A stretch of DNA of 36,244 nucleotides from positions 1-36,244 of the forward strand of contig JAMONX010000082.1 in the NCBI GenBank assembly GCA_027066435.1. The letters are read 5' to 3'. Made by a program: the position numbers and the translations under genes. This document shows positions 1-36,244 of the stretch, piece after piece. Source of the stretch: Campylobacterales bacterium. GTDB lineage: Bacteria; Campylobacterota; Campylobacteria; Campylobacterales; QNZT01. Position 1 is the first letter of the stretch. Every line of letters begins with the position of its first letter. Under the pieces are notes generated by a model that ran no database searches, was not told the origin of the DNA, and saw nothing but the letters and a program-made list of their open reading frames with translations.

Positions 1-71
1 GATTTTAAAAGTTCAGGTGTACTCTCTCTTGCTGTGCATCCTGTATAAAGTGCATATTTTAATTTACTCAT
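1..71 (-). CDS. sdhE: SdhE/MfrE-like heterodisulfide-reductase-type subunit (partial)
   Basis: Only the first 23 codons are inside the window; the gene runs off the left edge. The visible N-terminus is MSKLKYALYTGCTARESTPE, with an early Cys typical of the HdrB-like CCG-domain subunit that replaces the haem membrane anchor in type E succinate:quinone oxidoreductases (Sdh/Mfr ABE). Its ATG overlaps the sdhB stop codon as TAATG, indicating translational coupling as the third gene of the operon. In the family this subunit carries electrons between the iron-sulfur subunit and the quinone pool. Identity rests on the short N-terminus plus the sdhAB context. Confidence 0.75.
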   Translation of the reverse strand, partial: MSKLKYALYTGCTARESTPELLK

Positions 72-1057
72 TATTTCCCCTTAAACTTTGCAGTTGATGA
101 AATCTCAACAAGTTTTTTAATTTCATCAAGATTTTTACTTTTTGGCATCTTCCAAGGCATGATAATTTTACCTTTTTTAAACATCTTTATAGCAACAGGC
201 ATATGTTTTAAAACTCCAGGAATTCCTTCAGAGTATTTTACTAACTCTCCCTCATCTAAAAGACCATGTTTTTCAATTGAAGGCTTAAATCCATAAGCAT
301 GGCGAACAGCTACACTATTTTCAGCCATATTTTCTTCAAATGTTTGAAGATGCAATTGTGTAATTTTACCAATGGGGTCAAGCTCTTTAGGACAAGCCTC
401 AGCACACTCAAAGCACTTTACACAGTCCCAGATACCAAAACCTTGCCTATTTGTAATACTTAATCTCTCCTCTTTTCCCTCATCTCTAACATCAGCATTA
501 AATCTATAAGCAATAGCAAGTGCAGCAGGTCCTAAATAATCTTCATTTACATTTACAGCAGGACATGAATAGTAACAGTTACCACATTGAATACAATAAT
601 CCGACTCATCAATCTTTTCAGCATCCGCTCGTGATACAAGATTTTCTGAGGTTGGTGCTTCATCTATCTTTGTATTTAGATAAGGCTTAACTGTGTCATA
701 TTTTTTCCAAAAAGTTCTCTTATCGATAACCATATCTTTGATAGCCAAACTCTTATCTTGAGGCTCAATTACAAGCTCATCACCAAATATCTCAGTCAAG
801 TCACTAACTCTATCTTTACAAGCTAAAGTTGCTTTACCATTTACCTTAACAGCACAACTTCCACAGATCCCGTGTCTACAACTTCTTCTATATGAAAATG
901 AGCCATCATGTTCCCACTTAATACGATTAAGTACATCAAGTATCATCTCTTCAGGTCTTACTTCAAGCTCATAATCTCTATAGTATGGAAGATAATCAGT
1001 CTCACTATTAAACCTAAAAACTTTAAATTTCATCTTTTTTGTCTCTATATTTGCCAT
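71..1057 (-). CDS. sdhB: Succinate dehydrogenase/fumarate reductase iron-sulfur subunit
   Basis: Iron-sulfur electron-transfer subunit of a succinate:quinone oxidoreductase or fumarate reductase. The N-terminal plant-type ferredoxin domain (about residues 8-110) has the [2Fe-2S] signature CRHGICGSCA and a later Cys. The C-terminal half carries two cysteine clusters, CIQCGNCYYSCP and CVKCFECAEACPKELDP, for the 4Fe-4S and 3Fe-4S or 4Fe-4S centres. At 328 aa it is longer than classical SdhB (about 240 aa), as in the type E enzymes. I place the start at the ATG at 1057: AGAGGA ends 7 nt upstream, and the TTG one codon earlier is too close. It begins just after the sdhA stop codon and overlaps sdhE, so the three are one operon. 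Confidence 0.93.
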   Translation of the reverse strand: MANIETKKMKFKVFRFNSETDYLPYYRDYELEVRPEEMILDVLNRIKWEHDGSFSYRRSCRHGICGSCAVKVNGKATLACKDRVSDLTEIFGDELVIEPQDKSLAIKDMVIDKRTFWKKYDTVKPYLNTKIDEAPTSENLVSRADAEKIDESDYCIQCGNCYYSCPAVNVNEDYLGPAALAIAYRFNADVRDEGKEERLSITNRQGFGIWDCVKCFECAEACPKELDPIGKITQLHLQTFEENMAENSVAVRHAYGFKPSIEKHGLLDEGELVKYSEGIPGVLKHMPVAIKMFKKGKIIMPWKMPKSKNLDEIKKLVEISSTAKFKGK

Positions 1058-1068
1058 CAATCCATCCT

Positions 1069-2781
1069 CTAATATGTTCTAGCTTCTGGCTCAAACTTGC
1101 CAAGCGAAACATCGGTATATTCTATTTTTATATTACCTTCTTTATCCATATACGCAAATGTATGTTTCAAAAACTTCTTATCGTCTCTACTATCATAGTC
1201 ATTTCTAAAGTGTGCACCTCTACTCTCATTTCGCATAAGTCCCCCCTCAACGATAAATGCAGAAAAATCTAACATATGTCCAAGCTCTATGGCTTCTTGA
1301 AGATCTGTGTTATAAACTTTGCTTTTATCTTCGATTCTGATATTTTTATATCTCTCTTTAAGCTCTTTTATAATCTTTATCTGTTTCTCTAGTGACTCTT
1401 TTGTTCTAAAAACACCTGCATTTTCTGTCATAGATGCTTGAAGTTCACCTCTTAAGCTTGAAACTTTTTCAGCTCCATTATTTTCAATAAGCCTTTTTAT
1501 CTGTGAGACCATACCTTCAGCCACACTTTCATTTATCTCCATAAGCTTTAACTTATCAAGATCTTTTACAATCGTTTTTCCAACATGGCGACCAAAAAGA
1601 GGAGCTTCTAAGACTGAATTTGCACCTAGACGATTTGCACCATGAACACTCACACACGAACACTCTCCAGCTGCATAAAAACCTGTTACAAACTCTTTTG
1701 CATTTTTCTTAACATTTCCTGCGATATTTACAGGAACTCCACCCATAGAGTAGTGAGCAGTTGCTGCAATCATGATAGGTTCTTTAACCATATCAAGACC
1801 TAAAAATGTTATAGCCAAATCTCTAAGCTCAGGAAGTCTCTCCATGATAAGCTCTTCGCCAAGATGTGTCATATCAAGATATACAGCATCTTTATCAGGA
1901 CCTACACCTCTTCCTTCTAAAACCTCTTGAGTGATAGAGCGACTAACCAAGTCTCTAGGACCTAGCTCCATTTTAGATGGTGCATACTTCTCCATAAATC
2001 TCTCACCCTTGGAGTTTAAAAGTTTTCCACCCTCTCCACGAGCTGCTTCACTCATCAAAATTCCCGTTCCTGCAAGTCCTGTTGGATGAAACTGAACAAA
2101 CTCCATATCCTCTAAAGGCAAACCATGACGAGCTACGATTGAGAGTGCATCTCCTGTATTTGCATGAGCATTTGAATTTATCTTAAATGCTCTTCCATAA
2201 CCACCAGTTGCAAACATAACCGCTTTTGCATTAAAAATTGCACTCTCACTTGTTTTGATGTCATATGCGACAACGCCTTTAACAACTCCATCTTCATATA
2301 CGATATCAGCAACATACCACTCATCTAAAAAATCAACTCCCAAACGATTAGTCTGTTCAAACATAGTCTGAAGCAGTGTAAGCCCTGTTCTATCTTTTGC
2401 ATAACAAGCTCTTGGATGCGATTGACCACCAAAAGGTCGCTGAGCAATTGTGCCATCTTCATTTCTACTAAAAACTGCTCCCATCTTTTCCATCCAACGA
2501 ACAAGCTCTGGAGCAGTTTTACACATAAACTCAACAGCATCTTGATCAGCTAAATAATCACTTCCTTTTACTGTATCAAATTCATGAAGCTCAACACTAT
2601 CTTCTGCAGCAAATGCAGCATTTATGCCTCCTTGTGCAGCTCCTGAGTGACTTCTAAGAGGATGAAGTTTGGTTAAAACAACCACACTCTTACCCGCACT
2701 TTTTAACTCTCTTGCAGCTGCGAGTCCTGCTAGACCTGCTCCTACAATAACAGCATCATATTGATGAATTGGTATGCTCAT
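1069..2781 (-). CDS. sdhA: Succinate dehydrogenase/fumarate reductase flavoprotein subunit
   Basis: Flavoprotein that interconverts succinate and fumarate. Visible features are the Rossmann GAGLAGLAAA at about residues 14-23, RSHSGAAQGG with His45 at the position of covalent FAD attachment, the substrate segment HPTG, a GPRDLVSRSI arginine segment, and the C-terminal FAD motif around GANRLGANSVLEAPLFGRH. Length is 570 aa. The N-terminus (MSIPIHQYDAVIVGAG) goes straight into the FAD fold with no twin-arginine signal. It therefore looks cytoplasmic, unlike the periplasmic methylmenaquinol:fumarate reductase MfrA of Wolinella and Campylobacter. An AAAGGA ribosome site lies 8 nt before the ATG. 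Direction in vivo (oxidative TCA or reductive TCA) cannot be read from sequence. Confidence 0.94.
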   Translation of the reverse strand: MSIPIHQYDAVIVGAGLAGLAAARELKSAGKSVVVLTKLHPLRSHSGAAQGGINAAFAAEDSVELHEFDTVKGSDYLADQDAVEFMCKTAPELVRWMEKMGAVFSRNEDGTIAQRPFGGQSHPRACYAKDRTGLTLLQTMFEQTNRLGVDFLDEWYVADIVYEDGVVKGVVAYDIKTSESAIFNAKAVMFATGGYGRAFKINSNAHANTGDALSIVARHGLPLEDMEFVQFHPTGLAGTGILMSEAARGEGGKLLNSKGERFMEKYAPSKMELGPRDLVSRSITQEVLEGRGVGPDKDAVYLDMTHLGEELIMERLPELRDLAITFLGLDMVKEPIMIAATAHYSMGGVPVNIAGNVKKNAKEFVTGFYAAGECSCVSVHGANRLGANSVLEAPLFGRHVGKTIVKDLDKLKLMEINESVAEGMVSQIKRLIENNGAEKVSSLRGELQASMTENAGVFRTKESLEKQIKIIKELKERYKNIRIEDKSKVYNTDLQEAIELGHMLDFSAFIVEGGLMRNESRGAHFRNDYDSRDDKKFLKHTFAYMDKEGNIKIEYTDVSLGKFEPEARTY

Positions 2782-2821
2782 TAAATTTGTCCTTTAAATT
2801 GAGATTAATTTATTTGTTTGA

Positions 2822-2864
2822 ATTATAGTAAATAAATACTAAAATGTTCAATATATTTTAGTAT
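2822..2864 (-). promoter_or_regulatory. sdhABE promoter with palindrome over the -35 box
   Basis: On the minus strand, TTGAAC at 2851-2846 and TATAAT at 2827-2822 are separated by 18 bp and lie about 40 nt before the sdhA ATG. A perfect 10-bp inverted repeat, ATACTAAAAT (2836-2845) and ATTTTAGTAT (2855-2864), surrounds the -35 box. This is the usual place for a dimeric regulator to bind. The same repeat could act as a weak terminator for the upstream gene, but no T-run follows it. The promoter elements are seen directly; regulator binding is inference. Confidence 0.6.
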
Positions 2865-2887
2865 AAATTGGAAGTAAGGCTAAAGCC

Positions 2888-3175
2888 TCACCCTAGTGAA
2901 ATAAGATTATCTGAATATTTATCAGCAGTAAATGGCTCAAAATTACTCTTATAATGAAGATAATGCTCTGAAGTTTTATGTCCGTCCAATGCCTCTTCAC
3001 TCTCCCAGGATTCAATAACCACAAATGTATTTGGCTTATTTTCTAACTGATAAATGTTATACAACAAACACCCTTCTTCAATTCTCGAAGCTTGCACCAT
3101 AGTGCCTAAAAGAGCTTTTAACTCATCTACGCACTCATCTTTTGCTACAAAAACTACTTTTTTAGTTATAGTCAT
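2888..3175 (-). CDS. ABM-domain (YgiN-like) putative quinol monooxygenase
   Basis: A 95-aa single-domain protein of the antibiotic biosynthesis monooxygenase (dimeric alpha/beta barrel) family. Recognisable elements are the N-terminal KKVVFVAKDECVDELKALL, the central EEGCLLYNIYQ, and FVVIESWESEEALDGHKTSE with the conserved W-x-S/D-x-E-A-L-x-x-H pattern. Relatives include YgiN, a quinol monooxygenase, and small autoinducer- or haem-related proteins, so the substrate is not determined. An AGGAG site lies 6 nt upstream of the ATG. It is on the same strand as sdhA, about 106 bp upstream of it, but sdhA has its own promoter, so co-transcription is optional. Confidence 0.8.
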   Translation of the reverse strand: MTITKKVVFVAKDECVDELKALLGTMVQASRIEEGCLLYNIYQLENKPNTFVVIESWESEEALDGHKTSEHYLHYKSNFEPFTADKYSDNLISLG

Positions 3176-3221
3176 ATCTGCTCCTGATTTTTTGGTGTAA
3201 GTATATCATATTGCTTCTTTT

Positions 3222-6200
3222 TTACCACTCCATCTTTTGGTAACTTCTCTCAGATGCACCATCTTTATCTACAGCTTTACCCTGCTCTCCTTTACCTGCC
3301 CAGGAGTCTGCACCTGATGTTATATTTACATTAAAAGATCGTGTGCTTCTTGTACCAAATATATTAAAAATAAGCCAAGGATCTGTTTCAAATGTAATTC
3401 TATCTACATATGGAAATTTAGGTATACTCATTTTCATCGTATCTGTACCTTTTTCATCTATCATAAAGCTTGTTGCAGTCATAGTTTCATAGTTATCATA
3501 CCTACTAAAATTTTTAGTATTTTTAGGTTTAGTATCTCTAAATACATCTCTACTAGTATCATATTTGCCTTTTGGAATTATCCTCCAAAAGATTCCATTT
3601 TCACTCTCTCTACCTTTCGCTAATTCAAATACATTCCTATCACAATTTTTACAATAGACCTCTTGATAAACAGAGATATTATGCTTACTTCCAGTGCCTG
3701 TATAATTTGGGATATTCACTCTCCCATAATAAAAATCTGATGATTCATCAACTGCTTGAACGCCTAACACTCCTTCACTATTGGTTGCATTAATTTGACT
3801 GATAGTAAAATTCATTGGATTTTTGGCAATAGTTCTATTTCTATCAAAATTTATACTCATTGATACATTAGCTTCTCCATCAATAAATTTATCTTTTTTT
3901 ATCACATAGGTTACCTGCCTAGGAGTAGATGGAATAAAATTATATACACCATTTAGAATAGATCCATCTGCTAATACCAGTTTATTTAAATTATTTCCAG
4001 TTGTGTTAAAATCTAGAGATATATTTACATCTTTGGAATAACAAGTATCACTATAGTTTTTTGTTACACTTCCACCCCCATCAGTTGCTACAATGCTCAA
4101 CTCAAGCAATGCACCCATCTGTGTTGTATTTTCATCAGATGCATAGAAGGTAAATATCCCTGCCCCATCTTGAAGACTTGCTTGTTTAAATACAAATTGA
4201 CTTGCAGTAAACATTATAGTTGTATTTGCTTCACCTATATATCTTTGTAAATCAAGTGTATCATTGCTATCTATCGCTGCAAATTCACTTCCTGCTATTT
4301 CAAAGATATCAAAATCAACTTCACCTACTTCAGAATAGTTTATATCGCTTTTTAAGCCACCATCACTAAAAAATACCGAAGATAAATCAATCGTCCCTGT
4401 CGCACACCCTGACTTTGTTTCATTATGTTCAATTTGAAATGAGACATTATAAGATTCATTGTAGTCACTTGCATTATTATCATCAACACCAACTGCCTTT
4501 ATAGCAAAAGCAAATGGCTCTCCAACTTTACCAATTGCTGGTGTATCGAACACAAAACGATCTGGTCTTATTGCAAATTTTTCTGATAAATTTGTATCAT
4601 ATCTTGTGCCATTTGCATCAAAATATTGTATAGCTACATATGCAACTTTATGTGCAGTAGAAATTTTACCAAATTCTATATCAGTAATGTTTTTATCTGT
4701 TAAATTTACATCCCTCCAAGTTGTAAGTTGGTTAGAACCTGAGTATATCGAAGCTTCTACTATAGAGTAGATGCTACTAGCATACCCTGTACCATTTGCA
4801 TCTATAGAAGCAATACTCAAATTTATATCTTTGTTTACAATCTTCGTTTTTATAACTGGACTACTTATACTCTCATCAATATCCCAAGCTCCAAACAAAT
4901 TTTTATCAGCATCGATATTTATCATATAATCTTCAATTTCACCATCACTTGCAGCTCCTGTAGCATTTAGATCTGTATCTGAGCTATATCTAAATCTCGC
5001 ATAAGTTACACCATCTTTTGCACCTAAAGGGACTATAATATTTGTAAGATTGACAGTTCCAGATGAACCATTTGTGTTTTTTGATATCTGTTCACTATTT
5101 GAAAAATTTCCATCTCTGTCAAAATCAATCCAAGCATTTAAAACTCCATTTCCTACAGTTTTGATATCTAAATTTATTTTACTTCCTACTTTTATTGTTG
5201 CTCCTTGAAATGATGTGCTATTCATACTTACACCATCTTCTTCAACTCCATCACCAGTTGCTGTCAATGTCGGTTGCCCATCATCTTCACTATTGTTAAT
5301 ATCAGGCGGTAATACACCTAAATATATTGTAGCTCCAGTGGAAGGAAGCTGATGTCTTGGTCCATCATCAGATAATAAAGTTCTATAATTACCCATAGCC
5401 GTTCCATCTCCAATTGACTTATTACCATCATCTGGTGCATCTCCAAAATCTAAAAGAATCATATTATCTGCGAACATAACACCATCATTTAAAGATGTGT
5501 GTCTAGGCTTTGAAAAAGAGACAGCAGTAGGATCAATAATACCTGAGGGATTGGTAACATCTATACGATAAACCTCACCATTTGGTCTTCCTACTCCATT
5601 GGCATACAAATAATAATAACCATCTTTTGTAAAAAATGACCCACCAAATACTCTCTGTTTTAATTCTATTCCAACAAGAGCAGGATGACCAGGAGGCAGC
5701 ACACCCGTACTTCCCATTGTCCCCCCAGAGTGGCTATTACTTATTTTTGTATCACCCAGATCTTCAACCGTCCCTGTTTTTGGATTAATTCGCAATAAAG
5801 AGTGTGTCCCTTTTCCATTAATAACCGTATACAACATGTCATCTTTTGGATTAAATGCCCAATCAGTACTATAAACTGTTTTAGTAATAAGAATATTTGT
5901 ACTTTTAACTAGCAGTAGAGAATCTGCAGTTAAATAAGTTGGAGAGTTAGGATCTAAATCAATTATAGACATAAATGGTTGTCCATGCATATTTAAATAT
6001 AATTTACCATCTTTATCTATATCTCCAGCATATGAAAATATATTTAAATTTGGAATTGGCCCATAATCTGTAGTAACCCAATTTCCAGAGCTATCTTTTC
6101 CTACTCTAATAATATATCCATCTGCTGAAAATTCACCACGCCTTGGAGCAGAACCCCAAAAATAACCATCTTTGACATTATACCCAAGACCATTTACATG

Positions 6201-6746
6201 ATACGCACTAGGAGTTATATTATCTTGTTGTTTAGTCAATTTTCCAGTAACTAAATCTAAAGAATAAACATCTGAAGGTTTGTTTTGGAATAGATAAGCT
6301 TTTTCTCTATCTGCAACGGTTAGTGGATTAACATCATCTTTAAAATTTCCAAAATTCAAATTATTTTCACTAGGATTAATACCACTTAATTTTACTGAAA
6401 TATAATTTGAACTAGAAGATGACCAACCAGCAGGATCACTTGAAACACTACAACTACTACTATTTGTCTCATCTTCAATAATAGTATATGGACCAAAACC
6501 TGGAAAATTAAATTCATAATAACCTGTTGCATTTGAGGTTGTTATGTTAAAAGTTTGTCTAAGAATATTATGTTTACAAAGTTTAATAATACTCTTCTCT
6601 CCAGTTCCACTCTCTCCCGCATCTACTTGCTGATTTCTATCTTTATCATTATAGACATACCCACTCAAACTTCCTCCATATATTGTTGAAGGTATAAAAG
6701 TAAAAAATAAAACCCCAAATATAAAATTTTTTACAAAATTTCTCAT
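3222..6746 (-). CDS. Large exported protein: Sdr-B-like, DUF6923-like and GEVED-like domains (paralogue 1)
   Basis: A 1174-aa protein with a signal peptide (hydrophobic residues about 8-24, IPSTIYGGS). Residues about 27-135 resemble a Sdr-B or carboxypeptidase-like beta-sandwich (LSGYVYNDKDRN, then a YYEF strand). Residues about 145-430 form a propeller-like region with repeated readout motifs (YSLDLVTGKL, RINPKTGTVEDL, EVYRIDVTNPSG), as in DUF6923. Residues about 432-612 form a GEVED-type domain (LDFGDAPDD, LNAWIDFDRDGNFS, ARFRYSSD, GEIEDYMI). The remaining 560 residues include FAIRPDRFVFD and YQEVYCKNC, reminiscent of MshQ/DUF6701 regions, and end in SYQKMEW. No sortase or autotransporter signal is visible. 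Likely surface-exposed or secreted; function unknown. A GGGAG ribosome site precedes the ATG. The next gene upstream is a close paralogue. Confidence 0.75.
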   Translation of the reverse strand: MRNFVKNFIFGVLFFTFIPSTIYGGSLSGYVYNDKDRNQQVDAGESGTGEKSIIKLCKHNILRQTFNITTSNATGYYEFNFPGFGPYTIIEDETNSSSCSVSSDPAGWSSSSSNYISVKLSGINPSENNLNFGNFKDDVNPLTVADREKAYLFQNKPSDVYSLDLVTGKLTKQQDNITPSAYHVNGLGYNVKDGYFWGSAPRRGEFSADGYIIRVGKDSSGNWVTTDYGPIPNLNIFSYAGDIDKDGKLYLNMHGQPFMSIIDLDPNSPTYLTADSLLLVKSTNILITKTVYSTDWAFNPKDDMLYTVINGKGTHSLLRINPKTGTVEDLGDTKISNSHSGGTMGSTGVLPPGHPALVGIELKQRVFGGSFFTKDGYYYLYANGVGRPNGEVYRIDVTNPSGIIDPTAVSFSKPRHTSLNDGVMFADNMILLDFGDAPDDGNKSIGDGTAMGNYRTLLSDDGPRHQLPSTGATIYLGVLPPDINNSEDDGQPTLTATGDGVEEDGVSMNSTSFQGATIKVGSKINLDIKTVGNGVLNAWIDFDRDGNFSNSEQISKNTNGSSGTVNLTNIIVPLGAKDGVTYARFRYSSDTDLNATGAASDGEIEDYMINIDADKNLFGAWDIDESISSPVIKTKIVNKDINLSIASIDANGTGYASSIYSIVEASIYSGSNQLTTWRDVNLTDKNITDIEFGKISTAHKVAYVAIQYFDANGTRYDTNLSEKFAIRPDRFVFDTPAIGKVGEPFAFAIKAVGVDDNNASDYNESYNVSFQIEHNETKSGCATGTIDLSSVFFSDGGLKSDINYSEVGEVDFDIFEIAGSEFAAIDSNDTLDLQRYIGEANTTIMFTASQFVFKQASLQDGAGIFTFYASDENTTQMGALLELSIVATDGGGSVTKNYSDTCYSKDVNISLDFNTTGNNLNKLVLADGSILNGVYNFIPSTPRQVTYVIKKDKFIDGEANVSMSINFDRNRTIAKNPMNFTISQINATNSEGVLGVQAVDESSDFYYGRVNIPNYTGTGSKHNISVYQEVYCKNCDRNVFELAKGRESENGIFWRIIPKGKYDTSRDVFRDTKPKNTKNFSRYDNYETMTATSFMIDEKGTDTMKMSIPKFPYVDRITFETDPWLIFNIFGTRSTRSFNVNITSGADSWAGKGEQGKAVDKDGASERSYQKMEW

Positions 6747-6747
6747 G

Positions 6748-6776
6748 ATTGCTCCCTATGATTAAAAAAGAGCAAT
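6748..6776 (-). promoter_or_regulatory. Inverted repeat covering the ribosome-binding site of paralogue 1
   Basis: ATTGCTC at 6748-6754 and GAGCAAT at 6770-6776 are perfect inverted repeats with a 15-nt loop. In the minus-strand transcript the downstream arm contains part of the GGGAG Shine-Dalgarno sequence and ends two bases before the ATG at 6746. The hairpin could mask the ribosome site or attenuate read-through from paralogue 2. The 7-bp stem is modest, and function is inference. Confidence 0.35.
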
Positions 6777-6819
6777 AATAACTAAATTTTAATAAATATT
6801 AAGCTTGTTTTATAAAAAG

Positions 6820-9800
6820 TCACCATTCCATTTTTTGATAACTTCTTTTAGATGCACTGTCATCTATCGTTTTACCCTGCTCTCCTTTTCCTGCCCATGT
6901 ATTTGCATCTGATGTTATATTTATATTAAAAGACTGTTGTGTATTTGTACCAAATATATTAAAAATAAGCCATGGTTCTGTTTCAAATGTAACTCTATCT
7001 AGATATGGATATTGTGACATATTAACCCTCATCATGTCTACACCCTTTTTATCAATCACAAAGCTTGCAGCCGTCATAGTTTCATAGTTGTTATAATAAG
7101 TAAAATCTTTATTGTTTTTAGGTTTAGCATTTTTATATACATTTTTACTGTTGTCATATTTACCTACTGGAATAATCCTCCAAAAAATTCCATCTTCACT
7201 CTCTCTACCACCTGCTAATTCAAATGTACTTCTATTACAATTTCTACAATATACCTCTTGATAAACAGAAATATTATGTTCTCTTCCAACACCCGTATAG
7301 TTTGGTATATGTACCCTTCCATAATAAAAGTCTAATGATTTAGTACCTGATGGCACGATAGCTCCACTAACCCCATCACTGTTATTTGCGTCTATACTAT
7401 TAACATAAAAATTCATAGGGTTTTTGGCTACTGATTTGTTTCTATCAAAATTTATATACATAGACACATTAGCCTCTCCAGAGATAAATCTTGTTCGGTT
7501 TATATCAAATTCAATTTTTGCATTAGATACAGGAACACTAAAATGATATTTATCTTTATACATATTAAAAGCATCTACCACTATCATATTTTCTAAAATA
7601 TTTCCTGTAGTATTAAAATCAATAAATAAATTTGTATCTTCAGAGTAACAAGAATCACTATAATTTGTTGTTACGCTTCCACTCCCATCAACTGCTAAAA
7701 CATTTACCTTAAGTAAAGCACCCATACTTGTTATATTTGATTCAGCGGCATAGTAAGTAAACACTCCTGCACCATTTGAAAGTGACCAATTTTTAAAATG
7801 AAAATGACTTGCTGTAAACTTTACTGTTGTATTTGCTTTATCTATATACCTTAATGAATCACTAGTATCATTTGCATCTACTATAGCAAATTCACTTCCT
7901 GCTATTTCGGATATATTAAAATCAACTTTTCCTACTTCAGAATAATTAATATCACTTTTTAAACTACCATTGTTAAAAGATACTGAAGATAAATCAATCA
8001 CACCCGTTGCACACCCTGATTTTGTTTCATTGTGTTCAATTTGAAATGAAACATTGTAAGACTCATTATAATTTGTTGTATTAGATTCATTTCCATCAAT
8101 TGCTTTTACGGCAAAAACAAATGGCTCTCCAACTTTACCAATTGCTGATGGAAAATCAAATACAAAACGATCTGGTCTTATAGCAAATTTCTCTGATAAA
8201 TTTGTATCTTTTGTTCCATTTGCATCACCATATTTTATTGCTACAAATGCTTCTGGATGAGCAGTTGAAATTTTACCAAACTCAATATCTGTAATATTTT
8301 TATCTGTTAAGTTTACATCTTTCCAATCTGTTAATTTATTTGAATTTGCATATATTGCTGCTTTTACTATAGGGTATACATTGCTATACCAACTACCATT
8401 TGCATCTATAGAGGCGATACTTAAGTTTATATCTTTATTTACAATTTTAGTTTTTATAACTTGGTTATTTTTATCTTCATCTACATCCCAAACTCCAAAC
8501 AAATTTCCAACTTTTATATTTATCATATAATCTTCTACTTCACCATCACTTGCAGCTCCCGTAGAATTCAGATCAACATCTGTGCTATATCTAAATCTTG
8601 CATAAGTCACTCCCATTTTAGCATCTGAAGGTACTGCTATGTTTGAAAGGGTGATAGTTCCAGATGAACCATTTTCATTATTTGCTATCTGCTCAGCTAT
8701 TGAAAAATTACCATCACTATTAAAATCAATCCAAGCATTTAAAACTCCATTCCCCACAGTTTTGATATCTAACTTTATTTTACTTCCAGCATTTATAGAT
8801 GCTCCTTGAAACGATGCACTCTTCATATTTACACCATCCTCTTCAGGTCCATCACCACTCGCTGTAATTGACGGATTACCATCACTACTGTTAAGATCAG
8901 GAGATAATACCCCTAAATAAATTGTAGCCCCAGTAGAGGGGATTTGATGTCTAGGCCCATCATCTGAAAGCATAGTTTTATAATTACCAGTCGCTGTACC
9001 ATCACCTGCTGTTGCAGAACTTCCATCTGGTGCATCACCAAAATCTAAAAAAATCGTATTATCTGCAAACATAACACCATCATTTAAAGAGGTATGTCTA
9101 GGTTTTGAAAAGAGTACTGCTGTTGGGTCAATTACACCTGATGGGTTAGAAACATCGATACGAAATACTTCACCTGTTTTTCTATTAACACCATTGTCAT
9201 AAAGATAATAAAAACCATCTCCAGTAAAAAATGACCCTCCAAATACACGAGTTTTAATTGTAGATAGTCTTAGCTCCGCATGCCATATATCATCAGGAAT
9301 CGCACCTACACCATCCCCCATATAGGTTCCTCCAGTTAAGCTATTGCTTATTCTAGTATCCCCTAAATTTTCAACAACAGCGGTTTTGGGATTTATCCTA
9401 TATAAGTAGTGTACACCCTTACCATTGTTAACTGTATAAAGCATATTATCTATGGGATTAACCGCCCAATCTGTACTTTTAAAAAAAGCTATAGAGTTAT
9501 TTTTATCATCAACAAAATTAAAACTAGTTGCCGTTAAATATGTAGATGAGTTTGGATCAAGATTAACTACATAGACATCATCACCAGCACTAGAAACAGA
9601 ATATTTTTTTAGATACAAGATTCCATTATCATCTATATCTCCAGAATAAGAGTGGATATCTAAGCCAGGTATAGGGCCATAATGTGTTTCTGTCCAATCA
9701 GTGCCTGCACTATTTTTTCCCACTCTTGAAATATACCCATCTTTTGTTGGTGTAGAACCCCAGAAAAACCCATCTTTTGGGTTATATCCTAATGCATTTA

Positions 9801-10350
9801 CATGATAACTTGCATCCGTATTTACATTATCTTTAATTTTATTTAGCTTTCCAGTTACAAGATCCAAAGTATATATATCAGAAGGTCTATTTTGAAACAG
9901 ATAAGCTTTTTTTCTATCTTCAACACTAAGAGCTTTATGATTATCCTTAAAAATAGCAAAATTTAGATTGGATTTATCAACTCCATCCATTTTAATCTTA
10001 ATATAATTTGAACTAGCAGAAGACCATCCCGCAGGATTACTAGAAGTTGTACAGTTGCTTGTATTTGTCTCATCTTTAATAATAGTAAAGTTTGCATTAT
10101 TAAAAACATTAAACTCATATTTGCCTGATGAATCAGTTTTATAAGTATCAATGGGAACAGGATTGAAACCACGGCACAGTTTAATAACAGTTGGAGGTAC
10201 TGCTGTATTTTCCAAAGGAGCTTTTATCTGATTATGATTTAAATCATCAAACACATACCCACTCAACTTTCCACCCACTCCATACAAAGTTGAAGGTATA
10301 AAAGTTAAAAACAAAAGACCAGATATAAAAAACTTTACAATTTTATCCAT
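6820..10350 (-). CDS. Large exported protein: Sdr-B-like, DUF6923-like and GEVED-like domains (paralogue 2)
   Basis: A 1176-aa paralogue of the downstream gene, colinear over its full length. It has a signal peptide (FFISGLLFLTFIPSTLYG), a first domain starting KLSGYVFDDLNHNQ, a propeller-like middle (YTLDLVTGKL, RINPKTAVVENL, EVFRIDVSNPSG), a GEVED region (LDFGDAPDG, LNAWIDFNSDGNFS, GEVEDYMI), and a C-terminal half with FAIRPDRFVFD, YQEVYCRNC and the same last residues, SYQKMEW. The strong similarity and head-to-tail arrangement, 73 bp apart, indicate a tandem duplication that was kept. AAGGA lies about 7 nt before the ATG. Probably an envelope or surface protein; no enzymatic motif recognised. 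The conserved CxxC in the tail may form a disulfide. Confidence 0.75.
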   Translation of the reverse strand: MDKIVKFFISGLLFLTFIPSTLYGVGGKLSGYVFDDLNHNQIKAPLENTAVPPTVIKLCRGFNPVPIDTYKTDSSGKYEFNVFNNANFTIIKDETNTSNCTTSSNPAGWSSASSNYIKIKMDGVDKSNLNFAIFKDNHKALSVEDRKKAYLFQNRPSDIYTLDLVTGKLNKIKDNVNTDASYHVNALGYNPKDGFFWGSTPTKDGYISRVGKNSAGTDWTETHYGPIPGLDIHSYSGDIDDNGILYLKKYSVSSAGDDVYVVNLDPNSSTYLTATSFNFVDDKNNSIAFFKSTDWAVNPIDNMLYTVNNGKGVHYLYRINPKTAVVENLGDTRISNSLTGGTYMGDGVGAIPDDIWHAELRLSTIKTRVFGGSFFTGDGFYYLYDNGVNRKTGEVFRIDVSNPSGVIDPTAVLFSKPRHTSLNDGVMFADNTIFLDFGDAPDGSSATAGDGTATGNYKTMLSDDGPRHQIPSTGATIYLGVLSPDLNSSDGNPSITASGDGPEEDGVNMKSASFQGASINAGSKIKLDIKTVGNGVLNAWIDFNSDGNFSIAEQIANNENGSSGTITLSNIAVPSDAKMGVTYARFRYSTDVDLNSTGAASDGEVEDYMINIKVGNLFGVWDVDEDKNNQVIKTKIVNKDINLSIASIDANGSWYSNVYPIVKAAIYANSNKLTDWKDVNLTDKNITDIEFGKISTAHPEAFVAIKYGDANGTKDTNLSEKFAIRPDRFVFDFPSAIGKVGEPFVFAVKAIDGNESNTTNYNESYNVSFQIEHNETKSGCATGVIDLSSVSFNNGSLKSDINYSEVGKVDFNISEIAGSEFAIVDANDTSDSLRYIDKANTTVKFTASHFHFKNWSLSNGAGVFTYYAAESNITSMGALLKVNVLAVDGSGSVTTNYSDSCYSEDTNLFIDFNTTGNILENMIVVDAFNMYKDKYHFSVPVSNAKIEFDINRTRFISGEANVSMYINFDRNKSVAKNPMNFYVNSIDANNSDGVSGAIVPSGTKSLDFYYGRVHIPNYTGVGREHNISVYQEVYCRNCNRSTFELAGGRESEDGIFWRIIPVGKYDNSKNVYKNAKPKNNKDFTYYNNYETMTAASFVIDKKGVDMMRVNMSQYPYLDRVTFETEPWLIFNIFGTNTQQSFNINITSDANTWAGKGEQGKTIDDSASKRSYQKMEW

Positions 10351-10513
10351 TACATTTCCTTATGAAAATTATAATATATTAATAATTAAAATACAATTAA
10401 AATTAAGCAACTCTCTTATAATACATATCGTCATAACTTATATAAACTTTAGCACGTAGTAAAATTTATTTTACATATCAGAGATAATTTTTTTAAAAGA
10501 GGTCAACTTATGA

Positions 10514-10535
10514 TATAATCTAGATAAAATAGGAG
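10514..10535 (+). promoter_or_regulatory. thiL promoter -10 box and ribosome site
   Basis: TATAAT at 10514-10519, preceded by TGA, has no clear -35 match, as is common in Campylobacterota sigma-70 promoters. It is followed by AGGAG at 10531-10535, which sits 6 nt before a TTG codon. This spacing supports the TTG at 10542 as the thiL start and a leader of only about 15 nt. Confidence 0.55.
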
Positions 10536-10541
10536 TTTTTA

Positions 10542-11363
10542 TTGATAGACAAAGAAGCATTTTTCATCTCTTTGTTTGATAAAAAATATATCGGTGATGA
10601 TGGTGCAGTCATAGGAGATAAAGTCTACTCAAAAGATCTATTTTGTGAAAACATACACTTTAAACGATCTTGGATGTCGTTAGAGCAAATTGCTTATAAA
10701 AGTATGCTCATAAACATATCAGATGCAATTGTTATGAATGCAAAACCACAATTTGCACTTCTTGGCATAAAAATCCCTTCAGATTTTACAACCAAACAGA
10801 TGAATGAATTATATTTTGGATTTGAGAGAGCTTCAAAAGAGTTTGACTTTGAAATCATAGGTGGAGATACAGTAGCAGGAAGCACTCTTGATATCTCTAT
10901 AACTATTATATCAGAGACTAAAAACCCTACAAAAAGAGATGATCTGAAAATGGGAGATTTTGTAGCTTATACAGGAGAACTAGGAAGTGTAAAAAAAGAT
11001 TTAGATGCACTTTTAAATAACCAAGAAATATCTCAAAACTCAAAATTTATAACACCAAAATTAAAAGCTGATTTTTTCTATGAAGTAGCACCTTTTATAA
11101 ATGCAGCTCTAGATATATCTGACGGACTTAGTAAAGATTTATCAAGACTATCAAAGATAAATGGAGTTGGATTTGAGTTTTTTCGTAACTTTAGTAAAGA
11201 TATTTTATGCAGTGGCGAAGAATATGAGATACTTTTTACTTTTGAACCTAAAAATTTAGATATGATAGAGAAGATAGCAAAAAAACACGATACTGATATC
11301 ACTGTTTTTGCCAAAGTCACAGAGGGTACTTACACCTCACAGTGCAAAGAAAATCATTTTTAG
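10542..11363 (+). CDS. thiL: Thiamine-monophosphate kinase
   Basis: ThiL phosphorylates thiamine monophosphate to the diphosphate cofactor in the cytoplasm. The 273-aa sequence shows the family pattern: early metal/ATP segment GDDGAVI, then KSMLINISDAIVMNAKP, GGDTVAGS, ALDISDGLSKDL and a late SGEEYEILFTF. It is shorter than E. coli ThiL (325 aa) but has every segment I would expect, so it appears complete. The start is TTG, chosen because AGGAG lies 6 nt upstream and no better start exists. It is followed after 8 bp by truD and forms a two-gene unit with it. Confidence 0.9.
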   Translation: MIDKEAFFISLFDKKYIGDDGAVIGDKVYSKDLFCENIHFKRSWMSLEQIAYKSMLINISDAIVMNAKPQFALLGIKIPSDFTTKQMNELYFGFERASKEFDFEIIGGDTVAGSTLDISITIISETKNPTKRDDLKMGDFVAYTGELGSVKKDLDALLNNQEISQNSKFITPKLKADFFYEVAPFINAALDISDGLSKDLSRLSKINGVGFEFFRNFSKDILCSGEEYEILFTFEPKNLDMIEKIAKKHDTDITVFAKVTEGTYTSQCKENHF

Positions 11364-11371
11364 GAACAATT

Positions 11372-12463
11372 TTGAATAGACTATTTTATCTTAACCATAG
11401 CGCAACAAATGTATATTTTTCTAAAAACTCCAAAGATTTTGTAGTTAGTGAAATTCCTCTTTATGAGTTTAGTGGCGAGGGAGAACATCTTATCTTAAAG
11501 GTGCGAAAAAAAGATCTCACAACTTGGGGAATGTTACAAATCTTTTCAGATATCACTGGAGTTAAAATGCGTGATTTTGGCTATGCGGGTCTCAAAGACA
11601 AAGATGGTATGACAATCCAATACATCAGCTTACCAAAAAAACAAGAAGAGAAACTTTTAGATTTTTCGCATCCAAATATCAAGATATTAGAAAGAACTTA
11701 CCATAAAAATAAGCTAAAAACTGGGCACTTAAAAGGAAACCGTTTTTTTATCCGTCTAAAAAAAGTAAATCCAACAGATGCAAGAAAACTAAAAGAAGCA
11801 CTTAAAACCATAAAAACAGAGGGATTTGCTAACTATTTTGGATATCAAAGATTTGGTCGAGATGGAGATAATTATGAAAGAGGAAGAGATATCTTAGAAG
11901 GTAAGATAAAAGAGCGAAATAAAAAAATGAGAAACTTTTTTATCTCAGCATACCAAAGCCATTTATTTAATCTTTGGCTAAGTAAACGGGTTGAGATTAG
12001 CAAACTTTTTGCCTCATTTGATGAAGATGAGCTTTTTAAACTATTTAATTTCCCAAAAGAAGTCATCAAAAAAGTAAAATCCCAAAAAAGCTTTTTTAAG
12101 ATGCTCCCAGGAGAAACCTTGCATCACTACCCACATGGAAGAGTTTTTATCTGTGAAGATTTAGATATAGAATCAAAAAGATTTTTAAACAAAGATATTA
12201 CCGTAGCAGGACTGCTCCCTGGTCATAAAACATCTGTCTCAACTGGACTTGCAGGAAATTTTGAAAAAGATTTCACAAAGGAGTGTGAACCGTTTATAGA
12301 GAAGATGAACGGAACAAGGCGATTTGCATGGATTTGGGCAGATGAGATAGAGTCAAATTATAAAGAAGAAGAGGCTTGGTTTGAGTTTAGTTTTTCACTA
12401 CCAAAAGGCTCATATGCAACTGTACTTTTAGAGGAGCTAACACACCAAAAAAAGTCGGATTGA
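11372..12463 (+). CDS. truD: tRNA pseudouridine(13) synthase
   Basis: TruD isomerises uridine 13 of tRNA-Glu. The catalytic segment GYAGLKDKDGMTIQY contains the conserved Asp, and NYFGYQRFGRDGDNYERG is the second family motif. The insertion (TRUD) region and C-terminal core finish with GSYATVLLEEL. I start at the TTG at 11372 (MNRLFYLNH): AGGA at 11362-11365 is 6 nt upstream, overlapping the thiL stop codon. A GTG at 11342 would overlap thiL and has no ribosome site. Length from this start is 363 aa, close to Campylobacter relatives. The gene ends 5 bp before the convergent RNase T2 gene. Confidence 0.92.
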   Translation: MNRLFYLNHSATNVYFSKNSKDFVVSEIPLYEFSGEGEHLILKVRKKDLTTWGMLQIFSDITGVKMRDFGYAGLKDKDGMTIQYISLPKKQEEKLLDFSHPNIKILERTYHKNKLKTGHLKGNRFFIRLKKVNPTDARKLKEALKTIKTEGFANYFGYQRFGRDGDNYERGRDILEGKIKERNKKMRNFFISAYQSHLFNLWLSKRVEISKLFASFDEDELFKLFNFPKEVIKKVKSQKSFFKMLPGETLHHYPHGRVFICEDLDIESKRFLNKDITVAGLLPGHKTSVSTGLAGNFEKDFTKECEPFIEKMNGTRRFAWIWADEIESNYKEEEAWFEFSFSLPKGSYATVLLEELTHQKKSD

Positions 12464-12468
12464 CTATT

Positions 12469-13167
12469 CTACTTATACCCTACTCTATCAACCTTCCCTT
12501 TTTGGCAACCACCTTTAGCATTTTTGGCACTTTTTAGAAGGGTTGATATATCACTTTCTTTTGAAATCTCTCCATCTAAATTTATCCAAAGCTCAGTAAT
12601 AAGTCCATTTTTGCACTTCATCTGTATTTTTCTACCAATTCCTTTTCCAAAGCTCTTATCAAAAGCCATCATTACCTCTTTTTTAGTCAAAGTTTTTCCA
12701 ATATTTTTAAAAAAAAGTGTACGAACTGCTGAACTATTTATCTGTTTTAATAGTGAAATAGAGTCTATAAAATACAAATCAGCACTCTTTCCATAACAAG
12801 TTCCATGTTTTTTCCACTCATGTTTATGAAGACCACTTCTAGTTCCTGGCATCACCTCTTTTAACTCTTTGTATAATTTTTTTTCAAGCCATACTTTTTT
12901 ATCGCCTTTGCAATTTACTCTACTTCTAGGCTGAGGCCAAAGTCCATGAAGCGTAAAGTTTGATGATGAATAAGCTGTTTTGTTTACATTTCTACACTCT
13001 CTTTTATGTTGATTATTTTCACAAAAGGCATTTTGCCAACTGATAGCTAAAAGATTATCTGTAGATACAGTTGAAGCATACTGTTTAGATGCATCCTTGT
13101 TTTGAGTAAAAGCAACTGCACCAATAGACAAAATTGTTAAAAGTAAAACTGTTAAGATTTTTTTCAT
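12469..13167 (-). CDS. Periplasmic ribonuclease T2 family protein
   Basis: A 232-aa T2-family RNase that should cleave single-stranded RNA through 2',3'-cyclic phosphates. A signal peptide (MKKILTVLLLTILSIGAVAF) directs export. Both active-site blocks are intact: FTLHGLWPQP (CAS1) and HEWKKHGTCYG (CAS2), each with catalytic His. Several cysteines are available for disulfides. The role, as for E. coli RNase I, could be scavenging external RNA; this is inference. Its ATG overlaps the stop codon of the upstream cinA-like gene (ATGA), making it the last gene of the aspS-adk-cinA-like operon. Confidence 0.9.
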   Translation of the reverse strand: MKKILTVLLLTILSIGAVAFTQNKDASKQYASTVSTDNLLAISWQNAFCENNQHKRECRNVNKTAYSSSNFTLHGLWPQPRSRVNCKGDKKVWLEKKLYKELKEVMPGTRSGLHKHEWKKHGTCYGKSADLYFIDSISLLKQINSSAVRTLFFKNIGKTLTKKEVMMAFDKSFGKGIGRKIQMKCKNGLITELWINLDGEISKESDISTLLKSAKNAKGGCQKGKVDRVGYK

Positions 13168-13907
13168 AATATACTCATTTCGATTTTAAATTCCCTAAGT
13201 TTATCTTTAAATGCGTCACAATGAAGTTTTAAAAATTCACTATCTGTATGAGATAGATAAATTTCTGTCTCTCTTTTATCTTTACCAAATGTTGGCAAAC
13301 ATGAGAGTTCAAGCTCTTTTGGTAATCTCTCCATAATATCAATCAAAGTTGCTTCTGAACAATGAGCGATGAAACTACAGCTATATTTTTCTATATTTTT
13401 AGGATAAAACTCATCAAGTATTTTTATAATCATAGGATGTGCCATCTGTGGAAATCCAGGAAGAAAGAAAAAACGATCAAACAATTGAAATCCAGGCATG
13501 TTATTTATAGGATTGGCTATCAATTTTGACCCTCTTGGAATATCAGCCATCTTTATAGGATGCGGATATGCTCTCTCTCCTAATCGTTCAATTATAATTT
13601 TTTCAGCATCTTTGTGTCGCTGTGGAAAAACAGAAGTAAAAGCAAAAGAAGCAATCTCTCTTGTAAAATCATCAGGAGTAGAACCTATCCCACCAAAACT
13701 CAACATAATGGAATCTGAATCTTTTTTTATAAGTTCATAAACACTTTGCAATAAATCTTTGTCATCTTTTACTATAAAACTCGCTTTATGTTCCCAACCT
13801 CTTTTTACAAGCTCACTGTTTAAAAAGGCAAAGTGTCCATCTTCTCGTCTACCATTTAATAGTTCAGTACCGATAATTACAGAGTAAAAAGATGGATTAC
13901 CTATCAT
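13164..13907 (-). CDS. CinA-type molybdopterin-binding-fold protein
   Basis: A 247-aa protein matching the N-terminal MoCF/CinA domain: VIIGTELLNGRREDGH, then MLSFGGIGSTPDDFTREIA and the later NNMPGFQLF and FFLPGFPQMAHPM. The C-terminal nicotinamide-nucleotide amidase domain of full CinA (about 400 aa) is missing, so pyrophosphatase-like nucleotide clean-up (ADP-ribose or NAD derivatives) is possible but not shown. ATGA overlaps join it to adk upstream and the RNase T2 gene downstream. It could equally be called a competence/damage-inducible protein A family member. Confidence 0.82.
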   Translation of the reverse strand: MIGNPSFYSVIIGTELLNGRREDGHFAFLNSELVKRGWEHKASFIVKDDKDLLQSVYELIKKDSDSIMLSFGGIGSTPDDFTREIASFAFTSVFPQRHKDAEKIIIERLGERAYPHPIKMADIPRGSKLIANPINNMPGFQLFDRFFFLPGFPQMAHPMIIKILDEFYPKNIEKYSCSFIAHCSEATLIDIMERLPKELELSCLPTFGKDKRETEIYLSHTDSEFLKLHCDAFKDKLREFKIEMSIL

Positions 13908-14491
13908 AACGAAGCTTTTACAAAATGTTCCATTTCGCTAACAACTTCTTCAATACTCTGCTCTCCACTTATCACTTTTAAAAGTTTTTTATCTGTATAA
14001 AAGTTTTGAATTTCTGCTAATGGATCTGTATAAATTTTCATTCTATTTTGAAAAACTTCTATGCTATCATCACTTCTTGCAACCTCAGCTTCCTCTGCTC
14101 TACCTAAAATCCGCCCTCTTGCAACCTCTTGGCTCACTCTTACTTCTATCACAGATTTAAGGTCAATGTTACCCTCTTCTTGTAAAAGTTTATCAAATGC
14201 AACCATCTGCTCAACACTTCTAGGATATCCATCAATCAAAATAACTTCTTTATCTGATCCATTTATAGCAGATATAATAGTATCTATGATGATTTTCAAA
14301 GGAACTAAATCTCCATTTTTGATATATCCATCGATTGTTTTACCTAAAGCACTTCCACTTGCCACTTCAGCTCTTAACATATCCCCTGTTGAATAGTGAA
14401 CCATACTCTCACTATTTTTCTCTGCAATCATACTTGCATCTGTTGTTTTACCACTTCCTGGTGCTCCAATAATTAAAAATAACTTTTTCAT
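13904..14491 (-). CDS. adk: Adenylate kinase
   Basis: Converts AMP and ATP to two ADP in the cytoplasm. The P-loop GAPGSGKT is at residues 9-16, followed by the AMP-binding STGDMLRAEVASGSALG, the central DGYPRSVEQM and the GRILGR segment before the LID. At 195 aa it is shorter than the 214-aa E. coli enzyme because the LID is short and has no zinc-binding cysteines, as in other Campylobacterota. The ribosome site GGGAAA overlaps the aspS stop codon, so translation is probably coupled. Confidence 0.94.
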   Translation of the reverse strand: MKKLFLIIGAPGSGKTTDASMIAEKNSESMVHYSTGDMLRAEVASGSALGKTIDGYIKNGDLVPLKIIIDTIISAINGSDKEVILIDGYPRSVEQMVAFDKLLQEEGNIDLKSVIEVRVSQEVARGRILGRAEEAEVARSDDSIEVFQNRMKIYTDPLAEIQNFYTDKKLLKVISGEQSIEEVVSEMEHFVKASL

Positions 14492-14498
14492 TTTTTCC

Positions 14499-16250
14499 CT
14501 ATACTTTTTTTTGTTCTCTAATTCTAATACTTAACTCTTTTAGCTGATCTTTATCAACCTCACTTGGTGCTGATGTAAGTAAACACTGAGCTCTTTGAGT
14601 TTTTGGAAATGCTATAACATCTCTAATACTACCTCTTTTTGTAAGAAGCATCATAAGTCTATCTAAACCAAAAGCAATTCCTGCATGTGGAGGTGCACCA
14701 TACTCTAATGCCTCAACTAAAAAGCCAAACTTCTCTTTTGCTTCTTCGTCACTAATTCCCAAAAGTTTAAATACCTCTTGTTGAATATCACTCTTGTGAA
14801 TACGAACACTTCCACCACCAAGCTCTGTACCATTTAAAACAATATCATAAGCAATAGACTCTATCTCTTCGACATGTTCACAATCCAAACTTACAGGCAT
14901 TGTAAAAGGGTGATGAATAGCTTTTACCCTACCTTCATCAACTTCAAACATAGGAAAATCAACGACCCATACAAATTCATAAACATCATCAGGAATTATA
15001 TCCATAAGCTCAGCTAAATAGTTTCTAAATCGTCCCATATAATCAAGAACAAGTTTTTTATCCCCTGCTCCAAAAAAGACTGCATCTCCTACTTTTAAAT
15101 CTGTAACTTTTATGAGCTCTTGTATATCTTCATCTTTAAAAAACTTAGTCAAAGGTCCTTTTAACCCATCCTCTTTCATCTGAAAATATCCAAGCCCACT
15201 TGCACCAAACTTTCGTACATAATCTTCAAAACCTTTCATTTGTCGTTTTGAAAAGATATTGTCTCCATTTGGAACTTTTAGTGCTTTGATTCGGTTGTGA
15301 TGTTTGTTTTTAGCGATATTCGAAAAGATTTCATTGTCGCATCTTGAAAAGATATCGATAACATCAACCATTGCAAGGTCATATCTTAAGTCTGGTTTAT
15401 CGCTTCCATATTTTTCCATCGCATCTTTGTACTTGATACGGTTAAAAGGAGTTTGGATTGTTTTATCACATGCTGAAAAAACTGCTTTTAACAAATCTTC
15501 TGAAATTTTCATAACCTCTTCCTGACCAACAAAACTCATTTCGATATCAATTTGTGTAAATTCAGGCTGACGATCAGCTCTTAAATCTTCATCTCTAAAA
15601 CATTTTGCAATTTGAAAATATTTATCAAACCCACCAATCATCAAAAGCTGTTTAAAAAGCTGAGGAGATTGAGGAAGAGCATAAAATTCCCCACCGTGAA
15701 CTCGACTAGGCACTAGATAATCCCTTGCCCCTTCTGGAGTTGATTTTGTAAGGATTGGTGTTTCGACTTCTAAAAATCCATTTGCATCCAAGATATTTCT
15801 AGCAGCTATGGTAGCTTTACTTCTTAAGCGAAAAGTATCGTATGAACTCTTTTTTCTTAAATCCAAATAACGATAATTTAAAAGTGTCTCTTCTCCCACT
15901 TTGTTATCATTTATCACAAACGGAAGTGGAGCACTTTTGTTTTCTATAATAAGCTTATCTACAACAATTTCAATCTTACCCGTTTTTAAGTTTGGATTTT
16001 CAAGCCCCTCACCCCTAGCTCTAACTTTACCTTTAGCGATAAGCACAAACTCATCTCTAACTATTGTTGCATTTTGATGTGCATCTTTGCTATCAGCTGG
16101 ATCACAAACTAACTGCACCAAACCCTCTTTATCTCTTAAATCTATAAATATAACTCCGCCATGATCTCTATAACTATTTGCCCAGCCACAAAGTGTTACC
16201 TCTTTGCCGATATCATTTTCACTCAATTCCCCACAGTAATTACTTCTCAA
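14499..16250 (-). CDS. aspS: Aspartyl-tRNA synthetase, probably non-discriminating
   Basis: Class IIb synthetase of bacterial type, 583 aa: an N-terminal OB-fold anticodon domain (residues 1-100), motif 2 [20 protein letters not shown], a GAD insertion in the middle, and motif 3 [12 protein letters not shown] near the C-terminus. Residue 30 is His (YRDHGGVIF) where E. coli has Leu. His at this position is associated with enzymes that charge both tRNA-Asp and tRNA-Asn, as described for H. pylori and Pseudomonas. This implies the GatCAB amidotransferase pathway elsewhere in the genome. The start is TTG at 16250, with AGGA about 7 nt upstream. First gene of the operon aspS-adk-cinA-like-RNase T2. 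Confidence 0.95.
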
Positions 16251-16302
16251 TTGTTTTCCTAATTATTAAATAAAATTTCAAGATTATATCTAAACTGCAC
16301 TA

Positions 16303-17232
16303 ATGTATTCTTTATATAAAAATAACTATAATAATTTCCTTCACTATATCCATAAGGTTTACCAAATAAAAAAGCTTTTTCTATACATATTTTTTCTATT
16401 TTTTGCAACTTCTAGTCATATTTCTGCCTCTTGGGTAATCATCAACGATGACGGTACAACTGATATTTATATACAAAAAGAGACAAAGCCATATAAAATA
16501 AAAGAAGACAAGAAAAAACCGACTATAAACATTACTAAAAATTTAAAATCAAAATCTAGTAAAAAAGTGATTTATCTCACTTTTGATGATGGACCTCTTT
16601 TAGGAAGCAACAATATCATAACAGTTTTACAAGAAGAAAATGTAGAAGCTACGATGTTTATGGTCGGAAAACATATCCAAAAAAGTAAATCTCGCAAAAA
16701 GATTTTTCAAAGAGCATTAAATGAACCGCTGATATTGGTAGCAAATCATACATATTCTCATGCAAATGGGAGATATAAACATTTTTACAGCAATTCAGAG
16801 AGAGTCCTTTTAGATATACAGCATATGGACGACATACTTTTTGAAAACGACCCAAAATATTTAATGGCATATTGTAGACTTGCAGGAAGAAATGTTTTTA
16901 GATTGCCTAGTATAAAGAGAGATGATTATGGAATCAAAAATGAGAGTGAAGCATATAATGCACTTTGGGATGCAGGGTATCATATCTATGGCTGGGATTA
17001 CCAATGGTCATATAACCCCAAAAATGGAGAAATTTATAAATCGCCATATGAGTTAGCACAAGTTATCGAAAGAATACATAAAAAAGGTAAAACAAGAACA
17101 AAGGGAAAGTTTATTCTATTGATGCATGATTTTTCCTTTAGAGATAAGTTTGATGGCAAAGAGATTCTTCGTACCCTCATACAGGAGTTAAAATATCTAG
17201 GCTGGAAATTTAAAACACTTACTTCATATTAA
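16303..17232 (+). CDS. Exported polysaccharide deacetylase (NodB family)
   Basis: A 309-aa carbohydrate esterase family 4 protein. All five catalytic motifs are visible: TFDDGP, HTYSHA, FRLPS (an R-x-P motif), GWDYQW and LLMHDF, so metal-dependent N-deacetylation is likely. Peptidoglycan or an exopolysaccharide are the obvious substrates; which one is not decided by sequence. A hydrophobic export segment (LFLYIFFLFFATSSHISA) begins only at about residue 25, leaving an unusually long N-terminal tail. No ribosome site precedes the ATG, and no other standard start lies closer to the signal sequence. It diverges from aspS and is followed 24 bp later by nadK. Confidence 0.85.
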   Translation: MYSLYKNNYNNFLHYIHKVYQIKKLFLYIFFLFFATSSHISASWVIINDDGTTDIYIQKETKPYKIKEDKKKPTINITKNLKSKSSKKVIYLTFDDGPLLGSNNIITVLQEENVEATMFMVGKHIQKSKSRKKIFQRALNEPLILVANHTYSHANGRYKHFYSNSERVLLDIQHMDDILFENDPKYLMAYCRLAGRNVFRLPSIKRDDYGIKNESEAYNALWDAGYHIYGWDYQWSYNPKNGEIYKSPYELAQVIERIHKKGKTRTKGKFILLMHDFSFRDKFDGKEILRTLIQELKYLGWKFKTLTSY

Positions 17233-17256
17233 ATATAAAAACAGTAGAATACAACC

Positions 17257-18153
17257 ATGTACATTTCACATGATATTGAAAAACCAAAAGAGATTTTATC
17301 TGCTGGACTTATTCTTAGACCAAAGTCAAAGCATCTAAAACCTTACTACATTATGCTCAAAAATGCTCTTGCAAAACATAAAGTTGGGCTTCTAGTTTCA
17401 AAAAGTAGTGCAAAGCTTTTAGATATAGAAGGTACTGATGAAAAAGAGATGTTTAAAAAATGTGATATGCTTATCTCAATCGGAGGAGATGGAACCCTGC
17501 TCTCTCTTAGTCGAAAAAGTTACAAATATCAAAAACCTCTTCTTGGTATAAATGCAGGAAACCTTGGTTTTTTAACTGATGTAAATCTAAATGAACTTGA
17601 AAATTTCATAGATAAGATATTTAAAAAAGAGTATAGGTTAGATAATCGCATGGTTTTGAGTGTAGAACTTATAAAAGGAGAAAAGAGTAAAAAGCTCGTA
17701 GCTTTTAACGATATCGTCTTATCTCGTCCAACGATTGAAGGGATGGTAAGCATAAATGCTTTTGCATCATCTAAAAGAGCAGCTCTTCCAAGGCATCATC
17801 TAAATACCTATTATGGAGATGGGCTTATCATATCAACCCCAACAGGCTCAACTGCCTATAACCTCTCAGCTGGAGGGCCTATAGTATTTCCACTCACTGA
17901 AGCACTTATACTAACACCAATCTGTCCACACTCTTTGACTGAGAAACCTATAGTATTGCCCGCTGATTTTGAAGTAGATTTTTCAAGTGATGATGAAACT
18001 ATTGTTGTTGTTGATGGACAAGATACTTACAATCTCAAGAATTTTGATTCTATAAAAATCAATATTGCCAAGCAAGGTATAAAAATGATACACAAAGTCG
18101 ATAGAAACTATTTTGAAATTCTAAAACAAAAGCTACACTGGGGAAGTAAATGA
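17257..18153 (+). CDS. nadK: NAD kinase
   Basis: Phosphorylates NAD to NADP in the cytoplasm. The signature GGDGTLL lies at about residues 77-83, followed by GINAGNLGFLTDV and, in the C-terminal half, YGDGLIISTPTGSTAYNLSAGGPIV, the NAD-binding segment of the family. Length is 298 aa, normal for bacterial NadK. The start codon ATG at 17257 has only a weak upstream purine stretch. Its stop overlaps the recN start as ATGA, as in many bacteria where nadK and recN are paired. Confidence 0.95.
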   Translation: MYISHDIEKPKEILSAGLILRPKSKHLKPYYIMLKNALAKHKVGLLVSKSSAKLLDIEGTDEKEMFKKCDMLISIGGDGTLLSLSRKSYKYQKPLLGINAGNLGFLTDVNLNELENFIDKIFKKEYRLDNRMVLSVELIKGEKSKKLVAFNDIVLSRPTIEGMVSINAFASSKRAALPRHHLNTYYGDGLIISTPTGSTAYNLSAGGPIVFPLTEALILTPICPHSLTEKPIVLPADFEVDFSSDDETIVVVDGQDTYNLKNFDSIKINIAKQGIKMIHKVDRNYFEILKQKLHWGSK

Positions 18154-19679
18154 TAGAGAGATTTTACCTAAAAGATCATCTTAGTTTCAAACAAGTTGAT
18201 TTAGAGTTTGACAAAAACTTAATCATCTTTAGCGGACCTAGTGGTGCTGGAAAATCTATCTTAATGGATGCATTTTTAACTATCTTTGGACTCAAAGATT
18301 GTGGTGCAAAGACAATAGAAGCTGTCTATTCTGGTGCTATAAACACGAAAGAGTTTGGAATTGAAGAAGATGAACCAAATATATTTAAACAAACAAAAGA
18401 TAAAAGTGCTAGATACTTTATAAATGCCCAACAAATATCTAAGAAAAATATAAAACTCATAGGATCACAGTTTGTAAACTATCTAACCCTTCGTGAATTT
18501 AAAGAGTTTGAAAATGAAGAGTTATTAAAACTCTTAGATGCAATATGTTTAAAAGAAAACAAAAATTATCAAAAAGTATTGGATTCATTTAAAGAGAACT
18601 ATCAACAACTCAAACTTAGTAAAAAAGAACTCCACACAATAGAAGAAGAGGAAAAAAAGATAACAGACTTAAGAGAGTTTGCTACATTTGAGATAACAAA
18701 GATAGAAGAGATAGACCCAAAAATAGGTGAATATGAAGAGCTTATGATTCAAAAAAAAGAGCTTTCACACAAAGAAAAAATTGAAAATGCACTACAATCA
18801 GCATCTGAAATATTTGAATATGAGTCAAAAGTAACAGAAACTCTCAACCTCTTAAATGAGAAAAATGATCTATTTAGTGAATCATTAAATGAACTAAGGG
18901 CAACATTTGAAAATGCCACAATAAGGCTAAATGAACTAGATGACTTAAATATTGACCAGATGCTAGAGAGATTAGAAAAACTCTCATCCCTAAAAACAAA
19001 ACACGGCTCCATAGAAGAGAGTTTAGAATATTTAGCACAAAAAAAAGAGGAATTGTCAAGATATGAAAATATTGCATTTGAAAAAAGTGAGCTTCAAAAA
19101 AAGGTTACAGAATTTAGCCAAAAAGTAGACACAGATGCGACTTTATTAACACAAAAAAGAACAACAGCACTAAAAACTCTAAGCAAAAGAGTAGAATACT
19201 ATCTAAAACTTCTATATCTTGAAAATATTGATTATAAAATAGAAGAAAAAGAGCTTCACCATTTAGGAAAAGACAACATAACAGTAACTCTAAAAGGTAC
19301 AAAACTAGAGAAAGTAAGCTCAGGAGAATTAAACAGAATAAGATTAGCAGCTCTTTGTGCATCTAGTGAATTTATCCAAGAAAACGGCGGAGTTTTAATC
19401 TTAGATGAGATAGATGCAAACCTAAGCGGAAAAGAGTCTATGAGCATAGCAACCGTACTAAAACTACTCTCTAAAACCTACCAAATATTTGCAATAAGCC
19501 ATCAACCACAACTCTCCTCTTGTGCTCATATGCACTTTTTGGTACACAAAGAGGATGAGATAAGCAAAGTAACTCTTCTACAGAGCAAACAAGAGAGAGT
19601 AAAAGAGCTCTCTCGTATGATAAGTGGCGATAGTGTAAGCAAAGAGGCTATAGACTTTGCAAATAGTTTATTGGAGTAA
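18150..19679 (+). CDS. recN: DNA repair protein RecN
   Basis: SMC-like ATPase acting in double-strand break repair and natural transformation. The Walker A GPSGAGKSILMDAF lies near residue 30, a long helical coiled-coil region spans about residues 145-370, and the C-terminal ABC half carries the signature SSGELNRIRLA, Walker B LILDEIDANLSGKES and the H-loop ISHQPQL. At 509 aa it is slightly shorter than E. coli RecN (553 aa), consistent with Campylobacterota homologues and not truncated. Translationally coupled to nadK. A perfect palindrome follows its stop codon. Confidence 0.95.
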   Translation: MIERFYLKDHLSFKQVDLEFDKNLIIFSGPSGAGKSILMDAFLTIFGLKDCGAKTIEAVYSGAINTKEFGIEEDEPNIFKQTKDKSARYFINAQQISKKNIKLIGSQFVNYLTLREFKEFENEELLKLLDAICLKENKNYQKVLDSFKENYQQLKLSKKELHTIEEEEKKITDLREFATFEITKIEEIDPKIGEYEELMIQKKELSHKEKIENALQSASEIFEYESKVTETLNLLNEKNDLFSESLNELRATFENATIRLNELDDLNIDQMLERLEKLSSLKTKHGSIEESLEYLAQKKEELSRYENIAFEKSELQKKVTEFSQKVDTDATLLTQKRTTALKTLSKRVEYYLKLLYLENIDYKIEEKELHHLGKDNITVTLKGTKLEKVSSGELNRIRLAALCASSEFIQENGGVLILDEIDANLSGKESMSIATVLKLLSKTYQIFAISHQPQLSSCAHMHFLVHKEDEISKVTLLQSKQERVKELSRMISGDSVSKEAIDFANSLLE

Positions 19680-19691
19680 CTAATAGGTAAA

Positions 19692-19751
19692 AGCTTTCAC
19701 TAATATCCATATTATAAAGATTTTATTATAATATGGATATTAGTGAAAGCT
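19692..19751. repeat. Perfect 26-bp inverted repeat
   Basis: Positions 19692-19717 and 19726-19751 are exact reverse complements over 26 bp, separated by the 8-nt loop AGATTTTA. The stem begins AGCTTTCACTAATATCC. It starts 12 bp after the recN stop codon and ends 51 bp before the ATG of the deformylase-like gene. No T-run follows, so it is not a typical intrinsic terminator. A TATAAT occurs in the right arm (19727-19732) and, by symmetry, on the other strand in the left arm. Confidence 0.85.
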
Positions 19752-19802
19752 AAAGAATACTTATTATATTTATTCTTTAAAAATAGTTACAAAGGAATAT
19801 TA

Positions 19803-20594
19803 ATGGTTAGAGATATCGTAACCTCCCCAGACAAACGAATAAATATAATATCACCAGATTTGAGACTTTTTGATGATGATTTACACTCTGTCATACAAGA
19901 CTTAAAAGATACAATAGACGAACACAACACAGATGCCCTAGCCTCAATCCAAATAGCAATTCCTATGTCAATCATCGTCATCAAAGAAAAAGATGGAACT
20001 TTCACAGAGATAATAAACCCGAGAATAATAGGCAAAAAAGGTTCGATCATATCAGAAGAGTCCTCTCTCTACTACCCAAATACTACCCATAAAGTAAAAA
20101 GATATAATGAGATAAAACTAATATATCAGGACAAAGAGGCAAAGCAAAAATCTCTAGATGCAAAGGGGGAGAGAGCGATACTTTTGCAGAGAAAAATTGA
20201 TTATATTTTTGGAGCAACAATAGAAAATAGACTACAAGAACAAGGAGAAAAAATCTCTAATAACTCAACCAAAAGTTGTGATATCACCACTGTATCTAAA
20301 AGAGACTATTTTATAAGCTTCATTCAGAAAATTTTATTTTTTATTATCCTAGCCAACATAATCGGTTTTTTTGTTTCAGATGCAACCCAAAGTTCACTTT
20401 ATACATTTGCCAAATATGGAACCGCTACCATAATATTACTCTTAATAGGTTACTTTTTTGTGGCAAACTATGAATCAAAACAACAAAACTCCTGCACAAG
20501 TTGCCAAATGGGAAATATCGTAGGAACTACTATAAAATATACTTTTATTACAGGGGTTGTTTTTTTGGTAAGTATGTTTTTACTTAAAGTCTAA
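19803..20594 (+). CDS. Membrane-anchored peptide deformylase-like protein lacking catalytic residues
   Basis: A 263-aa protein. Residues 1-145 align by eye with peptide deformylase throughout (MVRDIVTSPDKR, TEIINPRIIGKKGSII, HKVKRYNEIKLIYQD). The three catalytic motifs are altered: G-x-G-x-A-A-x-Q becomes TDALASIQ (Gln50 kept), EGCLS becomes ESSLY (catalytic Cys to Ser88), and HExDH becomes RKIDY (both metal-binding His lost). Three hydrophobic segments follow, at about 171-192, 203-222 and 238-261, with a CTSC pair between the last two. This predicts a non-catalytic domain tethered to the inner membrane. The ATG at 19803 has AAAGGA upstream; an in-frame GTG at 19743 lies inside the palindrome and is rejected. 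Role unknown. It ends 11 bp inside the convergent rluA-like gene. Confidence 0.72.
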   Translation: MVRDIVTSPDKRINIISPDLRLFDDDLHSVIQDLKDTIDEHNTDALASIQIAIPMSIIVIKEKDGTFTEIINPRIIGKKGSIISEESSLYYPNTTHKVKRYNEIKLIYQDKEAKQKSLDAKGERAILLQRKIDYIFGATIENRLQEQGEKISNNSTKSCDITTVSKRDYFISFIQKILFFIILANIIGFFVSDATQSSLYTFAKYGTATIILLLIGYFFVANYESKQQNSCTSCQMGNIVGTTIKYTFITGVVFLVSMFLLKV

Positions 20595-21306
20595 AATCCT
20601 TAGGCTCACAAGACTCAAAACTATACCCCAAAAGTGAAATTTTACTAGCGTGAAGTAAAACTCTCTTATGCGGTTTTCCACCATAAAGTTTATCTCCTAT
20701 GATTGAGTAACCTTCACTTTTTAGGTGTACTCTTATCTGGTGTGTTCGTCCTGTTTTTATAGTTACTTTGATTTTCGATGTTTTACCCTCTAGAAGCATA
20801 GGTTCTATTTCGCTTATAGCAACTCTTCCATCTTTGGAGATTTTTGAGTATGAGCTTCCTTTGTTTTTTATTGTGAGAATTGGTTTATCTATCACAATTG
20901 GCTCTATCACACTTCCACTAACCCAGGCTAAATACTCCTTTTCTACCTCTAGTTTTTTAAAAGCAGAAATTGCTTCTCTTCTAAAATCTTCATCTTTTAC
21001 AAGTAGTAGCACTCCACTTGTCTCTTTATCTAAACGATGCAGAAGTTTTTCTCCTCGTTTTTTTGCAATTTGTTCACTTGTGACATGAGAAGGTTTATCG
21101 ATAGCTACGATTTTATCATCTTCAAAAATTACTTTTAATTTTGTAATCTCTTCAACTCTAAACCTTGACTTTACATTCATCTCAGCTCTTGCCATAAGAA
21201 TCTTTTTGCCACTGCTGTAAACTACACCTCTATCTATTAAATCTTTTGCTGAGCGATTTGTGATTCCCTCTTGGATTGCTAATAATTTATATGCTTTTTC
21301 ATTCAT
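20584..21306 (-). CDS. RluA-family pseudouridine synthase
   Basis: A 240-aa RNA pseudouridine synthase. The catalytic motif HRLDKETSGVLLLV contains the essential Asp. TGRTHQIRVHLKSEGYSIIGD and LYGGKPHKRVLLHASKIS are typical of the RluA/RluC/RluD group. A short S4-like N-terminal region (AIQEGITNRSAKDLIDRG) may help bind RNA. The rRNA or tRNA target cannot be assigned. It is the last gene of a long minus-strand operon, overlaps waaA by ATGA and corresponds in position to H. pylori HP0956. Confidence 0.88.
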   Translation of the reverse strand: MNEKAYKLLAIQEGITNRSAKDLIDRGVVYSSGKKILMARAEMNVKSRFRVEEITKLKVIFEDDKIVAIDKPSHVTSEQIAKKRGEKLLHRLDKETSGVLLLVKDEDFRREAISAFKKLEVEKEYLAWVSGSVIEPIVIDKPILTIKNKGSSYSKISKDGRVAISEIEPMLLEGKTSKIKVTIKTGRTHQIRVHLKSEGYSIIGDKLYGGKPHKRVLLHASKISLLGYSFESCEPKDFRL

Positions 21307-22442
21307 TTTGATAACTCTTTTATTATGGGGTTTATATCTACACTACTTTCTATTTGTGTGCTTTTTAATTTTTTCATTGTACCATTTATATCTTCTACTG
21401 ACACTATTTCTATCCCTTTAACCAAAGAAAAAAGAGCTTCTTGGTTAAAAATATGTTTTCCACTTATGACTTTACAACCAAAATGAGCAGGCTCCAAAGG
21501 GTTATGTCCTCCAACTCCTTCTACAAATGAACCACCAAGTATCACAATATCACTAATTGCATAGATATTTATAAGTTCACCCATTGCATCTACTAAAACA
21601 ATATCACTATCATAACTCTCTTTTTGACTAAATTTATGATAACTAAGAGATAGATTTTTAGCATAAGATCTTAAATATCTATCTACCTCTTCAAATCTCT
21701 CTGGGTGTCTTGGCACTACGATAAGCTTTTGGTCTTTTTCAAGCTTTAGATACTTTAGGATCAACGCCTCTTCCTCTTTATGTGTACTTGCTAAGGTTAT
21801 TATCTCCTCTTTTGGCTTACTAAGGTTTTTGCTTACTTTTATCTTTTGAAAGGCTTTTATATTTCCAACAACTTCTATATTTTTAGCTCCTAGCTTTTCA
21901 AGCCTATCTCTATCTTTTTGGCTTTGTGCAAATACCATATCTATCTGTTCAAATACTTTTTTATAAAACCACCTAAATCGCATATAACTACTGTATGATT
22001 TATCAGATATCCTAGCATTGATAAGATAGGTTTTTGCACCTTTTTGTTTAGCTATAAAAAAGAGCATATACCAAAGCTCTGCTTCACATACTACTAAAGT
22101 TTTATTTTTTCTTATCCAAAAAGGAAGCAATATCTCAAATGGAAGATAACGATAATGTTTTGTTAATTTACCAGCTTCTTTGTAGCCTGTTTGGGTAATT
22201 GTTGAAATATTTTTAACACCACTTAATCCATCTATGAGTGGTTTTAACGATTTTGCTTCACCAAGAGATGCAACATGAAACCAAATACCCTCTTTTTCAA
22301 ACGGTGGATTTTTAAATAGTGCAAAACGAGCAGGTATAGAGTTCTTATATTTTTTGCTAAATGATAAAATTACAAGAAAGGGTATCGCTAAGATATAAAT
22401 TATCAAAGCAATACAGTAGTAAAAAAAGCTAAAAACAGTCAA
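21303..22442 (-). CDS. waaA: 3-deoxy-D-manno-octulosonic acid (Kdo) transferase
   Basis: WaaA/KdtA attaches Kdo to lipid A precursors on the cytoplasmic face of the inner membrane. An N-terminal hydrophobic anchor (FFYYCIALIIYILAIPFLVI) is followed by a GT-N domain (WFHVASLGEAKSLKPLI, then CEAELWYMLF) and a C-terminal GT-B half with VVPRHPERF and GGSFVEGVGGHNPLEPAHFG, the family hallmark. Length is 379 aa, a little shorter than E. coli's 425. The start is TTG at 22442, just past the flgZ stop, with an AAAGAG ribosome site. Order matches H. pylori HP0957. Confidence 0.92.
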   Translation of the reverse strand: MTVFSFFYYCIALIIYILAIPFLVILSFSKKYKNSIPARFALFKNPPFEKEGIWFHVASLGEAKSLKPLIDGLSGVKNISTITQTGYKEAGKLTKHYRYLPFEILLPFWIRKNKTLVVCEAELWYMLFFIAKQKGAKTYLINARISDKSYSSYMRFRWFYKKVFEQIDMVFAQSQKDRDRLEKLGAKNIEVVGNIKAFQKIKVSKNLSKPKEEIITLASTHKEEEALILKYLKLEKDQKLIVVPRHPERFEEVDRYLRSYAKNLSLSYHKFSQKESYDSDIVLVDAMGELINIYAISDIVILGGSFVEGVGGHNPLEPAHFGCKVISGKHIFNQEALFSLVKGIEIVSVEDINGTMKKLKSTQIESSVDINPIIKELSK

Positions 22443-22445
22443 ATA

Positions 22446-23189
22446 CTAACTCTTTGGGGTCTCTTCTTCCTCTTCTTCTTGGGTTTGAGGGTCAAGATAT
22501 AAAATCCTACCACAATGTGGGCAAGTAGTAATCTCTTCAGCTTTTATAACATTTGCATATGTGTGGTCATTTATTCTCATATAGCATCCATAACATGCTT
22601 GTTTTTTAACAGGAACTACTGTTGTATTTCCAGCCCATCTTCTTATCTTTTCATAAAAAACGATGATATTCTGGTTCATTTCAGACATTAGCTTTTGTTT
22701 ATTATCAAAAACTTTCATTCGCTCATCATCTAACAATTTCAACTCTTTATCAGTATCTTGTTGAAGTGTTGATAACTCATCTTGCATAGCTGTTATATCT
22801 TGAGAAAACGTTTCTATTTCAGACTCTTTTTGTTCTGTAATTTTATCAAACCTCTCAATTTCATCATTTGCAAAATCAATCTGTTCTTTTGCAATCTCCT
22901 CTTCAAGTTGCAAGGATTTCATCTCTTTTTCAGTCTTAACAGAAGCACTTTTACCACTTATAGATGTTAACTTCTCTGCTAACTCTTTAAGATGCAACTC
23001 ATTTTTTCTTTTTTTAAGCTCGTTATCTTGCAAATCTTCTTTATATTGTTCAATTTTATCTTCAAGATTTTTTTGCTCTTTTAGCTTTGCATCTAGCGAT
23101 GTTCTTATCTCTTGGACTTTTGGTTCAAATGAATCGATTGTTTTATCAATCTCTACAAGCTCTACAAGTTGTTTTAAATAAATGTTCAT
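22446..23189 (-). CDS. flgZ: Coiled-coil zinc-ribbon protein, FlgZ (HP0958)-like
   Basis: A 247-aa protein. Residues about 10-180 are almost continuous charged heptad coiled coil, and the C-terminus has a C4 zinc ribbon (CYGCYMRI and CPHCGRILYLD). The architecture and the flanking genes match H. pylori HP0958 (FlgZ). That protein binds RpoN and flaA mRNA and is needed for flagellar gene expression. Whether the same role holds here is inference. The ATG overlaps the nif3 stop as ATGA. The acidic tail (EEEEEETPKS) is characteristic of this copy. Confidence 0.82.
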   Translation of the reverse strand: MNIYLKQLVELVEIDKTIDSFEPKVQEIRTSLDAKLKEQKNLEDKIEQYKEDLQDNELKKRKNELHLKELAEKLTSISGKSASVKTEKEMKSLQLEEEIAKEQIDFANDEIERFDKITEQKESEIETFSQDITAMQDELSTLQQDTDKELKLLDDERMKVFDNKQKLMSEMNQNIIVFYEKIRRWAGNTTVVPVKKQACYGCYMRINDHTYANVIKAEEITTCPHCGRILYLDPQTQEEEEEETPKS

Positions 23190-23911
23190 GTTATATACCT
23201 AAATGGATTTTTGGAATTGGCGATTATAGCAAATAAACTATAATTTTGCAACTCTTGTTTTATAGAAGCACCAAAATGCACTTCACCCTCATAATGTCCT
23301 ATCTCAATAAGAGATATCCCATTCTCTTTTGCCTCTAACGCATCGTGATACTTAATATCCCCTGTCAAAAGGCAATCGCTCTTTAAATTTTCTATCATAC
23401 TAGCTCCAGAACCAGTACAGATAGAAGCTGTTTTTATATGTTTATGCGAACAAACTGTCTTTGTATGCTCCAATCCTAAAGATGAAGTAACTTTCTTTGC
23501 AAACTCTTCAAACCCCATATCAACTTCAAAACTACAAAGGTAATCCTCACTCTCTAGCATCTTAAAACCTAAAATTTCCTCTAAAACATAACGATTTAGA
23601 TGAGTTTTATCATAATTTGTATGCATAGCAATGATAGATATATTTTTTAATATCGCTTTTTGAATTAAATTTGAAGGGTAAATGCTAAAATCTAATCTTT
23701 TAAGCCCTTTAAAAATTATCGGATGATGCACAATAAGAAGCGAATTTTCATCTATCTCTTCCAATAACTCTAAATCTACATCTATACCAACATAGATATT
23801 TTTTACCGCTTCTTGTAAACTACCCACAATCAGACCGCTATTGTCCCACTCCTCCTGAAGCTCAAAAGGGCTAAGTTTATCTAAAATCTCAACTATTTTC
23901 TTTAGTTGCAT
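23186..23911 (-). CDS. NIF3-like dinuclear metal-centre protein
   Basis: A 241-aa member of the NIF3/YbgI (GTP cyclohydrolase I type 2-like) family. Metal ligands are visible in [14 protein letters not shown], in [12 protein letters not shown], and near the C-terminus in [11 protein letters not shown] (His and Glu). The N-terminal [18 protein letters not shown] is the family signature. Biochemical function is not settled for the family. It overlaps glyQ by 23 bp, with AAGGAG about 8 nt before its ATG inside glyQ. It corresponds to H. pylori HP0959. Confidence 0.9.
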
Positions 23912-24782
23912 CTAACGACTCCTTATATATGGTCGCACAACCTTTTGTAAGATCTCTAACTTTAAGAATATAGTTTTGTCTTTGTGTTACTGAAATAGCT
24001 TTTCTTGCATCTAGAACATTGAAGGCATGTGAAGCTAATAGACAATAATCATAAGCAGGAAGTGGCAGTTTTTCATCAAGGCATCTTAGACACTCATTTG
24101 AATAGTCATCAAAATGTTTAAAAAGCATATCAGTATCTGCTATCTCAAAATGATACTTACTAAACTCAAACTCACTTCTCTTGTGAACATCACCATAAGT
24201 TGTTATTCCATGTCTGTTTTCATTCCAGATGATATCATAAATACTATCTTTGTTTTGAAGATACATAGCAAGTCTTTCAGTACCGTATGTGATTTCAGCG
24301 GCAACACTCTCACATGCATATCCACCTACCTGCTGAAAATAGGTAAATTGAGTAACCTCCATACCATCAAGCCAAACTTCCCAACCAAGCCCCCAAGCAC
24401 CTAGAGTTGGTGATTCCCAGTTGTCCTCTACAAAACGAATATCATGATCTTTCAAATCAAGCCCAAGAGCTTCAAGACTTTTAAGATAAAGCTCCTGTAT
24501 ATCATCAGGACTTGGTTGGATAATAACTTGAAACTGATAATAAGCACCCAGACGATTAGGGTTTTCACCATATCTTCCATCGGTTGGACGACGAGATGGT
24601 GCGACATATGCACAACTCCAAGGTTTTGGATCAAGGGTTTTTAAAAAAGTTGCATTATGAAAAGTTCCTGCACCTGATGGAATATCATAAGGTTGAAGTA
24701 TATTGCAACCCTGTTCTGCCCAAAAAGTTTGCAACTTTAAAAGCATCTGTGAAAAATTTAGAACTCTTTTCTCTTGACTCAT
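23889..24782 (-). CDS. glyQ: Glycyl-tRNA synthetase alpha subunit
   Basis: Catalytic alpha subunit of the tetrameric (alpha2beta2) bacterial glycyl-tRNA synthetase, 297 aa. Diagnostic segments are [83 protein letters not shown] and the C-terminal [19 protein letters not shown]. The beta subunit gene glyS is not adjacent and must be elsewhere. The start overlaps the stop of the coiled-coil gene upstream (ATGA). Position corresponds to H. pylori HP0960. Confidence 0.95.
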
Positions 24783-25156
24783 TTTTTATAATTCTCCACT
24801 GCCTTATTCCACATAAGTTTATATTTTCTTTTTGTAAACTCTAACTCATCTTGTAGGGATTTTATCTGCTTTGTAAGTATTTCTATAGTCTCTCTATCTT
24901 CTGTGTATATATCTTGAATAGAGCGAAGTGACTCTTTTAGAAAAATATTTTCATCTTTTAACTGAGTGAGTGTCTGTTCTTTTGCATCCACAACTTGCTC
25001 ATGAAGAGTCAAAACTGCTTCAAAGCTACTTTTTACAAACTCACTTGTAGCAACATTTTTATCGAAGTGGATAATTTCTGAACTTTTTACTAACTCTTTT
25101 TTATCCATAACTTCCACCTCATCAATTAGAGCTTCAAGTGTTTTGTAATCATCCAT
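24779..25156 (-). CDS. Small coiled-coil protein of unknown function
   Basis: A 125-aa acidic, predominantly helical protein that I do not recognise. There is no signal peptide or membrane segment. Residues about 45-118 form heptad-rich helix ([36 protein letters not shown]) ending in a basic, aromatic tail ([12 protein letters not shown]). It lies 4 bp after purE and overlaps glyQ by ATGA, so it is clearly translated within the operon. The ribosome site is weak, so coupling to purE is likely. A cytoplasmic scaffold or partner protein is possible; nothing in it indicates an enzyme. Confidence 0.7.
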
Positions 25157-25160
25157 TCAA

Positions 25161-25655
25161 TTAAAGTCTTATCTCCACATCAACTGAATCACTCTCAACT
25201 TTTTTAGATTTTAATATACGATCTTCTTCAAGCTTAACTTTTAAATCATTATCTTCCAAAGACAAAATTTGCATAGCAAGATAAGCAGAATTTATAGCTC
25301 CCGCTTTTCCCATAGCAACTGTAGCAACAGGCATACCTGAAGGCATCTGAACGGTACTTAGCATCGCGTCCATTCCATCCATAGCTCCACCCTTCATAGG
25401 AACACCAATAACAGGTTTTATTGTCATAGCAGCAACCGCACCTGCTAAATGAGCAGCCATTCCAGCTGCACAAATAAAGACATGGCAACCTCTCTCTTCA
25501 GCTCCCTTTACATAATCGTGAGTTCTAGCAGGACTTCTATGAGCAGAAGAGATAATAAGCTCGTGAAGAACTCCAAACTTATCAAGTGTATTAGCACACT
25601 CTGTCATAACACTGAAATCACTTTTACTTCCAATAATAATAGAGACAAACTTCAT
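25161..25655 (-). CDS. purE: N5-carboxyaminoimidazole ribonucleotide mutase
   Basis: PurE class I: rearranges N5-CAIR to CAIR in purine biosynthesis. The 164-aa sequence shows IIGSKSDFSVM, the conserved SAHRSPART, CAAGMAAHLAGAVAAMT and GVPMKGGAMDGMDAMLSTVQM followed by GMPVATVAMGKAGAINSA. No purK is adjacent. AAGGG lies 10 nt before the ATG at 25655. It is separated from the upstream U32 gene by 28 bp with no terminator, suggesting one transcript. Confidence 0.94.
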   Translation of the reverse strand: MKFVSIIIGSKSDFSVMTECANTLDKFGVLHELIISSAHRSPARTHDYVKGAEERGCHVFICAAGMAAHLAGAVAAMTIKPVIGVPMKGGAMDGMDAMLSTVQMPSGMPVATVAMGKAGAINSAYLAMQILSLEDNDLKVKLEEDRILKSKKVESDSVDVEIRL

Positions 25656-25683
25656 AATTTAAAACCCTTAAAATAATTTTGGA

Positions 25684-26970
25684 TTATTCTATCAAAATTG
25701 TGCTTGGTGTTAAAACTTTCTGTCTCATAATCGTAAATGGAGGAAGAGTTCCTGGTAATTTTATAGGCAACATATACCCACTATGCACACTTTCTAACAC
25801 TTTGTCTGTATTTGTTATAATTTTATAAAATTCTATGTATGCTTTACCCTCACGCATATAGACTCTCCCAAGCTCATTTTCCACCTCTTTTACACAAACA
25901 TTTTCAGGCACTATCATCTCTATCTCAACATTCGGATAAGTTTTATATTTACACATAAAATGAATCCCATCTTCTAACACTAACCCTGAAACTTCATAAC
26001 TTCCTTCACTCATAGCCGTTTCAAGATTTTGTGTATCATTTCTCTCATGTGGTCTTTGAACAAGATATGCATCACTAAAGCCACGATTTTTAGTTGTACT
26101 TAACTCATCTTCATACTTTTTTGCATCGTATCTATCTTCATAAAAATCATCAATTGCCATCCTATAAGCTCTCGCCGTTACTGCAGCATAATATGGACTT
26201 TTAGTTCGTCCTTCAATTTTTAAAGAATCAATCACTCCACTTTTTAATATCTCATCTACATGTGAACTCATATTCATATCTTTTGCATTCATGATATGTG
26301 TACCACCTTCATCTTGCTCAATTTTCATAAGTGTTCCATTATCTGGATTTTGGGCATATAGGGTATAATCAAAACGACAATCATTTGCACAACTTCCACG
26401 ATTTGGCACTCGCCCACTTTGAAGAGAACTTATAAGACATCTGCCACTATAAGCAAAACACATAGAACCGTGAACAAATATCTCAAGCTCCAAGTTTGGC
26501 AAATGCTCTTTTATTTTGATTAAATCTTTTAAGCTCACTTCTCTAGCTGCAATTATCCGCTCAACTCCCATCTGATGATAAACCTCTGCATCTAAATAGT
26601 TTAAAACATTTGCCTGAGTTGAGAGATGCAAGGGCATATCTGGAGCTATATCTTTTGCTAACTTTATAACTCCTGGAGTTGAGACTATGATTGCATCTGG
26701 AGTCATATCTGCCATCTTTTGGATATGTTCGCTTAAAAGTTTGATTTGATTGTTAAAGGGAAAGCCGTTTATCGTTACATAAATCTTTTTATTTTTTTCA
26801 TGCGTATAATCAATAGCCTCTTTAAAGCTATCATAATCAAACTCTTTACCCGAACGAATACGAAGAGAAAAATGACTAACCCCTCCATAAACTGCATCTG
26901 CACCATAAGCCAATGCAATTTTTAATTTTTCAAAATTTCCTGCAGGAGAAAGAAGTTCTACTTTTTTCAA
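25684..26970 (-). CDS. U32 family peptidase-like protein (TrhP/YegQ type)
   Basis: A 428-aa U32 family protein. The family signature is intact around HGSMCFAYSGRCLISS and GSCANDCRFDY, giving four conserved cysteines that in relatives are linked to iron-sulfur binding. The N-terminus KVELLSPAGNFEKLKIALAY is typical. Although named peptidases or collagenases, characterised bacterial members (TrhP, RlhA) support hydroxylation of tRNA U34 or rRNA; which applies here is not decided. The start is TTG at 26970 with AGGA 7 nt upstream. First gene of the eight-gene minus-strand run. Confidence 0.88.
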   Translation of the reverse strand: MKKVELLSPAGNFEKLKIALAYGADAVYGGVSHFSLRIRSGKEFDYDSFKEAIDYTHEKNKKIYVTINGFPFNNQIKLLSEHIQKMADMTPDAIIVSTPGVIKLAKDIAPDMPLHLSTQANVLNYLDAEVYHQMGVERIIAAREVSLKDLIKIKEHLPNLELEIFVHGSMCFAYSGRCLISSLQSGRVPNRGSCANDCRFDYTLYAQNPDNGTLMKIEQDEGGTHIMNAKDMNMSSHVDEILKSGVIDSLKIEGRTKSPYYAAVTARAYRMAIDDFYEDRYDAKKYEDELSTTKNRGFSDAYLVQRPHERNDTQNLETAMSEGSYEVSGLVLEDGIHFMCKYKTYPNVEIEMIVPENVCVKEVENELGRVYMREGKAYIEFYKIITNTDKVLESVHSGYMLPIKLPGTLPPFTIMRQKVLTPSTILIE

Positions 26971-27011
26971 GTTAATTCCTAATTGTTAAGTTATAGTATT
27001 TTTGGTAAAAA

Positions 27012-27017
27012 ATTATA
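27012..27017 (-). promoter_or_regulatory. Putative -10 box for the U32-purE-glyQ operon
   Basis: TATAAT on the minus strand at 27017-27012, about 42 nt before the TTG start of the U32 gene, preceded by a T-rich stretch without a good -35 box. It is the best candidate in the 154-bp divergent region. Confidence 0.4.
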
Positions 27018-27076
27018 ACATTTGCAAACTCTCAAAAGGCTTTTTAAAAATTTAACTTAAATAGTGAAGATATTTT

Positions 27077-27105
27077 TTCACTTTTATATATAAATTTGAT
27101 ATAAT
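27077..27105 (+). promoter_or_regulatory. Histidine kinase gene promoter
   Basis: TTCACT at 27077-27082 and TATAAT at 27100-27105 are spaced by 17 bp and end 19 nt before the kinase ATG. AGTGAA at 27063-27068 pairs as an inverted repeat with the -35 box (8-bp spacer), so a regulator site is possible. The TCACACT direct repeat found at the two lipoprotein promoters is not present here. Confidence 0.5.
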
Positions 27106-27124
27106 AATTAAAAAGTTTAAGCAT

Positions 27125-28495
27125 ATGGAAAAATTGAAATATTTTTTTAGACCAAAAGATAGTTTTAGTGAAAATGAGTGGATATTTAGATATAAAGTTA
27201 GAGCTTTGCTTATTATATCATTTTGTGTTGGTGTTGGTATTATTCTTTTTGGATTTTATCGTATTTCTTTGGACAATAAGATAGCAGGTATTTCTCAAAT
27301 ATTTTTTGGTGTAATTTTACTATTTGGTTTTTTTATTTTGCGTAATGAAAAAAAGTATTATCGAATTTTAGCTATGATTTTTTTCATTCTGGCTTTTATA
27401 CTTTTAGTTATTATCTTCTTTTTTGTACCTCAAAATTCTGCTCGTATATTGTGGATGGTAGCTCTTTTGGTATTTGTATTTTTTTTGCTTGATAAGAGTG
27501 GAGGAGTACTCTTTTTATCTCTATTTTTACTTTTTATGTTTTATCTTATTTTTACTGATTATCCATACAGTGTTATAGAATTTATAACATTTTTTTCAAC
27601 TATTCTCACAACTTCACTGATACTTTTTGCATATGAAAAAGTTAAAATAAGAGAGAAAGAGCGACTTCTATCTTATAATGAAACTTTACAAAAAGAGATA
27701 GATAAGCAGACAAAAGAGTTAAATATTTTAAATGAGGGGCTTGAATATAGAGTTCAAGAAGAGTTAGATAAGAGATTAGAGCAGGAGCAAATGTTACTTC
27801 ATCAATGTCGTCTAGCTAGTATGGGTGAAATGATTGATTCTATTGCTCATCAATGGAGGCAGCCACTGATGAATATAAATGCAATTTTGATGAATATAGA
27901 TAGAGCTGTAGAGATGAAAAAAGATGAAGTTTTTATAGAAAGCAAAATTGATGAAGCAGCATCTTTAACTTCACATATGTCACAAACTATTGAAGATTTT
28001 AGAGATATATTTAAGATAAAAAAAGAGATGACAAAATTTTATATTACGGATGTAATTTATGATGTTAAGATGCTGATGAAAAACAGCTTAAAAGATATAG
28101 AGGTAAATTTTGAAAAAGAGTCAAACATAAGTATTATAAGTTATAAAAGTGAATTTATGCAGGTTATTATAATTCTTTTAAATAATGCTTTAGAGATTTT
28201 AAATGCGAGAGAGATTAAAGATAAGAGGATTAATATTTTGTTAAAAGAGTTTGATAAAGATATTTTTTTATCTATAGAAGATAATGCAGGGGGCATAGAT
28301 ACATCTGTGATTGAGCAGATTTTTAATCCATATTTTACAACTAAAAATAGATCAGGCGGTACGGGATTAGGTCTGTATATAGCAAAAATTATAATAGAGC
28401 ATAATATGAAAGGCTATATAAATGTTAGAAATAGTACAAATGGTGCAATTTTTACTATAAAAATCAAAAAGGAGATGCATGAGAGCAATACTTGA
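27125..28495 (+). CDS. Membrane sensor histidine kinase
   Basis: A 456-aa sensor kinase. Six hydrophobic segments lie at about residues 27-48, 53-72, 80-101, 107-122, 127-144 and 150-170, with almost no periplasmic loop, so the signal is probably sensed within or at the membrane. A coiled coil (about 172-225) leads to the H-box AHQWRQPLMN with His242. The ATPase domain shows an N box (NNALEIL), G1 (DNAGGID), F box (NPYFTTK) and G2 (GGTGLGLYIAK). All catalytic motifs are intact. It overlaps the response regulator gene by 17 bp, so the two are a cognate pair. The ligand is unknown; it has no PAS, HAMP or Cache domain. Confidence 0.9.
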   Translation: MEKLKYFFRPKDSFSENEWIFRYKVRALLIISFCVGVGIILFGFYRISLDNKIAGISQIFFGVILLFGFFILRNEKKYYRILAMIFFILAFILLVIIFFFVPQNSARILWMVALLVFVFFLLDKSGGVLFLSLFLLFMFYLIFTDYPYSVIEFITFFSTILTTSLILFAYEKVKIREKERLLSYNETLQKEIDKQTKELNILNEGLEYRVQEELDKRLEQEQMLLHQCRLASMGEMIDSIAHQWRQPLMNINAILMNIDRAVEMKKDEVFIESKIDEAASLTSHMSQTIEDFRDIFKIKKEMTKFYITDVIYDVKMLMKNSLKDIEVNFEKESNISIISYKSEFMQVIIILLNNALEILNAREIKDKRINILLKEFDKDIFLSIEDNAGGIDTSVIEQIFNPYFTTKNRSGGTGLGLYIAKIIIEHNMKGYINVRNSTNGAIFTIKIKKEMHESNT

Positions 28496-29162
28496 AAACT
28501 ATACAATTTTATATGTTGAAGATGAGTTAGATGTACAAGCTAATATGAGTGAATACTTAAGAAGTTATTTTAAAAAAGTATATCTTGCTACAAATGGTAA
28601 AGAGGCACTTTTGCTTTATGAAAAATTTTCTCCTGATGTACTTTTACTTGATATTAATATTCCAGATGTAGATGGTCTTAGTGTAGCAAAAGAGATTCGA
28701 AAAAAAGATAAAGATATTAGAATAATTATGTTAACAGCACATACAGATGAAGAGAAACTTTTAAAAGCTCTTGACTTAAAGCTTACAAAATATCTTGTAA
28801 AACCAGTTAGTCCAAAAGATTTTAAAAAAGCTTTATCAATTTTAGCAAAAGAGTTACTAGAGTCTAGAAACCTACTAGTTCCTTTAGATGAACACCATAT
28901 TTGGAGCAAACCCACCATGCAACTTTTATATATCAATAAAGAGATAGAGTTGACACAAAAAGAGAGACTGCTTTTAAGCCTTTTGATAGATAAAAGAGGT
29001 TTTTGTGTAACTTATGCTGATATCATGGCTGTTGTATGGGAAGATAAGTTTGATAAAGAGGTATCTATAGATTCTGTAAAATCCCAAATAAGTCTTTTAA
29101 GGAAAAAACTACCTAAAAATCTTATAGAAAATGTATATGGAAAAGGGTATACACTAAAATAA
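28479..29162 (+). CDS. OmpR/PhoB-family response regulator
   Basis: A 227-aa DNA-binding response regulator. The receiver domain (residues about 8-122) has the acidic cluster VEDE, phospho-acceptor Asp58 (LLLDINIP), Thr in IMLTAH and Lys in YLVKP. The C-terminal winged helix (about 135-227) includes ELTQKERLLLSLLI, SIDSVKSQISLLRKKL and the terminal GKGYTLK. AGGAG lies 7 nt before the ATG, inside the kinase gene. Family members bind direct repeats about 10-11 bp apart. Such repeats begin one base after this gene's stop codon, in front of the lipoprotein gene. Confidence 0.92.
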   Translation: MRAILENYTILYVEDELDVQANMSEYLRSYFKKVYLATNGKEALLLYEKFSPDVLLLDINIPDVDGLSVAKEIRKKDKDIRIIMLTAHTDEEKLLKALDLKLTKYLVKPVSPKDFKKALSILAKELLESRNLLVPLDEHHIWSKPTMQLLYINKEIELTQKERLLLSLLIDKRGFCVTYADIMAVVWEDKFDKEVSIDSVKSQISLLRKKLPKNLIENVYGKGYTLK

Positions 29163-29193
29163 ATCACACTTCATCACACTTTTTTATTATACT
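29163..29193 (+). promoter_or_regulatory. Direct-repeat operator and promoter, lipoprotein gene 1
   Basis: ATCACACTTCATCACACT at 29163-29180 contains two TCACACT units with a 10-bp period, followed 7 nt later by the -10 box TATACT (29188-29193). The repeats occupy the -35 position, as for OmpR/PhoB-type activators. The identical 18-mer with the same spacing is at 31004-31021. Confidence 0.7.
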
Positions 29194-29215
29194 ACCTAAA
29201 AAAAGGATTTAATTT

Positions 29216-30958
29216 ATGAAAATAAAATACTCACTTATGATAGCTTCAATGCTTTTAGTTTTTGGTGGTTGTGGTGGAGATAGTGGTACTCCAAGTAGTG
29301 AAAGTGATACTAAAACAGGTTTTGTAGGAGATGGTTATATAGAAGGTGCTTATGTCTGTCATGATAGTAACTCTAATATGAGTTGCTTAGATGAGACTTA
29401 TGCTACAACTTTGGCTGATGGTAGTTTTACACTAAGTAATTTTGATTCAACAAAAGAGCTGTTAGCTCAAATTCCAGTAGGGTCTATAGATCATGGGCCG
29501 TTTGCTGATGGTAGCACTTCTTCTCGTACTATCTCTACTGAAGTTTTATACTACTATCCTGCAAATGGTTCAAATGCAAATGATAAAGTCTTTATAAGCC
29601 CCATAAGTGCTCTAATTTCGGCACAGATGAAAGCTATGCCTGCACTATCTTTAAGTGATGCTAAAAATATAATAAGCTCAAACATAGGAGTTTCTAACAG
29701 CCTAGAGATACTTGATAACTATTTAGAAAAAAATTCAACTCAAAGTAACACTATACATCAGATAGCAGAAGTTATTCACTCTTCGATAGAGTCATCTTCT
29801 GCTCAACAAACATCAACTTATGCTAATACTATAGACTATATACTTGGTGAGTTAAATGATATATCTGCAGAAATTTTAGATGCAAATAGTTCAGATTTTA
29901 ATGCATCAAATCATATAGTAATAGCAACACCAAAAGCGGGTAATAATACACCACTTATATATACTCCTGTTGCAGATATTTGTGCTGATTTAACAAACAA
30001 AGAGTATTTTGCTTTTGAAGATTGGGATAGCAATCAAGGAGGTGGTTATATTGAAAAAAGAGAGTTAAAAAATATTTTTATAGACCAAAACGATATTTTA
30101 CAGATAAAAAATGAGGTATATAACTCAGGATGGAGCATAAATACCCAACAAACTACATTTGAACAAAACTATCTAAATAATATAGACGAAACTATAATCA
30201 ATATGGCTCAGGTAAACTCTACTAATTATACTAAACCTATGCATGATGTACCCCTTCCTGCTCAAAAAATATCTTGTAGTGGATCAAGTGCTATTTTTAA
30301 TGCAAATGGATTTAAATATAAACTTATAGCATCACAGGCAGACATAAATGGTATAACTGGTACAAATTTACCATATGGTAGTACTATAGGATCTATCATA
30401 AACCCTATTACCTTTGATCCTGGAGACAAAATCTACAAAATACTGGCTATTATTCAAGATGATATATATGGTGTTGATAACAATGAAATAGTACATAATG
30501 ATACAACTTTCACACCTATGAACAATAGTGCAAATATCTCTTCAATGGTTCAATCAACCAATACAAGTTTTTTGGTAGAATTTCAAGATAGCAATAATTA
30601 TACAAAGCTAAAACTAGTTACTACAGCAAGTAGCCAAAATAACGGTGTAGTAAATGTAATTAGAGTAGAAAACTCTAACATAACCTCCTCAACAACAAAA
30701 ACTTATCATGTAGAGGTACATAACTCTCATCCATTTTTTGTAGTAGAAAATTACAAGGGAGTTGGATTTGATCTTTTTCTTGGAAAAGTTGATGCCATAG
30801 ATAGTAGTAATTTTGTCTATGGGTCAATAATAAGAACAGGATTGAGCTTCTATTTTACACAAGGTGGGATTCAAGCTGGAGATATTTTAGATGATATTTT
30901 ATTAAACCAATCTGCAAAAAATAGAGTTTTATCAGCTAAAAATATAACTCATCCATAA
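29216..30958 (+). CDS. Large lipoprotein of unknown function
   Basis: A 580-aa protein with a lipoprotein signal peptide (MKIKYSLMIASMLLVFGGC, lipidated Cys at residue 19) followed by a Gly/Ser/Thr/Asp-rich linker. Residues about 38-75 (GYIEGAYVCHDSNSNMSC, then LADGSFTLSNF) resemble a small carboxypeptidase-regulatory-like beta-sandwich seen near the N-terminus of some bacterial surface lipoproteins. The rest I do not recognise; it is Asn/Ser-rich with one DWDSNQGGGYIEKREL stretch. AAAGGA precedes the ATG. It follows the response regulator and has its own direct-repeat promoter, so it is probably a target of that regulator. It ends at a 14-bp hairpin. Confidence 0.72.
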   Translation: MKIKYSLMIASMLLVFGGCGGDSGTPSSESDTKTGFVGDGYIEGAYVCHDSNSNMSCLDETYATTLADGSFTLSNFDSTKELLAQIPVGSIDHGPFADGSTSSRTISTEVLYYYPANGSNANDKVFISPISALISAQMKAMPALSLSDAKNIISSNIGVSNSLEILDNYLEKNSTQSNTIHQIAEVIHSSIESSSAQQTSTYANTIDYILGELNDISAEILDANSSDFNASNHIVIATPKAGNNTPLIYTPVADICADLTNKEYFAFEDWDSNQGGGYIEKRELKNIFIDQNDILQIKNEVYNSGWSINTQQTTFEQNYLNNIDETIINMAQVNSTNYTKPMHDVPLPAQKISCSGSSAIFNANGFKYKLIASQADINGITGTNLPYGSTIGSIINPITFDPGDKIYKILAIIQDDIYGVDNNEIVHNDTTFTPMNNSANISSMVQSTNTSFLVEFQDSNNYTKLKLVTTASSQNNGVVNVIRVENSNITSSTTKTYHVEVHNSHPFFVVENYKGVGFDLFLGKVDAIDSSNFVYGSIIRTGLSFYFTQGGIQAGDILDDILLNQSAKNRVLSAKNITHP

Positions 30959-30994
30959 AAATTTAGTGAGTATATTTAATTACTCACTAAATTT
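30959..30994 (+). terminator. Hairpin after lipoprotein gene 1
   Basis: A perfect 14-bp inverted repeat, AAATTTAGTGAGTA (30959-30972) and TACTCACTAAATTT (30981-30994) with an 8-nt loop, begins directly after the stop codon. Only a weak T-stretch follows. It separates the first lipoprotein transcript from the promoter of the second. Confidence 0.6.
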
Positions 30995-31003
30995 CAGTTT
31001 GTC

Positions 31004-31034
31004 ATCACACTTCATCACACTCTTTTGTTAAGAT
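31004..31034 (+). promoter_or_regulatory. Direct-repeat operator and promoter, lipoprotein gene 2
   Basis: ATCACACTTCATCACACT at 31004-31021 is identical to the site at 29163, and 7 nt later TAAGAT (31029-31034) occupies the same place as TATACT in the first promoter. The -10 match is poor, which fits dependence on an activator. The start codon at 31099 leaves a leader of about 58 nt. Confidence 0.65.
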
Positions 31035-31098
31035 TTTATATCATTGATATAAAAGAATCTAACTTTTGTCAAATGAAATCAATTTCAAAGGATACAGG

Positions 31099-34000
31099 AT
31101 GAGAGTAATAACCGCATTATCACTCGTGACTATAACTATGTTATATTTTAGTGGATGTGGTGGAGAAGAGTCATCTCTACCACCAGAAAAAAAAGCTGAA
31201 ACTGAGGGAATTTCCCAAAGTGAGTATGATGTAAAAATCTGTACAGATAAAAATAGAAGTGATGAGGGGTGTGAGAAAGCAAGAGCTTTTGATCCAAATA
31301 AAACTGTTGCTGTACTCTCTCCTCCAAAAGATATAGGTATAGGAACTACTAGTTATTTTGATGGAGATAAATTTATCGTTGTATCAAAAGATGAAAAGGC
31401 TATATCTCCTTACAATATGTTAACAGAAGGAATTTTAGCATATATAAAAAGTGGCAATGCTTCTTGGTGTGGACCGTGTAGAATGGTTAATAATATTGAA
31501 GATGTAAAAAAACTTTTAGAAGATGAGTTTAAGTTAGATGGCAGTGAGAAACAAAATAAAGCATTTTTGGCTGCTTATAGTTCTAATTTAGATAAATTTG
31601 CTGGCTTGGGTTTTGAAGTCAAAGAGGCACATCAACTATCTATTGAATCTATGGTGGAAAAACTTTTAAATTTCACACAGGTTAATTTATCAAAACTTGC
31701 TCCTTGTGATAGTGACTATACAGGTGGTCCTTGTCCTAGTATAACAGCAGATCAAATAACACTTAGTAATGTAACGGATAAAATACTAAGAATTAGCAAA
31801 GATGAAGCATCACAAAAAGCTTATGAAAAAAGAGATAGAGAGGATAAACTAAAACCATATGAAGAAGTATTTGATAAGTTAGAGTGTAAAGATAATGAAT
31901 CAAAACAGATATTTATGTATGGCATAGCTGATAATTTTAATACAACAAATAGCGAACCAACAAATCCTAAACCAGCTCTATTATCTGTGTTAAATGTCTA
32001 CACTCCATATGGTTATGTTAATCCATATGACTACTTTGCAAGTATAAATAATCCAAATTTCTTTGCAGAAACATTAGACAATTTACCAACAAATTTAACA
32101 CAAGGTATTATAGTCCTAGGGCTAAAAGAGTATGGTTATAGATTTACTGATACACCATCATATCAGGATATATATGAAATAGGCAGTATAGATAATGGAT
32201 TATTTCAAGCCCAAGCTAATAATGCGATAGGAATGGTTAGTGATATCAGAACAAACTGGAATAGCATTAACACAAATATATATTTTAAAGACTTATCACA
32301 AATTGCAAATCCATCAGGACAAAGTTTGCTTACAAGAGTTCAATCAGGACAAAACTATCTTGATATTTTCTTTGGAATAACTACAAATGTAGATTTTATA
32401 GCAGTTGCTGCTTGTACTCCAAAAGAAAAACCAACAGGTATACCAGTACCAGAAATACCAGATAAACTAGAATGCAAAGAGGCTGCGGGTGAAAACTTAG
32501 TGCAAATTTGGGGTGGAAATGGTGATGATTTTGTACTACCAATAGATTCTGCAAATCCACCTTCAATAGTTAGTTCGCATCCATCGTTGATAGCTTATGA
32601 TGAGAGTATTGTTGAGAAGATAGGAGTCTTTGGAGATAGTTTAACTCTGCCTACTAACTCTACTATAACAAAAGCCCAATTACTTGTAAATACAAAAGCA
32701 GCTACTCAAGGCTCTATAAATGACAAGATATTTTTTGGGAATTTTACAGCAAACAAAGCTGGTTTATATAATCCAAACAGCAATGGCATAGCAACTTTAA
32801 ATGGAGGAACAGCACATATTATAGATGATTTATCGCCTATTTACGATACAATTACTCAAAATCAGATAGGAAGTTTTTTATCTCTTTTAAACTCTGGAAT
32901 CTCAAATCTTGATGTAGTTGTAAAAGATCAAACAATAGTTGATAGTGTTAGACTCTCTATGTGTGTTGTAGAAAATCCTAAAGAGGGTGATATAGGTATT
33001 AAGAAAAAATTGGTAAAACAGTACAATAGAGATGGTTTAAATTATGGTATATTTGAGATATCATTTAGTGGTTCACTTCCTGCAAATGAGACTCTTGTAG
33101 TTGAAGATGTAGTACCAAATGGTGCAAATATCACCCATCTTAGTGCTATACCTTGGAATTGTACACCAACACCAACTATATATAGTGGTAGTACAATGAG
33201 TTGTGAATTAACTGGAGCATACTCACCAATACCTCCAATCATATTAACTATGCAGACAAAAGGCGATACTCTAACAAACTGTGCATCTATAACAAAAGGA
33301 GTAGATACTTACTACAACAATAACCAAGAAAATGATAGAAGCTGTGATACGATGACTGCTGATCCAGATCCAGCTGATCCTACACTTCCAGAGAGCTGTA
33401 AAGAGAAAATCCAAATAGATTTAAGCCAAGCTATAACTTGGAAAGATAGTGCTGGGAATCAACCAACTGTACATAATGCAGTTCCATCTGTTTGGGATAA
33501 CTCATATAACTGGTTTAATTTTGCAAAAACATCAAATACAGATCATCTATTAAAATCTGAATTTTGTAGTTGTGGTGGTGGAAGTGTTAAAATCGAAGGA
33601 TTAAAGACAGATAATACAGGATATATTGACCTTAAAAATCTTGGTAGTAATAGTACTGTAAGAATTGTTGAACAGACTCAAAACTCACAAGCAACTATGG
33701 CTAGTTGGGGAAATGTAGCATCTGGTATAGCAAATTTTCCTTATAGTGGTAACGGAGTAAATTATCAATTAGAACTTGGGGTACATAACTATCGTTCTAA
33801 TAGTGGCGGTGCAGTCAAAGGAGTTTTAGAATTTATAGGACATAAAGGAAGATGTAATGATACTGATACTGTAGATAATGGTGGAGGATTTAAACCAATA
33901 GTTTTAGAGGAAGAGAGAATTATCGTATATCCTCCAATTATTAATCCTGGCACAACTACTCCAGGTGATGTTGTTGTTGAACCTATGGGACCACTATCAA

Positions 34001-34245
34001 AAAAGGTTAATGGATCTATAGTTATAGAAAACAATCCTCTACCTATCGTAATATCTGTAGATAGCGATAAAGTAGTTGCCATTGATCCAGATGAGTTTAC
34101 AGGTCCAATTCCTTCAAATCTTGATCCAACAGTTGTTTTTGGATGTAGTGGAGGACACTATAGAGTAGCTTGGTTGGATGAAGGCGGATTTCATTCATAC
34201 ACATCTGATGTTTCTTGCAGTCCAGATTGGAATGTAGCATTTTAA
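31099..34245 (+). CDS. Very large lipoprotein with a WCGPC motif and DUF11-like region
   Basis: A 1048-aa protein from the ATG at 31099, which has AAAGGA 6 nt upstream and starts exactly at the signal peptide (MRVITALSLVTITMLYFSGC, Cys20 lipidated). An in-frame TTG 33 nt earlier would put hydrophilic residues before the signal and lacks a ribosome site. Residues 122-130 read SWCGPCRMV, the thioredoxin active-site pattern, but the surrounding sequence does not show a clear thioredoxin fold. A later section (about 640-750: NETLVVEDVVPNGANITHL, then SCELTGAY) resembles DUF11-type surface repeats, and the tail is Cys- and Gly-rich. Probably envelope-anchored; function unknown. It shares its upstream operator with the preceding lipoprotein gene. 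Confidence 0.72.
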   Translation: MRVITALSLVTITMLYFSGCGGEESSLPPEKKAETEGISQSEYDVKICTDKNRSDEGCEKARAFDPNKTVAVLSPPKDIGIGTTSYFDGDKFIVVSKDEKAISPYNMLTEGILAYIKSGNASWCGPCRMVNNIEDVKKLLEDEFKLDGSEKQNKAFLAAYSSNLDKFAGLGFEVKEAHQLSIESMVEKLLNFTQVNLSKLAPCDSDYTGGPCPSITADQITLSNVTDKILRISKDEASQKAYEKRDREDKLKPYEEVFDKLECKDNESKQIFMYGIADNFNTTNSEPTNPKPALLSVLNVYTPYGYVNPYDYFASINNPNFFAETLDNLPTNLTQGIIVLGLKEYGYRFTDTPSYQDIYEIGSIDNGLFQAQANNAIGMVSDIRTNWNSINTNIYFKDLSQIANPSGQSLLTRVQSGQNYLDIFFGITTNVDFIAVAACTPKEKPTGIPVPEIPDKLECKEAAGENLVQIWGGNGDDFVLPIDSANPPSIVSSHPSLIAYDESIVEKIGVFGDSLTLPTNSTITKAQLLVNTKAATQGSINDKIFFGNFTANKAGLYNPNSNGIATLNGGTAHIIDDLSPIYDTITQNQIGSFLSLLNSGISNLDVVVKDQTIVDSVRLSMCVVENPKEGDIGIKKKLVKQYNRDGLNYGIFEISFSGSLPANETLVVEDVVPNGANITHLSAIPWNCTPTPTIYSGSTMSCELTGAYSPIPPIILTMQTKGDTLTNCASITKGVDTYYNNNQENDRSCDTMTADPDPADPTLPESCKEKIQIDLSQAITWKDSAGNQPTVHNAVPSVWDNSYNWFNFAKTSNTDHLLKSEFCSCGGGSVKIEGLKTDNTGYIDLKNLGSNSTVRIVEQTQNSQATMASWGNVASGIANFPYSGNGVNYQLELGVHNYRSNSGGAVKGVLEFIGHKGRCNDTDTVDNGGGFKPIVLEEERIIVYPPIINPGTTTPGDVVVEPMGPLSKKVNGSIVIENNPLPIVISVDSDKVVAIDPDEFTGPIPSNLDPTVVFGCSGGHYRVAWLDEGGFHSYTSDVSCSPDWNVAF

Positions 34246-34254
34246 AAGAAGGTA

Positions 34255-34280
34255 GATAGACTAATGAATTTTAGTCTATC
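34255..34280 (+). terminator. Hairpin after lipoprotein gene 2
   Basis: A 10-bp stem, GATAGACTAA (34255-34264) and TTAGTCTATC (34271-34280) with a 6-nt loop, starts 9 nt after the stop codon. A strict T-run is lacking, so its efficiency is uncertain. Confidence 0.5.
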
Positions 34281-34398
34281 ATCTTTAGTACAAACTCTCC
34301 TACTTTTTTTGCTTACTTTCTTAAACTAAAAATATTCAAATTCATTTATCTAACAGTTTTGTTGTATCTGAACTTATTTTAGCACTAAAAAAAAAGAA

Positions 34399-34539
34399 TT
34401 AAGCTTTGCCCCCGTGTACTTCTTCTTTTTGTATTTCATCACTATTTTGAGCTAATTTTTTTTTACGCTTTTCTTCTTTTTTTTTCTCTTTTTCCAATTC
34501 ACGAGCCCGTTTTTCATAAGTGTAGTTTGTTTTAGCCAT
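34399..34539 (-). CDS. 46-aa Lys/Glu-rich microprotein
   Basis: A short gene: ATG at 34539 with AGGA 6 nt upstream, 46 codons and TAA at 34399. The product starts MAKTNYTYEKRARELEKEKK and continues as a highly charged single helix rich in Lys and Glu, ending VHGGKA. Similar 'MAKTNY...EKR...KKKEEKR' microproteins are, as I recall, annotated as conserved hypotheticals in several Proteobacteria; I cannot check this here. The ribosome site and the helical composition support real coding. It may share the transcript of the 33-aa gene upstream. A role in nucleic acid or ribosome binding is only a guess from charge. Confidence 0.65.
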   Translation of the reverse strand: MAKTNYTYEKRARELEKEKKKEEKRKKKLAQNSDEIQKEEVHGGKA

Positions 34540-34605
34540 TAGTAATCCTATTTTTTTAATATTTAATAAATTGTTGAGCTTTGTAATAATATGGACACAG
34601 CAATT

Positions 34606-34707
34606 TTAACTTTTAGCTTTTTTTAACTTCTTGTCATTTCGCTTTTCTTTTAAAGTCTTTGCTGGTGCTTTCTTAACTGTTTTTTGAGTATTCTTACCTT
34701 TTGCCAC
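34606..34707 (-). CDS. 33-aa Lys-rich microprotein
   Basis: GTG start at 34707 with a strong AAAGGAGA ribosome site 4-5 nt upstream, then 33 codons and TAA at 34606. The product begins MAKGKNTQKTVKKAPAKTLK and ends KKLKKAKS; about 40 percent of its residues are Lys or Arg. A near-consensus promoter lies 47 nt before it. It is separated by 66 bp from the 46-aa gene downstream and lies downstream of csp. It looks like a conserved basic microprotein (inference); nucleic acid binding would fit the charge but is not shown. Confidence 0.65.
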   Translation of the reverse strand: MAKGKNTQKTVKKAPAKTLKEKRNDKKLKKAKS

Positions 34708-34753
34708 GATCTCTCCTTTGATTCAAATTTGTTAATCGTATAATCTTTCATAC

Positions 34754-34781
34754 AGTATATATGACTTACACTTAAAGTCAA
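34754..34781 (-). promoter_or_regulatory. Promoter of the microprotein genes with palindrome
   Basis: Minus strand: TTGACT (34781-34776) and TATACT (34759-34754), 16 bp apart. The -35 and spacer overlap an inverted repeat TGACTT (34762-34767) and AAGTCA (34775-34780), 7 bp apart, which could be an operator. Confidence 0.6.
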
Positions 34782-34839
34782 ACTTTTTTAATTATTACTA
34801 AGTTTAGGTTGGAAGGTTTTAAAAAGAGGTTGTTTAAAG

Positions 34840-34868
34840 ACTATGAGCAGAGTAAATCTGCTCATAGT
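34840..34868 (-). terminator. Terminator hairpin after the cold-shock gene
   Basis: A perfect 12-bp stem, ACTATGAGCAGA (34840-34851) and TCTGCTCATAGT (34857-34868) with a 5-nt loop, lies 6 nt after the csp stop codon. On the minus strand it is followed by CTTT, a short U-tract. Confidence 0.65.
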
Positions 34869-34874
34869 GAAAGA

Positions 34875-35093
34875 TTACAGACCTGTAACATTTTCTGCTT
34901 GAGGACCTTTTTCACCTTTACCAAGTTCAAAAGTAACCTTTTGACCATCGTTTAGTGAAACACGGTCGTGACCATTGCTGTTAATTTGACGAAAGTGTAC
35001 GAATACATCTTTACCACCATTTTCTTGTTCGATAAATCCGAAACCTTTTTCGCTGTTGAACCATTTAACTGTTCCATTTACTAATTCTGCCAT
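34875..35093 (-). CDS. Cold-shock domain protein
   Basis: A 72-aa single cold-shock domain protein: [17 protein letters not shown] (RNP1 KGFGFIE), VFVHF (RNP2) and the closing GPQAENVT. It binds single-stranded nucleic acid and acts as an RNA chaperone. Length and motifs match the CspA/CspD group; the temperature dependence cannot be told. AAGGA lies 8 nt before the ATG. The 12-bp terminator downstream makes it monocistronic, and the 550-bp upstream region can hold a long leader, as in E. coli cspA. That comparison is inference. Confidence 0.95.
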
Positions 35094-35643
35094 TGAGAAT
35101 CCTTTTTGTTTAATACACCATATTTCTAAAGTGGTTGAAAATCTAATAATAAGTTTGATTTTTAGGTGAATTTTACTGTTAACAGAAAGTCATCAATATA
35201 AAGCAGACTAAAGATGTAACTATAATCATCTTTCACTAGGAAATTTAGCTAAATTATTATTAAAACAACATAAAATAGATATTTTTACTGTTTTATTAAA
35301 AGAAGAGATAGCAAAAATGGTCTTGAGAATAGCTTGTTTCTTCTACTCTAATGGTTGTTTAAGTCTTCATGATAATTCCTCCTGTTTTTTATGTTATATT
35401 CCAAGTTTGAATACAAAATCAATACTTTTTCCTTAGTTTTTTGGTTATTTTTTTCAAAAAAAGCAACAGAATAGAGCTAAAATCAGTCGGGTAGGTATAT
35501 TTTTATTAGTGTAAAAAATCACCCCCCCATATGGATATGAGTATGCGTTCCCTTTTTTAGGTTTTCCCTTAAGTGAAACTCCTCGTGTCATTTGTAGTTA
35601 GGTTTGTGATATACTATGACTGAGAATAATTTATGGAGAAACA
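35094..35643. other. 550-bp region without a recognised gene
   Basis: This AT-rich region lies between the divergent csp and restriction-modification genes. It holds an exact 14-bp palindrome AATTTAGCTAAATT (35242-35255), a run of seven C at 35522-35528, and the promoter of the downstream gene. A 74-codon open stretch on the plus strand (35212-35433) has no usable start or ribosome site. I see no tRNA, sRNA or repeat array that I can support. Confidence 0.5.
35610..35638 (+). promoter_or_regulatory. -10 box and ribosome site of the type IIG gene
   Basis: TATACT at 35610-35615, preceded by TGTGA, is followed by GGAG at 35635-35638, 5 nt before the ATG at 35644. No convincing -35 box is present. 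Confidence 0.5.
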
Positions 35644-36244
35644 ATGCCACTTTTTCAAAACTCAGTTCTTAGAAGCCATTTAAAAAACTTAGATCAAACT
35701 CCTATACAAAAGGCTTATGAGAGCTATAAAGCTAATTTTCTTTCAAAGATAGAAAATATCAAAACTTCCAAAGAAGAACAATACCAATACGGCTTTTTAG
35801 AAGATATCTTTGTAAAAGTGCTAGGCTACACACTAAATCCTGCCAATGATTTTAACCTAACAACAGAGTTTAAAAACCAAAGCAATAACAAAAAAGCAGA
35901 TGGTGCGATTTTACATGATGATAAAGTCATAGCTGTGATAGAGCTAAAATCCACAAAAACAAAATCGATGGATAGTATCGTAAATCAGGCATTTAACTAT
36001 AAAAATAACCACCCATCATGTAGATATATCATCACTTCAAATTTTCATAAACTTCGTCTCTATATAGACCACTCTGACTCTTTTGAAGAGTTTAATCTTT
36101 TTGAGATGGAATTTGATAGATTTGTACTGTTTTACTATCTTCTCTCCAAAGAGAGTATTTTTACCAAAGTTCCACTAAAACTAAAAGAACAATCAAAACT
36201 TCAAGAGCAAAATATATCAAATGAACTTTATAAAAAATACTCCA
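35644..36244 (+). CDS. Type IIG (Eco57I-like) restriction-modification enzyme, N-terminal part
   Basis: The first 200 residues of a protein that runs off the right edge. MPLFQNSVLRSHLKNL, the KEEQYQYGFLEDIFVKVLGY segment and NLTTEFKNQ followed by KKADGAILHDDKVIAVIELK are typical of the N-terminal nuclease part of Eco57I-like enzymes. These combine restriction, N6-adenine methyltransferase and target recognition in one chain. The PD-(D/E)xK site is readable as Asp86, Glu100 and Lys102, with QAFNYK and YIITSNFHKLRLYID following. The methyltransferase and specificity domains would lie outside the window. Such genes are often horizontally acquired; composition here looks like the neighbours. Confidence 0.82.
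   Translation, partial: MPLFQNSVLRSHLKNLDQTPIQKAYESYKANFLSKIENIKTSKEEQYQYGFLEDIFVKVLGYTLNPANDFNLTTEFKNQSNNKKADGAILHDDKVIAVIELKSTKTKSMDSIVNQAFNYKNNHPSCRYIITSNFHKLRLYIDHSDSFEEFNLFEMEFDRFVLFYYLLSKESIFTKVPLKLKEQSKLQEQNISNELYKKYS

Follow-up and report, generated by a model that had tools for sequence, protein, structure and literature searches.

A direct repeat in two putative lipoprotein promoters of a Campylobacterales genome and its association with a neighbouring OmpR/PhoB-type two-component system

A two-component locus with a repeated promoter element

The window, that is, the whole 36,244-nt stretch of Campylobacterales DNA analysed here, is a complete contig (C82) of a 2.44-Mb genome. Four co-directional genes at 27125-34245 encode a histidine kinase, a response regulator and two putative lipoproteins (LP1 and LP2), with a repeated element ahead of each lipoprotein gene:

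27125..28495 (+), sensor histidine kinase, 456 aa, with an N-terminal membrane part, HisKA and HATPase_c
28479..29162 (+), OmpR/PhoB-type response regulator, 227 aa, with Response_reg (including D58) and Trans_reg_C
29164..29180 (+), putative operator 1, TCACACT-TCA-TCACACT, half-sites at 29164-29170 and 29174-29180, about -36 to -20 in the LP1 promoter
29188..29193 (+), -10 hexamer TATACT, 7 nt 3' of operator 1
29216..30958 (+), LP1, putative lipoprotein, 580 aa, signal peptide (...LVFGGCGG)
31005..31021 (+), putative operator 2, TCACACT-TCA-TCACACT, between LP1 and LP2, about -36 to -20 in the LP2 promoter
31029..31034 (+), weak -10-like hexamer TAAGAT, 7 nt 3' of operator 2
31099..34245 (+), LP2, putative large lipoprotein, 1048 aa, signal peptide (...YFSGCGG) and a conserved WCGPC motif

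The regulator was assigned to the OmpR/PhoB family because of its domain content, a receiver domain (PF00072, 92.1 bits) followed by a winged helix (PF00486, 53.1 bits against a cut-off of 26.2). Residues E14, D15, D58 and K108 are invariant in the alignment, and full-length relatives are found in the PDB (1kgs and 4b09). It is not PhoB itself (TIGR02154, 85.4 bits against a cut-off of 296.2). Its recognition helix (...DSVKSQISLLRKKL) has serine at residue 202. The kinase gene lies directly 5' of the regulator gene and the two reading frames overlap, the arrangement of a cognate pair; its orthologues in relatives (38-88% identity) likewise adjoin the regulator. The kinase matches HATPase_c at 62.4 bits, with a HisKA score under the cut-off of that family.

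Searches of Pfam and NCBIfam assigned no function to LP1 or LP2, and LP1 belongs to no Pfam family. Homologues of LP1 were found in G001 and G015 (32-43% identity), and homologues of LP2, about 38% identical and located behind the same motif, in G001, G006, G009 and G015. Predicted structures of LP1 (mean pLDDT 34) and LP2 (mean pLDDT 51) were too poor and were set aside, and Foldseek matches of LP2 were discarded (global TM about 0.1). The WCGPC of LP2, a thioredoxin-like active-site pattern near the N terminus, is invariant in all five aligned homologues, despite which LP2 matched no thioredoxin family. Elsewhere in the window, adjacent genes on the reverse strand (3222-6746 and 6820-10350) encode proteins of 1174 and 1176 aa that match GEVED and, weakly, SdrD_B; the pair probably arose by tandem duplication of a surface-protein gene.

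The sequence-only reading had held that an 18-bp sequence, ATCACACTTCATCACACT, is identical at 29163-29180 and 31004-31021, that TCACACT is repeated within each copy at a 10-bp period, with TATACT or TAAGAT 7 nt further on, and that the regulator reading frame ends at 29162, directly 5' of the first copy; each point was borne out by direct reading of the sequence. The 17-mer core, TCACACTTCATCACACT, occupies 29164-29180 (one base past the regulator stop codon) and 31005-31021, and the second copy reaches further upstream, to TCATCACACT-TCATCACACT. TAAGAT differs from TATAAT at two positions. The genome-wide scan for TCACACT-N3-TCACACT that had been suggested returned exactly two perfect sites in 2.44 Mb, both at this locus, and none with one mismatch in the whole genome. 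At up to three mismatches the genome-wide counts (100/102) equalled those of a reversed-pattern control (100/102), so that such relaxed matches are noise. A third genome site (G000:C9, TCACCCTCAATCACCCT), which lies in a gene-dense stretch, was also taken as noise, and a literature search with the motif letters matched unrelated papers only. The 40-nt flanks of the two copies agree at only 12/40 and 17/40 positions; thus the repeat did not arise by recent copying of a whole promoter.

Distribution and promoter geometry of the motif

In a first scan of 149 relatives, clusters of the motif were seen in other genera. The same kinase-regulator pair adjoins the motif in family f1 (G001, G009 and G015) and, with a regulator only 40-44% identical, in family f8 (G028, G046, G212, G284 and G302); a regulator 75% identical to that of the window was found on a contig (L059) of a Campylobacterales metagenome-assembled genome. 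A regulator profile (A1), built from six regulators and searched in 399 genomes of the order, set the subfamily cleanly apart, with 13 genomes above 278 bits and the next best protein at 229 bits. The motif YACACTTCATYACACT was present in 13 of the 399 genomes (reversed control, 1), comprising 10 of the 13 regulator-carrying genomes versus 3 of the 386 others (Fisher p ~3e-15). Motif-only matches in G327, G274 and G250 overlap coding sequence, are without a -10 box and were taken as chance, as were those in G007 and G036, which lie in or overlap coding sequence and have neither -10 box nor regulator. The three genomes with the regulator only carry diverged sites, namely TTACACTTGATTACCCT-7-TATGAT, TAACACTTCATAACGCT-7-TATAGT and TGACACTTCGTAACACT-7-GATACT.

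Family f6 added 14 regulator genomes. There, the motif plus -10 pattern matched 12 of the 16 genomes that carry the regulator and 4 of the remaining 159 (p ~3e-12), while the reversed motif with the -10 pattern had no match. Once relaxed and wider searches were included, at least one site was found in 27 of 27 regulator-carrying genomes (25, plus G503 and G479), a figure that rests in part on relaxed matching, as the site of G501 and several in G506, G523 and G475 carry two differences. The motif follows the regulator subfamily through three families of the order, and a site lies within 1.5 kb of 21 of the 27 regulator loci versus 0 of 17 paralogous regulator loci. Two outcomes named beforehand as damaging to the idea, random scatter of the repeat and its absence before orthologous lipoprotein genes, were thus examined and the idea survived, the motif preceding LP1 and LP2 homologues in G001, G006, G009 and G015.

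These data also bear on whether the repeat is without a regulatory role, having arisen by chance or been duplicated neutrally (as a mobile or low-complexity repeat, or with a copied piece of promoter). The element is short and has only two copies in the genome, as such an origin would allow; yet it is kept across three families with diverged flanks and fixed spacing, and even at up to three mismatches only 0.09 matches to the 17-mer are expected in the window, versus two found, both exact. Conservation already contradicts this explanation, to which we attach next to no probability. A mobile or duplicated promoter was rejected likewise, as the flanks are unalignable beyond the repeat and unrelated sequence surrounds the motif in the other genera that have it.

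Three further loci, L200 (G465), L201 (G474) and L202 (G477), carry a convincing operator, -10 box and lipoprotein gene with the regulator below threshold, which may reflect incomplete assembly, a missed orthologue or a lost regulator. At L069 (G121:C20, 9015-9273), a decayed locus that has lost the kinase, regulator and exoprotein genes, an operator with one mismatch and a -10 box still precede a truncated TonB-receptor gene.

The distance to the -10 box is fixed. Among motifs with one difference allowed and no -10 condition, a TATAAT-like hexamer stood 7 nt away in 24 cases, and every other gap (0-24) turned up at most three times; in the relaxed site lists the 7-nt gap was itself a search condition and is therefore not independent evidence. 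The consensus of 35 sites is TNACACT-TCR-TNACACT-YTT-N4-YATAMT, in which base 2 of each half-site is the most variable position. This extends the first reading: the second base is not always C and is C, T, A or G according to the regulator. The -10 box of G001, CATCAT, is weak. Three promoters of one genus (L070 8813-8870; L073 4685-4742 and 8884-8940) carry an extra TATCACACT just 3' of the -10 box, near the expected transcription start, which could be an additional half-site or a leader element.

With its 10-bp period and position at about -36 to -20, the repeat has the form of a direct-repeat operator. A site so placed could serve the same regulator for repression, with the bound protein excluding sigma and blocking RNA polymerase over the -35 region until a signal releases it, and a repressor there would give conserved sites too. 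Occlusion by a repressor, however, would work without a gap of exactly 7 nt to the -10 box, no other -35 sequence is common to the sites, and PceP of Sulfurospirillum, a tested relative whose sites overlap -35, has been interpreted as an activator (PMC7755780); repression is therefore considered unlikely. An activator of the PhoB type, replacing the -35 contact, fits these promoters because of the position of the site, the fixed -10 distance and the lack of another -35 element.

Covariation of the recognition helix with the operator

Base 2 of the downstream half-site covaries with residue 202 of the regulator: serine is paired with C (one G), asparagine with T (one G), phenylalanine or tyrosine with A and the single lysine with C. 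Residue 202 sits in the recognition helix (SVK-S/N/F-xxS). The pattern was spotted by eye first, and a ranking of all variable columns by mutual information against shuffles served as the control for that and for shared ancestry. Residue 202 ranked first of 200 columns among 27 genomes (z 10.6), first of 195 among 20 genomes with relatives collapsed at 75% identity (z 7.3) and first of 193 among 14 genomes collapsed at 60% (z 5.5); the permutation p-values ignore part of the shared ancestry, and the ranking falls short of a full tree-based test. Residue 198 was near the top in two of the three rankings.

Both positions have counterparts in characterized proteins. When aligned on the LR motif, with residues as named in the respective papers, residue 202 falls on Val197 of PhoB, a thymine-contacting residue (PMC3973317), and on Ser216 of Mycobacterium tuberculosis PhoP, a residue located in the major groove of a direct repeat of TCACAGC; residue 198 corresponds to PhoP Asn212, and Ser216 and Asn212 both contact bases (PMC4832192).

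The covariation also weighs on a further explanation, in which TNACACT-TCA-TNACACT is recognized by some other transcription factor or by an alternative sigma factor, the neighbouring two-component genes being either among its targets or bystanders. We infer direct binding by the regulator, and three genomes have sites where the regulator was not detected, both of which leave room for another factor. Against it stand the near-perfect co-occurrence of the sites with the regulator subfamily and not with paralogues, the top covariation falling in the regulator's own recognition helix, the closely spaced direct repeat, an operator type known for this protein family (PMC4832192), and the ordinary -10 box 3' of the sites. 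Recognition by another factor is accordingly regarded as very improbable.

Predicted regulon and proposed mechanism

The gene behind a site nearly always encodes an exported protein, in most cases a lipoprotein, or else is that of the regulator or kinase itself; target starts lie 3' of the -10 box, and nearly all targets have a signal peptide or lipobox. The sites in f1 lie before LP1 and/or LP2 homologues. In f6 the genes behind the sites encode lipoproteins or exported proteins of other kinds, and several genomes have a site before the regulator or kinase gene. In the window no site was found upstream of the kinase-regulator operon, and self-activation is therefore not predicted there. Up to three sites occur in f8: (i) one before the TonB-dependent-receptor gene at the head of the kinase-regulator operon; (ii) another directly after the regulator; (iii) a third ahead of the gene for a large exoprotein with a TPS domain (filamentous-haemagglutinin type), behind which comes a ShlB/FhaC-type transporter.

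The f8 operon (L067 7724-12324 and f8 relatives) runs TonB-dependent receptor, 178-aa exported protein without a Pfam family, kinase and regulator. Since receptor and small exported protein precede the kinase, the receptor could be the signal input for the two-partner-secretion exoprotein, and it may feed its signal to the kinase. A link of f8 to hecAB/irgA of Arcobacter butzleri (PMC2147049) was considered and not established. Taking distribution, targets and covariation further, we hold it an evenly balanced proposal that these genes form an undescribed Campylobacterales two-component subfamily for surface or exported proteins, in which residue 202 (S, N or F/Y) sets base 2 of the half-site (C, T or A) as a one-residue switch that evolved several times, and in which the f8 receptor could provide the signal input.

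The proposal that regulator, operator and targets can be read from one locus is supported by four computational tests, namely co-occurrence, the 7-nt geometry, exported targets and residue-202 covariation. The two repeats are very probably operators of the neighbouring two-component system, whose OmpR/PhoB-type activator would sit over the -35 region as a tandem dimer bound to TNACACT-TCA-TNACACT and switch on a small, mostly locus-bound surface-protein regulon. Under the proposed mechanism, an envelope or environmental signal would lead the kinase (27125-28495) to phosphorylate the regulator (28479-29162) at D58; the winged-helix domains would then bind head-to-tail to the pair of TNACACT half-sites, which lie at about -36 to -20 with a 10-bp spacing, and the bound regulator would stand in for a -35 element and recruit RNA polymerase to the -10 box exactly 7 nt downstream. 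The predicted outcome in the window is that LP1 and LP2, putative surface lipoproteins, are switched on. In relatives, the exported proteins turned on by the same regulator-operator pair would be either different lipoproteins or a TonB-dependent receptor together with a two-partner-secretion exoprotein and the transporter of the latter; the regulator would also activate its own gene in several genomes.

Among known systems, PceP/PceS (TCS2) of Sulfurospirillum is likewise a Campylobacterota two-component system with an OmpR-family regulator, a direct repeat overlapping -35 before a sigma-70-type -10 box and targets clustered round the regulator locus (PMC7755780). PceP binding was shown by gel shift (PMC7755780). 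Compared by description, the two differ in consensus (CTATW-N17-CTATW versus TNACACT-N3-TNACACT here) and in function, since PceP controls tetrachloroethene respiration, not surface lipoproteins. DccRS of Campylobacter jejuni, likened by description too, has an OmpR-like regulator that increases the expression, at the level of transcription, of a few genes encoding putative periplasmic and membrane proteins (PMC9449129). PhoP of M. tuberculosis recognizes direct repeats of TCACAGC, close to TCACACT (PMC4832192), but with a 4-bp spacer (11-bp period) rather than 3 bp (10-bp period), and it belongs to an unrelated organism and regulon; the similarity of the half-sites may be convergent. Escherichia coli PhoB shares the receiver plus winged-helix architecture and binds direct repeats at -35 as a tandem dimer, as would the window regulator, whereas the pho box has another half-site and the window locus is without phosphate genes.

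To our knowledge, dozens of OmpR-type regulators occur in Campylobacterota, with few operators known. The system is of an ordinary kind but has unusually complete sequence evidence, in that regulator, operator, promoter geometry and targets were all obtained from DNA sequence, and a natural specificity series. This series of helix-operator pairs makes DNA specificity in the OmpR/PhoB family directly testable, and the -10-anchored motif is usable as a finder of unannotated surface lipoproteins.

Multiple copies were also observed at single loci. L195 (G527:C274, 2643-6058) carries five near-identical copies of operator plus -10 box (TCACACTTCCTAACACT-ctttggt-TATACT) within 3.4 kb, most preceding short exported proteins and one preceding a fragment that resembles an Rhs C-terminal core, and L132/L204 (G367:C86) carries three operator copies over 12 kb.
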